From Halomonas stenophila (lineage in GTDB: Bacteria > Pseudomonadota > Gammaproteobacteria > Pseudomonadales > Halomonadaceae): a stretch of DNA of 64,000 nt. Shown in pieces: positions 1 to 64,000 of this stretch (position 1 is its first letter; each line of letters starts with the position of its first letter). The stretch is taken from NCBI RefSeq assembly GCF_014192275.1, contig NZ_JACHXR010000001.1, positions 744,001 through 808,000 on the forward strand, in the 5' to 3' direction. The notes under the pieces were generated by a model. The model did no database searches. It worked only from the letters and a program-made list of their open reading frames with translations, and was not told the DNA's origin. The position numbers and the translations under genes are program-made.

Positions 1-406
1 CTTCCGAATGCTGCTCAGCGTCTGCTACGACCTGCGCTTCCCGGTGTGGCTGCGCCAGCAGCCGGCCCCCGGCGAGCATTTCGAATACGATGCGCTGCTG
101 TGCGTGGCCAACTGGCCGGCCCCGCGGCGTCACCCCTGGCGGGTCTTGCTGCAGGCCCGGGCCGTCGAGAACCTGTGCCCGGTGATCGGCGTCAACCGGG
201 TGGGCGAGGATGCCAAGGGCATGGCCTATGCCGGCGACTCCATGCTGGTGGACGCCAAGGGCGAGGCCTTGATCGACGAGCCACGCGACATCCCCTTCGT
301 CAGGACCGGCCGCCTGTCGCTGGACGAGCTCGCCGCCTTCCGCGAGAAGTTCCCGGCCTGGCGCGATGCCGACCACTTCGCCCTGGCCGACGGGGTGGGG
401 GTCTGA
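1..406 (+). CDS. Omega-amidase / carbon-nitrogen hydrolase, C-terminal part (cut by window start)
   Basis: The reading frame is already open at the left edge, so only the last ~134 residues are visible. The segment SVCYDLRFP holds the nucleophilic cysteine of the nitrilase/carbon-nitrogen hydrolase superfamily, and the following NWP and RAVEN stretches fit the YafV/omega-amidase branch, cytosolic enzymes that hydrolyse alpha-ketoglutaramate-type amides. The catalytic Glu and Lys would lie partly upstream and cannot be checked. The stop codon overlaps the start of the next gene by one base (TGATG), so the two are probably co-transcribed and translationally coupled. The family is confident; the exact substrate is inferred. 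Confidence 0.85.
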   Translation, partial: FRMLLSVCYDLRFPVWLRQQPAPGEHFEYDALLCVANWPAPRRHPWRVLLQARAVENLCPVIGVNRVGEDAKGMAYAGDSMLVDAKGEALIDEPRDIPFVRTGRLSLDELAAFREKFPAWRDADHFALADGVGV

Positions 407-1107
407 TGCGCCTGGATCGTTTCCTGTCGGAGAGCACCGAGCTCACCCGGGGGCTGGCCAAGCGGGCCCTGTCCCGGGGCGAGGTGGCCGTCAACGGCGA
501 GCCCGAGAAGAAGGGCGCCCGGCACGTCGGCGACGAGGACCGCGTCACCTGGAACGGCGTGCCGCTGGCCCTGGTGGGCGTGCGCCATATCATGCTGCAC
601 AAGCCGGCCGGCGTGGAGTGCACCGCCCGCCGGGGCCTGTACCCTCGGGCGGTGGACCTGATCGAGGTGCCCAAGGCGGAGCGGCTGCAGCCGGTGGGGC
701 GGCTGGATGTCGAGACCACCGGCCTGCTGTTGCTGACCGACGACGGCCAGTGGTCCCACCGGGTCACCTCGCCGAAGCGGGCCTGTGCCAAGGTCTACCG
801 GGCGACCCTGGCGCGGCCCCTGGCGGGCGAGGAGGCCGCGCGGGCGGTGGCCGCCTTCGCCGAGGGCGTGTGGCTCGAGGGCGAGGAGGCCGCGACCCGC
901 CCGGCCGAACTCGAGCTCCTCGATGCCCACCGGGCCCGCCTGAGCATCAGCGAGGGGCGCTACCATCAGGTGCGGCGGATGTTCGCGGCCATCGGCAACC
1001 ATGTGGAGGCCCTGCATCGCGAATCGGTGGGGGCGTTGCGTCTCGACCCGACGCTGGCGCCCGGCGAGTGGCGCGAACTCACCGAGCGGGAGGTGGCCCT
1101 GTTCTGA
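406..1107 (+). CDS. rsuA: 16S rRNA pseudouridine(516) synthase RsuA
   Basis: A 233-residue protein, close to the 231 of E. coli RsuA. An N-terminal S4 RNA-binding domain (about residues 1-60, starting MRLDRFLSES) is followed by the pseudouridine synthase core with the signature GRLDVETTGLLLLT; Asp101 is the expected catalytic aspartate. RsuA isomerises U516 of 16S rRNA during small-subunit assembly. The longer frame upstream is rejected because ATG at 406 overlaps the previous stop and begins exactly at the S4 domain. The related RluE/RluB families cannot be fully excluded, but the length and the S4 domain favour RsuA. Confidence 0.9.
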   Translation: MRLDRFLSESTELTRGLAKRALSRGEVAVNGEPEKKGARHVGDEDRVTWNGVPLALVGVRHIMLHKPAGVECTARRGLYPRAVDLIEVPKAERLQPVGRLDVETTGLLLLTDDGQWSHRVTSPKRACAKVYRATLARPLAGEEAARAVAAFAEGVWLEGEEAATRPAELELLDAHRARLSISEGRYHQVRRMFAAIGNHVEALHRESVGALRLDPTLAPGEWRELTEREVALF

Positions 1108-1114
1108 ACCGCGC

Positions 1115-2857
1115 TCAGGCGTAGACGTGGGACCGCGCCCGGCCGCCGTGCTTGGCGGCATAGAGGGCCTTGTCGGCGAGCCCGATCAGCGCCAGGGGGT
1201 CGTCGGCATGGAACGGGTAGGAGGCGATGCCGCAGGAGACGCTGATCGGTCCCAGGGTCGCTTCCCGGTAGTGGTAGACGGTACCGGCCAGCCGGGCCAT
1301 GAGGGCATCGACCCGGCCCCGGGCCGCGTCGGCGTCGGCATCGCTCAGCAGCACCGCGAATTCCTCGCCGCCCAGCCGGCAGACCACGTCGGCCTCGCGA
1401 AAGTGCTGGGCCAGGCAGCTCGCCACCCCGGCCAGCACCGTATCCCCCGCCTCGTGGCCGAAGTCATCGTTGAAGTGCTTGAAGTGGTCGATATCGATCA
1501 TGATCAGCGTCAGGGCACGACCGTGGCGCTTGGCCTGGGCGGCATCGTGTTCCAGCAGCTCGTCGAAATAGCGGCGGTTGTGCAGGCCGGTGAGGGTGTC
1601 GGTATAGGAGAAGACCTCGAGCCGCTTGACCAGTCGCTGCAGCTGGGCGGTGCGCTCGGCGACCTCCTGCTCGAGTCGCTGATTGAGTCGCTTCAGGGCC
1701 TGCTGGGTGCGCGCATAGTCGGCCAGCGAGATGCCGACAATGGCCAGGGCGAATGCCAGGGCGCCGGCGCTGACGGGCACCCGGGTCCAGGGCACCAGGC
1801 CATGGGCGACCGCCATGTCCCCCAGCAGCAGCAGGCCGAAGAGGGCATAGGTGGCGAGGATGGCCTTCTGGCCCCGGTCGAGCTGGCGCAGGCGCGGGGC
1901 GATGATCGCCAGCAGCAGCGTCAGGTTGACCACCAGCAGGGCGTCGAAGACCGGGAAGGTGCTCGACAGGTTGATCCAGCCCAGGCTGGCGGCGCCGATG
2001 GCCAGTACCAGATAGCCGAGATGGAGCTGCCAGATGCGTCGGATCAGCTGTCGGCGGGTGTCTTCGAACCAGTGCTCCAGCAGCAGGCCGATGGCGATCG
2101 GCAGGGTGAAATAGCCGGCCGCGGCCAGGGTGTCCCACAGCAGGGGAGCGGCCAGCAGCAGCTGGCTGGCCTGGGTCTCGGCGAGGATCATGGTGCCCGT
2201 GGCCAGCGAGAACAGGGCGGTGGCGGCGAAGCTGTGTCGGTTGGCCTGGATCAGTGCGAAGCTGCCGGCCAGCAGGGCGAGCAACAGGCAGACCCCGCTG
2301 ATCACCAGGTCGGCCGCCGAGTGCTCGATGACGTAGCCAAGCAGCTCGGCGCGCTCCATCAGCTTGACCTCGCCCCACAGGCCGATGTCGGAGTAGTCGG
2401 AGAAGATCCGGAAATACAGGGCCTGGCCGGCGAAGTCCTCGGGCAGCTCGAGCATGTGCCAGGGCCAGCCGGCGAAGCGGCCCTTGCCCTCGGCATCGAA
2501 GGTGCCGTGGCGGTAGATGCGTTCGCCATCGAGGTAGGCCTCGACGATCAGGTCGACGCTGTAGATATAGACCACCGGATCGCGCCAGGCGCCGTCGGGC
2601 AGGGGGACCCGGAACCAGACATGCTGCCGGTCCCGGCGGTCCGGCGGGTTGGAGGGAAAGGCGATGGGCTGCCAGGCCGCCTCGTCCGTGCCGGGTCGCG
2701 TCCAGGCCGGGGTGCCGTCGGCGAGCCGGGGCGAATCGCCCCAGCGATACTCCCATCCGGCCTCGAGGGGCTTCACCGAGGCTTGGGCCTGTGGCGTCAG
2801 TGCGGCCGACAGCAGCCACAGCAGGGCACAGCAGAGCGAGAGCGGGGGGCGGCGCAT
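1115..2857 (-). CDS. Membrane diguanylate cyclase (7TMR-DISM + GGDEF)
   Basis: A 580-residue protein with a signal peptide (MRRPPLSLCCALLWLL...), an extracytoplasmic DISM-type domain to about residue 180, seven predicted membrane helices, a short coiled coil (RLNQRLEQEVAERTAQLQRL) and a C-terminal GGDEF domain. The active-site signature reads GGEEF, a functional variant, and a READ sequence exactly five residues before it is an intact RxxD inhibitory site, so product feedback is expected. The enzyme should make cyclic di-GMP in response to an envelope signal. The start at 2857 is chosen over 2890 because AGGAGGGA precedes it and the signal peptide begins there. It is convergent with rsuA, with 7 bases between them. 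Confidence 0.9.
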   Translation of the reverse strand: MRRPPLSLCCALLWLLSAALTPQAQASVKPLEAGWEYRWGDSPRLADGTPAWTRPGTDEAAWQPIAFPSNPPDRRDRQHVWFRVPLPDGAWRDPVVYIYSVDLIVEAYLDGERIYRHGTFDAEGKGRFAGWPWHMLELPEDFAGQALYFRIFSDYSDIGLWGEVKLMERAELLGYVIEHSAADLVISGVCLLLALLAGSFALIQANRHSFAATALFSLATGTMILAETQASQLLLAAPLLWDTLAAAGYFTLPIAIGLLLEHWFEDTRRQLIRRIWQLHLGYLVLAIGAASLGWINLSSTFPVFDALLVVNLTLLLAIIAPRLRQLDRGQKAILATYALFGLLLLGDMAVAHGLVPWTRVPVSAGALAFALAIVGISLADYARTQQALKRLNQRLEQEVAERTAQLQRLVKRLEVFSYTDTLTGLHNRRYFDELLEHDAAQAKRHGRALTLIMIDIDHFKHFNDDFGHEAGDTVLAGVASCLAQHFREADVVCRLGGEEFAVLLSDADADAARGRVDALMARLAGTVYHYREATLGPISVSCGIASYPFHADDPLALIGLADKALYAAKHGGRARSHVYA

Positions 2858-2944
2858 GGGTCCCTCCTGGCCGGAGTCGACAGGAGCCAAGTATAGGCCA
2901 GGCTCGGGGATGACGCCCCGCCAGGCGGGAGCGTCCAGAAAGGG

Positions 2945-2962
2945 TTTATACCGTTATCTTCT
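2945..2962. repeat. 18-base AT-rich motif, copy 1
   Basis: TTTATACCGTTATCTTCT occurs here and again, base for base, at 48149-48166; a 13-base core (TATACCGTTATCT) is also inside tusE at 28745-28757. It lies 88 bases upstream of the diguanylate cyclase start, in an otherwise featureless 216-base spacer after yejF. It could be a regulator site or part of a small dispersed repeat; the sequence does not decide between these. Confidence 0.5.
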
Positions 2963-3073
2963 CTTGCCGGGAAGCGTCTCGACCTGCTCTGGTGCGTGGC
3001 CTCGAGGCCAGGCGTCCGGCGGCATGGTAGGCGTCCGGCCACCGACGCGGCCGGGATCGGGAAACTGGCCCCG

Positions 3074-4666
3074 TCAGGCCTCGGTGGGCGTCAGGCCGGC
3101 GGCCTCCACCAGGGCGCGGGTATAGTCGGTGCCGGGATGTTCCAGGACCTGCTGGCAGTCGCCGCTCTCCATCACCTCGCCGTCCTTGAGCACCAGGATG
3201 CGGTGGGCCATGGCGCGGACCACCGCCAGGTCGTGGCTGATGAACAGGTAGCTCAGCCCGCGGCGCCGCTGGAGTTCCCGCAGCAGCGCGACCAGCTGCT
3301 TCTGCACGGTGCGATCCAGGGCCGAGGTGGGCTCGTCGAGGACCAGCAGCTCGGGCTCGAGGATGATGGCCCGGGCCACGGCGATGCGCTGGCGCTGCCC
3401 GCCGGAGAACTCGTGGGGGTAGCGGGCGGCGCACTGTTCCGGCAGGCCCACCTCGCGCAGGGTGTCGCGGACCCGACGGTCGACGTCCGCCCGAGACAGC
3501 TCCGGGTGGTGGAAGCGCAGGCCCTCGCTGACGATGTCGGCGACGGGCAGGCGTGGCGACAGCGAGCCATAGGGATCCTGGAAGACCACCTGGAGGCGGC
3601 GTCGGCGCCGGCGCAGGGCGTTGCCATGCAACCGGTCCAGGCGTTCGCCGTCGAAGTCGATCTCGCCCTGGCTGCCGGTGAGCCGCAACAGGGCCAGTGC
3701 CAGGGTGGTCTTGCCGGAGCCGGACTCGCCGACGATGCCCAGGGTCTCGCCGGGGGCCACCGTCAGGTCGAGGGGCTTCACCGCCTCGAAGGCCGGCGGG
3801 CGGCGGCTGAAGAGTTTCTTGGGGCGCTGGAAGCGCACGCCGAGGCCGCGCGCGCTGAGCAGTGGCGCCTGGGCGTTGACGGGCGCGGGGCGGCCCGCGG
3901 GCTCGGCCTCCAGCAGGTCCCGGGTGTAGGGGCTCTGGGGCGCGGCGAAGACGCCGGCCACCTCGCCGGTCTCCTGGACACGGCCGTGATGCATGACACA
4001 GACCCGATCGGCATGGCGGCGGACCAGGTTGAGGTCATGGGTGATGAACAGCATGCCCATGCCGTGGGCATCGCGCAGGTCGGCGAGCAGCGCCAGGATC
4101 TCGCGCTGGACGGTGACGTCCAGCGCGGTGGTGGGCTCGTCGGCGATCAGCAGCCGGGGGCGGTTGGCGATGGCCATGGCGATCATCACCCGCTGGCGCT
4201 GGCCGCCGGAGAGCTGGTGGGGCCAGGCGTCGAGGAGTTCCTCGGCGCGGGGCAGCCTGACCTGCTCGAGCAGCTCACGGCAGCGTCGCCGGGCCGCCGG
4301 GCCGGAGAGGCCCTGGTGCAGGCGCAGGGTCTCGCCGATCTGCTTGGCCACGGTCTGCAGCGGGTTCAGCGAGGTCATCGGCTCCTGGAAGACGAAGCCC
4401 ACCTGGCCGCCGCGCAGCGCCTGCCACTGCCGACGCGTCAGCCGGGCGAGGTCGGTGTCGCCGAGGTGGCGGCCGCCGTGCACTTCGGCGTTGCGGGGCA
4501 GCAGCCCCAGGGCGCCGAGGGCCGAGACCGACTTGCCGGAGCCGGATTCGCCGACCAGGGCCAGGGTCTCGCCGGGGTGCACCGCCAGGGACAGCTCCTC
4601 GACCACCGGCGAGCCGTCGAAGGCGATGGTCAGCGCATCGAGGCGGAACAGGGGGGTGTCAGGCAT
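3074..4666 (-). CDS. yejF: Oligopeptide/microcin C-type ABC transporter, fused ATPases YejF
   Basis: A 530-residue protein (E. coli YejF has 529) made of two tandem ABC ATPase domains. Both have Walker A (GESGSGKS and GESGSGKT), a signature motif (LSGGQRQR and FSGGQRQR) and Walker B ending in DEP. It energises the YejBE permease for uptake of short peptides; in E. coli this importer also brings in microcin C. The start at 4666 is preferred to 4726 because MPDTPLF matches the family N-terminus and AAGGACG lies upstream. The first 8 bases overlap the end of yejE. It is the last gene of the operon. Confidence 0.93.
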   Translation of the reverse strand: MPDTPLFRLDALTIAFDGSPVVEELSLAVHPGETLALVGESGSGKSVSALGALGLLPRNAEVHGGRHLGDTDLARLTRRQWQALRGGQVGFVFQEPMTSLNPLQTVAKQIGETLRLHQGLSGPAARRRCRELLEQVRLPRAEELLDAWPHQLSGGQRQRVMIAMAIANRPRLLIADEPTTALDVTVQREILALLADLRDAHGMGMLFITHDLNLVRRHADRVCVMHHGRVQETGEVAGVFAAPQSPYTRDLLEAEPAGRPAPVNAQAPLLSARGLGVRFQRPKKLFSRRPPAFEAVKPLDLTVAPGETLGIVGESGSGKTTLALALLRLTGSQGEIDFDGERLDRLHGNALRRRRRRLQVVFQDPYGSLSPRLPVADIVSEGLRFHHPELSRADVDRRVRDTLREVGLPEQCAARYPHEFSGGQRQRIAVARAIILEPELLVLDEPTSALDRTVQKQLVALLRELQRRRGLSYLFISHDLAVVRAMAHRILVLKDGEVMESGDCQQVLEHPGTDYTRALVEAAGLTPTEA

Positions 4667-5735
4667 CGCGGGGCGTCCTTTGGCGAGCGTCGCCGGCCTG
4701 CGGGATATGGCGCGGGTCGAAGGCATCGCGCAGGCCCTCGCCGATGAACACCAGCAACGAGAGCATCACCGCCAGGGTCAGGAAGGCGGTGATGCCGAGC
4801 CAGGGGGCCTGGAGGTTGTTCTTGCCCTGGGCCACCAGCTCGCCGAGCGAGGGCGAGCCCGGCGGCAGGCCGAAGCCCAGGAAGTCCAGGGCGGTCAGGG
4901 TGGTGATGGCGCCGGTGAACAGGAAGGGGATGAAGGTCAGGGTGGCGACCATGGCATTGGGCAGCACGTGGCGCCACATGATCAGTCGCGAGGGCAGGCC
5001 CATGGCCCGCGCGGCGCGCACGTACTCCAGGTTGCGCGCGCGCAGGAACTCGGCACGCACCACGTCGACCAGGCCCAGCCAGGAGAACAGCAGCATGATG
5101 CCGAGCAGCCACCAGAGGTTGGGTTCGACCAGGCTGGCCAGGATGATCAGCAGGAAGAGCACCGGCAGGCCGGACCAGATCTCGATCAGCCGCTGGCCGA
5201 TCAGGTCGACCTTGCCGCCGAAGTAGCCCTGGACGCCGCCGATCAGCACGCCGAGGGCCATCGAGCCGATGGTCAGCACCAGGGCGAAGACCACCGAGAG
5301 GCGGAAGCCGTAGATGACCCGGGCCAGCACGTCCCGGCCCTGGTCGTCGGTGCCCAGCCAGTGCCGGGCGTCCGGCGGGGATGGCGCCGGGTGCGACAGG
5401 CCCATGTCGAGGGTGCCGTGGGAGAAGGGGATGGGGGGCCAGAGGATCCAGCCGTCGGCCTCGATGGCTTCCTGGATATAGGGGTCCCGGTAGTCCGCGG
5501 GAGTGGGCAGGAAGCCGCCGAACTCGGTATCGGGGTAGTCGACGAGCAGCGGGACGTACCACTGCCCCTGGTACTGCATCAACAGCGGCCGGTCGTTGGC
5601 GACCAGCTCGGCGCCGAGGCTGATCACGAACAGGGCCAGGAAGAGCCACAGCGACCACCGGGCGCGGCGGTTGCCGTGGAAGGTGGCGAGGCGGCGACGG
5701 GCGATCGGCGACAGCCGGGCGGTGAGGCGTGTCAT
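4659..5735 (-). CDS. yejE: ABC transporter permease YejE
   Basis: A 358-residue inner-membrane permease with a BPD_transp_1 core. One membrane helix near residues 28-48 is followed by a periplasmic loop with DYRDPYIQEAIE and HWLGTDDQGRD, then a cluster of helices and the cytoplasmic EAA-like loop (YVRAARAMGLPS) that docks on the ATPase. It pairs with YejB to form the channel of the peptide importer. It starts one base after the yejB stop and overlaps yejF by 8 bases, so it is co-transcribed and probably translationally coupled. Confidence 0.92.
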   Translation of the reverse strand: MTRLTARLSPIARRRLATFHGNRRARWSLWLFLALFVISLGAELVANDRPLLMQYQGQWYVPLLVDYPDTEFGGFLPTPADYRDPYIQEAIEADGWILWPPIPFSHGTLDMGLSHPAPSPPDARHWLGTDDQGRDVLARVIYGFRLSVVFALVLTIGSMALGVLIGGVQGYFGGKVDLIGQRLIEIWSGLPVLFLLIILASLVEPNLWWLLGIMLLFSWLGLVDVVRAEFLRARNLEYVRAARAMGLPSRLIMWRHVLPNAMVATLTFIPFLFTGAITTLTALDFLGFGLPPGSPSLGELVAQGKNNLQAPWLGITAFLTLAVMLSLLVFIGEGLRDAFDPRHIPQAGDARQRTPRDA

Positions 5736-5736
5736 G

Positions 5737-6810
5737 TCAGGACTCCCGGGTCTCGAAGTCGATGCGCGGGTCGACCCACACGTAGGTCAGGTCCGAGATC
5801 AGCTTCAGGACCAGCCCGATCAGGGTGTACAGGTAGAGGGTGCCGAAGATCACCGGATAGTCACGCTGCATCACCGCCTCGAAGCCCAGCAGGCCGAGGC
5901 CGTTGAGGGAGAAGATCACCTCGATCAGCAGCGAGCCGGTGAAGAAGATGCCGACCAGCGCCGAGGGCATGCCGGCGATGATGATCAACATGCCGTTGCG
6001 GAACACGTGCCCGTAGAGGACGCGGCGATCGCTGGCGCCCTTGGCGCGGGCGGTCAGCACGTATTGCTTGTGCACCTCGTCGAGGAAGCTGTTCTTGGTC
6101 AGCATGGTCAGGGTGGCGAAGCTGCCGATCGCCGAGGCCACCACGGGCAGGGTGATGTGCCAGAAGTAGTCCTTCACCTTGCCCCACGGGCCGAGGTCGG
6201 CGAAGTCCGGCGAGGTCAGGCCGCGCAGCGGGAAGACGTCCCAGTAGCTGCCCCCGGCGAACAGCACGATCAGCAGGATGGCGAACAGGAAGCCGGGGAT
6301 CGCATAGCCGACGATGACCAGGCCCGAGGTCCAGACATCGAGCCGCGAGCCGTGGCTCAGCGCCTTGCGGACGCCCAGCGGGATGGACACCAGGTAGACC
6401 AGCAGGGTGGTCCAGAGTCCCAGCGAGATCGAGACCGGCAGCCGCTCGAGCATCAGGGTGGTGACCTTCTGGCCGAGGAAGAAGCTCTCGCCCAGGTCGA
6501 AGGTGGCATAGTCGACGAGCATGCCGAAAAAGCGCTCGTGGGGCGGCTGGTCGAAGCCGAACTGGGTCTCCAGGCGATCGATGAACGCCTGGGGCACGCC
6601 CCGGGCGCCCCGCGACTCGCCGCTCGCGGCGACGTCGCCGCCGCCGCCCTCCAGGCGCGTGCTGGCCTGGGTGGAGAGTCCCTCGAAGCGGGCCAGCATC
6701 TGGTCGATGGGACCGCCCGGGGCGGCCTGGACGATGATGAAGTTGAGCAGCATGACCCCCAGCAGGGTGGGGATCATCAGCAGGATGCGGCGCAGTACAT
6801 AGGCGGCCAC
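5737..6810 (-). CDS. yejB: ABC transporter permease YejB
   Basis: A 357-residue inner-membrane permease of the DppB/OppB type. The N-terminal helix ([22 protein letters not shown]) is the usual family start; a polar periplasmic region at about 60-115 is followed by five further helices and the EAA-like loop [14 protein letters not shown]. It forms the second half of the peptide channel with YejE. The gap to yejA is unusually long for this operon (about 300 bases) because dispersed repeat copy A lies there, which could affect read-through from yejA. Confidence 0.92.
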
Positions 6811-6866
6811 GGCGTGTCCTTAGCGTTCATTTCTAGACGTCGTGTGATAAGGCGATGAGCTTTCCC

Positions 6867-7060
6867 GGCGACAAGGCCCGGAGTGCCGGACCATCGCGAG
6901 GGCGCTGTAAACCCTTCCCTGGGCGCTACCGACGCCCTGCGGCGCTCTCGCGTCCCGCTCCGCTTGCAGGTCCGGTGCTGGCCATCCATGGCCAGCCCGT
7001 TCGGAGCAGTGCTCCTCACTCATGGCGTAGGACCCTCGCTACGTCTTGTCCCCGGCGCTC
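6867..7060 (+). repeat. Dispersed modular repeat, copy A (intact)
   Basis: About 194 bases between yejA and yejB that align along almost their full length with copy B (18076-18239 plus 19805 onward). Shared blocks include CTGGGCGCTACCGACGCC, CGCTCCGCTTGCAGG and CATGGCGTAG, and the right end reads TTGTCCCCGGCGC. It contains two perfect small palindromes: CTGGCCAT/ATGGCCAG with a 2-base loop and GGAGCA/TGCTCC with a 1-base loop. No convincing ORF is present. This copy shows the uninterrupted sequence across the site where copy B carries the IS. Inside an operon it may act as an RNA structure. I recognise no named family. Confidence 0.85.
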
Positions 7061-7109
7061 ATCTTGCCAGATGGGAGCGGACTCGGTTGCATCATCGGCT
7101 CTGCTTCGC

Positions 7110-8930
7110 TCAACGATTGCGCTGTCGGTTCTCGATCTCGGCGGCGCGGTCGGGATCGACCCACCAGGCATCCAGATCCAGGTTGTAGTGGGGGAAGGGC
7201 TCCTGCCAGCCGAACTTGTCCCAAAGCGCGATGCGGGTCGTGTCCAGGTGCCACTGGGGGATCACGTGGAAGCCCCAGCGCAGCACCCGGTCCAGGGCCT
7301 GGGCGGCGGTGTCCAGTGCCTCGCGGCTGTCGGCGGCGATCAGCCGGTCCACCAGGTCATCGATCACCGGGTCCTGCAGGCCGATCAGGTTGCGGCTCTG
7401 GGGGGCGTCGGCATACTCGCTGCCCCAGAACTCGCGCTGCTCGTTGCCCGGGTTGGCGGACTGCGGAAAGCTGCCCACGATGACGTCGAAATCGAAGCGG
7501 CGCAGGCGATTGAGGTACTGGTTGACGTCGACGATGCGGATGTCGCCCTGGACCCCGAGCCGGGCGAGGTTGCGCAGCAGGGGCTGGACGACGCGTTCGA
7601 ACTGGGTGTCGAACAGCAGCACCTCGAGGGTCAGGGGCTCGCCGGTCCGGGCGTCGACGAGCATGCCGTCCGCGCGATTCTCGTAGCCGGCCTCATGCAG
7701 CAGATTCAAGGCCTCGCGCAGGCGGGCGCGCATGTCCTGGGGTTGCTCGATGGGCAGCGGCTGCTCGAACACCCGCTCCGGCAGCGCCTCGCGGTGCGGC
7801 TCGAGCAGGGCCAGCTCGCCCTCGCCGGGAAGGCCCTCGGCGGCCATCGCGGAGTTCTCGAAGTAGCTCCGGGTGCGCTCGTAGGCCCCGTAGAAGAGGT
7901 TCTGGTTCAGCCACTCGAAGTCGAAGGCCAGGTTGAGCGCCTCACGGACGCGCACGTCCTGGAACTTCTCCCGGCGCAGGTTGATGACATAGGCCTGCAT
8001 GCCCGCCGGCTGGCCGTCGGGCACCTCCAGGCGTTGCACGAAGCCGGCCTCGGCGGCGGGGAAGTCGTAGGCGGTGGCCCAGTTGCGGGCGCTGGACTCG
8101 ATGCGCATGTCGAGGTTGCCGGCCTTGAAGGCTTCCAGGGCCACGGTCTGGTCGCGATAGTAGTCGAACACCAGGCGGCCGATGTTGTGGCGGCCGCGGT
8201 TCACCGGCAGGTCCTGTCCCCAGTAGTCCTCGACCCGCGCATAGACGATGCGCCGGCCGGGGTCGACCCGGGCGATGCGGTAGGGGCCGGAGCCCAGCAG
8301 GGCGTCCCGGGTGGTGGCCTCGAAGTCGCGGCCCTCCCAGTAGTGGGCGGGCAGGACCGGCATCTGGCCGAGGATCAGCGGCAGCTCCCGGGACTCGCTG
8401 TCGGCCAGGTCGAAGTGCACGGTGTCCTCGTCCACGGCGCGGACCTCGGTGACGTCGGCGTAGTAGGCCCCGTAGAAGGGCTGTCCCTTCTCGGTGAGGG
8501 TCTCGAAGCTGAAGATCACGTCGGCGGTCGTCACCGGGGTGCCGTCGTGGAAGCGCGCCTCGGGGTGCAGGTCGAACTCGATCCACTGGCGGTCCGGGTC
8601 CAGCCGGATGCCCTCGGCCAGCAGCCCGTACATGGTGAACGGCTCGTCCGGGTTGGCGACCATCAGGGTGTCGTAGATCGCGTTGAGGCCCGTGGCCGGG
8701 GTGCCCTGGATGATGAAGGGGTTGGTGGAGTCGAAGCTGCCGGTGGCGGCCCGGGTCAGGGTGCCGCCCACCGGTGCCGCGGGATCGGCATGGGGGAAGT
8801 GGCTGAAGTCCGCGGGAAGCGCCGGCTCGCCATAGAGGGCGAGGGCATGGCGAGTGGGCACCTCGTCGGGACTGGCGGCCAGGGCGGGGCCTGCCGCCAG
8901 CGCCGTCAGCAGCAGCATGGTCGATCGCAT
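7110..8930 (-). CDS. yejA: Extracellular peptide-binding protein YejA (SBP family 5)
   Basis: A 606-residue periplasmic solute-binding protein. A signal peptide (MRSTMLLLTALAAGPALAASP) is followed by a family 5 fold with typical segments: GLLAEGIRLDPD, FDLHPEARFHDGTPVTTADVIFSFETL, and a C-terminal QWHLDTTRIALWDKFG. It captures peptides for YejBEF. The start at 8930 rather than 8975 places the signal peptide at the N-terminus and has AAGGATCC upstream. It lies first in the yej operon, followed by repeat copy A. Confidence 0.92.
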   Translation of the reverse strand: MRSTMLLLTALAAGPALAASPDEVPTRHALALYGEPALPADFSHFPHADPAAPVGGTLTRAATGSFDSTNPFIIQGTPATGLNAIYDTLMVANPDEPFTMYGLLAEGIRLDPDRQWIEFDLHPEARFHDGTPVTTADVIFSFETLTEKGQPFYGAYYADVTEVRAVDEDTVHFDLADSESRELPLILGQMPVLPAHYWEGRDFEATTRDALLGSGPYRIARVDPGRRIVYARVEDYWGQDLPVNRGRHNIGRLVFDYYRDQTVALEAFKAGNLDMRIESSARNWATAYDFPAAEAGFVQRLEVPDGQPAGMQAYVINLRREKFQDVRVREALNLAFDFEWLNQNLFYGAYERTRSYFENSAMAAEGLPGEGELALLEPHREALPERVFEQPLPIEQPQDMRARLREALNLLHEAGYENRADGMLVDARTGEPLTLEVLLFDTQFERVVQPLLRNLARLGVQGDIRIVDVNQYLNRLRRFDFDVIVGSFPQSANPGNEQREFWGSEYADAPQSRNLIGLQDPVIDDLVDRLIAADSREALDTAAQALDRVLRWGFHVIPQWHLDTTRIALWDKFGWQEPFPHYNLDLDAWWVDPDRAAEIENRQRNR

Positions 8931-8971
8931 CGGAGAGGATCCTTGTTCCGAGGAGGGGCCGGGGCCCGTCA

Positions 8972-10162
8972 TCATCTACCGGAAAGTGTCAGCTGCTGGC
9001 CGGGTTGTAAAGTGTCGACCCGCTGGAGGTCGTTCCAGCGGGCCAGGTCGGAGATGGCCACGGCATGCCGGGTGGCGATGGCGGACAGGGTGTCGCCTCG
9101 CTGCACGACATGGATCCCGTCGCCACCGCCGGTCGCGGGGCTGGCCGCCTCCAATGCCGCCATGAGGGGGTCGGCACCGTCCACCGGCACCAGCAGCTCG
9201 CGGACCTGGCCGGGGCGGGCCGCCTCGGTGCGCAGGCCGGGGTTGAGATCGGCGAGCTGGCCCTTGGGCACGCCGGCCAGGCGGGCCGCCTCGCCCAGTC
9301 GGATCGTGCGGGTGACACGTACCCGGGCGAAGGCCGGTTCGGCGTCGATCTCCGGCAGGGCGACGTCATAGCGCTCCGGCTCGGCGATGATCGCGGCGAT
9401 GGCCAGCAGCTTGGGGACATAGTCCATGGTCTCCGCCGGCAGGTCGAGGTCCCAGTAGCGGCCCTCCTGGCCGCGGGACTGGGCGATGCGCCGCGCCCGG
9501 TTCACCGTGCCCGCCCCGGCGTTGTAGGCGGCCAGCGAAAGCTCGATATCGCCCCCGTACCACTGGTCGGCCTGGTACTCGATGTAGTCCAGCGCCGCCT
9601 GGGTCGAGCGCACCACGTCGAGGCGTCCGTCCCAGGCGCCGTTGCGCCGGAGGCCCAGGGCATCGCCGGTCCGCGGCATGATCTGCCACAGGCCGGCGGC
9701 GCCGAAGTGGCTGCGCGCGCGAGGGTCGAAGGAGCTCTCCACGAAGGGGATCAGCGCGATCTCGCCGGGCAGCCCCCGGGACTCGACCCGCTCGAGGATC
9801 CAGGCCAGCCACGGGCGGGCCCGCTCGGTGATCTCGACGATGTTGTGGGGGCTTGAGCTGTATTCGTCGATCCAGCGCTGGACCCGCGCATGGCCGGCGT
9901 CGTCCTGCCACTGATCCCGCCACTGGAAGCTCTCGCGCAGGCGTGACCAGGCATCGCTGGGCTCCAGGTCGAGACTGTTCCAGAAATGCCGGCCGCCGGC
10001 GGGCTTGCCACGAGGACTGCTGGTGTAGGCGGGAGCGTCCACGGCCAGCCGGTCCTTCGGCAGGGTCGACGCCTGGCTGTAGGCGCCGTTGGCCAGTAGG
10101 GCCCCGGTCATGGCGAGGGTGCTGGCGAATCCGAGGAGTCGTCGGCGGGTGTGATAGGTCAT
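8972..10162 (-). CDS. mltD: Membrane-bound lytic murein transglycosylase D (MltD-like) with LysM
   Basis: A 396-residue protein. It has an N-terminal export signal (MTYHTRRRLLGFASTLAMTGALLANGA), a soluble lytic transglycosylase domain with the catalytic glutamate in IPFVESSFDPRA and the GLWQIMPRT and AAYNAGAGTVNRA motifs, then one clear C-terminal LysM (VVQRGDTLSAIATRHAVAISDLARWN) that binds peptidoglycan. It cleaves glycan strands in the periplasm. E. coli MltD has two LysM repeats; here only one is obvious. No lipobox cysteine is evident. The start at 10162 has AGGAGG nine bases upstream. Gene order with gloB matches E. coli. Confidence 0.9.
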   Translation of the reverse strand: MTYHTRRRLLGFASTLAMTGALLANGAYSQASTLPKDRLAVDAPAYTSSPRGKPAGGRHFWNSLDLEPSDAWSRLRESFQWRDQWQDDAGHARVQRWIDEYSSSPHNIVEITERARPWLAWILERVESRGLPGEIALIPFVESSFDPRARSHFGAAGLWQIMPRTGDALGLRRNGAWDGRLDVVRSTQAALDYIEYQADQWYGGDIELSLAAYNAGAGTVNRARRIAQSRGQEGRYWDLDLPAETMDYVPKLLAIAAIIAEPERYDVALPEIDAEPAFARVRVTRTIRLGEAARLAGVPKGQLADLNPGLRTEAARPGQVRELLVPVDGADPLMAALEAASPATGGGDGIHVVQRGDTLSAIATRHAVAISDLARWNDLQRVDTLQPGQQLTLSGR

Positions 10163-10232
10163 TCGCTGGCCTCCTGGGCGCACGCCGGCCCGCCGCTCTG
10201 CGGCGGTGGCGGCGTCCATCGGGTATCGTGTC

Positions 10233-11000
10233 TCAGAAGGAATCTTTCCAGGCGCGCAGGGTGGCGAAGGTGGCGACGCTGCTGTCGGTGTCGCCGTGGG
10301 CCGAGGCGGCCCGGCGAACGCCGGCGTCGTCGCAGCGCAGGAAAGGATTGATGCGCCGCTCGCGCCCGATGGTGCTGGGCAGGGTGGGGCGGTCGAGCTC
10401 CCGGGCCCGCCGGCATTCCTGCTCGGCGGCGTCCACGTCGGTGTTGTCCGGGTCCGCGGCCCTGGCGAAGCGCAGGTTCGCCAGGGTGTACTCGTGGGCC
10501 GCGAAGACCAGGGTGTCCTCGGGCAGGCCCTGGAGGCGGGCCAGCGAGGCGTGCATCTGCTCGGGAGTCCCTTCAAACAGACGACCACAGCCGGCACTGA
10601 ACAGGGTGTCGCCGCAGAACAGCAGCGGCGGGATACCGGCGGTGAAGAAGGCGATATGATCCAGGGTATGGCCGGGCACCTCGAGGACCTCGAACAGCCG
10701 GCCCATCACGCGCACCTCGTCCCCGGCGCCGACCCGCTCGTCGATGCCCGGGATATCGGGGTTGTGGGGGCCGATGACCCGCGGCGAGTAGCGCTGGATC
10801 AGCGCCGGCAGGCCGCCGGTGTGGTCGGGGTGGTGGTGGGTGATCAGCACGCAGCCCAGGTTGAGCCCCTCGCGTTCCAGCCACTCGATCACGGGGTCGG
10901 CATCGCCGGGGTCGACGACGCAGACATCGCCATTCGTGTCCTGCCGAAGCATCCAGATATAGTTGTCGCTAAAGGCGGGAATCGGTGTCACGCTCAACAT
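10233..11000 (-). CDS. gloB: Hydroxyacylglutathione hydrolase (glyoxalase II)
   Basis: A 255-residue metallo-beta-lactamase fold protein. The metal-binding motif THHHPDHTGG is intact, later ligands appear in VPGHTLDHIAF and FCGDTLF, and the C-terminal glutathione-binding helices include AAHEYTLANLRFA and RRINPFLRC. It hydrolyses S-lactoylglutathione to lactate and glutathione, the second step of methylglyoxal detoxification. The start at 11000 (MLSVTPIPAFSDNYIW) matches the family N-terminus better than the upstream ATG at 11069. It is divergent from the yafS-like gene. Confidence 0.95.
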   Translation of the reverse strand: MLSVTPIPAFSDNYIWMLRQDTNGDVCVVDPGDADPVIEWLEREGLNLGCVLITHHHPDHTGGLPALIQRYSPRVIGPHNPDIPGIDERVGAGDEVRVMGRLFEVLEVPGHTLDHIAFFTAGIPPLLFCGDTLFSAGCGRLFEGTPEQMHASLARLQGLPEDTLVFAAHEYTLANLRFARAADPDNTDVDAAEQECRRARELDRPTLPSTIGRERRINPFLRCDDAGVRRAASAHGDTDSSVATFATLRAWKDSF

Positions 11001-11099
11001 GGGCTCGGAGTCCTCGCGCCTGGGCTGGTCTCGATGGAGCCGCTGGCGCCTTGAATAGATGTTCTGCAAAATCGAGTACTTTGGAGAGAAGAGCGCGAC

Positions 11100-11876
11100 A
11101 TGTCAAATTCGCAGGATGCGATGGCCCTGGCTCGCCTGGTAAGGGAGGGGCGCCGTTACTGGGCGAGTCCCGGCGGCCGGAGCGTCTGGCGCGCCGAGCG
11201 CGCCTGCCTGGGACCGCTGTGCGAGCGCTGGTTCGGGGTCAACGGACTCGAACTCGGCATGGCCCCGACGCTGGCCGACATGTGCCCGGTGCGTCACGCC
11301 CTGCGCTGGTCGCCCACCGCCGAGCTGGCGGAGGGCGACGCGACCCTGGTCTGTCCCCCGGATGCCCTGCCCCTGCCCGACGGCTGCCTGAGCCTGGTGG
11401 TGATCCATCACCTGCTCGAGGTGGCCCCGGACCCCCACCACCTGCTGCAGGAGGCGGCGCGGGTGACCGATGATGACGGCCACCTGATCCTGTTCGGCTG
11501 GGCGCCCTTCGGCGTGGCCGGCGTGAGCCGCCTGTGGCCGGAGCGCCGCCGGCACCTGCCCTGGCGTGGGCGCTGGCGGACCCCGGGGCGGCTCAGCGAC
11601 TGGCTGGCGTTTGTCGATTTCGAGGCCCAGCGGGTAGACTACTGCGGCTTTCGTCTGCCCGGCGGTACCGCCCATAACGCCATGCTCGAGACCCTGGGCC
11701 GGCGGCACAACCTGCCGCTGGGCGACTGCTACATGATCCATGCCCGGCGCCGCTCCCAACTGGCCCAGACCCGCCGCGACCGGGTGGCCTTCCCGAGGCC
11801 TCTGGCCGGCTCGGCGCTGGGCAATGCCTCGCGGCAGTGCGGGCCGCAGCCGGAAAGGGTGACCGAGGGTGACTGA
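11100..11876 (+). CDS. YafS-like SAM-dependent methyltransferase
   Basis: A 258-residue class I methyltransferase-like protein. The N-terminal motif I region (LELGMAPTL) is degenerate compared with the usual E/DxGxGxG. The middle motif ([26 protein letters not shown]...[12 protein letters not shown]) is typical of the Methyltransf_11 group. Position between gloB and rnhA is the E. coli yafS position. The substrate is unknown. The last 8 bases overlap the start of rnhA, so the two are coupled. Confidence 0.8.
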
Positions 11877-12339
11877 CAGACCACAGGACCAGGCGCTTGG
11901 CGTGGTGACGATCTATACCGATGGTGCCTGCCGAGGCAACCCGGGGCCGGGCGGCTGGGGCGCGCTGCTGCTCAGCGGTCGTCACGAGAAGGCCCTCAAG
12001 GGGGCCGAGGCCGAGACCACCAACAACCGCATGGAGCTGATGGCCGCCATCATGGCCCTGCGCGAGCTCAAGCGCCCCTGCCGCGTGGCGCTGTGGACCG
12101 ATTCCGATTACCTGCGCCGCGGCATCACCGAGTGGATCCATGGCTGGATCAAGCGAGGCTGGAAGACCGCCTCGCGGCAACCGGTCAAGAATGCCGAGCT
12201 GTGGCGTGCCCTCCACGAGGAGACCCGCCGCCATGTCATCGACTGGCACTGGGTCAAGGGCCACAGCGGCCATCCGGGCAACGAGCGGGCCGACGCCCTG
12301 GCCAACGAGGCCATCGACGAGATGCTGGCCGGGGCCTGA
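11869..12339 (+). CDS. rnhA: Ribonuclease HI
   Basis: A 156-residue protein (E. coli 155). All catalytic carboxylates of the DEDD set are visible: Asp in [15 protein letters not shown], Glu in NNRMELMAA, Asp in [10 protein letters not shown], and the last Asp in GNERADALA after KGHSGH. It degrades RNA in RNA-DNA hybrids, removing primers and R-loops. It overlaps the methyltransferase gene upstream and lies 44 bases before dnaQ. The rnhA-dnaQ pair is divergent in E. coli but co-directional here. Confidence 0.97.
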
Positions 12340-12383
12340 CGGTCCCGGTGTCCCCTTGAACACCGAGCACGAGACGCGACCCA

Positions 12384-13148
12384 ATGCGCCAGATCATCCT
12401 GGATACCGAGACCACCGGCATCGACCCCAAGGACGGCCACCGGCTGATCGAGATCGGGGCGGTGGAGATGGTCAACCGTCGCCTGACCGGCAACACCTAC
12501 CATCAGTACATCAACCCCGAGCGCGAGATCGAGGCCGAGGCGGTGGCGATCCACGGCATCACCAACGAGCGGGTCGCCGACGAGCCGGTCTTCGCCGAGA
12601 TCGCCGACGCCTTCTGGGCCTTCATCGAGGGCGCCGAGCTGGTGATTCACAACGCGCCCTTCGACGTGGGCTTCATCGACCACGAACTGGGCCTGCTCAA
12701 TGCCGCCCGGGGAGAGCCGCGCCTGGGGCCGGTGGCCGACCACTGTCGCATCCTCGACACCCTGAGGATGGCCCGCGACAAGCATCCCGGCCAGCGCAAT
12801 AGCCTGGATGCCCTGTGCAAGCGCTACGAGATCGAGAACGGTCACCGGGTGCTGCACGGCGCCCTGCTGGACAGCGAGATCCTCGCCGACGTCTACCTGG
12901 CGATGACCGGCGGCCAGACGGCGCTGTCGCTGGATGCCTCCACCGGCGGCGAGGGCGAGGGCGACAACGGCGGCGGCATGGCGATCCGCCGGCTGTCGCT
13001 CTCGCCGGGCCAACTGAGGGTGCAGGCCCCCGACGAGGCGGAACTCGCGGCCCATCGCGACAAGCTGGCGCGCATCCGCGAGGCCGCCGGCGAGTGTCGC
13101 TGGGACGGCCTGGACGGCTGGCCCGCCAGCCCCGAGGCCCCGGACTGA
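12384..13148 (+). CDS. dnaQ: DNA polymerase III epsilon subunit (proofreading exonuclease)
   Basis: A 254-residue DEDDh exonuclease. Exo I is LDTETTGIDP, Exo II HNAPFDVGFIDHE, and Exo III is in HRVLHGALLDSEILADVYLAM with the essential His and Asp. The C-terminal tail (about 180-254) is the part that contacts the alpha polymerase subunit and is less conserved. It proofreads during chromosomal replication. The stop overlaps the nudC start by one base (TGATG). Confidence 0.96.
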   Translation: MRQIILDTETTGIDPKDGHRLIEIGAVEMVNRRLTGNTYHQYINPEREIEAEAVAIHGITNERVADEPVFAEIADAFWAFIEGAELVIHNAPFDVGFIDHELGLLNAARGEPRLGPVADHCRILDTLRMARDKHPGQRNSLDALCKRYEIENGHRVLHGALLDSEILADVYLAMTGGQTALSLDASTGGEGEGDNGGGMAIRRLSLSPGQLRVQAPDEAELAAHRDKLARIREAAGECRWDGLDGWPASPEAPD

Positions 13149-13924
13149 TGCTGCGTCGCGAGTTGCCCCACGCCGAGGCCGCGGGGCGGGTGATCCGCCT
13201 GGCCGAGGGACGCATCGCGCCCGGGCCGGATGGCGGGCCCCTGCAGGAGGCGCAGCCGTGGACGGCCGCCATGCAGCCGCTGTGCTGGTGGCGGGACGAG
13301 CCCGTGGCGCTGTCCCTGGAGGAGGCCGCGGGGGACGACTGGCCGGAAGGCCGCGCCTGGCTGGCGCGCCTGCCCGAGTCCTGGTTCCCGCTGGTCTCCA
13401 CGGCCCTGCAGGTGGGGGCCTGGCTGCGCCACCACCGCTTCTGTGGCTGCTGCGGCGCCCGCACCGCGCGCCTGGACCGCGAGTTCGCCATGCACTGTGC
13501 GCAGTGCGGCCATCGCAACTACCCGCGCATCTCGCCGTGCATCATCACCCTGGTGACTCACGGCGATGCGCTGCTGCTGGCGCGGAGCCCGCGCTTCCCG
13601 CCGGGGCGCTATTCCACCCTGGCCGGCTTCATCGAGCCGGGGGAGTCCGCCGAGGAGGCGGTCCGGCGGGAGATCCACGAGGAGGTGGGGCTGGCGGTGG
13701 GGCGGTTGCGCTACTTCCGCAGCCAGGCCTGGCCGTTTCCCCACTCGCTGATGCTGGGCTTCTTCGCCGAGGCGGCCAGTCGCCGCATTCGCATCGATGG
13801 CCAGGAGATCAGCGACGCCGCCTGGTTCTCGCCGACGCGGCTCCCCCAGTTGCCGCCGCTGTATTCCATCTCGCGGGCCCTGATCGAGACGCACCTGGCC
13901 GAGGTCGGCGCCCGGCGCTCCTGA
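13148..13924 (+). CDS. nudC: NAD(+) diphosphatase / RNA deNADding hydrolase NudC
   Basis: A 258-residue Nudix protein with a zinc ribbon (CGCC ... CAQC, about residues 99-121) and a complete Nudix box GFIEPGESAEEAVRREIHEEVGL. Members hydrolyse NAD(H) and remove NAD caps from RNA. The family marker SQPWPFPxS, which selects NAD, reads SQAWPFPHS here, with Ala for the first Pro. ATG at 13148 overlaps the dnaQ stop, which decides the start against a longer in-frame extension. Confidence 0.93.
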   Translation: MLRRELPHAEAAGRVIRLAEGRIAPGPDGGPLQEAQPWTAAMQPLCWWRDEPVALSLEEAAGDDWPEGRAWLARLPESWFPLVSTALQVGAWLRHHRFCGCCGARTARLDREFAMHCAQCGHRNYPRISPCIITLVTHGDALLLARSPRFPPGRYSTLAGFIEPGESAEEAVRREIHEEVGLAVGRLRYFRSQAWPFPHSLMLGFFAEAASRRIRIDGQEISDAAWFSPTRLPQLPPLYSISRALIETHLAEVGARRS

Positions 13925-13932
13925 CGGGCGGG

Positions 13933-14244
13933 TCAGTTGGCCGGGAACAGGCTGCCCAGGCGGGTGGCCAGCATGATGTTGCCGTTGGCCTTCAGCTTGC
14001 CGCTCATGAAGGCGCTCATGCCGCTGATCTCGCCCTTCATCACGCCGCGCAGGGTCTTGGTGCTCAGGCTCAGGCTCACCGAGGGCTCCTCGTGTTCGCC
14101 CTTGCAGACCTCGAGGGTGCCATCCTTGACCACCAGGTAGTGGTCGCCGGCATCGCTGAAATGGAACTGGAAGATCTCGTCCATGTCGCGGGCGGCCGCT
14201 GCATTGAAACGGGCATGGAGCTTGTCGAGGGTGAGGTCGGACAT
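13933..14244 (-). CDS. SCP2 sterol-binding domain protein
   Basis: A 103-residue protein consisting only of an SCP2 domain: FQFHFSDAGDHYLVVKDGTLEVCKGEHEEPSVSLSLS followed by LRGVMKGEISGMSAFMSGKLKANGN and the terminal helix MLATRLGSLF. The fold makes a hydrophobic lipid-binding tunnel; the bacterial ligand is not known. It has no signal peptide, so it is cytosolic. It is a single gene, convergent with nudC and divergent from sohB. Confidence 0.88.
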   Translation of the reverse strand: MSDLTLDKLHARFNAAAARDMDEIFQFHFSDAGDHYLVVKDGTLEVCKGEHEEPSVSLSLSTKTLRGVMKGEISGMSAFMSGKLKANGNIMLATRLGSLFPAN

Positions 14245-14377
14245 CGGTTCGGTCTCCGCGGGTCGTCGTGGCTTGTGTTCAGGGGAGCCTATTTAAAACA
14301 AGTGTTTTAATCAAGGCGACTTGTGCGCCGACACCGCCATGGGCAGGATGGAAGCGGACATCGGGAGGAGGTGAGCG

Positions 14378-15412
14378 GTGAACGAATGGCTGACGGATTA
14401 CGGCATGTTCCTGGCCCAGTTGCTGGCCGTGGTGGGCATCACCCTGCTGGCGATCCTGGTGGTGATGCGCGCCCGCGGGGCCGAAGGCGAACGCGTCCGC
14501 CTGCGGGTCGAGGAGCTCAACGACAGCCGTCGGCGTCGCCGCCGGCGGCTGCAGCTGGCGGCCAGTGAGCCGGGGGCGAGGAAGCGTCTCCTCAAGGCCT
14601 TCCGGCGCGATGACAAGGCCCGCGGCAAGCGCCATGTCCCCACCGAGTCCACCCCCACGGTCTGGGTGCTCGACTTCCACGGCGATCTCAAGGCCAGTGC
14701 CGCCGGACGGCTCGCCGAGGAGGTCTCGGCGGTGCTGGATGTCGCCGGCGAGGCCGACGAGGTGGTCGTACGCCTGGAGTCGGCCGGTGGCCTGGTCCAT
14801 GCCTATGGCCATGCCGCCGCGGAGATGGATCGGCTGCGGGAGGCGGGGCTTATGACCACGGTGTGCGTGGACAAGGTCGCCGCCAGCGGCGGCTACCTGA
14901 TGGCCTGCTGTGCCGACCGGCTGCGCGTCGCCCCCTTCGCGGTGCTGGGGTCCATCGGGGTGGTGGCGCAGTTGCCCAATCTGCACCGCCTGCTGAAGCG
15001 CCACGACATCGATGTGGAGGTGCTCACGGCGGGGCGCTACAAGCGCACCCTGACGGTGCTGGGCGAGAACACCGAGGAGGGCCGCGAGAAGTTCCTCGAG
15101 GACCTCGAGACCATCCATGGCCTGTTCAAGCGTCATGTGGCCGAGCGCCGCCCGGCGCTGGACATCGAGGCGGTGGCCACCGGGGAGGTCTGGTACGGGC
15201 GGGATGCCTTGGCGCGTGGCCTGGTCGACGAGCTCGGCACCAGCGAGGCCTACCTGGCCCAGCGCCTGGAGGATGCGCGGGTGGTGTCGGTGCGCCTGGA
15301 GCGTCGCCAGGGGCTCGCCGATCGCCTGGGGCTGGCGATCTCCCGCGGCGTGGAACGCGGGGCTCAGCGCGGTCTGGAGCTGCTGGATGCCAGCGGCTGG
15401 CAGAAGCGCTGA
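14378..15412 (+). CDS. sohB: Signal-peptide-peptidase-family protease SohB
   Basis: A 344-residue S49 peptidase. One N-terminal membrane helix (about residues 10-30) is followed by a very basic stretch (RRRRRRRL) and the protease domain with nucleophile Ser in KVAASGGYLMACCADR and general base Lys in GRYKRTLTVLGENTEEGR. It acts at the inner membrane on periplasmic or membrane-released peptides. Translation starts at a GTG preceded by a strong GGGAGGAGG site; no ATG gives the full N-terminal helix. Confidence 0.93.
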   Translation: MNEWLTDYGMFLAQLLAVVGITLLAILVVMRARGAEGERVRLRVEELNDSRRRRRRRLQLAASEPGARKRLLKAFRRDDKARGKRHVPTESTPTVWVLDFHGDLKASAAGRLAEEVSAVLDVAGEADEVVVRLESAGGLVHAYGHAAAEMDRLREAGLMTTVCVDKVAASGGYLMACCADRLRVAPFAVLGSIGVVAQLPNLHRLLKRHDIDVEVLTAGRYKRTLTVLGENTEEGREKFLEDLETIHGLFKRHVAERRPALDIEAVATGEVWYGRDALARGLVDELGTSEAYLAQRLEDARVVSVRLERRQGLADRLGLAISRGVERGAQRGLELLDASGWQKR

Positions 15413-15431
15413 GCCGGGGCGGACGCCGCGG

Positions 15432-15755
15432 TCAGTCCGGCAGGCCGAGCCGGTCCAGGGCGTCGAGGATGATCCGCGCCCGCTCGCCGTTGAGGGAGTA
15501 GTAGATGGTCTGGGAGGCCCGCCGGGTGGAGACCAGATCCTCGCGCCGGAGGATGGCGAGGTGCTGGGACAGCGCCGACTGGCTCAGGGGCAGCCGGCGG
15601 TTGAGCTCGGTCACCGACAGCTCCGTGCCCTCCAGCAGGCAAAGGATGCGTAACCGGTTGTCATTGGCCATCGCCTTGAGCAGGGCGCTGGCCTGATCGA
15701 TCACCACGTCCCCCCCCTCCAGCAGGTGCGATGCCCGGCGTTGCGAGTCGCTCAT
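15432..15755 (-). CDS. ArsR-family transcriptional regulator
   Basis: A 107-residue winged-helix protein. The DNA-recognition region is LSVTELNRRLPLSQSALSQHLAILRREDLV and the wing is STRRASQTIYYSL. A single cysteine (RILCLLEG) sits where the sulfide-sensing BigR/SqrR group has its first cysteine, but no second cysteine is present, so metal or persulfide sensing cannot be claimed. ATG at 15755 is preferred to GTG at 15764 because GGGGGTGAT precedes it. No obvious target gene is adjacent; it is convergent with sohB and divergent from prpE. Confidence 0.88.
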   Translation of the reverse strand: MSDSQRRASHLLEGGDVVIDQASALLKAMANDNRLRILCLLEGTELSVTELNRRLPLSQSALSQHLAILRREDLVSTRRASQTIYYSLNGERARIILDALDRLGLPD

Positions 15756-16074
15756 CTTTATCACCCCCGCGTGTTCGGGCCCGTGGCGCGTGCTCCCTGT
15801 TCGCCGGCACGGCCCCCCGATGTCGTGATTGTTCGGCTTCCTGCTGGCCGGTAGCTGCCTTCGTCTCCGTTCTCTGATTCAGCCATCACTCAATTATAGC
15901 CCACCGAGCGCCACCCTACCGCGGCCATCGCCGCGGGCGGGCAGGCTGTCTTTGTCGACAATATCCGTCTCCCTGTCGTTCTTTTGTCGAAGCTTAGCCC
16001 TTTGTCTGAGGTTTTTCTCGATTCGCTGTTCTAGAGTGTCAACAATCCAGTGAGCCACCCGTGCAACAGGCAGG
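15756..16074. other. Intergenic region, divergent promoters of the ArsR gene and prpE
   Basis: 319 bases separate the divergent ArsR-family gene and prpE. The half nearest prpE is AT-richer than its surroundings, with TTGTCGACAATATCC and CTTTTGTCGAAGCTTAG. I see no convincing ORF, RNA gene or consensus sigma-54 site. Promoters for both genes must lie here. Confidence 0.5.
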
Positions 16075-17991
16075 ATGTCCATGACCGCATATCGCAGCGA
16101 ATTCCGTCGTTCCATCGAGCAGCCCGAGGCCTTCTGGGCCGAACAGGCCCGGCGGCTCCCCTGGTTCACCCCGCCGCAGACCGTGTTGCGCCATGACGAC
16201 CAGGGGCATGCCCGCTGGTACGAGGACGGCGAGCTCAACCTCTGTCACGCGGCGCTGGACCATCATGTCGAGCAGGGGCGGGGGGACCAGCCGGCCGTCC
16301 ACTGGGACTCGCCGGTCACCGGTGGCAAGCGGACCCTGAGCTTTCGCGAGATGCGCGACGAGGTGGCCCGTTTCGCCGGCGCCCTGAGGGGACTCGGGGT
16401 CGAGAAGGGCGACCGGGTCATCATCTACATGCCCATGGTGCCGGAGGCCCTGGTGGCCATGTATGCCTGTGCCCGTCTCGGGGCGGTGCACTCGGTGGTC
16501 TTCGGCGGCTTCGCCCCCCACGAGCTGGCGATGCGCATCGAGGACGCCGAGCCCAGGGTGGTGGTCGCCGCGTCCTGCGGCATCGAGGTCGACCGGGTGC
16601 TGCCCTACAAGCCCATCGTCGACGAGGCCATCGCCCAGAGTGCCTACAGGCCCGAGGCCTGTGTGGTGCTGCAGCGGGCGCAGCATCGGGCCGAACTCGG
16701 GGCCATCGACCATGACTGGGCCGATCTGGTGGCGCGGGCGGCGCCGGCGGAGTGCGTGCCGGTGAAGGCCACCGACCCGCTCTACGTGCTCTATACCTCC
16801 GGCACCACCGGCAAGCCCAAGGGCGTGGTGCGGGACACCGGCGGCTATGGCGTGGCCCTGCACTATTCCATGGAGGTCGTCTATGACATGGCGCCGGGGG
16901 AGGTGTTCTTCTCCGCCTCCGACGTGGGCTGGGTCGTCGGCCACTCCTATATCGTCTATGCGCCGCTGCTGCGGGGCTGCACTACCGTGGTCTACGAGGG
17001 CAAGCCGGTGCGTACCCCCGATGCGGGGGCCTTCTGGCGACTGATCGCCGAATACCGGGTGAAGAGCTTCTTCACCGCGCCCACCGCCTTTCGCGCCATC
17101 AAGAAGGAGGACCCGGAGGGCCTGCGGCTCGCCGAGCACGATATCTCCTGCCTGAAGGCGCTGTTCCTGGCCGGCGAGCGCCTGGACCCGCCGACCTTCC
17201 ACTGGCTGGAGGACCTGCTGACGGTGCCGGTGGTCGACCACTGGTGGCAGACCGAGACGGGGTGGCCCATCGCCGCCAACCTCCAGGGCCTCGAGCCCAT
17301 GCCCACCAAGGCCGGTTCGGCCACCGTGCCGGTGCCGGGTTTCGATGTGCAGGTCCTGAACCGCGAGGGCCAGCCGGCCCCGGCGCTGGAGCAGGGCAGC
17401 GTGGTGATCAAGCAGCCCCTGCCGCCCGGCTGCCTGGCGGGCATCTGGCGCGATCCCCAGCGCTTCCACAGCGCCTACATGGCGGCCTTTCCCGGCTATT
17501 ACCTGACCGGTGACGGGGGCTACTTCGACGAGGACGGCTACCTGTTCATCATGGGGCGCACCGACGATGTCATCAATGTGGCCGGCCACCGGCTCTCCAC
17601 CGGCGAGATGGAGGAGGTGGTCGGTGCCCATCCGGCCGTCGCCGAGTGTGCCGTGATCGGCATCCACGATGCCCTCAAGGGCCAGGTGCCGGTGGGCCTG
17701 GTGATCCCCAAGGACGGCTTCGATGGTGACGAGCTGGCCCTCGAGAACGAGCTGATCGCCCGGGTGCGGGAGCGCATCGGCCCCATCGCCTGCTTCAAGC
17801 AGGTGCTGGTGGTGGATCGCCTGCCCAAGACCCGCTCCGGCAAGATCCTGCGCAAGCTGCTGCGCAATATCGCCGACGGCCAGGCGTTCGGCATTCCCTC
17901 GACCATCGACGACCCCGCGAGCCTCGAGGATGTCCACGAGGCCATGAAGAACCGGGAGGTAGGGGACGCCCACCAGGCGCGCCGGGTCTAA
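16075..17991 (+). CDS. prpE: Propionyl-CoA synthetase PrpE
   Basis: A 638-residue ANL-superfamily enzyme close to E. coli PrpE in length (628). An N-terminal ACAS_N segment is followed by the AMP-binding P-loop LYTSGTTGKPKGVVRDTGGY, GWVVGHSYIVYAPLL, the adenylate motif WWQTETGWP, and the C-terminal lysine in KTRSGKILRKLLR. It converts propionate, ATP and CoA to propionyl-CoA. The SGK lysine is the residue controlled by reversible acetylation in this family, relevant to the Pat-like and deacetylase genes at 42-45 kb. It is not next to prpBCD here. Acetyl-CoA synthetase is a less likely alternative. Confidence 0.9.
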   Translation: MSMTAYRSEFRRSIEQPEAFWAEQARRLPWFTPPQTVLRHDDQGHARWYEDGELNLCHAALDHHVEQGRGDQPAVHWDSPVTGGKRTLSFREMRDEVARFAGALRGLGVEKGDRVIIYMPMVPEALVAMYACARLGAVHSVVFGGFAPHELAMRIEDAEPRVVVAASCGIEVDRVLPYKPIVDEAIAQSAYRPEACVVLQRAQHRAELGAIDHDWADLVARAAPAECVPVKATDPLYVLYTSGTTGKPKGVVRDTGGYGVALHYSMEVVYDMAPGEVFFSASDVGWVVGHSYIVYAPLLRGCTTVVYEGKPVRTPDAGAFWRLIAEYRVKSFFTAPTAFRAIKKEDPEGLRLAEHDISCLKALFLAGERLDPPTFHWLEDLLTVPVVDHWWQTETGWPIAANLQGLEPMPTKAGSATVPVPGFDVQVLNREGQPAPALEQGSVVIKQPLPPGCLAGIWRDPQRFHSAYMAAFPGYYLTGDGGYFDEDGYLFIMGRTDDVINVAGHRLSTGEMEEVVGAHPAVAECAVIGIHDALKGQVPVGLVIPKDGFDGDELALENELIARVRERIGPIACFKQVLVVDRLPKTRSGKILRKLLRNIADGQAFGIPSTIDDPASLEDVHEAMKNREVGDAHQARRV

Positions 17992-17999
17992 CCGGCCGA

Positions 18000-18032
18000 C
18001 GTCGGGGCTGCGTGGGCGGCGCGGCCCCGACG
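18000..18032 (+). terminator. Hairpin terminator-like structure after prpE
   Basis: CGTCGGGGC (18000-18008) pairs perfectly with GCCCCGACG (18024-18032) around a 15-base loop, starting 9 bases after the prpE stop. No clear U-tract follows, so termination is likely but not certain. Confidence 0.5.
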
Positions 18033-18075
18033 AGGTGGGACTATCGCAGATAGCGGCATCGCTCGCGGCTGATCC

Positions 18076-18239
18076 GTCGACAAGCCCCGGGGTGCCGGAC
18101 CATCGAGGAGGCGCTGTGAACCCATCCCTGGGCGCTACCGACGCCCTGCGGCGCTCTCGCATCCTGCTCCGCTTGCAGGACCGGTGCTGGCCATCCATGG
18201 CCAGCCCGTTCGGAGCGGTGCTCCTCACCCATGGCGTAG
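18076..18239 (+). repeat. Dispersed modular repeat, copy B, left part (interrupted by IS)
   Basis: From GTCGACAAGCC to CATGGCGTAG this aligns nearly base for base with copy A (6867 onward), including the CTGGCCAT/ATGGCCAG palindrome. The repeat stops abruptly at 18239 where the insertion sequence begins, and its missing right part resumes at 19805. Confidence 0.9.
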
Positions 18240-18244
18240 ACATG

Positions 18245-18257
18245 ATGGATTGACCTG
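18245..18257 (+). repeat. IS left sub-terminal inverted repeat (IRL)
   Basis: 13 bases that are the exact reverse complement of 19787-19799. It lies five bases inside the left end defined by comparison with repeat copies A and C. Confidence 0.9.
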
Positions 18258-18329
18258 CCCCGCCTCAACGTCGTGGGTTACGTTGAGGTTGGGCAACAAC
18301 ACAGAGCCACTATTGAGGGAGGCAGGTCA
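18251..18329 (+). promoter_or_regulatory. Left-end hairpins of the IS before the transposase start
   Basis: Two nested perfect inverted repeats: TGACCTGCC (18251-18259) with GGCAGGTCA (18321-18329), and inside it CCTCAACGT (18263-18271) with ACGTTGAGG (18280-18288). The outer stem runs into the transposase ATG (18329), so it could mask translation initiation in transcripts reading in from outside; that role is inferred. Confidence 0.6.
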
Positions 18330-19531
18330 TGACACAGTCTAACGCAACTCATCAGGCCGTTGTGGAGCGCACTGTCGCCGAGCGGCTCAACGCCGCCGGC
18401 GATGTCCACGCCGCTTATATCGGGCTGGATGTGCACAAGGCGAGCATCTCCGTGGCGATCGCCGAGGCAGGCCGCCAGGCGCCCGAGTTCCGTGGCGAGA
18501 TCCCCAACGAGCCCAAGGCCATCGACAAGCTGATTCGCCAGCTGAGCGAGCGCTTCGCGGGGCAGCCGCTGCTGTTCAGCTACGAGGCGGGTCCCTGTGG
18601 CTATGGGGTCTATCACCAGGTCCAGGCGAGTGGCCATGACTGTGAGGTCGTTGCTCCGTCATTGATCCCTCGCCGAGCCGGCGATCGCGTCAAGACCGAC
18701 CGCCGTGATGCGCAGATGCTGGCGCGTCTGTCGCGTTCCGGTGAGCTGACGCCGGTGTGGGTGCCGACACCCGAGCAGGAGGCGATCCGTGACCTGACGC
18801 GAGCCCGGGAGGACATGAAAGCCATCGAGCTCAAGGCGCGACAGCGGCTGGGCGCCTTCCTGCTGCGACATGGCAAGGTCTATGGGGGCAAGAGCAAGTG
18901 GGTCCCGGTGCACTTCCGCTGGCTGGAGACGGTCCGCTTCGACACCCCGGTTCAGCAGCTCGTGCTGGAGGAGTACGTAGAGGCCGTGAAGGAGGCTCAA
19001 CGCCGCGTGGCCGGCCTGGAAAAGCAGATGGCAGCGGCGCTGTCGAGCTGGTCGCTGGCGCCGGTCGTCGAGGCGCTGATGGCGATGCGCGGGATCGGCC
19101 TGATCACGGCGATGACGGTGCTCGCCGAACTCGGCGACATCAGTCGCTTCGATTCGCCGCGGCAGCTGATGGCTTATCTGGGCTTGGTCCCCAGCGAGCA
19201 CTCCAGCGGCGGCAGCCGACGTCAGGGTGGCATCACCAAGACCGGCAACGGCCATGTCCGACGCGTGCTGGTGGAGGCTGCCTGGAACTATCGTTTCCCC
19301 GCACGCAAGACGCGAATCATCCAGCAACGGGCCGAGCGCACCTCGCCAACGGTCCAGGCGATGGCCTGGGAGGCCCAGAAACGCCTGTGCGGGCGTTACC
19401 GCCGGCTGGCGGCCACAGGCAAGCTAAAGCAGCAGGTCACCACCGCGGTGGCGCGAGAGCTGGCAGGTTTCCTGTGGGCCATCGCCTGTGAGGCCATGGG
19501 CAAGCCGCACGGTAGCCGGGCCACGGCATAA
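18329..19531 (+). CDS. IS110-family transposase (DEDD/Tnp_20 type)
   Basis: A 400-residue recombinase. The N-terminal DEDD (RuvC-like) domain shows Asp34 in YIGLDVHKAS, Glu86 in FSYEAGPCG and Asp124/Asp127 in KTDRRDAQMLA. A coiled-coil-forming linker at about 150-245 is followed by the Tnp_20 domain (MRGIGLITAMTVLAELGD, FDSPRQLMAYLGLVPSEHSSGGSRRQG) carrying the candidate catalytic serine. In this family the protein cuts and joins DNA guided by an element-encoded bridge/seek RNA. The frame is complete with no frameshift. AGGGAGGCAG supplies the ribosome site. Confidence 0.95.
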   Translation: MTQSNATHQAVVERTVAERLNAAGDVHAAYIGLDVHKASISVAIAEAGRQAPEFRGEIPNEPKAIDKLIRQLSERFAGQPLLFSYEAGPCGYGVYHQVQASGHDCEVVAPSLIPRRAGDRVKTDRRDAQMLARLSRSGELTPVWVPTPEQEAIRDLTRAREDMKAIELKARQRLGAFLLRHGKVYGGKSKWVPVHFRWLETVRFDTPVQQLVLEEYVEAVKEAQRRVAGLEKQMAAALSSWSLAPVVEALMAMRGIGLITAMTVLAELGDISRFDSPRQLMAYLGLVPSEHSSGGSRRQGGITKTGNGHVRRVLVEAAWNYRFPARKTRIIQQRAERTSPTVQAMAWEAQKRLCGRYRRLAATGKLKQQVTTAVARELAGFLWAIACEAMGKPHGSRATA

Positions 19532-19554
19532 TGGCCGCGTCCCAGTGTCTACGT

Positions 19555-19735
19555 GTCAGGGAGCGTCGGGCCGGTAGGAGAACCCCTGGCGGTCCTATGA
19601 GGCATCCGCCCTCCGGGGCCGGGTGACCCTCGAGCGTAGAGCGGGGTAGCTCCGCGACGAAGTGATGACAGGTCGGTACCCAACCCACGAATACCAGAGA
19701 GATCCACCGTCGCTGATAGCCCCTCGCTCCCTGAC
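19555..19735 (+). ncRNA. Candidate bridge/seek guide RNA of the IS110-family element
   Basis: The 3' non-coding region contains a perfect 11-base stem, GTCAGGGAGCG (19555-19565) with CGCTCCCTGAC (19725-19735), closing a ~181-base structured segment. Inside are an internal hairpin (CCCC-GGCGG with CCGCC-GGGG, about 19583-19617) and three guide-like stretches: GGTCCTA (19591-19597, reverse complement of target TAGGACC), GCGTAG (19634-19639, equal to the left target) and ATACCAGA (19691-19698, equal to the joined right-left element ends). Size and location fit the IS1111-group RNAs. A right-donor guide was not found. RNA boundaries are inferred. Confidence 0.55.
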
Positions 19736-19786
19736 CGGTAGGCATTGAGGACAACCGCATGCAGTAGAGACAACCGAGTCCCTTGA

Positions 19787-19799
19787 CAGGTCAATCCAT
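19787..19799 (+). repeat. IS right sub-terminal inverted repeat (IRR)
   Basis: CAGGTCAATCCAT, the exact reverse complement of IRL at 18245-18257. It is followed by ACC and the AG junction dinucleotide. Confidence 0.9.
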
Positions 19800-19804
19800 A
19801 CCAG

Positions 19805-19859
19805 GACCTCCTCTTCGGCTTGTCCCCGGCGCCTCTCGTCAGACCCAACTGCGATAGCC
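19805..19859 (+). repeat. Dispersed modular repeat, copy B, right part
   Basis: GACCTCCTCTTCGGCTTGTCCCCGGCGCC and the following CCCAACTGCGATAGCC align with the right part of copy C (reverse complement of 63272-63330), and the first half aligns with copy A. Joining 18239 to 19805 restores an uninterrupted repeat. Confidence 0.85.
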
Positions 19860-19879
19860 TGCATGACATGAGAGCGGGT

Positions 19880-19908
19880 TTGGCCGGGGCGGGGCGGCTG
19901 CGTATAAT
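19880..19908 (+). promoter_or_regulatory. Sigma-70-type promoter upstream of the esterase gene
   Basis: A consensus -10 TATAAT (19903-19908) lies 17 bases after a -35-like TTGGCC (19880-19885). It begins just outside the right edge of repeat copy B and drives rightward toward 19953 and 20042. Confidence 0.6.
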
Positions 19909-19952
19909 GCGCGCGTCTTCCGCCGGCTGCCCACCGCAGTCCCGATCCCTTC

Positions 19953-20024
19953 ATGGCCGCCCACTGGCCGGAGATCGCCTGGGTGGACTACGCCATCAAG
20001 CTGGGCATCAGCCTGGTGCTCTGA
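19953..20024 (+). CDS. Possible 23-residue hydrophobic peptide
   Basis: A short frame reading MAAHWPEIAWVDYAIKLGIS and ending VL lies directly between the TATAAT promoter and the esterase gene, stopping 17 bases before its ATG. It is amphipathic to hydrophobic and could be a leader peptide, a small membrane protein or the stump of a lost gene; the WVDYAI segment resembles the start of some membrane-protein families. The ribosome site is weak. I do not recognise it, and it may not be translated. Confidence 0.25.
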   Translation: MAAHWPEIAWVDYAIKLGISLVL

Positions 20025-20041
20025 TTCCCAAGGAGACCCCG

Positions 20042-20821
20042 ATGACCATCGCGCTCAACCATCTCGACACCGGCGGCGAGGGTACGCCGCTGGTGGTCAT
20101 CCATGGGCTGCTGGGCAGCGCCGACAACTGGCGTTCCCATGTCAAGCAGTGGCAGGCCGCGCGGCGGGTCATCGCCGTGGACCTGCGCAACCACGGCCGC
20201 TCCCCGCATGCTGCGGGGATGGCCTACACCCAGATGGCCGATGACCTCCTGGCCCTGCTCGACCGGCTCGAGGTGCCGCGCGTCCACCTGCTCGGCCATT
20301 CGATGGGCGGCAAGGTGGCCATCAGCCTGGCGCGCCTGGCGCCCGAGCGGGTGGCCTCGCTGATCGTTGCCGATATCGCCCCCCGGGCCTACGGCCATGG
20401 CCATGACGCCATCTTCGCCGCGCTGCGCCGGGTCGAGGCCGGGGCGCCGGCCAACCGGGGCGAGGCCGATGCGCTGCTCGCCGAGCATGTCGCGGAGCGC
20501 CCCGTTCGCCTCTTCCTGGCGACCAACCTGGAGCGCGCCGAGGCGGGCCAGCTGCGCCTGCGCATCGGCCTGGACGAGATCGAGGGGGATTACGAGGCGA
20601 TCAGGGCGGCGCCGGCCGGCGAGGGCGCCTTCACGGGGCCGACCCTGGTGATCCGCGGCTCCCGCTCCGACTATGTCACCGACGCCATGCTGCCGGCACT
20701 CCACGAGGTGTTGCCCGGGGCGCGGGTGGTGACCCTGGAGGCCGGCCACTGGCTGCACGCCGAGCGGCCCGAGGCCTTCCAGGATGCGGTCAACGCCTTT
20801 CTCGACGAGCAGGTCGATTGA
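20042..20821 (+). CDS. Alpha/beta-hydrolase esterase (YbfF-like)
   Basis: A 259-residue alpha/beta hydrolase. The oxyanion region is VVIHGLLGSADNW, the nucleophile elbow GHSMGG, and the catalytic His is in EAGHWLHAERPE; the acid is likely the Asp in GSRSDYV. The sequence resembles E. coli YbfF, an acyl-CoA/palmitoyl-type thioesterase-esterase without a defined cell role. It is cytosolic, with no signal peptide. AAGGAGACCCC immediately precedes the ATG, which decides the start against an in-frame extension to 19820. Confidence 0.88.
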   Translation: MTIALNHLDTGGEGTPLVVIHGLLGSADNWRSHVKQWQAARRVIAVDLRNHGRSPHAAGMAYTQMADDLLALLDRLEVPRVHLLGHSMGGKVAISLARLAPERVASLIVADIAPRAYGHGHDAIFAALRRVEAGAPANRGEADALLAEHVAERPVRLFLATNLERAEAGQLRLRIGLDEIEGDYEAIRAAPAGEGAFTGPTLVIRGSRSDYVTDAMLPALHEVLPGARVVTLEAGHWLHAERPEAFQDAVNAFLDEQVD

Positions 20822-20824
20822 CCC

Positions 20825-22009
20825 TCACGGCCGGGTGCCGGGGTCGACGGCCAGGCGCCCGACCGGCAGGCGCTCGTCGATGAGCCCGGCCTCGAACAGG
20901 AAGCGCTCGAAGTCGGCATAGCGGGATTGCGAGAGGGCGGCCGGGGCCAGGCTGAGGCGGGCGCGGATCTCCGGCCAGGCGGCGCGGTTGGCCGGCGTGT
21001 CCAGCGTCGGCTCGGCCGCCGCCAGCAGCGGCCAGCTCTCCTCGGGGTGCTCGAGGATCCAGGCGGTCGCCTCCTCGAGGGCGTCCACGAAGCGTCGGAT
21101 GGCGTCCCGCTGCCGGCTCAGGTGGTCCCGGTTGGCCACCAGGACGAGCCCGTCGTGACGCGGCACGCCGAAGTCCTCCACCGGCCGGGTCGTGGTCGCC
21201 AGGCCATCGTCGGCCAGCGCCCGCGGCAGCAGGTGGCGCCCCGCGTCGATCACCCCGTCCACGCGAGCCTCGCGCATGGCCTGTTCCATCCCGAAATGCA
21301 GGTCGGGGCTGTCGATCTCCTCGCGGGCGACATCCTGGCTGGCCAGCAGGGTGGCCAGCAGGATTGCCTCGCCGTCCCGGTTGGCGTGGCCGATCCGTGC
21401 CCCCGTCAGGCTTGATGGCGAGGGGAAGTCGGCATCGGTGCGCATCACCAGCGCCGTCAGCGGCACGCCGACCAGGGTGGCCACCCGCACCAGCGGCTTG
21501 CCGCGATGGACGAGCAGGTGGAGCAGCGGCTGCCGGGTCACGGCCAGGTCGATGCGCGAGGCGGCGAGCAGCTTGGTGGGCACGTCCGGATCGGCCGGGG
21601 TGACGATCTCCACCTCCAGGCCCCGGTGGGCGAAGAGATCCCGCTCCCGGGCCACGAAGAGTGCCGCGTGGCGGGGGCTGGGGTACCAGTCGAGCATCAC
21701 CTCGAGCCGGCGCACCGGCGGCGGCGCGATGGGCTGCGCCGGCCCCACGGCCACGGCGGGCGCGGTGGGGTGCGTCGGGGTGTCCACCGCCGGCCCGTTG
21801 GGCAGGGTGTGGAAGGCGGCCAGCGGATCCGGGCCAGGGGGCGCGGCCGGCCGCGACAGGTCGGGGACCATCACCTCGGTATCGAGGGGCGGGAAGCGCG
21901 ATGGCGCCTCGTCGGCCTCCTGCGCGGCCACCGGGGGCGCGAGGGCGAGCAGGCCGCCGACGAACAGCAGCAGGGCCCGGGCCGGCCGGCGGCAGGAAGA
22001 TGACAGCAT
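20825..22009 (-). CDS. Orphan NMT1/THI5-like substrate-binding protein
   Basis: A 394-residue exported protein. After a signal peptide (to about residue 30, AQA-type cut in PPVAAQEA) comes an unusual ~75-residue proline-rich stretch, then an NMT1/THI5-type binding domain beginning LEVMLDWYPSPRHAALFVARERDLF. Such proteins bind pyrimidine precursors, thiamine intermediates or sulfonates for ABC importers. No permease or ATPase gene is adjacent, so the ligand and partner are unknown. The proline-rich linker is not typical of the family. Confidence 0.8.
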   Translation of the reverse strand: MLSSSCRRPARALLLFVGGLLALAPPVAAQEADEAPSRFPPLDTEVMVPDLSRPAAPPGPDPLAAFHTLPNGPAVDTPTHPTAPAVAVGPAQPIAPPPVRRLEVMLDWYPSPRHAALFVARERDLFAHRGLEVEIVTPADPDVPTKLLAASRIDLAVTRQPLLHLLVHRGKPLVRVATLVGVPLTALVMRTDADFPSPSSLTGARIGHANRDGEAILLATLLASQDVAREEIDSPDLHFGMEQAMREARVDGVIDAGRHLLPRALADDGLATTTRPVEDFGVPRHDGLVLVANRDHLSRQRDAIRRFVDALEEATAWILEHPEESWPLLAAAEPTLDTPANRAAWPEIRARLSLAPAALSQSRYADFERFLFEAGLIDERLPVGRLAVDPGTRP

Positions 22010-22169
22010 GGCAGAGGCTCCAGCGACATGACGCGCGTCGTGCGACGTCCGGCGCTAGTCTATCGGCGCCGGGCAGGGGCTGGCCAGCCTGCCGCTCAAC
22101 GTTGCCGCGGGCTTCGCGACCCGCCGACGGTCGTGAGATAATCCCGGCCCTCTCCCGAGGCAGGACGCC

Positions 22170-23876
22170 ATGGATTCGATCAATACCCTCTTTCTGCTCA
22201 GCGGCTTCTTGATCGCCCTGAGCATCCTCGCCAGCCGCCTTTCCACCCTGGTCGGCGTGCCCTTGCTGCTGATCTTCCTCGGGCTCGGCATGCTGGCCGG
22301 GGAGGAGGGGCTGCTGGGCATCCAGTTCGACGACTATGCGCTGGCCTTCCTGATCGGCCATCTGGCCCTGGCGATGATCCTGCTCGACGGCGGACTGCGC
22401 ACCCGGCTCAAGACCTTCCGGGTGGGCTTCAAGCCGGCGCTGTCCCTGGCCACCCTGGGGGTCTTCGTCACCAGCGCCCTGGTCGGGGCGATCGCCATGG
22501 CGGTCTTCGAACTGACCCTGGTCCAGGGGCTGCTGGTCGGTGCGATCGTCGGCTCCACTGACGCCGCCGCGGTCTTCTCGATGCTCGGCGGCCGCGGCAT
22601 CAACCTCAACGAGCGAGTGGGGGCGACGCTGGAGATCGAGTCGGGGACCAACGATCCCATGGCGATCTTCCTGACGCTGATGCTGGTGGAGGTGCTGGTC
22701 GGGGAGATCGGCGGCGTGCTCGAGACCGCGCTCTTCTTCCTGCGCCAGTTCGGGCTGGGGATCGTCATCGGCGTCGGGGCGGGCTGGCTGATCGCGCGGC
22801 TGATCAGTTGGCTGGACCTGGCGCCGGGCCTCTACTCGTTGCTGGCCCTGGCCCTGGGGTTCTGCGTCTTCGGACTGACCAGTGCCCTGGGGGGGAGTGG
22901 CTTCCTGGCCATCTACCTGGCGGGGCTGATGATCGGCAACCGGCCCGGGCGCCATCTCAACTTCATCCTGCCGGTCCATGACGGCCTGGCCTGGCTGAGC
23001 CAGATCGGCCTGTTCCTGGTGCTGGGCCTGCTGGTGACCCCCAGCGAGATGCTGGAGTATGCCCTGCCGGCCACCGCGGTGGCCCTGGCGCTGATCTTCG
23101 TGGCGCGTCCCCTGGCCGTGCTGGTGGCCATCAAGCCGTTCTTCCGCTTCCGCTGGCGGGAGGTCGGCTTCATCGCCTGGGTGGGGCTGCGCGGCGCGGT
23201 GCCCATCGTGCTGGCGATCTTCCCGGTGATCGGCGGGGTGGAGAACGCCTCGCTGTACTTCAACGTCGCCTTCGCGGTGGTGCTGCTGTCGCTGCTGATC
23301 CAGGGCGGCACGCTGCCGTGGGTGGCCCGGTGCCTGAAGGTCCAGCTGCCGCCCATGGTGGCGCCCAATCGGCGTGGGCCCCTGGGGATCCAGACGGACA
23401 ACGACTTCGAGATGTTCGTCTATGTGGTCGAGAACGCCGACCTCGAGGACGTGCCGATCCGCCTGCTGCGCTTCCCCTCGGGAGCCCTGATCGCCTCGCT
23501 GTTCCGCGAGGGCGTGATGCTGCACCCCAAGGGCAGCACTCGACTGTGTCGCGGCGATGTGCTCTGCGTGATCGGCCGCACCGACGACCTGCCGGCCCTC
23601 AACCGGCTGTTCAACGGCGATGCCACCCTCAAGCGCGAACGGGCCTTCTTCGGCACCTTCACCTTCGACGGGGCGGCGCGCATGGGCGACGTGGCCGATG
23701 CCTACGGGCTCACGCTCAGCCCCGGTGAGCAGGACATGACGCTGGCCGATTTCATCTCGTTGCGGGTCGGTGGCCACCCGGTGGTGGGCGATGACGTGGA
23801 CTGGCACGGCATCCACTGGGTGGTCAGCGAGATGGATGGCAACCGGGTGACCCGGGTGGGGCTGCGTCTCTACTGA
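22170..23876 (+). CDS. nhaP2: Potassium/proton antiporter NhaP2 (CvrA) type
   Basis: A 568-residue CPA1 antiporter. About 12 membrane helices occupy residues 5-390, with ion-pathway acidic residues in LDGGLRTRLK, STDAAAVFSML and ESGTNDPMAIFLT. The cytoplasmic tail has a TrkA-C/RCK-C domain (FVYVVENADLEDVPIRLLRF...CVIGRTDDL) and a CorC/HlyC-type end (about 490-568). It exports K+ (or Na+) in exchange for protons, fitting a halophile. It is a single gene. Confidence 0.92.
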   Translation: MDSINTLFLLSGFLIALSILASRLSTLVGVPLLLIFLGLGMLAGEEGLLGIQFDDYALAFLIGHLALAMILLDGGLRTRLKTFRVGFKPALSLATLGVFVTSALVGAIAMAVFELTLVQGLLVGAIVGSTDAAAVFSMLGGRGINLNERVGATLEIESGTNDPMAIFLTLMLVEVLVGEIGGVLETALFFLRQFGLGIVIGVGAGWLIARLISWLDLAPGLYSLLALALGFCVFGLTSALGGSGFLAIYLAGLMIGNRPGRHLNFILPVHDGLAWLSQIGLFLVLGLLVTPSEMLEYALPATAVALALIFVARPLAVLVAIKPFFRFRWREVGFIAWVGLRGAVPIVLAIFPVIGGVENASLYFNVAFAVVLLSLLIQGGTLPWVARCLKVQLPPMVAPNRRGPLGIQTDNDFEMFVYVVENADLEDVPIRLLRFPSGALIASLFREGVMLHPKGSTRLCRGDVLCVIGRTDDLPALNRLFNGDATLKRERAFFGTFTFDGAARMGDVADAYGLTLSPGEQDMTLADFISLRVGGHPVVGDDVDWHGIHWVVSEMDGNRVTRVGLRLY

Positions 23877-23960
23877 CCGGTCGGGGAGCGACGGGCGCCG
23901 TGACAGCGCGAGAGGGATGGTCGAGACTGTGACGAGTGGGCAGCCTCGGAGACCGTCCCC

Positions 23961-24248
23961 ATGAACGTCATTGTGGTCAGCTATGTGCCGGGCAGTGACC
24001 TGCTCGTTTCTCTGGCAGTCGACCGGCCACCGCGCCCCGGTGACGTGCTGCACGTCGATGACCGGTCGGTACGCGTGCTGCGTGCCATCCCGCTGGTGGC
24101 GGTTCACGGCCACGCCTACTCGGTGGTGGTCGCCGAGCTCCCGGCATCGGCCGGCGACACATTTCCCCTGGAAGGAGAGTCGCGAGTGGCGACCGAGGGG
24201 CACACGTCGCTTGGCTTGGCCGGCGGAAGCGCCTTGCCCCCCACCTAG
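23961..24248 (+). CDS. Hypothetical protein, 95 aa
   Basis: A small frame starting MNVIVVSYVPGSDLLVSLAVDRPPRPGDVLHVDDRSVRV. The first ~65 residues could form a compact beta-rich domain; the tail is low-complexity. There is no clear ribosome site. No family is recognised. The surrounding 550 bases (23877-24428) contain no other candidate, so it is listed with low confidence. Confidence 0.35.
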   Translation: MNVIVVSYVPGSDLLVSLAVDRPPRPGDVLHVDDRSVRVLRAIPLVAVHGHAYSVVVAELPASAGDTFPLEGESRVATEGHTSLGLAGGSALPPT

Positions 24249-24428
24249 AGCGTCAGGCGTTGTCTCGACTCGCCGTCTTCTCCCTCCGATCGCTAGCGGT
24301 GCCCCTCGGCACATCGGTCATCGCTGGCTCCTTCCTCATTCCGCGCCTGTCGCTGGCTTGCATCGGCCCTGGCCGAGGGGCGTGCTCGCCGATGCAACCG
24401 CCAGCGTCGACACACCAGGGAGAGAGGC

Positions 24429-25070
24429 ATGATTCGCCATGAGATGAACCGCCGGGGGCGTGACTTCTTCGTCGGCGACCTGCACGGCGAATATGACTTG
24501 CTGTCGGCTCGGCTGAGAGGGGTCGATTTCGACGAGCGCGTGGATCGCCTGTTCTCGGTGGGCGACCTGATCGACAGGGGCCCGGCCTCGCTGGCCTGCC
24601 TGCGGCTGGCCCGTCAGCCCTGGTTCCATGGGGTGCGCGGCAATCACGAAGTGATGGCGCATGAGGCCCTGTGCGTCGATGACGCCGCCATGCCCCTATG
24701 GCGGATCAACGGGGGCGGCTGGGCCCTGGACGAGTCGCTCGATGAGGTCAGGCGGGTCCTGAAGGAGGCCCTGCACCATCTGCCCTTTGCCCGTGAGGTG
24801 AGGGTGGGCGAGCGGCGTATCGGCCTGGTACACGCCGAGCCGCCGGCGGATTGGGCACGGATCGAGGAATGCGACCGTCATGCACTGGTATGGGGGCGAG
24901 AGCGCATCCGGCAGGGCGACACCACCCCGGTGACCGGTATCGATGCCGTGGTCGTCGGTCACACCATCGTGGAGGCCCCCAGGGTGCTCGGCAATGTGCA
25001 TTACCTCGATACCGGCGCCTTCCTGACCGGACGCCTGACCCTGGTCGAGGCCCGGGATCTGCTGGGATGA
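24429..25070 (+). CDS. PrpA/ApaH-like metallophosphatase (Ser/Thr protein phosphatase type)
   Basis: A 213-residue calcineurin-like phosphoesterase. The metal-binding series is complete: GDLHGEYD, GDLIDRGP, GNHE, and late histidines in LVHAEPP and VVVGHTIVEAPR. It resembles E. coli PrpA/PrpB, which dephosphorylate proteins and feed misfolded-protein signals to the CpxR response. It is cytosolic. GGGAGAGAGGC precedes the ATG. It is a single gene. Confidence 0.88.
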   Translation: MIRHEMNRRGRDFFVGDLHGEYDLLSARLRGVDFDERVDRLFSVGDLIDRGPASLACLRLARQPWFHGVRGNHEVMAHEALCVDDAAMPLWRINGGGWALDESLDEVRRVLKEALHHLPFAREVRVGERRIGLVHAEPPADWARIEECDRHALVWGRERIRQGDTTPVTGIDAVVVGHTIVEAPRVLGNVHYLDTGAFLTGRLTLVEARDLLG

Positions 25071-25253
25071 CGCCGGCAGCGGGAAGAGGAGGAGTCGGCG
25101 CCCCTTCCCGGGGTGTGAGAGGAGAGTGTGGCATGATGCCGGCCCATCGACCACGCTACATCAGAAGAGCCCTATTAAAGAGCACCATGGAAAACGAGGG
25201 GCCTGCGCCCTGGCCGTTGCCGGTGACAGGCCCGTCTACGCAGGAGAGTCGAC

Positions 25254-25490
25254 ATGACAACGACCTTTCGGACCCTCGCCCGGTATGCCCTCAAGGTTCT
25301 CACCTGGGTCGCCTTCCTTGCCTTCGTGACGCTGGCGGCGGGCATGATCATGGCACACGGGGAGACCGCGCAGGGCCTCGGTGACTTCCTTGCCCCGCTC
25401 ATCGTGGCCGGCCTGTTCCTGATCGCCCTGACTTGGCTCAGCGCCAAGGGGCAGCAGGCGTTGTCCCGGTCCGGATCGCGCCAGGGCTAG
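25254..25490 (+). CDS. Small two-helix membrane protein, 78 aa
   Basis: Two membrane helices are visible, about residues 13-34 (LKVLTWVAFLAFVTLAAGMIMA) and 45-62 (LAPLIVAGLFLIALTWL), with a basic C-terminus. AGGAGAG lies 7 bases before the ATG. No named family is recognised and no function is proposed. Confidence 0.65.
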   Translation: MTTTFRTLARYALKVLTWVAFLAFVTLAAGMIMAHGETAQGLGDFLAPLIVAGLFLIALTWLSAKGQQALSRSGSRQG

Positions 25491-25506
25491 ATCCCGGGTG
25501 CCTCTC

Positions 25507-25794
25507 TTATTCGTCTTCCTCGTCCTTGATTTCCAGCTCGACGTGGAAATGGGCCGGCCCGGTCAAGTTGACCAGGGCATCAAGGCTGAACTTGTTGATC
25601 CGCCCTTTCAGCAAGTCGTTGAGTCGGGGCTGGGTGACGCCGAGGCGCTGAGCCGCCTCAGCCTGAGTGACATTCCAGTCCCTGATGCGATCGGCGATCC
25701 GTGCCATCAGCTCGGAGCGCAGCCGCATGTTCAGGGCCTCTTCGGGGGTGTCCTCAATGGCATCCCATACGCTGTCATACCGTTCGATGGCCAT
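25507..25794 (-). CDS. XRE-family antitoxin-like regulator (HigA/COG5606 type)
   Basis: A 95-residue protein whose helix-turn-helix is NVTQAEAAQRLGVTQPRLNDLLKG (about 41-64). The pattern, with a short acidic N-terminus and ending in VELEIKDEEDE, is that of antitoxins paired with Gp49/HigB-type RNA-cleaving toxins. In such operons the toxin gene precedes the antitoxin; here only a toxin stub remains upstream (25816-25863). It is probably a solitary antitoxin that still binds its operator. AGGAGAATTACC precedes the start. Confidence 0.8.
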   Translation of the reverse strand: MAIERYDSVWDAIEDTPEEALNMRLRSELMARIADRIRDWNVTQAEAAQRLGVTQPRLNDLLKGRINKFSLDALVNLTGPAHFHVELEIKDEEDE

Positions 25795-25815
25795 GGTAAT
25801 TCTCCTCGCCGAGTC

Positions 25816-25863
25816 TCAGGGCAGTTCCTTGTAGCGCTGCTTGCCGAACTCGATGTCTTTTCC
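25816..25863 (-). pseudogene. 3' remnant of a Gp49/HigB-type toxin gene
   Basis: Read on the minus strand just before the antitoxin gene, the sequence encodes KDIEFGKQRYKELP then stop, which matches the usual end of this toxin family (a Glu-Ile-Glu-x-x-x-x-Arg-Tyr-Lys-Glu-Leu pattern). Upstream of it the frame turns into unrelated AT-rich sequence without the RelE-fold core, so most of the toxin gene has been deleted. Confidence 0.5.
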
Positions 25864-26100
25864 CTATATCAGCTTCGATATAATAGGTTGGCCTATAGTA
25901 ACTCGTCAATGCTGGCGCTGAACTCAGGTCCGGGCCGAGCGGCAAGTCCGAAAATCGGACTCGGCCCGGGCCAGAGGCGGGAGAATCCCGCCATTGGCGC
26001 CCGCAAGCGCGCTCCTCAGGGAGTGGGGAAACGGCTATCCTCAGCCTGAAGAGCCGAGATCCAGTAGTTTGTGGATGCTGGAGGGAATGTTGGGGCAACG
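25864..26100. other. Spacer with tandem hairpins between toxin remnant and tRNA-Ser terminator
   Basis: Contains a nested hairpin (CCGGGCCGAG 25930-25939 with CTCGGCCCGG 25960-25969, alternative inner pair AGTCCGA/TCGGACT) and a second perfect hairpin GGCGGGA (25976-25982) with TCCCGCC (25986-25992). The left part is AT-rich compared with the genome. No supported gene. Its position just beyond a tRNA 3' end and beside a damaged toxin-antitoxin pair suggests a scar of an integrated element. Confidence 0.5.
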
Positions 26101-26122
26101 AAAAAAGCGCCCGAAGGCGCTT
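26101..26122 (-). terminator. Rho-independent terminator of tRNA-Ser
   Basis: On the minus strand AAGCGCC-TTCG-GGCGCTT is followed by a run of T, 17 bases after the tRNA 3' end. It is a textbook intrinsic terminator with a stable UUCG tetraloop. Confidence 0.9.
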
Positions 26123-26138
26123 GATTCTGAATATAAAG

Positions 26139-26228
26139 TGGCGGAGGGACAGGGATTCGAACCCTGGGAAGGCTCTCACCTTCGCCGGTTTTCAAGACCG
26201 GTGCATTCAACCGCTCTGCCATCCCTCC
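26139..26228 (-). tRNA. tRNA-Ser (anticodon UGA)
   Basis: A 90-base class II tRNA on the minus strand. The acceptor stem GGAGGGA pairs with TCCCTCC before an encoded GCCA end. The D-arm includes GGCAGAGCGG, the anticodon arm is CCGGT-CTTGAAA-ACCGG with anticodon TGA, a long variable arm (GAAGGTGAGAGCCTTC) follows, then the T-arm CAGGGTTCGAATCCCTG. It decodes UCN serine codons. tRNA-Ser genes are frequent integration sites, consistent with the scar-like sequence beyond its 3' end. Confidence 0.97.
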
Positions 26229-26340
26229 GGCTCACGGCGATGCATCCTACCAGTTTTTCCGTGGAGGTCAAGACCGTCGTGCGATCAAGGTGTTATCCGA
26301 ATACCGTGCTGCCGGGCGGTCGCTGGCGCGGGGGTGGGGC

Positions 26341-26784
26341 ATGACGGGGACGCGGTGGCCGAGGGTGGCGGTGTCGGCGGCGGTGGTGCGCGATGGCCGG
26401 ATCCTGATGGTGCGGCGCGCCCATCCCCCCAACGCGGGGCGCCTGGCCCTGCCGGGGGGCAAGGTGGAGCCCGGCGAGTCGCTGCACCAGGCGGTGAGGC
26501 GCGAGCTGCGCGAGGAGACCGGCCTCGAGGGACGGGTGCGTGAGGTGGAGACGGCGCTGGATGTGTTCGACCGCGACAGCCAGGGAGCCCTCCGTGCCCA
26601 CTTCGTCATCGTCGTCCTGCGGGTCGACTGGCAGGGCGGCGAGGCGGTGGCCGGCGGAGATGCCGAGGCGCTGTGCTGGCTGGATCTCGCCGCCCTCGAG
26701 GCCGCGGGCGACACGGTCTGCCGCTCCGCGGCCGAGATTGCCCGGAGGCTGCTGGCGGGGCGGCCGGCGCAGAATTGTCGTTGA
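26341..26784 (+). CDS. NUDIX hydrolase (ADP-ribose pyrophosphatase-like)
   Basis: A 147-residue protein with a complete Nudix box GGKVEPGESLHQAVRRELREETGL (about residues 39-62). The start VAVSAAVVRDGRILMVRRAHPPNAGRLALPGG is common among small ADP-ribose/NADH-type or MutT-like hydrolases. The substrate is not decidable from sequence. The ATG at 26341 is preceded by a G-rich ribosome site. It is single, between tRNA-Ser (divergent) and the YccA-like gene. Confidence 0.85.
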   Translation: MTGTRWPRVAVSAAVVRDGRILMVRRAHPPNAGRLALPGGKVEPGESLHQAVRRELREETGLEGRVREVETALDVFDRDSQGALRAHFVIVVLRVDWQGGEAVAGGDAEALCWLDLAALEAAGDTVCRSAAEIARRLLAGRPAQNCR

Positions 26785-26880
26785 AACCCGACAAGGCCGG
26801 TGCGCCGGTGCTTGCGTCGGGAACCGGCAGGCGGCATCCTGTGTCGTGAGAAGGGTCCACAAATAGGGAGCACTGGATCG

Positions 26881-27549
26881 ATGGCTTACCAAGACACGCG
26901 AGTGACGAGTCAGCAGACACAGGCCGTCAGCACCAACAAGGTGTTACGAAACACCTACGGCCTGCTGGCGATGACGCTGCTGTTCTCCGCCATCACGGCG
27001 GGGGGCGCCATGGCCCTGGGCATTCAGCAGATGAATATCCTGGTGTTCTTCATCGGCGCCTACGGCCTGATGTTCCTGGTCCACAAGACCGCCAACTCCG
27101 CGGCCGGTCTGCTGGCGACCTTCGCCTTCACCGGCTTCATGGGCTTCACCCTGGGACCGATCCTCAGTGCCTATCTGGCGCTGCCCAATGGCGCCCAGCT
27201 GATCATGACGGCCCTGGGCCTGACCGGCCTGACCTTCTTCGGTCTCTCGGCCGTCGCCCTGGTGACCCGCAAGGATTTCAGCTTCCTCGCCAACTTCCTG
27301 ATGGCGGGCGCCATCGTGCTGGTGCTGGCGATGGTCGCGGCGCTGATCTTCCAGATCCCGACCCTCTCGCTGATGGTGTCCGCCGGTTTCGTGCTCTTCG
27401 CCTCCGCGGCCATTCTCTACCAGACCAGCGAGATCGTGCATCGGGCCGGCGAGACCAACTACATCCTCGCCACCGTCACCCTCTATGTGTCGATCTACAA
27501 CCTCTTCATCAGCCTGCTCTCCCTGCTGGGGATCATGAGCCAGGACTGA
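26881..27549 (+). CDS. Bax inhibitor-1/YccA family membrane protein
   Basis: A 222-residue inner-membrane protein with seven predicted helices from residue 25 to the end, close to E. coli YccA (219), which is a substrate and modulator of the FtsH protease. Family features include a hydrophilic N-terminus, LGPILSAYLALPNG, the YQTSEIVHRAGETNYI loop and a final helix YVSIYNLFISLLSLLGI. ATG at 26881 is used because the preceding in-frame residues are not family-like. It is followed by a strong hairpin. Confidence 0.92.
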   Translation: MAYQDTRVTSQQTQAVSTNKVLRNTYGLLAMTLLFSAITAGGAMALGIQQMNILVFFIGAYGLMFLVHKTANSAAGLLATFAFTGFMGFTLGPILSAYLALPNGAQLIMTALGLTGLTFFGLSAVALVTRKDFSFLANFLMAGAIVLVLAMVAALIFQIPTLSLMVSAGFVLFASAAILYQTSEIVHRAGETNYILATVTLYVSIYNLFISLLSLLGIMSQD

Positions 27550-27578
27550 CCGCCGCGGTTCCCCAGGCACGCGCATGG

Positions 27579-27602
27579 CTGGCCCCGCTACGGCGGGGCC
27601 AG
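27579..27602 (+). terminator. Hairpin between yccA-like gene and tusD
   Basis: CTGGCCCCGC (27579-27588) pairs perfectly with GCGGGGCCAG (27593-27602) around a TACG loop. It is followed by CACGTTTACG, a weak T-tract. It probably separates the YccA-like transcript from the tus operon. Confidence 0.65.
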
Positions 27603-27624
27603 CACGTTTACGACGAGGCCCTCC

Positions 27625-28017
27625 ATGCGATATGCGATCCTGTTGATGGGCGCCCCCTACAGCCATCAGGCCAGCCACTCCGCGCTGCGCTTCGCCCGCG
27701 CCGTGCTGGCGCGGGGGCACCGCCTCGAGGCGGTGTTCTTCTATCATGACGGCGTGCACAACGCCGCGCGGCTGGCCTCGCCGCCCCAGGACGAGCCTCA
27801 TCTGGTGGACGCCTGGGCGGCGCTCGGCGCCGAGCACGACGTGCCGCTGCTGGTCTGCATCGCGGCGGCCCTGCGACGGGGGCTGCTCGACTCGCGCGAG
27901 GCGAGCCGCCATGGCAAGGCGGGCCACAGCGTCGAGGCGCCCTTCGAGCTGACCGGCCTCGGCCAACTGGTTGATCTCGGGTTGCGCAGCGACCGGCTGG
28001 TGACCTTCGGGCCCTGA
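27625..28017 (+). CDS. tusD: Sulfurtransferase complex subunit TusD
   Basis: A 130-residue DsrE-fold protein. The active cysteine is in PLLVCIAAALRRG, matching Cys78 of E. coli TusD. In the TusBCD heterohexamer it takes persulfide sulfur from TusA and hands it to TusE for 2-thiouridine synthesis in tRNA wobble positions. It is the first gene of the tusD-tusC-tusB-tusE operon, tightly followed by tusC. Confidence 0.95.
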   Translation: MRYAILLMGAPYSHQASHSALRFARAVLARGHRLEAVFFYHDGVHNAARLASPPQDEPHLVDAWAALGAEHDVPLLVCIAAALRRGLLDSREASRHGKAGHSVEAPFELTGLGQLVDLGLRSDRLVTFGP

Positions 28018-28037
28018 GGATGAACGAGAGGGAAGCG

Positions 28038-28418
28038 ATGATGAGCGACAGCGACCTCGAGGCCGGCGAGCTGCTGGTGATCCTGCGTCACGGTCCGCAC
28101 GGCACCAGCTGGCTGCGGGAGGGGCTGGATGCGGCCCTGGTGGCCGCCGCCTTCGGTCGCCGGGTCTCCCTGCTGTTCATGGGCGAGGGGGTGGGCGCCC
28201 TGGTGACCGGACAACAGGCGGGCCCGCTGGGCCAGAAGGGCACCGCGCCGACACTCGAGATGCTGGCGATGTATGATATCGAGACCCTGTGGGTCGAGGC
28301 CGAGGCACTCTCCAGCCTCGGCCTCGCGGAAGACGACCTGATGCTACCGGCTCGCCCGCTGGCCGCCGAGGCCATCGAACGGGCGGTGGCGGCCCATCCG
28401 CTGGTGCTCACCTTCTAG
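28038..28418 (+). CDS. tusC: Sulfurtransferase complex subunit TusC
   Basis: A DsrF-like protein of 126 residues from this start. Homology begins at GELLVILRHGPHGTSWLREGLDAALVAAAFGRRVSLLFMGEGVGAL. ATG at 28038 has GAGGGAAGCG upstream; an in-frame ATG at 28020 (132 residues) sits too close to GAGG and is an alternative start. No catalytic cysteine is expected in this subunit and none is seen. It belongs to the TusBCD complex. Confidence 0.9.
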   Translation: MMSDSDLEAGELLVILRHGPHGTSWLREGLDAALVAAAFGRRVSLLFMGEGVGALVTGQQAGPLGQKGTAPTLEMLAMYDIETLWVEAEALSSLGLAEDDLMLPARPLAAEAIERAVAAHPLVLTF

Positions 28419-28438
28419 CCGGCCCGAGGAGTCCGAGA

Positions 28439-28729
28439 ATGAAACTGCATATCGTGAATCGCTCGCCGGCCAGCAGCCAGGTGCATGCCCAGGCGGTGAC
28501 GGCCATGGGGCCGGATGATCGCCTGCTGCTGATCGAGGACGGCGTGCAGGGTGCGCTGCCGCAGCTGGTCCGCTACTTCGAGGACATCCCCGGGCGCCTC
28601 TACGCCCTGCGCGAGGACCTGGAGGCGCGCGGGCTGGTCGGTCGTTGCGACGCCTCGGTACAGGTGGTGGACGTGGATGGCTTCGTGCAATTGACCGAGG
28701 AAGCCGAGCAGACGGTGAGCTGGTACTGA
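28439..28729 (+). CDS. tusB: Sulfurtransferase complex subunit TusB
   Basis: A 96-residue DsrH-like protein (MKLHIVNRSPASSQVHAQAV...DRLLLIEDGVQGAL), the third member of the TusBCD heterohexamer. The start is chosen at ATG 28439 with CGAGGAGTCCGAG upstream. Its stop overlaps the tusE start by one base (TGATG), giving translational coupling. Confidence 0.92.
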   Translation: MKLHIVNRSPASSQVHAQAVTAMGPDDRLLLIEDGVQGALPQLVRYFEDIPGRLYALREDLEARGLVGRCDASVQVVDVDGFVQLTEEAEQTVSWY

Positions 28730-29082
28730 TGGCAACCGTGGAAATATACCGTTATCTATCCGTCGACGGGCAAGCAATCGGCCTCGACCCGGAGGGCTAC
28801 CTGGTCGACCTCGCCCAGTGGTCACCCGGCGTGGCGGAGGCGCTGGCGGACGAGGAGGGGATCCACCTCGAGGAGGACCACTGGGAGGTGCTGCGGGTGC
28901 TGCGCGACTTCTATGGGCGCTACGAGATGGCGCCGGCCATGCGTCCGCTGGTCAAGGCGGTGGGCATGGCCCTGGGGCCGGACAAGGGCCGCTCGATCCA
29001 CCTGATGCGGCTCTTCCCCGGGAGCCCGGCCAAGGTGGCGGCCCGGCTGGCGGGCCTGCCGAAACCCACCAATTGCCTGTGA
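28729..29082 (+). CDS. tusE: Sulfur relay protein TusE (DsrC family)
   Basis: A 117-residue DsrC-family protein ending PKPTNCL, with the penultimate cysteine that carries the persulfide to MnmA for 2-thiouridylation. The body (GYLVDLAQWSPGVAEALADEEGI, HWEVLRVLRDFY) is typical. Oddity: the codons for EIYRYLS (ATA, CGT, TAT, CTA) are unusually AT-rich for this genome and contain the 13-base core of the motif found in two intergenic regions. Confidence 0.95.
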   Translation: MATVEIYRYLSVDGQAIGLDPEGYLVDLAQWSPGVAEALADEEGIHLEEDHWEVLRVLRDFYGRYEMAPAMRPLVKAVGMALGPDKGRSIHLMRLFPGSPAKVAARLAGLPKPTNCL

Positions 29083-29083
29083 C

Positions 29084-29668
29084 ATGAACTTTCTGGCCCA
29101 CGGCTGGCTGGCCCGGGGAGGCAGCGACGACTTCCTCTACGGCAACCTCGTCGCCGACGGCGTCAAGGGGAACGACCTCGGCGCCTGGCGCGCCGCGGTC
29201 GCCGAGGGCATCCGCCACCACCGGCGGGTCGATGCCTTCGTCGACTCCCACCCCGCGGTGCGCCAGGCGCGGGCCCTGGCCCCGGACGGCCAGCGACGCT
29301 ATGCCGGCATCGCCCTCGACCTGCTCTGGGATCATTTCCTGGCGCGGCAGCTGCAGCGCCGGGACAGGGATGCGCTCGTCCGACGCTGTTACCGGCTGCT
29401 GGAGGAGCGACCTGCCCCCGACCGTCTGGCGGCGATGATGCCGGTGCTGGTGCGCCAGGACTGGCTGCGGGGCTATGCCGACTTCCGCTTCACCTGCCGC
29501 GCCGTGGAGGGCATCGGCCGGCGGCTCTCCGGACCGAATCGCCTGGCCGAACTGCTGCCCTGGCTGGAGCGCGACTACGACCGGCTGGAGGCCGCCTTCT
29601 CCCGTCTCTGGGACGACGTGGACCAGGCCCTGGGGGTGCCCCCGGGCCAGTCCCTCAATCGACCCTGA
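29084..29668 (+). CDS. acpH: Acyl carrier protein phosphodiesterase AcpH
   Basis: A 194-residue protein (E. coli 193) of the HD-related AcpH family, beginning MNFLAHGWLARG and containing DFLYGNLVADGVKG, GIRHHRRVDAFVDSHP and LDLLWDHFLARQ, which supply the metal-binding His and Asp residues. It removes 4'-phosphopantetheine from acyl carrier protein. The start lies one base after the tusE stop. Its last 14 bases overlap the moeA 3' end on the other strand. Confidence 0.9.
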   Translation: MNFLAHGWLARGGSDDFLYGNLVADGVKGNDLGAWRAAVAEGIRHHRRVDAFVDSHPAVRQARALAPDGQRRYAGIALDLLWDHFLARQLQRRDRDALVRRCYRLLEERPAPDRLAAMMPVLVRQDWLRGYADFRFTCRAVEGIGRRLSGPNRLAELLPWLERDYDRLEAAFSRLWDDVDQALGVPPGQSLNRP

Positions 29669-30881
29669 GCCACAGGCAGTCGATGGCCGCGCCTGGCGCG
29701 ATGTCGGTCTCCGGCGGGATGACCGCCAGGGCATCGGCGTTGACGCAGGACGACAGCACCCCGGAATTCTGGTCCCGGAAGGGCCGGGCCACGATGTCCT
29801 CGGCGGTGAAGTCCAGCGACACGCGCATGTAGTGCTGACGCGGCCCGGTGCGGGTCTCGAAGTCGGCGCGCGCCGCCAGCCGGGGCAGCGCCGCCAGGGC
29901 CGGGCAGGCGAGCAGTGCCCCGATCAGCGGCCGCAGGAACAGCCAGGCGCCGACGAAACAGGAGACCGGGTTGCCGGGCAGCCCGACGAAGCGGGCCTCA
30001 CCAGCGTCCGCCGCTCGCCGGGGCAGGCGCCCCAGGGCCAGCGGCTTGCCGGGGCGGATGGCCAGCCGCCACATGTCGAGCCGGCCCAGGGCCTCCAGGG
30101 CGGCCTTGACATGATCCTCCTCGCCGACGCTGACGCCACCGGTGGTGACCACCACATCGGCCGTCTCGGCGGCCTCCTGCAGTACCCGGCGGGTGCCCTC
30201 GGCATCGTCCGGCACCGTCTCGACGCGCACCACCTCGGCCCCGAAGCGGGTCAGCAGTGCCCGCAGCATGGGCCGATTGGAGTTGTAGATCTGGCCGGGG
30301 CCCAGCGGGCGACCGGGGTCGACGATCTCGTCGCCGGTGGACAGCAGGGCGATGCGCGGGCGGCGTCGCACCTCGACCCGGGTGATGCCCTGGCCGGCGA
30401 GATGCCCCAGGGCGGCCGCGTCGAGGCGGGTGCCGGCCGCCAGCAGGCGGTCGCCGACGGCCACATCGCGGCCGCGTCGGCGCAGGTTGTCGCCGGCGGG
30501 GATGGCGGCGGGGATCCAGGCCCGGTCGCCGTCGACCTCGACGCGCTCCTGCATCACCACGCAGTCGGCGCCGGCGGGTAGCTCCCCGCCGGTGAAGATC
30601 CGTGCACAGCCGCCGGGCGAGAGGGGCGCGGCGGCCGTGCCGGCGGTGATGCGCTGGACGATCGGCAGCCACTGTCCGGCCTCACGGTGATCCAGGGCAT
30701 AGCCGTCCATGGCGCTGTTGTCGAAGGGCGGCACGTCGAGGCGGGCCATGACATCCCGGGCCAGCACCCGGCCCGCCGCCGCGTCGCCGTCAATGGCCTC
30801 GCCGGGCAGTGCGGTCACGCCGTCGAGCAGGGCGGCGAGGGCCGCCTCGACGGGCTGCAACTCGCCGTTGTTGTCAGACAT
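29655..30881 (-). CDS. moeA: Molybdopterin molybdenumtransferase MoeA
   Basis: A 408-residue protein (E. coli 411) with domain [11 protein letters not shown], the MPT-binding domain [22 protein letters not shown] and [15 protein letters not shown], and the C-terminal domain IV. It inserts molybdate into adenylylated molybdopterin. The catalytic Asp is in DNSAMDGYA. The start codon lies within a duplicated copy of the moaB/moeA junction, so its leader has been rebuilt. It serves the adjacent formate dehydrogenase. Confidence 0.95.
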
Positions 30882-31034
30882 GCTGGCCTCGTTCGGGGAT
30901 CACCAGATTCGCCGGAAGGTGTAGAGAGTTACATAGCTTGTGCCGGCCGTCGGCCGTCTCGTGGTTGTCAGGCATGCTGGCCTCGTTCGGGGATCACCAG
31001 GTTGGCGAAGTTACATGGCTTGTGCCGACTGTCG
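30873..31034 (-). repeat. Direct duplication of the moaB/moeA junction
   Basis: Segment 30873-30952 and segment 30967-31034 are imperfect direct repeats sharing ATGCTGGCCTCGTTCGGGGA and, later, TTACAT-GCTTGTGCCG. The copies differ by a 12-base in-frame insertion and scattered changes. The second copy is the real moaB 3' end; the first has become the spacer and start region of moeA. Confidence 0.85.
30874..30975 (-). CDS. 33-residue chimeric ORF at the moaB/moeA junction
   Basis: The minus strand reads [20 protein letters not shown] followed by [13 protein letters not shown] and stop. The first residues mirror the MoeA start (MSDNNGE) and the last 11 copy the MoaB C-terminus ([11 protein letters not shown]). 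It overlaps the moaB end and the moeA start by 8 bases each, so the ribosome could pass through it from one to the other. It is probably a by-product of duplication kept for translational coupling rather than a functional protein. Translation is not proven. Confidence 0.45.
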
Positions 31035-31489
31035 AGCTGTTCGGCGAGGATCCCGTCCCAGCCGGTGCGACAGGCCCCGGTGGAGCCGGGCAGGCAGAAC
31101 ACCACGGTGGCGTTGGCCAGGCCGCCCAGGCAACGGCTCTGCACGGTGGAACTGCCCACCTCGTGCCAGGAGAGCTGGCGAAACAGCTCGCCGAAGCCCT
31201 CGATGCGCTTGTCCAGCAGTACCGAGACGGCCTCGGGGGTGGAGTCGCGCCCGGTGAAGCCGGTCCCGCCGGTGGTGAGGATGACCTGGATGCCGGGATC
31301 GGCGATCCAGGCCGCGACCACCGCACGGATGCGATAGACGTCATCGGGGACGATGCGCTTGTCGGCCAGGCGGTGGCCGGCGGCGGTGAGCCGCTCCACC
31401 AGGGCCTGGCCGCTGCGGTCGGTGTCCTCGGTGCGGGTATCCGAGACCGTCAGCACCGCCACCGAGAGGGGGATCATCGCCTCGCTCAT
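30968..31489 (-). CDS. moaB: Molybdenum cofactor biosynthesis protein MoaB
   Basis: A 173-residue MogA/MoaB-fold protein (E. coli MoaB 170). The MPT-binding loop [17 protein letters not shown] and the acidic site in [15 protein letters not shown] are present. It adenylylates molybdopterin before MoeA acts, or is its E. coli-type paralogue. The ATG overlaps the upstream DUF1244 stop (ATGA). The 3' end has been duplicated toward moeA. Confidence 0.93.
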
Positions 31490-31806
31490 TGTCCCTTTTC
31501 CTGCTTGGCGGCCTGGCGGGCCTCGAAGGCGGCCTGCTGCTCCGGCGTGGCCTCGGCCTGGTAGAGAGACTTCCACTCGCTGTAGGGCATGCCGTAGACG
31601 TATTCCCGGGCGGTCTCGTAGTCCAGCGTCTCGCCGCGCTCCTCGGCGGCGGCCACCAGCCACTTGGACAGGCAGTTGCGGCAGAAGTCGGCGAGGATCA
31701 TCAGTTCGATGTTCTGCACCTCCTTGTGCTCGTCCAGGTGGTGCAGCAGCCGGCGGAAAGCGGCGGCCTCGAGTTCGGTGCGGGTGCTGTCGTCAAGGTG
31801 TTGCAT
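31486..31806 (-). CDS. DUF1244 family protein
   Basis: A 106-residue protein with the family core FRRLLHHLDEHKEVQNIELMILADFCRNCLSKWLVAAAEERG, including the conserved CRNC cysteine pair, then a helical tail rich in Gln, Ala and Lys. The function is unknown; the paired cysteines suggest metal or redox chemistry. It overlaps moaB by 4 bases and so belongs to the moaB-moeA transcript, starting after the formate dehydrogenase terminator. Confidence 0.88.
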   Translation of the reverse strand: MQHLDDSTRTELEAAAFRRLLHHLDEHKEVQNIELMILADFCRNCLSKWLVAAAEERGETLDYETAREYVYGMPYSEWKSLYQAEATPEQQAAFEARQAAKQEKGQ

Positions 31807-31856
31807 CGTGTTGGCTCCATGGTGGTGTCGGGCCCCTCGGGGGCGATACCCCAGCT

Positions 31857-31886
31857 TAACAAAAGACACCGCCCGTGGGCGGTGTC
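31857..31886 (-). terminator. Rho-independent terminator of the formate dehydrogenase operon
   Basis: On the minus strand GACACCGCC-CACG-GGCGGTGTC is followed by TTTTGTT, a strong intrinsic terminator 22 bases after the gamma-subunit stop. Confidence 0.88.
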
Positions 31887-31907
31887 GTGAGAGGGGACGA
31901 GGCGCGA

Positions 31908-32978
31908 TCAGCCGGGGGGCCGGGAGGCCGATGACGAGTCGCCCTTCGCCTCGTCCGGGGCGGCCCGGTCGGCCTTGCCCTTGACCTCCTCGTACCAGAG
32001 GTTGTGGTGCTGCCTGGCCCAGCTCTCGTCCACGTAGCCGTGGGTCATGCCCTCCAGGGCGCCCTCCGTGCCGAGGGTGCCGATATAGATATGGCCCAGT
32101 GCCACGGCGGTCAGGCCCAGGGCGCCGAGGGCATGGAGGATGTTGGCCCACTGCATGGTGTCCCGGGCCTGGTTGAAGTTGGGGAAGTCCAGCACCAGGC
32201 CGCTGACGACCACCACCAGGCCGACGCTGGCCAGCAGCCAGTACCAGAGCTTCTCGCCGGCGTTGGCGAAGCCGGCATCCGGATGCGCCTTGCCGACCAT
32301 GCCCCCACCCTGGCGCAGCCAGGCCAGGTCGTGGCGCCTGGGCAGGTTGTGGCGCAGGAAGCGGGCCAGCACCAGCAGCAGCAGGATGGCGAACAGCGGG
32401 CCCAGGTAGTTGTGCAGGGTCTTGGTGCCGATCATCAACCCGGCCCAGGCGCCGTCGCCGAACACCGGACGCAGCAGGGCCTTGCCGTAGAGCAGCATCA
32501 GGCCGGTCAGGCCGAGCAGCAGGAACAGGCTGGCCACGCTCCAGTGCAGGGCGCGGTCCAGCACCGGCCAGCGCAGCAGCTTGCGCCCGGTGCGGGGCGC
32601 GTCGAGCCGCTGGCGGCCGACGACGAGGTAGAACACCAGGATCACGACCAGCATGCCGAGGATGGCGATGGCGCCGAAGGGCGATACCCAGCGGTCGCGG
32701 ATCTGCCGCCAGGTCTCGCCACTGGCATTGACCAGGTTGTAGGTGCTCTGTGCCCGGCTGTCGCGGAAGTTGGCGTCGGTCTCGCCACTGCGGATCTGCC
32801 GCCAGGTGTCGGCATCCACCGCGGGCACGGCGAAGGCGGCTTCCTGGCCGGGATTCGCCGCGCCGGGCGTGGTCTCCTGGGCCAGTGCCTGCCGGCCCGG
32901 GCCCAGGGCGGCCACCAGCAGCGCCACCAGCAGGGCCGTCAGCACGAGCCGCCTGGGGTCTCGCATCGCGATGCTCAT
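31908..32978 (-). CDS. Formate dehydrogenase gamma subunit (cytochrome b)
   Basis: A 356-residue protein. A signal-type N-terminus (to about residue 34) is followed by a ~70-residue periplasmic region, one membrane helix (AIAILGMLVVILVFYLVV), then a cytochrome b561-type core with candidate heme histidines in RALHWSVASL, KTLHNYLGPL, ILHALGALG and LGHIYIG. It passes electrons from the beta subunit to quinone. The periplasmic part contains a short internal duplication (DTWRQIRSGE and ETWRQIRDRW). It is the last gene of the operon. Confidence 0.9.
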   Translation of the reverse strand: MSIAMRDPRRLVLTALLVALLVAALGPGRQALAQETTPGAANPGQEAAFAVPAVDADTWRQIRSGETDANFRDSRAQSTYNLVNASGETWRQIRDRWVSPFGAIAILGMLVVILVFYLVVGRQRLDAPRTGRKLLRWPVLDRALHWSVASLFLLLGLTGLMLLYGKALLRPVFGDGAWAGLMIGTKTLHNYLGPLFAILLLLVLARFLRHNLPRRHDLAWLRQGGGMVGKAHPDAGFANAGEKLWYWLLASVGLVVVVSGLVLDFPNFNQARDTMQWANILHALGALGLTAVALGHIYIGTLGTEGALEGMTHGYVDESWARQHHNLWYEEVKGKADRAAPDEAKGDSSSASRPPG

Positions 32979-32989
32979 GGTCTGCCTCC

Positions 32990-33604
32990 TTAGCCCTGCC
33001 GGGTGGCGTCATGGGCCAGCGAATCGGCCTCGGCCCGGGGGTTGCCGGACCAGCCGCCATCCTCGTGACCGCGACGCACCACCCGCTGGCGGAAGATATC
33101 CGCGATCTCCTGGGCGTCGCCGGCGAGCAGCGCCTTGGTGGAGCACATCTCGGCACACAGCGGCAGCTTGCCCTCGTCGATGCGGTTGGCGCCGTACTTG
33201 GCGTATTCCTCCTCCTTGCTGTCGGCCGGGCCCCCGGCGCAGAAGGTGCACTTGTCCATCTTGCCGCGCTCGCCGAAGGCGCTCTGCTGCGGGAACTGCG
33301 GCGCCCCGAAGGGGCAGGCGTAGAGGCAGTAGCCACAGCCGATGCACAGGTCCTTGTCGTGGAGCACGATGCCGTCGTCGCGCTGGTAGAGGGTCTCGGT
33401 GGGGCAGACGGCGATGCAGGGGGCATCGTCGCAGTGCATGCAGGCCACCGAGATCGAGACCTCGCTGGGCTCGCCGTCGTCCAGGGTCACCACGCGGCGG
33501 CGCTGGATGCCCCATTCCACCTCGTTGGCGTTCTTGCAGGCGGTGACGCAGCCGTTGCACTCGATGCAGCGCTCGGCGTCACACATGAATTTCATCGTGG
33601 CCAT
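32990..33604 (-). CDS. fdh3B: Formate dehydrogenase beta subunit (FDH3 type)
   Basis: A 204-residue ferredoxin-like subunit with four cysteine clusters for [4Fe-4S] centres: CIECNGCVTACKNANE, CMHCDDAPCIAVCP, CIGCGYCLYACPFGAPQ, and the split set CTFCAGG with CAEMC. It carries electrons from the catalytic subunit to the cytochrome b subunit. Unlike FdnH/FdoH it lacks a C-terminal membrane anchor, as usual for the shorter FDH3 group. It has no Tat signal, so it is presumably exported in complex with the alpha subunit. Confidence 0.93.
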   Translation of the reverse strand: MATMKFMCDAERCIECNGCVTACKNANEVEWGIQRRRVVTLDDGEPSEVSISVACMHCDDAPCIAVCPTETLYQRDDGIVLHDKDLCIGCGYCLYACPFGAPQFPQQSAFGERGKMDKCTFCAGGPADSKEEEYAKYGANRIDEGKLPLCAEMCSTKALLAGDAQEIADIFRQRVVRRGHEDGGWSGNPRAEADSLAHDATRQG

Positions 33605-33623
33605 GATGTCCTCCCGTGGGCCG

Positions 33624-36479
33624 TTAGCCGGCCTTCTCGATGCGACACAGCGTGCACTTGGTTTCCTGCATCTGGGTCACCGAGTCGTAGCCGTAGGTGG
33701 TGGCCGTGTTCGCGGCCTCGCCCAGTACATAGGGGGCCGACCCCTCGGGGTAGCGGTCGTGGAGGTCCTCGCCCTGGAACAGGCCGCCGAAGTGGAAGGG
33801 CATGAACACCACCTCGCGGGCGACGCGCGGGGTGACCAGGGCCTGGACCCGCACGCGGCCCCCCTCGGCGCCCTCGACCCAGACCATCTCGCCGTCGGCG
33901 ATGCCGAGGTCGTTGGCCAGTGCCGGGTTGATCTCGACGAACATCTGCTGCTGCAGCTCGGCGAGCCAGGACATGGAGCGCGTCTCCTCGCCGCCGCCCT
34001 CGTATTCCACCAGCCGGCCGGAGGTGAGGATGATCGGATAGGTACCGGTCACGTCCTTCTGCTGGATGGAGCGGTAGAGGGTGGGCAGGCGGTAGTGGGA
34101 GGCCACGTCGTCCCAGGTCGGGTAGTCGCTCACCAGGTCGCGGCGGCTGGTGTAGAGCGGCTCGCGGTGCCTGGGAATCGGGTCGGGAAAGGTCCAGACG
34201 TTGCAGCGGGCCTTGGCATTGCCGAAGGGGGCGCACTCGTGGGCGATGGCCACCCGCTGGATGCCGCCGGACAGGTCGGTCTTCCAGTTCTGGCCCTCGG
34301 CGGCCTGCTGCTCCTGCGCCGTGAGATCGCCCCACCAGCCCAGGTCCTTGAGCATGGCGTCGGTGAACTCCGGGTAGCCGTCGTCCAGTTCCGAGTTTCG
34401 ACTGAAGGAGCCGTCGGCGAGCAGGGACACGCCATCGCGCTCGATGCCGAAGCGGGCGCGGAAGGTCAGGCCGCCCTCGGACACCTTCTTGCTGGTGTCG
34501 TAGAGGATCGGGGTGCCGGGGTGGCCCATCTCGGCGGTGCCCCAGCAGGGCCAGGGCAGGCCGTAGTAGTCGCCGTCGGTGGGCCCGCCCCGGGCCTGCA
34601 GGGTCTCGAAGTCGAAGGTATGCCAGTTCTGCTGGTGGGCCTTGAGGCGCTCCGGGCTCTGCCCGGTGTAGCCCACGGTCCACATGCCGCGGTTGAACTC
34701 CCGGGTGATGTCCTCGATCACCGGCTCGCTGCCCTCGACGCGGATGTGCTTGAAGAGTTGCTCGGCGAAACCCAGCTTGCGGGCCAGCAGGTACATGATC
34801 TCGTGGTCGGGCCTGGACTCGAACAGCGGCTCGATGACCCGGTCGCGCCACTGGAGGGAGCGGTTGGTGGCCGTGACGCTGCCGGTGGTCTCGAACTGGG
34901 TGCAGGCGGGCAGCAGGTAGACCCCGTCGCGGCGATCGTGCATGACCGCGGCCACGGTGGGATAGGGGTCGACGATGACCATCATCTCCAGCTGCTGCAT
35001 CGCCCGGCGCATCTCGGGGCCGCGGGTCTGGGAGTTGACCGCGTGCCCCCAGTAGAACATCGCCTTGAGGCGGGTGCGCTGGGCGATGGCGTCCTCTTCC
35101 TCGAGGACCCCGTCGATCCAGCGGGACACGGTGATGCCGCTGGCGTTCATCGGCTTGCCGTCCGCGTACTCGGCGGGGTCGAAGCGGCCGACCAGCCAGT
35201 CGTAATCCAGGTCCCAGACCCTGGCCCAGTGCCGCCAGGCGCCCTCGGAGAGGCCGTAGTAGCCGGGCAGGGAGTGCGACATCAGCCCCAGGTCGGTGGC
35301 GCCCTGGACGTTGTCGTGGCCGCGGAAGATGTTGGCGCCACCGCCGGAGATGCCGATGTTGCCCAGGGCGAGCTCCAGGATGCAGTAGGCCCGGGTGTTG
35401 TTGTTGCCGGTGGTGTGCTGGGTGCCGCCCATGCACCAGACGATGCAGCCGGGGCGGTTCTCGGCCAGGCGGCGGGCCGTGTCGCGCATGGTCGCCTCGG
35501 GGACGCCGGTGATGTTCTCCACCACGTCCGGCGCGAAGGCCGCGACCTCGCTGCGGACATCGTCCATGCCGTAGACCCGCTGGGCGATGTAGTCGCGATC
35601 CTCCCAGCCGTTCTCGAAGATGTGCCACAAAAGCCCCCAGATGAAGGCCACGTCGCTGCCGGGGCGCAGGCGCACATAGTGGTCGGCCTTGGCGGCGGTG
35701 CGGGTGAAGCGGGGATCGACCACGATGATCTCGGCCTGGTTGCGCTCCTTGGCCAGCAGGATGTGCTGCATGGCCACCGGGTGGGCCTCGCAGGGGTTGG
35801 AGCCGATGAACATGATCGCCCGGCTGTGCTGGATGTCGTTGAGCGAGTTGGTCATCGCCCCGTAGCCCCAGGTGTTGGCGACCCCGGCCACGGTGGTGGA
35901 GTGGCAGATGCGTGCCTGGTGGTCGGTGTTGTTGGTGCCCGCCAGGGCGGCGAACTTGCGCAGCAGGTAGGCCTGCTCGTTGTTGAACTTGGCCGAACCC
36001 AGCCAGTAGACGCTGTCCGGGCCGTGCTGCTCGGTGAGCGCGAGCACCTTGTCGCCGATCTCCTCGATGGCCTGCTCCCAGCTCAGCCGCTGCCATTCGC
36101 CGTCGACCAGCTTCATGGGGTACTTCAGCCGCCGGGTGGAATGGCCATGCTGGCGCAGGGACGCGCCCTTGGCGCAGTGGGCCCCGCGGTTGATGGGATG
36201 GTCGAAGGCCGGCTCCTGGCCGGTCCAGACGCCCTCCTGCACTTCCGCGTAGACCCCGCAGCCCACCGAGCAATGGGAACAGACGGTACGCCGGGTCTCG
36301 ATGGGGGCGTCGGAATAGGGCGTCTTCTCCGCGGCGTCGACCCGGCGCATCATCGGCGCGCCCATGAAGCCGGCGGCGGCCAGGCCGCCGGTGGTGGCAC
36401 CGCTGCGCTTGAGAAACTGGCGACGGGAAATGCCGAGGCCGCCGGTCCGGGGAGTGGATGAGCTTCGCGTCAGTCGCAT
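33624..36479 (-). CDS. fdhA: Formate dehydrogenase catalytic (alpha) subunit, Mo-bisPGD
   Basis: A 951-residue molybdopterin oxidoreductase. It has a Tat signal (SRRQFLKRSGATTGG, residues 18-32), an N-terminal [4Fe-4S] motif with Cys67, Cys70, Cys74 and Cys102, then the Mo domains. The metal ligand is Cys192 in ICHSTTVAG, so this is a cysteine, not a selenocysteine, enzyme. The C-terminal MPT-binding domain is VFMPFHFGG...CTLCRIEK. It oxidises formate to CO2 on the periplasmic side. Maturation needs the neighbouring TorD-like chaperone, FdhD and MoeA/MoaB. The operon order A-B-C is intact. Confidence 0.95.
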   Translation of the reverse strand: MRLTRSSSTPRTGGLGISRRQFLKRSGATTGGLAAAGFMGAPMMRRVDAAEKTPYSDAPIETRRTVCSHCSVGCGVYAEVQEGVWTGQEPAFDHPINRGAHCAKGASLRQHGHSTRRLKYPMKLVDGEWQRLSWEQAIEEIGDKVLALTEQHGPDSVYWLGSAKFNNEQAYLLRKFAALAGTNNTDHQARICHSTTVAGVANTWGYGAMTNSLNDIQHSRAIMFIGSNPCEAHPVAMQHILLAKERNQAEIIVVDPRFTRTAAKADHYVRLRPGSDVAFIWGLLWHIFENGWEDRDYIAQRVYGMDDVRSEVAAFAPDVVENITGVPEATMRDTARRLAENRPGCIVWCMGGTQHTTGNNNTRAYCILELALGNIGISGGGANIFRGHDNVQGATDLGLMSHSLPGYYGLSEGAWRHWARVWDLDYDWLVGRFDPAEYADGKPMNASGITVSRWIDGVLEEEDAIAQRTRLKAMFYWGHAVNSQTRGPEMRRAMQQLEMMVIVDPYPTVAAVMHDRRDGVYLLPACTQFETTGSVTATNRSLQWRDRVIEPLFESRPDHEIMYLLARKLGFAEQLFKHIRVEGSEPVIEDITREFNRGMWTVGYTGQSPERLKAHQQNWHTFDFETLQARGGPTDGDYYGLPWPCWGTAEMGHPGTPILYDTSKKVSEGGLTFRARFGIERDGVSLLADGSFSRNSELDDGYPEFTDAMLKDLGWWGDLTAQEQQAAEGQNWKTDLSGGIQRVAIAHECAPFGNAKARCNVWTFPDPIPRHREPLYTSRRDLVSDYPTWDDVASHYRLPTLYRSIQQKDVTGTYPIILTSGRLVEYEGGGEETRSMSWLAELQQQMFVEINPALANDLGIADGEMVWVEGAEGGRVRVQALVTPRVAREVVFMPFHFGGLFQGEDLHDRYPEGSAPYVLGEAANTATTYGYDSVTQMQETKCTLCRIEKAG

Positions 36480-36506
36480 GGTGTCGGTCTCCTGGCGGGC
36501 GCGGAC

Positions 36507-36713
36507 TCAGTCGCGCAGGGTGGCGTAGTAGGCGCGGATATGCGCGGTCTCCCGGTAGCCCCGCGGTGTCTCGTCCCGCACGGTGTCCGGGGGGGCGGAC
36601 TCGGCCTGCACCAGCGGCACCTGGCCGAGGCCGGCGGCCGCCCCGGCCGCGACGGTGCCGAGGCCGAGGGTCTTGAGGAAGCGGCGGCGCTGGGGATTGC
36701 GTTCGGTGGACAT
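36507..36713 (-). CDS. Tat-signal small protein of formate dehydrogenase clusters
   Basis: A 68-residue protein with a twin-arginine signal (RRRFLKTLGLGTVAAGAAAG) and a short mature part ending RGYRETAHIRAYYATLRD. It belongs to the small family found only upstream of FDH3-type formate dehydrogenase genes. It is probably an exported accessory or assembly subunit; its role is not established. It is 27 bases upstream of the alpha-subunit gene. Confidence 0.88.
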   Translation of the reverse strand: MSTERNPQRRRFLKTLGLGTVAAGAAAGLGQVPLVQAESAPPDTVRDETPRGYRETAHIRAYYATLRD

Positions 36714-36727
36714 GGGAGTCTCCTCGT

Positions 36728-37363
36728 TCAGGACACGGGCGGGGTGACGAAGCGCACGGGGGCTTCGCCGTCGATCGCCGCCAGGCGACGTGCCTCCTCG
36801 GCGAGAAAGGCGCGGCCGAGCTCGCCGAGACGGGCATGGAAGGGGGTGTCGACGGCGGCCAGGTCGGCCAGGCAGCGATCCGCCCAGGGGGCCAGGTGAC
36901 GGCGGTAGAAGCCGGCCTCCTCATGGGGGGAGGTTTCCACCAGCAGGGCCATGACCTCCAGCTCCGCCGCCAGGTGGTCCTCGGGGTCGCGGCTGTGCTC
37001 GGCGCGGGCGATCCCCAGGCGGCGCAGGTCGCGGCGCAGGGCGACCAGCGCCTCGTCCATCAGGGCACCCTGGCGGTACCAGGACGCATAGGGGGTGACG
37101 TCGCCCTCGATGACGCCGACCAGGTGGCGGAAATGGGCCCGCGCCAGGGCCGCCGGCGTGGCCTCGCCGGCGGCCTGGGCCAGGCCCTGCCAGCCGCGGG
37201 CCAGGTCGCCGTCGCCCTCGGGGGCGAGGCTCGTCAGCCAGGCGAGAAGCGCCTCGTCGGGCGGCTCCCGCAGCAGGCGGCCGAGGAGCCGATAGATATC
37301 GGCGCGCAGGGCGCGTGTCTCGTCGTCGGGCTCGGCCGTTGGCAGTTGCTGGGTCATGGTCAT
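36728..37363 (-). CDS. TorD-family formate dehydrogenase chaperone
   Basis: A 211-residue all-helical protein of the TorD/DmsD family: LRADIYRLLGRLLREPPDEALLAWL at the start and PYASWYRQGALMDEALVALRRDLRRLGI and DPEDHLAAELEVMALL in the core, which is the conserved DHLxxEL-type signature. It binds the Tat signal of the catalytic subunit and holds it until the cofactor is inserted. The ATG at 37363 overlaps the upstream stop by 4 bases. Confidence 0.9.
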   Translation of the reverse strand: MTMTQQLPTAEPDDETRALRADIYRLLGRLLREPPDEALLAWLTSLAPEGDGDLARGWQGLAQAAGEATPAALARAHFRHLVGVIEGDVTPYASWYRQGALMDEALVALRRDLRRLGIARAEHSRDPEDHLAAELEVMALLVETSPHEEAGFYRRHLAPWADRCLADLAAVDTPFHARLGELGRAFLAEEARRLAAIDGEAPVRFVTPPVS

Positions 37364-39078
37364 ACCCTCGATTGCGCGTCGGGGTCGCGGGCCAGGGACC
37401 GCCAGGCATCGCGCACGCGACAGTCCTCGCACATCTCCAGCCGCCGGGCGGCCTCGCCGGCGAAGTGGGGATGATCGGCCAGCTTGGCCTTGATGGCGGC
37501 GATGGTGCCGGCGCTGGCGAAGGGCTTGCCGCAATGCAGACAGGCGAAGGGCGCGTCCTCGTGCAGCACGCGCCGCTCGCCGCGCGACGGGTCGGCCAGC
37601 AGTCCCGGCACCAGGCGGATGGCGTCCTCCGGGCAGGCGGCCTCGCAGAGGCCGCACTGCACGCAGTCGGCCTCGCGGAAGTCGAGCCGCGGGGCGTCCC
37701 GGCCGGCCCCCAGGGCCGGCGTGGGGCAGGTCGCCACGCAGGCCATGCACAGGGTGCAGGCCGCCTCGCTGACCGCGACCGACCCATAGGGCGCGCCCTG
37801 CGGCAGGGCATGGCGCCGGCCATCCGGTGCGCCCAGCTCGGCCAGGCGGTCGAGCGCCTGGTCGAGACGGGCTCGCTTGTCGTCGCCCGTCAGCGCGAGG
37901 GGGGTGGTGGTCAGCGGCGCCAGGGCGGGCAAGGCGTCGCGGCCGGCGCTGTCGCCGGGCGTCAGGCCCACCAGCCGCTCGGGAGCATGGCCCAGGGCCG
38001 AGAGCATCCCCCGCGCCAGCGCCAGCTGGTCGTCGAGGAAGGCCGTCAGCCGCTCGGGCATGTCGGCGTGGTACTGCAGGCGGACCTCGGCGGCACCGCC
38101 GGCCAGGGCGGCGAGCCACTGGTCATGGCCGGCGGCGCCGAGCTCCTCGAGGGGGATGTCGATCACGTGCCCCGCGGCGCTGTCCTCCTCGGCCAGCGTC
38201 CCGGCCGCGAGGAAGCGCACGACGGGCGTGCGTCCCCCGGCCGCCCGGTAGGCCGCCAGCCAGCCCAGCAGGGTGTCGAGCTGGCGCGAGGCGGTGGGCT
38301 GGCGGTAGCCGATGGCGCCGGTGGGGCAGGCGCTGGCACAGCTGCCCACGCCGTGGCAGCGGTAGGGGTCGATCTCGACCCAGGCCTCGATGCGGCCCCG
38401 GCGACTGGCGATGGCATCGGCGGGACACACCTCGAGACAGCGCGTACAGCCCGGTTGGCCATTGGCGGCATGGGCGCAGCGCTGGCCGTCGACCTGGACG
38501 TAGCGGGGCTTGTCGAACTCGCCCACCAGGTCGGCCGCCTCGGCCAGGCGCGCGTCGCGCGCCGCGTCCTCCCAGGGGAAGGCGAGGTAGCCGGGCGGGG
38601 GCAGTTCCAGCGCCAGGCAGGGCGCCTCGCCGAGGTCGATGACCAGGTCGAAATGGGCGCGGCCGGCCAGCAGCCTGGCCAGGTCCAGGGGGCCCTCTGG
38701 CGTGTCCAGCGTCGCGGTGAAGCGACCGAGATAGCCTGCCAGGCGCAGCCGACGGCGCTGGTTCCGGGTGAGGGAATGCTGCGAGAGATGGTCGGTGGCG
38801 GCCAACAGGGCATCGTCGTCGCCGTCCTCGCCGGCGGCGACGGGCTCGGTGAACAGCAGGCTCAGGGAGCCCAGCCCCGTATCGGCGAGGGCCCTGGCGG
38901 CGCGCCGCACGTGGCGTTCGTTACCGAGCAGCAGGGCATGGCCCTCGCTGACATAGCTCAGGGTCTCCGGGGCCAGGTTGACGGGCCAGGAGAGCTGGCG
39001 GCGGGCAAGGTCGCGCGCCTGGCGGTTACGGGGCTCGTCCGCCTCGTCCTCCGCCAGCGGGTCGATTCGCTGGTTCAT
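37360..39078 (-). CDS. Multi-cluster [4Fe-4S] ferredoxin of the formate dehydrogenase locus
   Basis: A 572-residue polyferredoxin. The first ~200 residues lack cysteine clusters. Then CTRCLEVCPADAI and CHGVGSCASACPTGAI form one ferredoxin-like pair (about 210-260), and CTLCMACVATCPTPAL and CVQCGLCEAACPEDAI a second (about 450-510), with two further CxxC pairs (CLHCGKPF, CEDCRVRD) near the end. It is soluble and probably supplies electrons or assists assembly; an exact role is not established. It overlaps the TorD-like gene by 4 bases. Confidence 0.85.
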   Translation of the reverse strand: MNQRIDPLAEDEADEPRNRQARDLARRQLSWPVNLAPETLSYVSEGHALLLGNERHVRRAARALADTGLGSLSLLFTEPVAAGEDGDDDALLAATDHLSQHSLTRNQRRRLRLAGYLGRFTATLDTPEGPLDLARLLAGRAHFDLVIDLGEAPCLALELPPPGYLAFPWEDAARDARLAEAADLVGEFDKPRYVQVDGQRCAHAANGQPGCTRCLEVCPADAIASRRGRIEAWVEIDPYRCHGVGSCASACPTGAIGYRQPTASRQLDTLLGWLAAYRAAGGRTPVVRFLAAGTLAEEDSAAGHVIDIPLEELGAAGHDQWLAALAGGAAEVRLQYHADMPERLTAFLDDQLALARGMLSALGHAPERLVGLTPGDSAGRDALPALAPLTTTPLALTGDDKRARLDQALDRLAELGAPDGRRHALPQGAPYGSVAVSEAACTLCMACVATCPTPALGAGRDAPRLDFREADCVQCGLCEAACPEDAIRLVPGLLADPSRGERRVLHEDAPFACLHCGKPFASAGTIAAIKAKLADHPHFAGEAARRLEMCEDCRVRDAWRSLARDPDAQSRV

Positions 39079-39121
39079 GCAGCCTCACGGTCGAAGTCAT
39101 TTATTATTATGAAATGCTCAT

Positions 39122-39712
39122 TCATCGAGTCTTGATGGGTTTTCCCGTTTGCGCCAATGCTCCTTGGTCTAATGGGGCATCGCCGGCACTCGCAGGGAGC
39201 GTCTCCGTCTGGGAGGCGGCGACGTTCTCGCCATCCCCGTCGTCTCGCGGCTCGTCACCCGCGGAGGGCGTGGCGTCGCCGGCGACCTCGCGGGGCTCGC
39301 CGGCCGCAGCGTCATCGCGACCGCCGACCGGCTCGTCGAGCCAGCGTCGCAGGCGCTCCGCGGCCTGGCTCGCCAGCGGGGTCAGGGTCCGGCGGAAATC
39401 CTGGTCGTAGTCATCGAGGCCATCGCGGATACCGTAATGGTCCGCGGCGAAGAGCCGCTTCAGGGCGCGTCGGCGCAGGCCGGCGCTGACGCCGGGCGCC
39501 ATGAACGCCGTGATATCGCTGCCCGCTGGCAGGCTGTCGGGGTCGGGAAGCTCCGCCTCGGGGTCGGTGGCCGGTGCCTCCGGGGCCGCGACGGGCTCGG
39601 CCGAAGGGGCGTCGCTGGCCTCTTCACGGCCGGCGGACGCCGTCGCGTCGTCGATCTCGTCGTCGCCGATGACGCCCCGCTTGCGTCGGGACCAGCGTTG
39701 AAAATGGTTCAT
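39122..39712 (-). CDS. DUF3306 domain protein
   Basis: A 196-residue protein. The start MNHFQRWSRRKRGV and the central block LPAGSDITAFMAPGVSAGLRRRALKRLFAADHYGIRDGLDDYDQDF define DUF3306; the rest is acidic, low-complexity sequence. The family occurs with DUF3305 in formate dehydrogenase loci and has no assigned function. It overlaps the DUF3305 stop by 4 bases. Confidence 0.88.
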   Translation of the reverse strand: MNHFQRWSRRKRGVIGDDEIDDATASAGREEASDAPSAEPVAAPEAPATDPEAELPDPDSLPAGSDITAFMAPGVSAGLRRRALKRLFAADHYGIRDGLDDYDQDFRRTLTPLASQAAERLRRWLDEPVGGRDDAAAGEPREVAGDATPSAGDEPRDDGDGENVAASQTETLPASAGDAPLDQGALAQTGKPIKTR

Positions 39713-40137
39713 GGGGTGTGCTCCCGGGCGCGGCCGGCGCCCTTGCGCTGCTTCTTGCGTCCCTCGTCGGGGGCCTCGCCATGGCGGGCCAGGTAGGCCT
39801 CGAGCCAGGCCTGGATCGCCAGGGGCATGGCGACCTCCAGCACGCGCTGCTCGCCGTCCAGCCAGGCCGCGGCCACCTCCTGGCTGGCGGTGATGCAGGC
39901 GGGGCGCGGCTCCCCGTCGGCATCGCCGGCGTTGATGAACAGCCGCGGCGAGTCCGAGGCCAGGTTGAAGCGATAGGCGGCACGCTCGGTGAGGGTGAGC
40001 TGCAGGTCCAGGGGGTGAGGGCCGCCATCGCCGGACACGAGGTCGGCGACTCGCCAGCGGGTCGCGGTGAAGCCCTTGCTGGTGACGCGCTCGGCCCTGA
40101 GGGAAACGCTGAGGCGTCGGGTGGTGGCGGTGGGCAT
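39709..40137 (-). CDS. DUF3305 domain protein
   Basis: A 142-residue protein: RLSVSLRAERVTSKGFTATRWRVADLV, LTLTERAAYRFNLASDSPRLFI and a C-terminal helix VAMPLAIQAWLEAYLARHGEAP, ending in a basic tail. DUF3305 proteins accompany DUF3306 and FDH3 genes, and a maturation role is only inferred from this. It is the first gene of the leftward operon and divergent from fdhD with 90 bases between them. ATG 40137 is the start that begins at the conserved domain. Confidence 0.86.
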   Translation of the reverse strand: MPTATTRRLSVSLRAERVTSKGFTATRWRVADLVSGDGGPHPLDLQLTLTERAAYRFNLASDSPRLFINAGDADGEPRPACITASQEVAAAWLDGEQRVLEVAMPLAIQAWLEAYLARHGEAPDEGRKKQRKGAGRAREHTP

Positions 40138-40227
40138 GCCGTGACTCCCGAGGGTTTCCCTGCCAGTAAAGACACGGCGGGCGGGGAATGCCATCATCGT
40201 CATCAACGCAAACGCTGGAGGCCTCCC

Positions 40228-41085
40228 ATGCACGACATCAGCCTGAGCCACGCACGGCTGCCGGCCACGCTCGAGATCACCGTCGTCGACGAGTTCGGCG
40301 AGGCCCGTCCCCAGGCGATCGCCGCGGAGCGTGCCCTGACGGTGTACCTGAACCGGCGCGAGATCGTCACCCTGATGACCCTGGGGGCGGATCCGGAGGC
40401 CCTGGTGGTGGGCTACCTGCGCAACCAGGGCCTGCTGGGTCGCCTCGAGGATCTCCAGGCGGTACAGGTGGACTGGGAGGTGGAGGCCGCCGCCGTGGTG
40501 ACCCGCCACCTGCCCGAGGACCTGGAGGAGCGGCTCGGTCAGCGCACGGTGACCACCGGCTGCGGCCAGGGCACCGTCTTCGGACGGCTGCTGGAGGCCA
40601 CCTCGCTGACGCCGTTGCCGCGTACCCGGTTGCGTCAGTCCGTGCTCTATGGGTTGCTGGAGAACCTCGGCGCCTACAACGAGACCTACCGCAGCGCAGG
40701 GGCCGTGCACGGCTGCGCCCTGTGTCGCCAGGCGGAAGTGCTGGATTTCGTCGAGGACGTGGGCCGGCACAATGCCGTGGATACCCTGGCGGGGCGCCAG
40801 TGGCTGGGCCGCGAGGAGGCGCAGCCGGCGCCGGACATCTTCTACACCACCGGCCGGCTGACCTCGGAGATGGTGCTCAAGGTGGCCCAGATGGGCATCG
40901 GCGTGCTGGTGTCACGCTCCGGCGTGACCCAGAAGGGGGTCGAGCTCGCCGAGCGGTTCGGGGTGCTGCTGGTGGCGCGGGCCAAGGGCCGCCACTTCCA
41001 GGCCATCGGCGGCGAGGGGCGCCTCGAGCTGGATGCCATGCCCGCGCGCCGGCCCGGCGACCGCCCGCGCCAGGGGCGGGATTGA
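40228..41085 (+). CDS. fdhD: Formate dehydrogenase accessory sulfurtransferase FdhD
   Basis: A 285-residue protein with the family features NRREIVTLMTLGADPEALVVGYLRNQGLL, the glycine/cysteine loop TTGCGQGTVFG, GCALCRQAEVLDFVEDVGRHNAVD and FYTTGRLTSEMVLKVAQMGIGVLVSRSG. It passes sulfur to the molybdenum cofactor of formate dehydrogenase. Where E. coli has a CxxC loop, only one cysteine is present here. ATG at 40228 has CTGGAGG upstream. It is divergent from the operon it serves. Confidence 0.93.
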   Translation: MHDISLSHARLPATLEITVVDEFGEARPQAIAAERALTVYLNRREIVTLMTLGADPEALVVGYLRNQGLLGRLEDLQAVQVDWEVEAAAVVTRHLPEDLEERLGQRTVTTGCGQGTVFGRLLEATSLTPLPRTRLRQSVLYGLLENLGAYNETYRSAGAVHGCALCRQAEVLDFVEDVGRHNAVDTLAGRQWLGREEAQPAPDIFYTTGRLTSEMVLKVAQMGIGVLVSRSGVTQKGVELAERFGVLLVARAKGRHFQAIGGEGRLELDAMPARRPGDRPRQGRD

Positions 41086-41094
41086 GCGTCGCCG

Positions 41095-41727
41095 CTACTG
41101 GCCATCCCGGGGGGTGCAGACCGACAGCACCACGGCGTCCTCCTCGCTCACCGACACCAGGGCGTGCCCCATGTCGCTGTCGAAGTAGATGCTGTCGCCC
41201 TTGGCCAGGCGCAGCGGCTCGTAGAACTCGGAGAACAGCTGGATCTCGCCCTCGAGCACCATCAGGAACTCCTCGCCGTCGTGACGCACCCACTGGCAGA
41301 AGTCCTCGAAGCGTCGGGCCCGCACGATCGTCTTGAAGGGGATCATGCGCTTCTGGGCCAGCTCGCAGCTCAACAACTCGTGCTCGTAGGTGGGCGTGGG
41401 ATGCAACTGGCCCTCGCCGCGGCGGGTCAGGTCGCGACGCCCCATGGTGCGCGTCTTGGCCTTGGGCTGGGAGAGCAGCTGCGGGAGGTCGATATCGAGC
41501 CCGCTGATCAGCTTCTGCACGGCACTGAAGGTCGGCGAGATCTGGTCGTTCTCGATCTTGGACAGGGTGGAGCGCGCCAGGCCGGTGCGTTCGCTGACGT
41601 CACCCAGGGTCCACTGGTTGGCCAGGCGGATCTCGCGGAGGCGTTCCCCGAGGCGCTGGGGCTCGACGAAGGGTTTGCGCCCCGAGGCGATGCGCAGGGC
41701 GGCGTCCTGATCGTTGCTGGCGGGCAT
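41095..41727 (-). CDS. XRE-cupin transcriptional regulator
   Basis: A 210-residue protein with an N-terminal helix-turn-helix (LGERLREIRLANQWTLGDVSERTGLARSTLSKIENDQISPTF, about 27-68) and a C-terminal cupin_2 domain (HDGEEFLMVLEGEIQLFSEFYEPLRLAKGDSIYFDSDMGHALVSV). This class senses a small ligand through the cupin and controls nearby transport or catabolic genes. The ligand is unknown; the histone deacetylase-like gene upstream on the same strand is a plausible target. Confidence 0.9.
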   Translation of the reverse strand: MPASNDQDAALRIASGRKPFVEPQRLGERLREIRLANQWTLGDVSERTGLARSTLSKIENDQISPTFSAVQKLISGLDIDLPQLLSQPKAKTRTMGRRDLTRRGEGQLHPTPTYEHELLSCELAQKRMIPFKTIVRARRFEDFCQWVRHDGEEFLMVLEGEIQLFSEFYEPLRLAKGDSIYFDSDMGHALVSVSEEDAVVLSVCTPRDGQ

Positions 41728-41884
41728 GCGGCATTCACTATCGGAAACAGGGTTTCCCACAGAATACCATATCCCCGGCGGCCGTCGGCCACGGAAACGA
41801 CGCCTCTCGGGGCGATGGCGACAGCCGTCGGCGACGGGGCGCTCCCCGCGAGGTTTCCCGCCCCGGGGAAACCCGTGGCGTCGG

Positions 41885-42817
41885 TCAGGCGAACGGCAGG
41901 CCGAGCAGCGCCTTGACATGGGCCTCCGCGCCGCGACCCAGGGCATCCGGGTCGTAGCCCCCCTCGAGTACCGAGACCAGGCGATGGTCGGCATAGAGGG
42001 CGGCGATCTCCATGGCCAGGTGGGTGACCCAGTGATAGTCCTCGTCCTCGAGGCACAGCTCGGCCAGGGGATCCTGGCGATGCGCATCGAAGCCCGCCGA
42101 GACCAGCACGAGCTCGGGCTTGAAGGCATGCAGGGCCGGCAGCCAGTCGTCCTCGACGGCGCGGCGGAAGGCCGGCCCGTCGGTACCGGCGGCCAGCGGC
42201 GTGTTGACCACGTTCCGGGACTCGCTGCGCAGGTAGCGCCAGGGATAGAAGGGATACTGGAAGCTGGTGCAGACCAGGACCCCCGGATCGTCCTTGAAGA
42301 TGTCGATGGTGCCGTTGCACTGATGGACATCGAAGTCGAGGATCGCCACCCGTCGCACGCCGTACCTGGCCCTGGCATGGGCGGCGCCCACCGCCACGTT
42401 GTTGTAGAAGCAGAAGCCCATGGCGTCGCTGGCCTCGGCGTGATGGCCGGGCGGGCGCACGGCACAGAAGACGTTGTCGGCCTGGTGGCGAAACACCAGA
42501 TCGACGCCCCGCACCACCGCGCCGGCGGCCAGCCGGGCCGCCAGCAGGCTGTCGGGATTCATCAGGGTGTCGCCATCCAGGGCAACGAGGCCATGGTCGG
42601 GGAGGCACTTGTCCAGGGCCCGCAGGTGACGCAGGGGATGGACCCGGGCGAGCTGCTCCTCGGTGGCTTCCCGGGCGTCCGACTGCATGGTCTGCTGGAG
42701 GATGCCGCCGAGCATCAGCCGCGCGCGGATGGCCTCGAGGCGCAGCGGGCTTTCCGGGTGTTCGGGCCCCATGTGGTGCCGCTGACAGTCGGGATGGGAA
42801 AGGTAGGCCGTTATCAT
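41885..42817 (-). CDS. Histone deacetylase-family (class II-like) amidohydrolase
   Basis: A 310-residue arginase-fold deacetylase. Zinc and catalytic residues are visible in RPPGHHAEASDAMGFCFYNN, DFDVHQCNGTIDIF and SAGFDAHRQDPLAE. Relatives remove acetyl groups from lysine side chains, acetylpolyamines or similar amides. The divergent neighbour is a Pat-type protein acetyltransferase, so protein deacetylation is a reasonable inference. A conserved TYR-like catalytic residue near the end (EGGYDPDAL) is present. It is cytosolic. Confidence 0.9.
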   Translation of the reverse strand: MITAYLSHPDCQRHHMGPEHPESPLRLEAIRARLMLGGILQQTMQSDAREATEEQLARVHPLRHLRALDKCLPDHGLVALDGDTLMNPDSLLAARLAAGAVVRGVDLVFRHQADNVFCAVRPPGHHAEASDAMGFCFYNNVAVGAAHARARYGVRRVAILDFDVHQCNGTIDIFKDDPGVLVCTSFQYPFYPWRYLRSESRNVVNTPLAAGTDGPAFRRAVEDDWLPALHAFKPELVLVSAGFDAHRQDPLAELCLEDEDYHWVTHLAMEIAALYADHRLVSVLEGGYDPDALGRGAEAHVKALLGLPFA

Positions 42818-42923
42818 TCACGCGCTCCGGGTCGATGACGATCACCTTAGGCGTGGCGGGGCCTTGCAGGACAGTGTCAATAAGTCGTACACAGGGGACT
42901 GCCCGAACCCGATGGAGGAGCCC

Positions 42924-45671
42924 ATGAGCACCCGCTTCCTGCACCACTTCTTCGAGCCGCGCACCATCGCGGTGATCGGTGCCTCCGAGAAGCCGCATTC
43001 CATGGGCGGACTGGTGATCCGTAACCTGCAGGAGGGCGGTTTCCCGGGGACGATCTGGGCGGTCAATCCCAAGGGCTACGAGCGCGTGCATGGCGTCCCC
43101 TGCGTATCCCGCGTCTCCAGGTTGCCGGAGACGCCGGATCTGGCGGTGCTCTGCTCGCCGGTGGAGACGGTCCCGCGGACGATCGGCCAGCTCGGCAAGC
43201 TGGGGGGGCGCGCCGCCCTGGTGCTGTCCGGCGGCGCCCACCTGGACGACGAGCGTGGTGACGAGGGCTCGATCCGCGGGCGGATGCTGGCGGCGGCCCG
43301 GGCGTCGGGGATCCGGGTGCTGGGCCCGGAGTGCATGGGGCTGATCGTGCCGGGGCGCCGGCTCAATGCCTCCTACGCCAGCCAGCCGGTGAGGAAGGGC
43401 CGCGTGGCCTACCTGGGGCAGTCCGGCATGCTCGGCAACGCCATGATCGACTGGGCCGCCGGCCGCGGCATCGGTTTCTCGCACCTGGTGACGGTGGGCG
43501 ACAGCGTCGATGTGCTGTTGCCCGACCTGATCGACTACATCAACCAGTTCTCGCCGACCCAGGCCATCCTGCTGCACCTCGAGCGGATACTCGACGCCCA
43601 GCACTTCATGACCGCGCTGCGTGATGCCTCGCGGCATCGGCTGGTGCTGGCCATCAAGAGCGGGCGCACCGCCGAGTCGGACATCTCGGGCCTGCCGCCG
43701 ACCCCGGGCATCGCCAACCGCGACCAGCTCTTCGATGCCGCCTTCGCCCGGGCCGGGGTGGTGCGGGTCGATGATTCCGATGAGCTCTTCGATGCCCTCG
43801 AGACGTTGTCGCGCATGAAGCCGCTGCGCGGCGATCGCCTGGCGGTGGTCGCCAACGGCCTGGGGCCGGCCATGCTGGCCATCGACAAGCTGATCCGTGC
43901 CGGGGGCCGGTTGGCCGTCTTCACCGAGGAGACCCGCCGGGCGCTGCGCCGGGACGACGTCGACATCAGCAAGCCCGGGGAGAATCCGGTGGACCTGGGC
44001 GGCAACGCCACGCCGGAGCGCTTCGTCGAGGCGCTGGCGCTGGTGGCCGCCGACTCCGGCGTGGATGCGGTGCTGGTGGTCCACGCGCCGACCCGCCTGG
44101 CGCCGTCGAAAGCCACCGCCCAGGCGATCATCGCCGCGCGCAAGCGCTTTCGCCGCAACCTGCTGACCAGCTGGATGGGGCTCGAGGAGGCGTTGTCGGC
44201 GCGCCACGAGTGCAACCTCGCCGGCATCCCGACCTATATCTCGCCCGAGAAGACGGTGAAGGCGTTCATGCACATGGTCGACTACCAGCGGGTCCAGGCC
44301 CTGCTGCAGGAGACGCCGCCGAGCCTGCCGTTCGCCACCACACCCGAGATCCGGCGCCGTTGCCGGACCCTGCTCGACGAGGTTCGCTCCCGGCAGCGGG
44401 AATGCCTGCTGCATTCCGAGACCGCCCGGGTGCTCGAGGCCTATGGCATCCCGGTGGCCCCGCGCCACTATGTCGACACGCCGGAGGAGGCCGCCGACGC
44501 GGCGGCGAGCCTCGAGGGGGCCATGGCCCTGAAGGTGATCCATGACGGCAACTGCCGGCCGTTTCGCTACCGCCAGCACCCCCACAAGATCTCGGCCGGC
44601 CTGCTGCAGGATCTGACCACGCCGGCGCAGGTGGCCGAGGGCGTCACCCGGCTGGGCGACAAGGTCGCCGAGAAGTTTCCCGAGTTTCGCGTGCGGGAGT
44701 ACTGCCTGCAGCCGATGCAGCGGGGCAAGCACTCCATGCAGCTGTGTGCCGGCATCACCCGGGATCCGGTCTTCGGCCCGGTCATCGTGTTCGGGATCGG
44801 CGGCTACAAGGTCAATATCCTGGCCGATCGCCAGGTCGCCTTGCCGCCGCTCAATATCAGCCTGGCGGCCGACCTGGTCGGCCGCACCCATGCCGCCCGG
44901 CTGATCCGCGAGCACTCCAGCGACCCCGAGCGGGACCTCGAGCGCATCGGCAAGCTGCTGGTCACCCTGTCGCAGATGGCCAGCGACCTGATCGAGTTGC
45001 GTGGCCTGGAGCTCAACCCGCTGTTGCTCAACCGCGAGGGCCTGGTGGCGGTGGACTTCGCCATGGACCTGGGCCGGCCCGCGCGCTTCGCGATCATGCC
45101 CTATCCCGAGGAGCTGCGCGAATGGGTGACCCTCAAGAACGGCTGGGACGTGGAGGTGCGTCCCATCCGCGCCGAGGATGCGCCCCTGATCACCCGCTTC
45201 CATACCCGGCTCTCCGAGGAAAGCATCCGCTTTCGCTACTTCCACCACAAGGCCGACCTGACCCAGCGGGACCTGTCGATGCTGTCGCACATCAACTATG
45301 ACCGCCAGATGGCCTTCATCGCCGAACACCTGCTGGAGGACGGCAGCAAGGAGATGCTGGGGGTGGTGCGGGTCTGGAACGATGCGGACAACATCCGCAC
45401 CGAGTTCTCGATCATCATTCGCGACGACCTGCAGGGGCTGGGCATCGGCAGCCTGCTGATGGAGAAGATGATCCGCTACTGCAGGAGCGTGGGCACCCTG
45501 GAGATGATCGGCAAGATCATGGTCGACAATCACCCGATGCGCTCGCTGATGAAGCACCTGGGGTTCACGCAGCGCTACAACATGGAGGAGCAGGTGGTCG
45601 ATGCCGTGCTGCGCCTGAACGAGCCGCAGAGCGACTGGCAGCGGCATCGCCTGGAGAGCCTGCCGGACTGA
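42924..45671 (+). CDS. Bifunctional ADP-forming acyl-CoA synthetase-like / GNAT protein lysine acetyltransferase (Pat/PatZ type)
   Basis: A 915-residue protein. It has a CoA-binding domain (FFEPRTIAVIGASEKPHSMGGLVIRNL), succinyl-CoA synthetase-like and ATP-grasp domains (to about residue 735), and a C-terminal GNAT domain (VRPIRAEDAPLITRFHTRLSEESIRFRYFH ... GIGSLLMEKMIRYCRSVG). It matches E. coli PatZ/YfiQ in length and order and acetylates lysines of acyl-CoA synthetases. Whether the NDP-forming part is active cannot be judged. The start at 42924 has GGAGGAG upstream. It is divergent from the deacetylase gene. Confidence 0.93.
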   Translation: MSTRFLHHFFEPRTIAVIGASEKPHSMGGLVIRNLQEGGFPGTIWAVNPKGYERVHGVPCVSRVSRLPETPDLAVLCSPVETVPRTIGQLGKLGGRAALVLSGGAHLDDERGDEGSIRGRMLAAARASGIRVLGPECMGLIVPGRRLNASYASQPVRKGRVAYLGQSGMLGNAMIDWAAGRGIGFSHLVTVGDSVDVLLPDLIDYINQFSPTQAILLHLERILDAQHFMTALRDASRHRLVLAIKSGRTAESDISGLPPTPGIANRDQLFDAAFARAGVVRVDDSDELFDALETLSRMKPLRGDRLAVVANGLGPAMLAIDKLIRAGGRLAVFTEETRRALRRDDVDISKPGENPVDLGGNATPERFVEALALVAADSGVDAVLVVHAPTRLAPSKATAQAIIAARKRFRRNLLTSWMGLEEALSARHECNLAGIPTYISPEKTVKAFMHMVDYQRVQALLQETPPSLPFATTPEIRRRCRTLLDEVRSRQRECLLHSETARVLEAYGIPVAPRHYVDTPEEAADAAASLEGAMALKVIHDGNCRPFRYRQHPHKISAGLLQDLTTPAQVAEGVTRLGDKVAEKFPEFRVREYCLQPMQRGKHSMQLCAGITRDPVFGPVIVFGIGGYKVNILADRQVALPPLNISLAADLVGRTHAARLIREHSSDPERDLERIGKLLVTLSQMASDLIELRGLELNPLLLNREGLVAVDFAMDLGRPARFAIMPYPEELREWVTLKNGWDVEVRPIRAEDAPLITRFHTRLSEESIRFRYFHHKADLTQRDLSMLSHINYDRQMAFIAEHLLEDGSKEMLGVVRVWNDADNIRTEFSIIIRDDLQGLGIGSLLMEKMIRYCRSVGTLEMIGKIMVDNHPMRSLMKHLGFTQRYNMEEQVVDAVLRLNEPQSDWQRHRLESLPD

Positions 45672-45718
45672 CGGCCCCCCAGGGGCGGGGGACCTCGGCG
45701 GGGCGGCTCGCCCGCGGC

Positions 45719-46360
45719 TCAGGGGGCCAGGCGGAAACGCTGCCAGTGGCCGTCGCGGCGCTCGTAGCGGATGCGGTCGTGGAGGCGGCTGGGCTGTCCC
45801 TGCCAGAACTCGATCATCTCCGGCACCACGCGGTAGCCGCCCCAGTGGATGGGACGGGGAATCGCCTGCCCCTCGTAGGCCTGCTCGAAGCGCTGTTCGC
45901 GTTCCTCGAGCCAGGTCCGGTCGGGAATCACCACGCTCTGGGTGGCGACCCAGGCGCCCAGTTGGCTGGCCCGCGGCCGGCTGGCGAAATAGGCGTTGGA
46001 TTCCTCTTCGCTGACCCGTTCCACGGCGCCCTCGACGCGCACCTGCCGGGACAGCGACGGCCACCAGAAGACCAGGGCGGCATGGGGCACGTTGGCCAGC
46101 TCGCTGCCCTTGTGGCTGTGGTAGTTGGAATAGAAGACCAGGCCCCGCTCGTCGGTCCCCTTGAGCAGCACCACCCGGGCATGGGGCAGTCCCTGGCTGT
46201 CCACGGTGGCCAGCGTCATGGCATTGCCATCGTCGCCCTCGGCCTCCATGGCCAGGGCCAGCCACTCGCTGAACAGCTCGGTGGGCTGGTCGGGCATCCG
46301 GGATTCCTCCAGGCGCCCGCCTTCATAGTCGCGTCGGATGTCGGCGATATCGCGTGTCAT
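45719..46360 (-). CDS. pdxH: Pyridoxamine 5'-phosphate oxidase PdxH
   Basis: A 213-residue flavoprotein (E. coli 218) with FMN-binding segments MTLATVDSQGLPHARVVLLKGTDERGLVFYSNYHSHKGSEL and the PLP site WGGYRVVPEMIEFWQGQPSRLHDRIRYER. It oxidises PNP and PMP to pyridoxal 5'-phosphate. It is a single gene, convergent with the acetyltransferase gene. The 209 bases upstream of it contain no supported gene. Confidence 0.96.
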   Translation of the reverse strand: MTRDIADIRRDYEGGRLEESRMPDQPTELFSEWLALAMEAEGDDGNAMTLATVDSQGLPHARVVLLKGTDERGLVFYSNYHSHKGSELANVPHAALVFWWPSLSRQVRVEGAVERVSEEESNAYFASRPRASQLGAWVATQSVVIPDRTWLEEREQRFEQAYEGQAIPRPIHWGGYRVVPEMIEFWQGQPSRLHDRIRYERRDGHWQRFRLAP

Positions 46361-46569
46361 GGCGTTCTCCTCGAATTCACTCTCATGGTCGCCGCTTGTC
46401 GGGTCGACCTCAACACCCGTTAGGGGTCGGCCAGGGGATATTTTTCGCTAAGCCTATGGTGTCCAGCCCGGCGGGACCATGCTCAGGTACTCGACCCTGG
46501 GGGAGGCCGAGATGGCACTGACGGCGAGTACGCCCGGGGACGTCATGCGGCGAGCGACGGCATGATGGA

Positions 46570-47949
<1,380 letters not shown>

Positions 47950-48148
47950 GACGCGGGGTCCTTGTGGTCGGTCGTGATGAACGCGGCTCATTGTAGGCCG
48001 TGCTCGAGCGGCGCCACAACCGGCGCGGCGGGGATGGGGTGCAGTCGCCTTGCCGGTGATGGTTTCGGCCACCATGGGGCTCTCCTTGGCTTCGTTTACC
48101 GCGCCGAGAGCGCCCTGATGCCGGTCAGGAGGAGGGAGCCATATCCGA

Positions 48149-48166
48149 TTTATACCGTTATCTTCT
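48149..48166. repeat. 18-base AT-rich motif, copy 2
   Basis: Exact copy of the motif at 2945-2962, located 200 bases upstream of arsC in the 255-base spacer 47950-48204. The flanks also resemble each other (both continue to a TTGCC within a few bases). No ORF is supported in this spacer. Confidence 0.5.
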
Positions 48167-48204
48167 ATTTGCCCAAAACCCCTTCCGGGACTCCCGCGAC
48201 AACG

Positions 48205-48618
48205 TCAGTCGAGACGTCGATAGGTCCAGGCGTCGCGACCGTCGGCGAGTCGAATCCGCACCCGCCGGTAGCGGATGCCCAACCGCTCGTAACGGTCGAG
48301 GCGCCTGAGTTCCTCGGCGTTCACCCGCAGCAGCAGGCCCTCGACGCTGGCGCCGTCGGCGGGAACCAGGTCCAGCCCCTCGCGGCGATAGCCGGCGACC
48401 CTGACCGGCTCGGGGTCACCGACGCGGCCATACACCAGCCAGCGGACCGGCGCATGGCGCAGGGTGCCGTAGACGAAGAGCTGGTGCGTCCCCGGGGACA
48501 CCGGCGCCAGATGCTCGGGACGCTCATAGGTCCAGGGACTGAGCAGGGTCAGCCACAGCCAGCCGGCGAGGGCGAGAGGCGAGGCAACCAGGCTAACGGT
48601 GATCAGGCGGCGCGGCAT
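48205..48618 (-). CDS. Gamma-glutamylcyclotransferase-fold (AIG2-like) membrane-anchored protein
   Basis: A 137-residue protein with one N-terminal helix (LITVSLVASPLALAGWLWLTLL) that anchors or exports it, then a GGCT fold: substrate loop FVYGTLRHAPVRWLVYGRV and LLLRVNAEELRRLDRYERLGIRYRRVRIRLADG with the candidate catalytic glutamate. The family makes 5-oxoproline from gamma-glutamyl peptides. The membrane anchor is less usual and the substrate is unknown. Confidence 0.8.
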   Translation of the reverse strand: MPRRLITVSLVASPLALAGWLWLTLLSPWTYERPEHLAPVSPGTHQLFVYGTLRHAPVRWLVYGRVGDPEPVRVAGYRREGLDLVPADGASVEGLLLRVNAEELRRLDRYERLGIRYRRVRIRLADGRDAWTYRRLD

Positions 48619-48741
48619 GGGGAAGGCTCATGATGGGGGCCGGGCAGTCGGGCCATCCTGACATGCCGGGGGCCGGGACTTAAGCCCCCCCCGCGCGCTT
48701 TGCTAGGATGGCAACGAGATCATCTGCGACGGAGGTGTCCC

Positions 48742-49335
48742 ATGACCCAGTCCCGCCATGACGACCTGGACTTTCGGGCCCTCGTCGGGGAAGTGCGTCC
48801 GCTGCGTCGCGGCACGGACCGGGCCGATGCCGGTCGGCGTCACAGCGGCCCGAGCGAGGCGCAGCTCGCCCGTCGCGAGAGTGCCGCCGGCGGCGATGAG
48901 GGGCGCGACATGCTCTCCGATGACTTCGTCGACCTGGTGCCGCCCTTCGATCCGCTGGCCTTTCGCCGCGACGGCATCCAGCAGGGGGTGATGGATCGCC
49001 TGCGCCATGGGGGCTACCCGGTGCAGGCCAGCCTCCACCTGCTTCGGCGTCCCCTCGAGGAATGCCGCCGGGCCTTGCCGGCGTTCCTGCGCGAGGCCTG
49101 GGAGCATGACCTGCGCTCGGTGCTGATCATCCACGGGCGGGGACGCGAGATCGACAGCCCGCCCAATGTGCTGCGTTCCTACCTGGCCAAGTGGCTGCCG
49201 ACCTTCGAGGAGGTCCAGGCCTTCGCCTCGGCGAGTCAGGCCGACGGCGGCCTGGGGGCTACCTGGGTGATGCTGCGCAAGAGCAACCGCGCCCGAGCCG
49301 CCAATCGCGAGCGGCAGCAGAAGCGGCGCAGCTGA
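48742..49335 (+). CDS. Smr-domain DNA endonuclease (SmrA-like)
   Basis: A 197-residue protein. A variable acidic N-terminus (about 1-90) precedes a Smr domain with the motifs ASLHLLRRPLEECRRALPAFLREAWEHDLRSVLIIHGRG and LPTFEEVQAFASASQADGGLGATWVMLRK. Stand-alone Smr proteins nick branched or damaged DNA, or act on RNA. ATG at 48742 has GGAGGTG upstream. A strong hairpin follows. Confidence 0.9.
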   Translation: MTQSRHDDLDFRALVGEVRPLRRGTDRADAGRRHSGPSEAQLARRESAAGGDEGRDMLSDDFVDLVPPFDPLAFRRDGIQQGVMDRLRHGGYPVQASLHLLRRPLEECRRALPAFLREAWEHDLRSVLIIHGRGREIDSPPNVLRSYLAKWLPTFEEVQAFASASQADGGLGATWVMLRKSNRARAANRERQQKRRS

Positions 49336-49348
49336 GGCGGGCGTGACA

Positions 49349-49383
49349 ACGACGAAGCCGGCCACGAGGGCCGGCTTCGTCGT
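49349..49383. terminator. Bidirectional hairpin between smrA-like gene and DUF934 gene
   Basis: A perfect 15-base stem, ACGACGAAGCCGGCC (49349-49363) with GGCCGGCTTCGTCGT (49369-49383), has a 5-base loop and lies between the two convergent genes. T-runs are poor on both sides, but position and stability suggest shared termination. Confidence 0.75.
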
Positions 49384-49404
49384 CGGTGATGCGGGGACTG
49401 CGGA

Positions 49405-49938
49405 TCAGGCCATGGCCGGATCCGCCTCAGTCTTTCCCGGCTCACGCTGGCGCCGACGGAACAGCGGTTCTGGATCGTCGACGCCGGGCTGGTAGCTCAG
49501 GCTGAAGGTGTCCAGGGCCTTCAGGGCCACCTCGACCTCCTGATCCTCGCGCAGCGAGAAGGCGTCGAAGCCGCAGCGCGACATGTAGAACAGCTGGTCG
49601 ATCAGCACATCCCCCACGGCGCGGATCTGCCCCGTGTAGCCGTAGCGCTCCCGCAGCAGCCGGGCGATGCTGTAGCCACGGCCGTCGGTGAACCTGGGGA
49701 AGTCGATGGCGACCAGGGGGGCGGCCTCGAGCTCCTTGGCCAGCGCCGCGGTCATCTCGGTGTCGCTGGCCAGCCAGGGCGCGATGTCCGGCCCCTGGTG
49801 GGAGGCCTGCCAGGCCTCCAGCGGCACGATGGCGGGCTGGCCCTCGGGGCACGCCTCGGCGGACTCGCAGAGGACCCACTCGTCACTCACCACACGACGC
49901 TCGACGATCAGGGGACGGCTGGAGGTCTGCTCAGGCAT
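49405..49938 (-). CDS. DUF934 protein of the sulfite reductase operon
   Basis: A 177-residue protein of the oxidoreductase/DUF934 family that accompanies hemoprotein sulfite reductase genes: IDFPRFTDGRGYSIARLLRERYGYTGQIRAVGDVLIDQLFYMSRCGFDAF is the conserved core. It likely assists CysI in sulfite reduction; no catalytic role is shown. It starts inside the cysI end (8-base overlap); ATG 49938 with AAGGAG seven bases upstream is preferred to GTG 49944. Confidence 0.9.
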   Translation of the reverse strand: MPEQTSSRPLIVERRVVSDEWVLCESAEACPEGQPAIVPLEAWQASHQGPDIAPWLASDTEMTAALAKELEAAPLVAIDFPRFTDGRGYSIARLLRERYGYTGQIRAVGDVLIDQLFYMSRCGFDAFSLREDQEVEVALKALDTFSLSYQPGVDDPEPLFRRRQREPGKTEADPAMA

Positions 49939-51583
49939 AGACACGCTCCTTGAAGGGTTTGAGGCCGATGCGGCGATAGGTGTCGAGGAAGGTCTCGTCG
50001 GCGGTGCGCTCGCCGACGTAGACCTGCAGCAGCTTGTCGATCACGCTGGGCACGTCCTCGCGGTAGAAGGACGGGCCGAGGATCTTGCCCAGGGAGGCGC
50101 CGTTGCCCTGGCTGCCACCCAGCGAGATCTGATAGTACTCCTCGCCCTTCTTGTCGACGCCGAGGATGCCGATGTGGCCGACATGGTGGTGGCCGCAGGC
50201 GTTCATGCAGCCGGAGATGTTGAGCTCCAGCGGGCCCAGGTCATAGAGGAAGTCGAGGTCCTCGAAGCGTTCCTGGATGGCGTGGGCGACCGGGATCGAC
50301 TTGGCGTTGGCCAGGCCGCAATAGTCGCCGCCGGGGCAGCAGATCAGGTCGGCGAGGGTGCCCACGGTGGGGTTGGCCATGCCCAGCGCCTCGAGGCGCT
50401 GCCAGAGGGCCTCGATGCGATCCACCGGGACGTCGGTCAGCACCAGGTTCTGCTCGTGGGTGACCCGCAGCTCGCCGTAGCCGAATTCATCGGCCAGGTC
50501 GGCGATCGCGGTCATCTGCTCGGAGGTGACATCGCCCGGCGAGTGCTCGCGGCGCTTCAGCGACAGGGTCACGGCCTTGTAGCCGGGGACCTTGTGGTCG
50601 GTGACGTTGTTGGTCACGAAGCGGGCGAAGGCGCGGTTCTCGGCGCGCAGGCGCTCGTAGGCCTCGACGGATTGCTGGCTCACCTCGCGACGCTCGGGGT
50701 CGACGAAATGCTCGGCCACCGCCGCCACGGCCTCCTCGTTGAGGGTCTGGGAGCCGTCCTTGAGGTGCGCCCATTCCGCCTCGACGCGGCGACGGAATTC
50801 CTCGATGCCCAGCGCCTTGACCAGGATCTTGATGCGTGCCTTGAACTTGTTGTCGCGGCGGCCGAACTGGTTGTAGACCCGCAGGATCGCTTCCAGGTAG
50901 GTCAGCAGGTGCTGCCAGGGCAGGTCCTCGCGGACCACGTCGCCGATCATCGGCGTGCGACCCAGGCCGCCACCGGCCAGCACCTTCACGCGCACCTCGC
51001 CGGCGTCGTCACGCCACAGCCGCAGGCCCACGTCGTGGACCAGAATGGCGGCGCGATCCTCCTCGGCCCCGGTCACGGCGATCTTGAACTTGCGCGGCAG
51101 ATAGGCGAACTCGGGGTGGAAGGTCGACCACTGGCGGATCAGCTCGCACCAGGCGCGCGGATCGACGTCCTCGTCGGCGGCGACGCCGGAGAACTGGTCG
51201 GTGGTGGTATTGCGGATGTCGTTGCCGCTGGTCTGGATGGCGTGCATCTGCACGCTGGCGAGTTCCGCCAGCATGTCCGGCACGTCCTCGAGCTTCGGCC
51301 AGTTCAGCTGGAGGTTGGTGCGGGTGGTGAAATGGCCGTAGCCCCGATCATAGCGCGCCGCGATCTCGCCCAGCTTGCGCAGCTGGTAGGAGGCCAGCAT
51401 CCCGTAGGGGATGGCGATGCGCAGCATCGGCGCATAGCGCTGGATATAGAGACCGTTCTGCACGCGAAGCGGCAGAAACTCCTCGTCGCTGATCTTGCCC
51501 TCGAGGTAGCGACGCATCTGGTCGCGGAACTGGGCGACGCGCTCGTCGACCAGGGTCTGATCATGGGTGTCGTAACGGTACAT
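49931..51583 (-). CDS. cysI: Sulfite reductase hemoprotein / nitrite-sulfite reductase CysI
   Basis: A 550-residue siroheme enzyme. Both ferredoxin-like half-domains and the [4Fe-4S]-siroheme cysteines are present: LICCPGGDYCGLANAKS and GCMNACGHHHVGHIGILG. Substrate-side arginines lie in HFTTRTNLQLNWP. It reduces sulfite to sulfide with six electrons for cysteine synthesis; its genomic link to DUF934 is typical of pseudomonad-like CysI. No cysJ flavoprotein is adjacent. A CysB-type control is expected, but no site could be proved. Confidence 0.95.
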   Translation of the reverse strand: MYRYDTHDQTLVDERVAQFRDQMRRYLEGKISDEEFLPLRVQNGLYIQRYAPMLRIAIPYGMLASYQLRKLGEIAARYDRGYGHFTTRTNLQLNWPKLEDVPDMLAELASVQMHAIQTSGNDIRNTTTDQFSGVAADEDVDPRAWCELIRQWSTFHPEFAYLPRKFKIAVTGAEEDRAAILVHDVGLRLWRDDAGEVRVKVLAGGGLGRTPMIGDVVREDLPWQHLLTYLEAILRVYNQFGRRDNKFKARIKILVKALGIEEFRRRVEAEWAHLKDGSQTLNEEAVAAVAEHFVDPERREVSQQSVEAYERLRAENRAFARFVTNNVTDHKVPGYKAVTLSLKRREHSPGDVTSEQMTAIADLADEFGYGELRVTHEQNLVLTDVPVDRIEALWQRLEALGMANPTVGTLADLICCPGGDYCGLANAKSIPVAHAIQERFEDLDFLYDLGPLELNISGCMNACGHHHVGHIGILGVDKKGEEYYQISLGGSQGNGASLGKILGPSFYREDVPSVIDKLLQVYVGERTADETFLDTYRRIGLKPFKERVYA

Positions 51584-51709
51584 TCAGCGCTTACCTGCAA
51601 CTTGGAAGTGGCGGAGCTTGACGCCCACCTTAATGGGTCGGGGTTATTCTATAAAAGAATAAATCTTCATACTTTATATTCGAAATGGAATGAGCCGTGG
51701 CATCCGACA
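51584..51709 (-). promoter_or_regulatory. AT-rich upstream region of cysI
   Basis: A ~60-base AT-rich stretch (about 51640-51700) stands out in this GC-rich genome and contains the small inverted repeat ATTCT-ATAAA-AGAAT. This is the expected place for the cysI promoter and an activator such as CysB, which binds AT-rich sequence. The regulator is inferred. Confidence 0.4.
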
Positions 51710-53038
51710 TCATATCGCGAGTCTCAGCCACCGGCGTCGCTGCCAGATCATCACGAACCAGGCGGAGTTCAGGCAGCGATAGCCGAGCTGGACCCACCAG
51801 ATACCCACCAGGCCGTAGCCCAGGTGAACGCCCACCCCCCAGGCCAGCGGCAGGAACACCAGCCACTGCAGGGTCAGGGTGGTGGTCATTACCGTACGAT
51901 TCGCGCCGGCCCCGAGCAAGGCCTGGGCGAACACCAGGGCCGCGGCATCGAGCACGATCATCACGGCGGTGAGCTGCAGCGGCACCCGCCCCATGGCGGT
52001 GAGGGCCGGCTCGTGGAGAAACAGCTCGAGCACCGCCTCGGGGAACAGGAGCATGGGCAGGGCGATCAGCGCCAGACACAGCCAGGCCAGGCGCACCACC
52101 TCCCAGCCCCAGCGGTGGGCAGCGCGATGGTCCTGGCGGCCCAGCGATTCGCCGACCAGGCTCATCGCCGCCATGCCCAGTCCCACCCCGGGCAGGATCA
52201 GCAGCAGCGACAGATTCACCAGCACGTGGCCCACCGCCACGCTGGCGGTACCGACCTGCCCGAGGATCCAGAACAGCACCGCGTAGCCCGCCGCGAACCA
52301 GATCTGCTGGAACGAGTGGGGCGCGGCCAGGCGCAGGGTGGTGACCAGGGTCCGGGGGTAGGGCCGCCCCGCCAGGAAGCCGCTGGCGGTGGCACGGCGG
52401 AGGCTCAGCACCGCCCAGATGGCGAGTCCCGCATACAGCGAGAGGCTGGTGCCGGCCCCGGCGCCGGCGGCCCCCATGGCGGGCAGCCCCAGCCAGCCGA
52501 AGATCAGCAGCACGCTGGCCACCACGTTGACCAGGTGCATCACCAGGATGATGCGCAGGTACACGCCGGTCTGCTGGATGCCGTTCCAGTAGCCGCGGAA
52601 GCAGAAGATCATCGCCACCGGCACCAGCGACACCACGCGCCAGCGAAAGTAGGCGACGGCCTCGGCATTCACCGTCGGGTCCTGGTTGATCAGCGCCAGC
52701 AGGCGTGGCGCCTGCCACAGGCACAGCAGGGTCAGGGGCAGGGCGACGGCCAGGGCGATCGCGAGCCCGGCGTTGAGGGCCAAGGCGCGCCGGCCCCAGT
52801 CCCCCTCGCCGTGACGTCGCGCGGTCTGCGCCTGCACGCCGGACGACAGGCCGAACACCACGGCGGTGATCAAGAAGATCGCGTAGCCGCCGATGCCCAC
52901 CCCGGCCAGGGGCACCTCGCCCAGCGAGCCCACCAGCGCCGCGTCGATCAGGTTGAGCAGGCTCTGGCTGAGCATGCCGCCGATGATCGGCAGGGCGAGA
53001 CGCAGGATGGTCCGGCGGCGCGGGGACTCAGGCAGCAT
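51710..53038 (-). CDS. MATE-family multidrug/Na+ antiporter
   Basis: A 442-residue protein with twelve predicted helices and two homologous halves, starting RRTILRLALPIIGGMLSQSLLNLIDAALVGSLG, the usual MATE N-terminus. Members export drugs or metabolites in exchange for Na+ or H+; the substrate is unknown. The 5' end is set at 53038 because the upstream residues (MSPRAPCAGPAPVV) are not membrane-like. It is co-oriented with metH, 63 bases downstream. Confidence 0.9.
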   Translation of the reverse strand: MLPESPRRRTILRLALPIIGGMLSQSLLNLIDAALVGSLGEVPLAGVGIGGYAIFLITAVVFGLSSGVQAQTARRHGEGDWGRRALALNAGLAIALAVALPLTLLCLWQAPRLLALINQDPTVNAEAVAYFRWRVVSLVPVAMIFCFRGYWNGIQQTGVYLRIILVMHLVNVVASVLLIFGWLGLPAMGAAGAGAGTSLSLYAGLAIWAVLSLRRATASGFLAGRPYPRTLVTTLRLAAPHSFQQIWFAAGYAVLFWILGQVGTASVAVGHVLVNLSLLLILPGVGLGMAAMSLVGESLGRQDHRAAHRWGWEVVRLAWLCLALIALPMLLFPEAVLELFLHEPALTAMGRVPLQLTAVMIVLDAAALVFAQALLGAGANRTVMTTTLTLQWLVFLPLAWGVGVHLGYGLVGIWWVQLGYRCLNSAWFVMIWQRRRWLRLAI

Positions 53039-53101
53039 GGCACCGTCCGTCACGACCGGGGCCGGCCCCGCGCAGGGGGCCCGAGGTGACACGCCGCGCC
53101 A

Positions 53102-56100
53102 TCAGCTGGGGTCGTAGGAGAGCACCGGCGCCAGCCAGCGCTCCAGTTCGACGACCGACATGCCCTTGCGGCTGGCCAGCACCTCGACCTGGTCGCGGGT
53201 GATCTTGCCGGTGGAGAAGTACTTCGACTGGGGGTGGGCGAAGTACCAGCCGGAGACCGCCGCGGAGGGCCACATGGCGAAGCTCTCGGTGAGCTCGAGG
53301 CCGGCGTGGGTCTCGGCCTGGAGCAGGCGGAAGAGGGTGGCCTTCTCGGTATGGTCCGGGCAGGCCGGATAGCCCGGCGCGGGGCGGATGCCCTGGTACT
53401 TCTCGGCGATCAGCGCCTCGTTGTCGAGCGTCTCGTCGGGCACATAGCCCCAGAACTCCTTGCGGACCCGCTCGTGCATGTGCTCGGCGAAGGCCTCGGC
53501 GAGCCGGTCGGCCAGCGCCTGGACCATGATGGCGTTGTAGTCATCGCCGGCGGCCTTGTAGCGGTTGGCGAGTGCCTCGACGCCGTGCCCCGCGGTCACC
53601 GCGAAGCCGCCGATCCAGTCGGGCTTGCCACTGGCCTTGGGCGCGACGAAGTCGGCCAGGCTGTAGCAGACTCCCTCGCGGTTCCTGGTGGTCTGCTGGC
53701 GGATATGGTGCAGCCGCTCGACCACCTCGGCACGGGACTCGTCGGCATAGACCTCGATGACGTCGTCATCGACACTGTTGGCGGGCCACAGGCCGATCAC
53801 GCCGCGGGCCTGGATGAGGTGCTCGTCGATCATCCGCGCCAGCATGTCCTGGGCGTCGGCGAACAGGCTGCGTGCCGCCTCGCCGACCTTGTCGTCCTCG
53901 AGGATCCTCGGGTACTTGCCGGCCAGCTGCCAGCTCATGAAGAAGGGCGTCCAGTCGATGCGCTCGACCACCTTGGTCAGGTCGTAGTCATCGAAGACCT
54001 GGAGGCCCTCGAGGGCCGGCCGCGGTGGCGTGTAGTCCGCCCAGTCGATGGCCGGCTTGTGACGACGCGCCTCGGCATAGCTGATCTCCGCGGCCTTGGG
54101 GCGACGCCTGGCGTTGCGCTCGCGGACCGTCTCGTACTCGGCACGGATCTCGGCCACATAGGCCTCCTTGAGCCCCGGCGAGAGCAGCTTGCCGGCCACC
54201 CCGACGGCCCGTGAGGCATCGGTGACATAGATCACCGGGTGCTCGTAGCCCGGCTCGATCTTGACCGCGGTGTGGGCCTTGGAGGTGGTGGCCCCGCCGA
54301 TCAGCAGCGGCAGCGTGAAGCCCTGGCGCTGCATCTCCTTGGCGACATGGACCATCTCGTCCAGCGACGGGGTGATCAGCCCCGACAGGCCGATGATGTC
54401 GGCGTTCTCGTCGCGGGCGGTCTGCAGGATCTTCTCCGCCGGCACCATCACGCCGAGGTCGATCACCTCGTAGTTGTTGCACTGCAGGACCACGCCGACG
54501 ATGTTCTTGCCGATATCGTGGACGTCGCCCTTGACCGTGGCCATGACGATCTTGCCCTTGGCCTGGGTGTCCTCGCTCTTCTCCGCCTCGATGTAGGGGA
54601 TCAGGTAGGCCACTGCCTGCTTCATGACGCGTGCCGACTTGACCACCTGGGGCAGGAACATCTTGCCGGCGCCGAACAGGTCGCCGACCACGTTCATGCC
54701 ATCCATCAGCGGCCCCTCGATCACCTCGATGGGGCGCGTGGCCCGCTGGCGGGCCAGCTCGGTATCGTCCTCGATATAGGCGGTGATGCCCTTGACCAGG
54801 GCGTGCTCGATGCGCTTCTCGACCTCCCAGCTGCGCCACTCGAGGTCTTCCTTCCTGGCGCCACCGCTGCCGTCGCCCTTGTACTTGTCGGCGAGGTCGA
54901 GGAGCCGCTCGGTGGAGTCGCTGCGGCGATTGAGCACCACGTCCTCGACCGCCTCGCGGAGTTCCTCGGGCAGGTCGTCGTAGACCGCCAGCTGGCCGGC
55001 GTTGACGATGCCCATGGTCAGGCCGGCGCGGATGGCATGGTAGAGGAACACCGAGTGGATGGCCTCGCGCACCGGGTTGTTGCCGCGGAACGAGAAGGAG
55101 ACGTTGGACACCCCGCCGGAGACCATGGCGTGGGGCAGGTGCTCGCGGATCCAGCGGGTGGCCTCGATGAAGTCCACCGCGTAATTGTCGTGTTCCTCGA
55201 TGCCGGTGGCGATGGCGAAGATGTTGGGATCGAAGATGATGTCTTCCGGGGGGAAGCCGATCTCGTCGACCATCAGGCGGTAGGCGCGCTGGCAGATCTC
55301 GGTCTTGCGCGCGAAGGTGTCGGCCTGGCCCTGCTCGTCGAAGGCCATCACCACCACCGCGGCGCCGTAGCGTCGGCACTTGGTGGCCTGCTCGCGGAAG
55401 GCCGCTTCGCCTTCCTTCAGCGAGATGGAATTGACCACCGCCTTGCCCTGGATGCACTTGAGGCCGGCCTCGATGATCTCCCACTTGGAGGAGTCGACCA
55501 TGATCGGCACCCGGGCGATGTCGGGCTCGCCGGCGATCAGGTTGAGGAAGCGCACCATGGCCTCCTCGGACTCGAGCATGCCCTCGTCCATGTTGATGTC
55601 GATGACCTGGGCGCCGTTCTCCACCTGCTCGAGGGCCACCTCGAGGGCGGTGGTGTAGTCCTCTTCCTTGATCAGCCGCTTGAAGCGGGCGGAACCGGTG
55701 ACGTTGGTCCGCTCGCCGACGTTGACGAACAGCGAGTCGTGCTCGATGTTGAACGGCTCGAGGCCCGACAGGCGGCAGGCCAGGGGCCGCTCCGGCAGCG
55801 GCCGCGGCGGCAGCTCGCGGATCGCCCGGTGGATGGCGGCGATATGCTCCGGCGTGCTCCCGCAACACCCGCCGATGATATTGACCAGGCCGCTGGCGGC
55901 GAACTCGGCGACGATGGTCGCCATCTCCTCGGGGGTCTGGTCGTACTCGCCGAACTCATTGGGCAGGCCGGCGTTGGGGTGGGCCGAGACGAAGGTGTCC
56001 GCCTTCTTGGCCAGCTCCTCGACGTAGGGCCGCAGCTCCTCGGCGCCCAGGGCACAGTTCAGGCCCACCGACAGCGGCCGGGCATGGCGCACCGAGTTCC

Positions 56101-56803
56101 AGAAGGCCTCGGTGGTCTGGCCCGACAGGGTGCGCCCCGAGGCGTCGGTGATGGTCCCGGAGATCATCACCGGCAGCCGCTCGCCGCGGGCCTCGAAGAG
56201 CTCCTCGAGGGCGTAGATCGCGGCCTTGGCGTTCAGGGTGTCGAAGATCGTCTCGATCAGGATCAGGTCGCTGCCGCCCTCGATCAGCGCCTCGGCGGCC
56301 TCGCGGTAGTTGTCGCGCAGCGCATCGAAGGTGACGTTGCGCTTGGCGGGGTCGTTGACGTCCGGGGACAGCGAGGCCGTGCGCGAGGTCGGCCCCAGCA
56401 CCCCGGCGACGTAGCGGGGCACGCCGGTCTCCTCGGCCACGGCGTCGCAGGCCGCGCGCGCCAGCCGGGCCGATTCGCGGTTGAGCTCGGGGACCAGCGC
56501 CTCCATGCCGTAGTCGGCCTGGGACAGTCGCGTGCTGTTGAAGGTGTTGGTCTCGACGATGTCGGCCCCGGCCAGCAGATAGTCCCGATGGATCCGCGTG
56601 ACCAGGTCCGGGCAGGTCAGCGCCAGCAGGTCGTTGTTGCCCTTGAGGTCGCTGGGCCAGTCCGCAAAGCGCTCGCCGCGAAACTCCTCCTCGGACAGTG
56701 CCGCGTTCTGCAGCATGGTGCCCATGCCTCCGTCCAGCATCAGGATATGCTGGCCGAGGCGTTCGGTAAGCGTGGCGGTCAGGGGAGTCGGGACGGCAGC
56801 CAT
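53102..56803 (-). CDS. metH: Cobalamin-dependent methionine synthase MetH
   Basis: A 1233-residue four-module enzyme (E. coli 1227). The homocysteine domain (1-330) has zinc cysteines in LNCALG and [10 protein letters not shown]; the pterin/methyl-THF domain (about 350-610) has [14 protein letters not shown]; the B12 domain (about 640-890) has the cobalt-ligand motif [11 protein letters not shown]; the C-terminal SAM-reactivation domain (about 900-1233) is complete. ATG 56803 is used; the longer frame needs a TTG at 56815. No B12 riboswitch is visible upstream. Confidence 0.97.
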
Positions 56804-57142
56804 GGGTCGGGTCAATCTCCAGCGTGAAGGCGTCGGGGCGCATCGACGGCGCGGCGCCTGAGGCGTCTTGTCATTCGAGGCGGCCGTCGAGAGTCGGCGG
56901 GGCGAGGCCCCGGGACAAAGCCGTCATGATAGCAAAAGCCGGCGTGCGGCGGCAGGGGGCCTAGGGCGCGTTAATCATCGCACGCCATCGGCGGACGATG
57001 GTTAACGCGCCCTAAAACCCAGCAAAACACTCGGGATTGTCTCGCGCAGGCCACTCGCTTACCATGGGCCTATCACCTCATTTGCGGCCTTCGGTCGCGG
57101 CGGTCGGCACCGCAGCGGCCCGGCTCGAACAGCGAGAGCATC
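56804..57142. other. Divergent metH/nfuA spacer
   Basis: 339 bases with no supported gene. The centre holds the large palindrome at 56962-57014. The part next to nfuA is less GC-rich and should carry its promoter. No riboswitch-like B12 box is oriented toward metH. Confidence 0.5.
56962..57014. repeat. 19-base palindrome, MITE-like element
   Basis: TAGGGCGCGTTAATCATCG (56962-56980) pairs with CGATGGTTAACGCGCCCTA (56996-57014) with one mismatch around a 15-base loop. The outer TA on each side would fit a TA target duplication and GGGCGCGTTAA-type ends, but no transposase is present. It could instead be a divergent regulatory hairpin. Confidence 0.6.
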
Positions 57143-57733
57143 ATGAGCGACAGCATCCAGATTACCGACAGTGCCCAGGACTACCTCGCCGAACTGCTGG
57201 CCAAGCAGAGCGTCGAGGGAATCGCCGTGCGCATCTTCATCACCCAGCCCGGCACGCCCTATGCCGAGACCTGCCTGGCCTACTGCCGGCCCGGCGAGGA
57301 GGAGCCCAGCGACGAGCGCCTCGAGCTCGACAAGATCGCGGTCTACCTGGACAAGCACAGCCTGCCCTTCCTCGAGGAGGCGGTGGTCGACTTCAATGCC
57401 GACCGCATGGGCGGCCAGCTGACCATCAAGGCCCCCAACGCCAAGATGCCCAAGGTCAATGCCGACAGCCCGCTGGCCGACCGGGTCAACTACGTGCTCT
57501 ACAGCGAGATCAATCCGGGGCTCGCGGCCCACGGTGGCGAGATCAAGCTGGTCGAGCTCACCGAGGAGCAGGTGGCCGTGCTGGCCTTCGGCGGCGGCTG
57601 CCAGGGCTGCGCCGCCGTGGACCTGACCCTCAAGGAGGGCGTCGAGAAGACCCTGATGGAGCGCATCCCGGAGCTGGCCGGCATCCGCGACGTCACCGAC
57701 CATACCGACACCACCAACGCCTACTACCGCTAG
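57143..57733 (+). CDS. nfuA: Iron-sulfur biogenesis protein NfuA
   Basis: A 196-residue carrier (E. coli 191). The N-terminal HesB/IscA-like domain ([47 protein letters not shown]) lacks the canonical cluster cysteines, as in other NfuA proteins; the C-terminal NifU domain has the CxxC in [19 protein letters not shown]. It delivers [4Fe-4S] clusters to clients under iron or oxidative stress. It is a single gene followed by a palindromic element. Confidence 0.95.
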
Positions 57734-57739
57734 GAAACC

Positions 57740-57812
57740 CTGATTTGCTGCTGCGCTCGATAGGCCGGCCGCCGGCGGCAACCGGCCTATCTTCGCTCGC
57801 GACGCAAATCAG
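57740..57812. repeat. Nested palindromic element after nfuA
   Basis: A 73-base structure: outer CTGATTTGC (57740-57748) with GCAAATCAG (57804-57812), inner GATAGGCCGG (57759-57768) with CCGGCCTATC (57782-57791), both perfect. It lies between the convergent nfuA and KfrA-like genes and may be a bidirectional terminator or a REP-type repeat. Confidence 0.65.
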
Positions 57813-57823
57813 CGCTTCCTTGC

Positions 57824-58882
57824 TTAGCTCTCGGCACTATCTGCCTTCTCGGGCCCCGCGCTAGCGGGGCCCGCGCCGTTTTCGGTCGTGTCGCTCAGCT
57901 GCGCCTGGGTCTCGCGGATCGTCTCCAGCGACGACCAGAGGCGATCCTCGAGCTGTTTCTCCAGCTTCTCCACGCGGAACTGACGCGAGGCCAGGGCCGC
58001 CTGGGCATCCTCCAGTCGGGCCGCGAGGCGGGCCCGCTCCTGATCCAGGCTCGTCCGGGCGGTCTCGGCGTCTCGGCGCGTCTGCTCCTCACCACGCCGC
58101 CGTTTCTCTTCCTTCTGTAGCGCCTCGCGCAGCGTCTGTTGCTCCGCCTGCGCCGCCTCGAGGCGTTTCTCCAGGCGCTCGGCGCGCGACGCCTGGGCCT
58201 TCTCGGCGGCCTGCCGTTCCTGCCGAGCCTCGTCGACCAGGCCCATCAGGCGCGCCTCGGCGGCTTCGTGACGCTGCTCTTCCTGAGCCAGCCGCGCCTG
58301 ATGCGCCGCGTCCTTCTCTTCCTGCGCCTGGCGATGGGCCTGTGCCTGGCGCTCGAGCTCGCCCTGCAGTTCGTCCAGCCGCGTCTCGAGGCGGCCGCGG
58401 GTCTCGCGCCGGCGAGCCTCGGCGACCTGGAGGGCATCGTGGTCGGCCTGCAGGCGAGCGAGCTCGGCGGTCTGCTCGGTAAGCCGCTCCTCGGTGCGCG
58501 TCAGGTGCGCGGACAGGGCGGTCTCCCGCTGCTCGGCATCCTCGGCGCGGCGCTCGGCGGCGGCGACGCTCTCCCGCGCCTCGGCCACCTTGTCGTCGGC
58601 CTCGCGGCGATAGTGGGCCAGTGCCTCGTTGGCGCTCTCCTGGGCCTGTTGCCAGAGCGTCTCGGCAAGCTCCTGCAGGGCGGCCGGCATGCCCCGCGGC
58701 GGGGGCACGTCCCGGTTCTCCTCGCGACGCTTGCGCCACTCCCGGAGGTGTTCGCTGATGGTGGTGAAGCTGCCGGTGCCCAGCGCCTCGCGGATCTTCT
58801 GCACGCTGGGCGCCTCGCCCCTGGCCATCAGGGTGTCGATCGCCCGCTGCACATCCTCGTACTGCACCCCGCTGCGTGCCAT
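57824..58882 (-). CDS. KfrA-like DNA-binding coiled-coil protein
   Basis: A 352-residue protein. A KfrA_N DNA-binding domain occupies residues 5-75 (VQRAIDTLMARGEAPSVQKIREALGTGSFTTISEHLREWRKRREE), followed by an almost continuous alanine/glutamate/arginine-rich coiled coil from about 85 to 330. Plasmid KfrA proteins bind their own promoter and form filaments. Here the gene is chromosomal and divergent from a tyrosine recombinase, across a spacer with AT-rich palindromes that are plausible operators. Its function is unknown. Confidence 0.85.
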   Translation of the reverse strand: MARSGVQYEDVQRAIDTLMARGEAPSVQKIREALGTGSFTTISEHLREWRKRREENRDVPPPRGMPAALQELAETLWQQAQESANEALAHYRREADDKVAEARESVAAAERRAEDAEQRETALSAHLTRTEERLTEQTAELARLQADHDALQVAEARRRETRGRLETRLDELQGELERQAQAHRQAQEEKDAAHQARLAQEEQRHEAAEARLMGLVDEARQERQAAEKAQASRAERLEKRLEAAQAEQQTLREALQKEEKRRRGEEQTRRDAETARTSLDQERARLAARLEDAQAALASRQFRVEKLEKQLEDRLWSSLETIRETQAQLSDTTENGAGPASAGPEKADSAES

Positions 58883-58975
58883 GCCGTTCTCCTTGCCTGC
58901 TGACTCGCCTCCCCGGAGGCGTCGCCGATGGGCGCAGCATACCCCGCTCCGGCAGGGAAATAAAGATAATTACAT

Positions 58976-58992
58976 ATTACGTTGTACGTAAT
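58976..58992. promoter_or_regulatory. Palindrome ATTACGT-TGT-ACGTAAT, candidate operator
   Basis: A perfect 7-base inverted repeat with a 3-base spacer in the AT-rich spacer between the KfrA-like and recombinase genes. It is a plausible binding site for the KfrA-like protein, by analogy with plasmid KfrA autoregulation. Confidence 0.5.
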
Positions 58993-59013
58993 TTACATTA
59001 TCCTATTGATAGA

Positions 59014-59045
59014 AAAATCAAGATTACGCGGCTTATCTTGATTTT
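59014..59045. promoter_or_regulatory. 11-base perfect palindrome upstream of the recombinase
   Basis: AAAATCAAGAT (59014-59024) with ATCTTGATTTT (59035-59045) and a 10-base spacer. It could be an operator or a recombinase binding/core site; it also resembles a terminator hairpin with T-tract. Confidence 0.5.
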
Positions 59046-59130
59046 CGGGGTCGCCACGGGGACACTGTCCCCGGCCGTCAGGCAGCGTGTCGCACACGGA
59101 AGCACGAAAGAGAGAAGGGAGAGGTGAGGG

Positions 59131-60342
59131 ATGTCGGAGACCGTCATGGGGCAGGAAGTGGTGCAGGGACTGTACGAGGCGGCGCCCGACCTGCCTGCCG
59201 AGTCGTCCCCCCGGGGCGCCAGCCATATCGCCGCCCGCGACGACATCGAGGCGGTGGCCCTGTGGCTCGCCGAGTACCGGGCCAGCCCCAATACCCGGCG
59301 CGCCTACCGTCGCGAGGCCGAGCGCCTGCTGCTGTGGCTGGCGACCCGGGAGCTGGGGCTCGCCGAGGTGCGCCGCGACCACCTCGACGCCTTCGAGGCC
59401 TTCCTCGGCGACCCCCGGCCCCGGGAGCGCTGGGTGGGGGCGACGCGGCCGCGCCGCGACCCTCGTTGGCGCCCCTTCCGCGGCCCGCTGTCACCGGCCA
59501 GCCGGCGCCAGAGCCTGGTCATCCTGCAGGGGCTGTTCGCCTGGCTGGCCGAGGCGGGCTGGATCGCCCACAACCCCTTCCGGCTGATGCGCGACAAGCG
59601 GCGTCGCCTGGATAACCGCCAGTCGCGGATCGAGCGCTACCTGGAACGCCCGCTGTGGGACTGGCTCTGGCAGTGGCTCGCGCGCGAGCCACCGGAAGGC
59701 GCCTCGCCACGCACGCGCTTCGAGATCGCGCGCCGCCGCCTGGTGTTCGGCTTCGCCTACCTGCTGGCCCCTCGGATCTCGGAGATGGCGGCGGCCCGCA
59801 TGAGTGACTTCCAGCGGCGCGAGGGGCGTTGGTGGTGGGACGTGGTGGGGAAGGGCGGCAAGGCGGCGCGCATCCCGGTGCCCCCGGACATGATGCGCCT
59901 GCTCGGCGACTGGCGAGGCCACCTCGGCCTCGCCCCCGAGCCCGGCCCGGACGAGGCCGCGCCGCTGCTGCGGGGGCTGGACGGTCGCCGCGGCCTGGGC
60001 GAGAACCGGCTGTACCGGCTGATGCGCGGCGTCTTCGACGAGGCCGCCGTGGCCCTGGCGGTCGAACTCGGTGACGCGGCGGGGCGGGAGGTGGCCCAGC
60101 TGCGACGGGCCACGCCCCACTGGCTTCGCCACACGGCCCTGACCCACCAGGCCCAGGCCGGGATCGAGCTGCGCTACCTCGCCGAGACGGCGCGCCATTC
60201 CCGGCTCGATACCACGGCCCGCTACCTGCATGCCGAGGACGCGGAGTGGCATCGCCAGCAGGCCCGGCACGGGCTGTCGGGCGGCGGGTCAGTCGAGCAG
60301 GCCGGCAAGGGGGCGGACGAGGGCGGCTCCCGGACGTTATAA
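59131..60342 (+). CDS. Tyrosine-type site-specific recombinase
   Basis: A 403-residue integrase-type protein. The N-terminal SAM-like core-binding domain (about 38-150, LAEYRASPNTRRAYRREAERLLLWL) is followed by the catalytic domain with Arg in APRISEMAAARM, Lys in VVGKGGKAARIPVP, HxxR in HWLRHTALTHQ, His in ARHSRLDTTARYLH, and Tyr in the same segment. All catalytic residues are present. There is no adjacent element boundary, prophage or attachment duplication. GAGGTGAGGG precedes the ATG. It is divergent from the KfrA-like gene. Confidence 0.92.
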   Translation: MSETVMGQEVVQGLYEAAPDLPAESSPRGASHIAARDDIEAVALWLAEYRASPNTRRAYRREAERLLLWLATRELGLAEVRRDHLDAFEAFLGDPRPRERWVGATRPRRDPRWRPFRGPLSPASRRQSLVILQGLFAWLAEAGWIAHNPFRLMRDKRRRLDNRQSRIERYLERPLWDWLWQWLAREPPEGASPRTRFEIARRRLVFGFAYLLAPRISEMAAARMSDFQRREGRWWWDVVGKGGKAARIPVPPDMMRLLGDWRGHLGLAPEPGPDEAAPLLRGLDGRRGLGENRLYRLMRGVFDEAAVALAVELGDAAGREVAQLRRATPHWLRHTALTHQAQAGIELRYLAETARHSRLDTTARYLHAEDAEWHRQQARHGLSGGGSVEQAGKGADEGGSRTL

Positions 60343-60369
60343 TCGCGACCACCACATCGAGGAGTTCCC

Positions 60370-60801
60370 ATGAACACAGAGACCACCGCCGAACAGGCCC
60401 AGCAGGAGCTGCTGGACGAGTTCGAGATGTTCGACAACTGGATGGATCGCTACCAGTACATCATCGACATGGGCAAGCAGCTGCCGGCCTTTCCCGACGA
60501 GTGGAAGGTCGCGGAGTTGAAGATCCAGGGCTGCCAGTCCAATGTCTGGATGCACCACGCGCGGGAGGGCGAGCGGCTGCACTTCCAGGCGATCTCCGAT
60601 GCGGCCATCGTCTCGGGGCTGATCGCCGTGCTGATGCGCATCTACAACGATCGGCGCCCCGAGGACATCCGCGCCACCAGCCCGCACTTCCTCAAGGACC
60701 TGGGCCTCGACAAGCACCTGTCGCCGACCCGCAGCAACGGCCTGAACGCCATGCTGGAGCGGATCTACCGCGTGGCCGGGCAGGAAGCGGCCTCGGCCTG
60801 A
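60370..60801 (+). CDS. sufE: Cysteine desulfuration protein SufE
   Basis: A 143-residue SufE-fold protein with the acceptor cysteine in QGCQSNVWMH (about residue 56). It takes persulfide sulfur from SufS and supplies SufBCD. The rest of the suf system is not in this window; nfuA lies 3 kb away. It is preceded by GGAG at the right spacing. Its 3' end overlaps the RHH gene on the other strand by 37 bases. Confidence 0.93.
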   Translation: MNTETTAEQAQQELLDEFEMFDNWMDRYQYIIDMGKQLPAFPDEWKVAELKIQGCQSNVWMHHAREGERLHFQAISDAAIVSGLIAVLMRIYNDRRPEDIRATSPHFLKDLGLDKHLSPTRSNGLNAMLERIYRVAGQEAASA

Positions 60802-61166
60802 CGGGCCGTGGTCGCGCCGTGGCGACGGCGGCGCTCCCGGGCCAGGATGGCCTCGGCGTCCAGGTCGGCGATGGGGGCATCCCGGCGGGTCGGCACCTCC
60901 CCGGCGAGCTGCAGGGCGTAGTAGCGCCCACAGCAGACACGCAGGAAGGACGCGAAGTTGTCGACGTCGCGTCCCGACTCGATCCATTCCCGGGAGAGCC
61001 GGGTGAGCAGCTGGCTCAGCCCCAGGTCGTCGCGGCGGCCGATCTCCTCGAGCACGCCCCAGAAGAACCCCTCGAGGCGCACGCTGGTGCTCACCCCGTC
61101 GAGGCGCATGGAGCGGGTCTGCGACTCCCACAGGGCGGGGTCGGCGCCGGTGAAAAGCTTGCACAT
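60765..61166 (-). CDS. Ribbon-helix-helix domain protein
   Basis: A 133-residue protein. The RHH_4-type domain is MRLDGVSTSVRLEGFFWGVLEEIGRRDDLGLSQLLTRLSREW (about 20-65); a C-terminal helical and basic tail follows. ATG at 61166 has AGGAGATC upstream, preferred to 61202. It is a likely small transcriptional regulator with unknown targets. Confidence 0.82.
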   Translation of the reverse strand: MCKLFTGADPALWESQTRSMRLDGVSTSVRLEGFFWGVLEEIGRRDDLGLSQLLTRLSREWIESGRDVDNFASFLRVCCGRYYALQLAGEVPTRRDAPIADLDAEAILARERRRRHGATTARQAEAASCPATR

Positions 61167-61260
61167 GGTCCCGATCTCCTTGGCGGCATGGTCCAGACGC
61201 ACCGCACGAGGTGCCAGGCGACAGCATGCCGCCTGGCAGGGGGATCGGCAAGCCGGGCCT

Positions 61261-61845
61261 TCAGGCGTGGCCGATGCGGGTGCCGAGCCGCTCGAGGAAC
61301 TGGGCGAGCCAGGCGGGATGGGCCGGCCAGGCCGGCGCGGTGACCAGGTTGCCGTCAGTCACCGCATCGTCCACGGCGATATCGGCATAGTGGCCCCCCG
61401 CGAGCTCCACCTCGGGGCGACAGGCCGGATAGGCGGCGCAGCGCCGTCCCTCGAGCACCCGGGCGGCGGCGAGCAACTGGGCGCCATGGCAGACGGCCGC
61501 CACCGGCTTGTCCGCCGTGAAGAAGTGCCGCACGATCTCGATCACCCGGGCATCGAGACGCAGGTACTCCGGCGCTCGCCCGCCGGGAATCACCAGGCCA
61601 TCATAGGTGGCCGGGTCGACCTCCTCGAAGCTGGCATTCAGGGCGAAGCGGTGGCCCGGTTTCTCGGTGTAGGTCTGGTCGCCCTGGAAGTCGTGGATCG
61701 CCGTGGCCACGGTGTCGCCGGGGCGCTTGTCGGGGCAGACCGCATCGACGCGGTGTCCCACGGCCTGGAGGGCCTGGAAGGGGACCATGGTCTCGTAGTC
61801 CTCGGCGAAATCGCCGCAGAGCATCAGGATTCGCTTGCCGGACAT
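61261..61845 (-). CDS. DJ-1/PfpI family protein
   Basis: A 194-residue protein. The nucleophile elbow is [18 protein letters not shown] with catalytic Cys, and the partner Glu lies in [13 protein letters not shown]. Family members act as proteases, glyoxalases or deglycases; the specific activity is unknown. AGGAGA precedes the ATG. It is a single gene, upstream of the RHH gene on the same strand. Confidence 0.9.
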
Positions 61846-61933
61846 GGCGGTTCTCCTCTTGGCGTTGCGCGGAGAGGTCAGTCTGGCATGGGCGCTCGCG
61901 GGACGGGTGGTAGCCCACTACTACACCCGGGGC

Positions 61934-62263
61934 TCAGTCCGTTCGCCCCGGCCGGGCGCGGCAGCGAAAATGCTCGTCGAGCTCGGGGTCGTCGCGGCAC
62001 AGCGCCTCGCTGGGCCCGCCCGGGACGGGGTCGATTCCCCCGGCGCAGCCCGGGTGACAGCGCAGGATCCGACGCAGGGCCAGCCATCCGCCACGGCCCG
62101 GGCCGTGCACCCGGATCGCCTCCATGGCGTAGTGCGAACAGCTCGGCCAGTAGCGGCAGCGCGGGCCGAGCAGGGGGCTCAGCACGAGCTGATAGCCCCG
62201 GACCAGCCCGATCATCGCCCGGCCGAGCCAGCCCCTCGTGCCCCCGTCGTGCCGCGCCGCCAT
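61934..62263 (-). CDS. yidD: Membrane protein insertion efficiency factor YidD
   Basis: A 109-residue protein with the YidD core [53 protein letters not shown], including the conserved cysteines and CHPG. It helps YidC insert membrane proteins. Unusually it is not next to rnpA and yidC but 4 bases after hisI. The C-terminal tail is longer than in E. coli. Confidence 0.92.
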
Positions 62264-62267
62264 GGGC

Positions 62268-62717
62268 TCAGCGAGGCGTCCCGGCGCCGTAGAGGGTCGC
62301 GGGATCGACCAGCGGGGCGCTGATCACCCGCGCCTGGTCGCCCTCGAGGGCCACGTAGAAGCAGCTGCGCCGGCCGCTGTGACAGGCCGGCCCCGTCTGG
62401 TCCACCTGCAGCAGCAGGGTATCGCCATCGCAATCCAGCGCCGCGGCCCGCAGGTGCTGCTGCTGGCCGGACGACTCCCCCTTGCGCCACAGCTTGCCGC
62501 GCGAGCGCGACCAGTAGCAGACCCGACCGCTGCGCAGGGTCTCCTCCAGGGCCTCGCGGTTCATCCAGGCCATCATCAATACCTCGCCGCTGTCGTGCTG
62601 CTGGGCGATGGCGGGAATCAGCCCGTCGGCATTGAAGCGAATGGCGGCGAGGATCTCGGCCAGCGGGTGGCGGCTGTCAGGGGCGGCGCCTTCCAGCGCC
62701 TTGAAGGTATCGGACAT
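62268..62717 (-). CDS. hisI: Phosphoribosyl-AMP cyclohydrolase HisI
   Basis: A 149-residue enzyme. Zinc-binding cysteines are intact in [17 protein letters not shown], and the core [39 protein letters not shown] is canonical. It opens the adenine ring in histidine synthesis. It is stand-alone (no HisE fusion) and lies between yidD and zur. The presence of all zinc ligands argues against a zinc-sparing paralogue. Confidence 0.93.
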
Positions 62718-62737
62718 GCGGTCTCCGGCAATGACGG

Positions 62738-63199
62738 TCAGAGGGCCTCGGCGGCCGCGCGGCAGCTATCGCACTGGCCGAGCAGCTCGATGGTCTGGCG
62801 CTGGACGGCGAAGCCCAGCTCCCGGGCCCGCGCGCCCAGCTGCTCGTTGATGTCATCCAGGTGCAGCTCCTCGACGCGGCCGCAGTCGCGGCAGATCAGC
62901 AGCTGGAAGCCGTGGGCATGCTCGGGGCAGGGGCAGGCGACATAGGCGTTGAGCGACTCGATGCGGTGCACGAGGCCCTGGTCGATCAGGAACTCCAGGG
63001 CGCGATACACGGTCGGCGGCCGTGCCGCGGCATGCTCCGTGGCGAGGCGGTCCAGCAGGTCGTAGGCCTTGAGGCCGCCGCGGGTGTCCGCGATCATCTG
63101 CAGCACCCGCTGGCGGATGGGGGTGAAGCGCACGCCGCGGCGACGGCACTGTCGCTCGGCCTGGTGCATCAGGGCGCGGGAATCGGTCATGCTGGCCAT
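62738..63199 (-). CDS. zur: Zinc uptake regulator Zur (Fur family)
   Basis: A 153-residue Fur-family repressor. The winged helix RFTPIRQRVLQMIADTRGGLKAYDLLDRLATEHAAARPPTVYRALEFLIDQGLVHRIES is followed by the metal domain with CPEHAHGFQLLICRDCGRVEELHLDD and the C-terminal CDSC that fixes structural zinc. A His-rich Fur signature is absent, so Zur is preferred to Fur. ATG 63199 or 63190 could be the start. It is 20 bases upstream of hisI. Confidence 0.88.
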   Translation of the reverse strand: MASMTDSRALMHQAERQCRRRGVRFTPIRQRVLQMIADTRGGLKAYDLLDRLATEHAAARPPTVYRALEFLIDQGLVHRIESLNAYVACPCPEHAHGFQLLICRDCGRVEELHLDDINEQLGARARELGFAVQRQTIELLGQCDSCRAAAEAL

Positions 63200-63271
63200 G
63201 CGGGTCTCGGGATGAAGGCCACATTCTACGCGCCACGCCCGAAGGGAGCCAGTCACCGCGTCGTTGCCCCA

Positions 63272-63393
63272 GGGCGATCGCAGTTGGGTGGCGAGGGGCG
63301 CCGGGGACAGGTCGAAGAGGGGGTCCTACGCCATGGATGGCGTCGGTAGCGCCCAGGGAGGGGTTCACAGCGCCCCCTCGCAGACCTGTCGAC
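63272..63393 (-). repeat. Dispersed modular repeat, copy C (short form)
   Basis: On the minus strand this reads from GTCGACAGG through GGGCGCTACCGACGCC, then jumps directly to ATCCATGGCGTAGGACC and TTCGACCTGTCCCCGGCGCC to the end block CCCAACTGCGATCGCCC. Compared with copies A and B it lacks ~80 internal bases (CTGCGGCG to the second palindrome) but has the same two ends, so the family is modular. It lies between zur and the ferritin-like gene. Confidence 0.82.
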
Positions 63394-63445
63394 GGACCAA
63401 CTCCAAGAACTGCAATAGCCCTGGTCGTTGCCCTGATGGTTGCCC

Positions 63446-64000
63446 TCAACCGGAGGACAGGCCGGGCAGTCGCCTGGCCCCCGCCAGCCAGCCCCGTGGC
63501 CAGTCGCGGCCGGCCAGTCGGGCATCCTCGGCATCCTCCCCGTCATACGCCGCCACCAGCTCGGCGAGGATATGCCGCTCGGCCTGCTTCTGGGCGAGCA
63601 TGCCGAGCAGCAGCGTCTGCAGGAAGGGGGTGGCATTGATCTCCTGGAGGTGCGCCGCCACCCGCACCGCGTGCTCGGCCCGGGCCTCGGCCAGCTTCAG
63701 CGCGGCGAGCGCCTGGCCGCGACCGGCGATCAGCCCGGAGGCCTTGCCGCTCTCCGCCCCTGCCTGCCAGGCGTGTCCCGTCGGGGGCGCGACACGCGAT
63801 GGTGGCGGGTCGAGCTCGCCAACGGACCCGTGGATGTCCACCAGGCGCCGTTCGCACTCGATGCCCAGGGTCGCCATCAGGCGGCTGATACCGCGACCGA
63901 AGGGCAGGAAGCGAAAGGCCAGGCGGCGATAGTGGCCCATCTCCTGGCGTTCGTGATCGCCGGCCAGGGCCAGGAGCTCCCCGGGCAGCAGGGCGGCGGG
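63446..64000 (-). CDS. Ferritin-like domain protein, C-terminal part (cut by window end)
   Basis: The frame continues in the upstream direction to the edge (64000), where it still reads LLALAGDHERQEMGHYRRLA, so the 5' end is outside. Glutamates and histidines such as in DHERQEMGHYRRLA, GIECERRLVDIHG and QKQAERHILAELVAAY are spaced as in ferritin-like four-helix bundles with a possible diiron site. No named subfamily is recognised. The function (iron storage, oxidase or hydroxylase) is not decidable here. Confidence 0.6.
   Translation of the reverse strand, partial: PAALLPGELLALAGDHERQEMGHYRRLAFRFLPFGRGISRLMATLGIECERRLVDIHGSVGELDPPPSRVAPPTGHAWQAGAESGKASGLIAGRGQALAALKLAEARAEHAVRVAAHLQEINATPFLQTLLLGMLAQKQAERHILAELVAAYDGEDAEDARLAGRDWPRGWLAGARRLPGLSSG

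Follow-up and report, generated by a model that had tools for sequence, protein, structure and literature searches.

Covariation supports a guide RNA with target and donor segments in an IS1111-like element of Halomonas stenophila

A stretch of 64 000 nucleotides from the genome of Halomonas stenophila (hereafter, the window) very probably carries an IS110-superfamily insertion sequence of IS1111-type layout, in which the non-coding DNA 3' of the recombinase gene encodes that enzyme's guide RNA (Table 1). A preliminary description of this DNA had recognised the logic of the bridge RNAs and seekRNAs of the IS110 family, and this idea was supported by comparison with related elements, in which the guide segments co-vary with the flanking target and with the right end of the element. 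It is because of this covariation in relatives that the element is read as an IS110-superfamily member of IS1111 layout with a bridge RNA or seekRNA.

Table 1. Coordinates of the element, its predicted RNA and associated features in the window
Feature	Position	Strand	Basis or remark
Insertion sequence	18240..19802	+	1563 bp between cores; one copy in the genome
Left AG core	18238..18239	+	AG common to junction and empty repeat copies; sequence
Right AG core	19803..19804	+	Junction with empty repeat copies
Left subterminal inverted repeat, 13 bp	18245..18257	+	Sequence
Right subterminal inverted repeat, 13 bp	19787..19799	+	Followed by 3-bp extension ACC; sequence
CATGAT, −10-like half of putative joined-end promoter	18241..18246	+	45 of 45 distinct junctions with TTGA[CT] upstream
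TTGACA, −35-like half of putative junction promoter	19783..19788	+	Junction comparison
Recombinase gene, 400 aa, DEDD_Tnp_IS110 and Transposase_20	18329..19531	+	ORF, domain matches
Closing stem, 5' arm	19555..19565	+	Stem in own letters in 25 of 25 relatives; arm swapping
Closing stem, 3' arm	19725..19735	+	Arm swapping among relatives
Target module, enclosing both target guides	19579..19651	+	Stem 19579-19587/19643-19651; RNAalifold, compensating changes
First (right) target guide	19590..19597	+	Pairs with target +1 to +5, core and T at −1
Second (left) target guide	19635..19639	+	Reads target −3 to −1 and core
Donor module, enclosing donor guide	19655..19712	+	Stem 19655-19659/19708-19712; RNAalifold
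Candidate right-donor guide GATG	19664..19667	+	ATG matches left end, G does not
Left-donor guide ATACCAG	19691..19697	+	Identical to right end plus AG (74 of 82 elements; seven sequences)

The recombinase contains both Pfam domains of the IS110 superfamily, DEDD_Tnp_IS110 (57.8 bits) and Transposase_20 (90.9 bits), each above its cut-off, and scored 287 bits with the NCBIfam model transpos_IS110 (cut-off 140). A protein search (E≤0.001) found one copy of the element in the genome. Its ends are backed by copies of the flanking repeat elsewhere in the genome, such as the empty copy at C10:60307-60051, in which the flank matches abut when the two AG bases are counted once. The subterminal inverted repeat is perfect over 13 bp, the left terminal extension is the 7-bp AGACATG (AG core plus 18240-18244), and 271 bp of non-coding DNA lie downstream of the recombinase gene and 89 bp upstream. 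The repeats, the AGACATG and ACC extensions, the long 3' non-coding region and the position of the top-strand guide 5' of the bottom-strand guide are all those of IS1111-type elements, for which inverted repeats of usually 11–13 bp, extensions of 7 bp on the left and 3 bp on the right and recombinases of 330–350 aa are described (PMC11187229). Because its 400 aa recombinase lies outside that length range, the element is termed IS1111-like by layout and is not a settled member. The recombinase was 25 % identical to that of IS4321/IS5075 across 332 columns, with an insert of approximately 24 aa in the C-terminal domain. In a 12-protein tree, built without IS110-type anchors of known name, it fell with ISSfr2 and the relatives of the window element in a clade apart from IS4321, IS5075 and IS1383 (support 1.0).

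The three short matches noted in the preliminary description are present, GGTCCTA at 19591 for the target, GCGTAG at 19634 for the left target and ATACCAGA at 19691 for the joined ends, as is a perfect 11-bp stem closing 181 bases from end to end. Each match had been called short by itself, and this was borne out by 3000 dinucleotide shuffles of 19532-19781, scored by the longest match that includes the core. The right-target match was reached in 338 shuffles, the left-target match in 1388 and the left-donor match in 84 (3–46 % of cases), all three together in 3, and a 5-base right-donor match in 1474. As each match is unremarkable alone, the evidence lies in covariation among relatives. The downstream region folds with −118.8 kcal/mol (z −3.2; 1 of 200 shuffles as good), and an Rfam search at a relaxed threshold returned one match (E 3.8), far under the gathering score, and none above chance.

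Relatives were drawn from genome contigs (55 loci) and from two plasmids. Whole genomes with a match numbered 13 of 275 in the family (E≤1e-60), 8 of 390 in the order, 13 of 369 in the class and 7 of 398 in the phylum (E≤1e-80), each count including the genome of the window; none of the 28 pattern matches in viral contigs encodes a relative. Ends were located by a left-end motif with a matching inverted repeat, or by a right-end motif alone. A search by inverted repeat without an end motif placed many ends wrongly in distant relatives and gave way to these motif-led searches. With 18 loci without recognised ends left out, there were 86 distinct element/flank combinations; four false ends (L035, L057, L061 and L076) were dropped, giving 82 elements, and one of these (L113) had no readable right guide, giving 81 for the right-guide core counts. 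Near-duplicates were merged, such that sample sizes of 50, 39 and 23 refer to distinct guides or guide/end combinations, while the 82 and 81 elements are not independent. Guides were taken from alignment columns fixed on the window and not by hunting for matches.

Of the 50 distinct right guides, 41, 43, 41, 39 and 23 agreed with the right flank of their own element at +1 to +5, respectively, compared with 13.1, 14.6, 16.0, 14.5 and 12.2 expected when guides were paired with the targets of other elements; at +6 (18 against 14.8) and +7 (5 against 6.9) nothing clear was seen in these 50. The 39 distinct left guides agreed with their own left flank at −1 to −3 in 38, 35 and 23 cases (30.7, 13.2 and 9.9 expected) and showed no agreement above expectation at −4 to −6. 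The right-guide sum and the left-guide sum were each reached by none of 20 000 permutations. The preliminary description had staked its reading on guides that change with their flanking targets, and here guides for both target strands do so, as in a bridge RNA. Own pairings also beat every one of 20 000 permutations within nine Halomonas-type and within 11 Burkholderiales-type elements, and because they win inside such clusters of close relatives, shared ancestry fails to explain the covariation. Separately, position −7 of the left guide agreed in 14 of 39 (10.6 expected; 303 of 20 000 permutations).

Pairwise differences among the nine Halomonas-type elements were 0.427 in the eight guide columns and 0.084 in the rest of the RNA, and the donor guide differed in 0 of 252 comparisons; the guides change while the RNA frame stays. 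The fit to the right flank was poor in L037, L048, L097, L099, L116 and L118, and in L036/L080, which carry an internal deletion, the guide fits with a 2-base shift. Six copies in one genome share a single guide and have GAGC, GGGC (two copies), AAGC (two copies) or GTGC to the right of the core, so pairing at +1 and +2 seems tolerant.

The RNA is laid out in the order closing stem, target module, donor module, and its structure proved to be conserved among homologues, with the closing stem kept by compensating changes and two conserved inner stems. The closing stem was present in all 25 relatives, in each in its own letters and with a shifting register. As it slips register in the MAFFT alignment, arm swapping was used in place of a covariance model: own arms gave a mean of 14.1 net pairs and arms swapped between elements 7.9 (0 of 300 permutations). 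In the target-module stem one pair is A-U in 15 and G-C in 9 (RNAalifold), while the donor-module stem, a nearly invariant CGACG/CGTCG, varies too little to gain covariation support. The overall RNAalifold consensus is weak (−5.76 kcal/mol; 11 pairs, five changed on both sides) because the closing stem is lost to register shifts.

In 74 of 82 elements the third guide segment is identical to the final five bases of the element followed by AG, and it tracks seven right-end sequences (ATATC, 31; ATACC, 22; ATATG, 10; ATACG, 6; ATAGG, 3; ATAAC, 1; ATACT, 1). Its two variable bases agreed in all 23 distinct guide/end combinations (10.8 and 9.2 expected), a few of which are distant elements of doubtful register (L116, L119 and the like). 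The left-donor guide of a bridge RNA, co-varying with the element end, is thereby found. No right-donor guide had been seen in the preliminary description and there is still no firm one, but a scan of alignment columns across 46 distinct RNAs (the more distant L106, L116, L118, L119, L121 and L123 and elements without a left end were dropped) yielded a weak candidate. Column 19665, which lies in the donor module 26 bases ahead of the donor guide, gave the best match to left-end base +4 (43 of 46 against 37.8 expected, z 4.9), fitting 40 of 41 elements with ACAT and three of five with ACAC (L025, L027 and L037; not L011 and L062). The surrounding segment is called a candidate only, since two of those three ACAC elements are closely related to each other. 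For left-end base +5 the same scan found no column with a convincing association (best z 3.9, with the top columns scattered). The left-end ACATNAT may be kept as a −10 box. A possible right-donor guide nearer the 5' side occurred in only 3 of 52 elements, as TGTCT at 19546 and in L071 and as CGTGTCT in L011, and was dropped.

The core dinucleotide differs between the two junctions of some relatives. At the right junction it is AG in 66 and AA in 15 of the 81 elements, and the right guide has the AA-pairing letter in all 15 of the latter; in the AG elements it has the AG-pairing letter in 58 and the AA-pairing letter, giving a G-U pair, in eight. The left junction is AG in all 62 elements with a left end, under a search that accepted no letters but A and G for the two core bases on the left and demanded A as the first core base on the right. 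The core is AG in 81 of 81 left guides and 77 of 81 donor guides. One genome has two AA insertions, and there the target is the edge of a repeat, TARCCCGAATGTTTC, found exactly at 25 places (21 TAA and 4 TAG), none of which follows an element end, and within one mismatch at 85 (reversed control, 0). As target sites in that genome are mostly TAA while left junctions are TAG, the target core stays on the right and the left junction receives the donor core. For IS621, top-strand cleavage 3' of the CT core is described, after which the incoming donor core is paired by the second target guide (PMC11208158); the split core may be this strand-exchange pattern read on the other strand.

The 11-base target of the window element, GGCGTAGGACC, occurs at 51 places in the genome (31 for the reversed control), and these coincide with the 51 exact copies of GCGTAGGACC. 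Thirty of the 51 were fetched and, by eye, share one repeat context with a longer and a shorter form. The repeat family is dispersed, palindromic and approximately 100–260 bp long, with no Rfam match in the one copy scanned. For 18 relatives the count was 0–15 copies each, and a second lineage, that of the genome with the AA insertions, is also aimed at a high-copy repeat. Insertion into REP repeats is known for ISPa11, ISPpu9, ISPpu10 and others (PMC1525189).

Several further observations concern copies and relatives. Within the window, two uninterrupted copies of GGCGTAGGACC lie in the dispersed repeat at 7024-7034 (+) and 63322-63332 (−). The right flanks of L012/L078 and L015/L016 (AGGCCTGGTAAGCGCCAGCGCACCAGGC and AGGGTGGATAAGCGCCAGCGCATCCACC) are alike and palindromic-looking, so these relatives may also target extragenic palindromes. 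L098 has a second right end 283 bases past the first, and L037 has an additional RNA motif with its own right end 568 bases further along, which looks as though partial copies had inserted beside the element. In L036/L080, L062 and L013/L072 the recombinase gene is deleted (1346 and 1131 bp) or frame-broken, and both ends and the guide RNA are kept; such elements are therefore possibly moved in trans.

These data suggest the following route of movement. Joining of the element ends would create a promoter, TTGACA-17-CATGAT, from which the recombinase and the RNA would be transcribed; joined-end promoters are known in these families (PMC11187229). TTGA[CT] was present at all 45 distinct junctions, a count that is partly built in because the choice of ends gave a bonus for TTGA, and in 3 of 63 of a control stretch; the spacing was 17 in 39, 18 in four, 19 in one and 21 in one. 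The RNA would bind the recombinase. In this genome the guide fits the dispersed palindromic repeat; its second target segment matches the three bases left of the core and the core itself, and so pairs with the bottom strand; and the third segment matches the right end and core as they stand in the joined ends of the circle. The two RNA modules would hold the target and the circle junction, with exchange taking place at the core.

For the clade of long recombinases with IS1111 layout, a broader reading seems reasonably likely. The RNA of this clade would be a full bridge RNA, pairing with the donor as well, and the cores of the two target guides could differ: with an AA target core, the first guide and the right junction carry AA, and the second guide, donor guide and left junction AG. 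On this reading the RNA would be written to suit the product of strand exchange, with one guide core kept for the incoming donor strand. The target guides would change at several times the rate of the remaining RNA, and in more than one lineage they would have come to be directed at host repeats.

Chance resemblance, with some other role for the 3' region, would fit the shuffle frequencies of the single matches but not the covariation of guide and target, the pairings within clusters or the compensating changes in the closing stem; guide covariation, overall and within clusters of close relatives, rules it out, and its probability is negligible. It is improbable that the RNA guides to the target only, as in a strict seekRNA, with the protein reading the ends via the subterminal repeats and the third segment resembling the right end for another reason. 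This would agree with the weakness of the right-donor guide and with ISEc11, for which an 82-nt RNA sufficed for movement and target matches alone are reported in the passages of PMC11187229 that deal with it, whereas a protein-read end does not predict a segment that follows the right end through seven sequences. Pairing of the RNA with both target and donor is thus the favoured reading. Less easily set aside, if still unlikely, is a system of this kind in which the copy in the window is no longer active. The single copy despite 51 exact target sites would be in keeping with inactivity, while the gene is open over 400 aa and the ends, repeats, stem and guides are intact.

The element resembles the IS1111-type seekRNA elements ISEc11, ISPa11 and ISKpn4 in its 3' non-coding region and RNA, the lengths of its subterminal repeats and terminal extensions, its guide order and its joined-end promoter, and differs from them in its longer recombinase and in a donor guide that co-varies with the right end (PMC11187229). 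With the IS110/IS621 bridge RNA it shares target and donor modules, guides that include a 2-bp core (AG here, CT on the other strand) and a DEDD recombinase; unlike there, the RNA lies 3' of the gene, the guide order is reversed, the subterminal repeats are long and the right-donor guide is only a weak candidate (PMC11208160, PMC11208158). ISSfr2 of Sinorhizobium, whose recombinase is 57 % identical and in the same clade, has the same conserved motifs around the guides in its downstream region, as judged by eye. As in the REP-inserting elements ISPa11, ISPpu9 and ISPpu10, the target is a dispersed palindromic host repeat, here of another family and host and with the RNA segments that fit the repeat identified (PMC1525189). 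Donor pairing for IS1111 elements was proposed from manual inspection in the bridge RNA paper (PMC11208160), and no further paper on donor guides of IS1111-type elements was found among open-licence papers, preprints excluded.

The class of mechanism is already known, and the informative parts are the covariation of a donor guide in an element of IS1111 layout and the split core. How IS1111-type elements recognise their own ends is left open in the seekRNA paper, including for ISEc11 (PMC11187229); for an element of this layout, the covariation speaks for an RNA donor guide and points to its bases. The split core in relatives offers a natural means of testing the IS621 strand-exchange model, and the family records the re-aiming of RNA-guided recombinases, at least twice towards high-copy host repeats.
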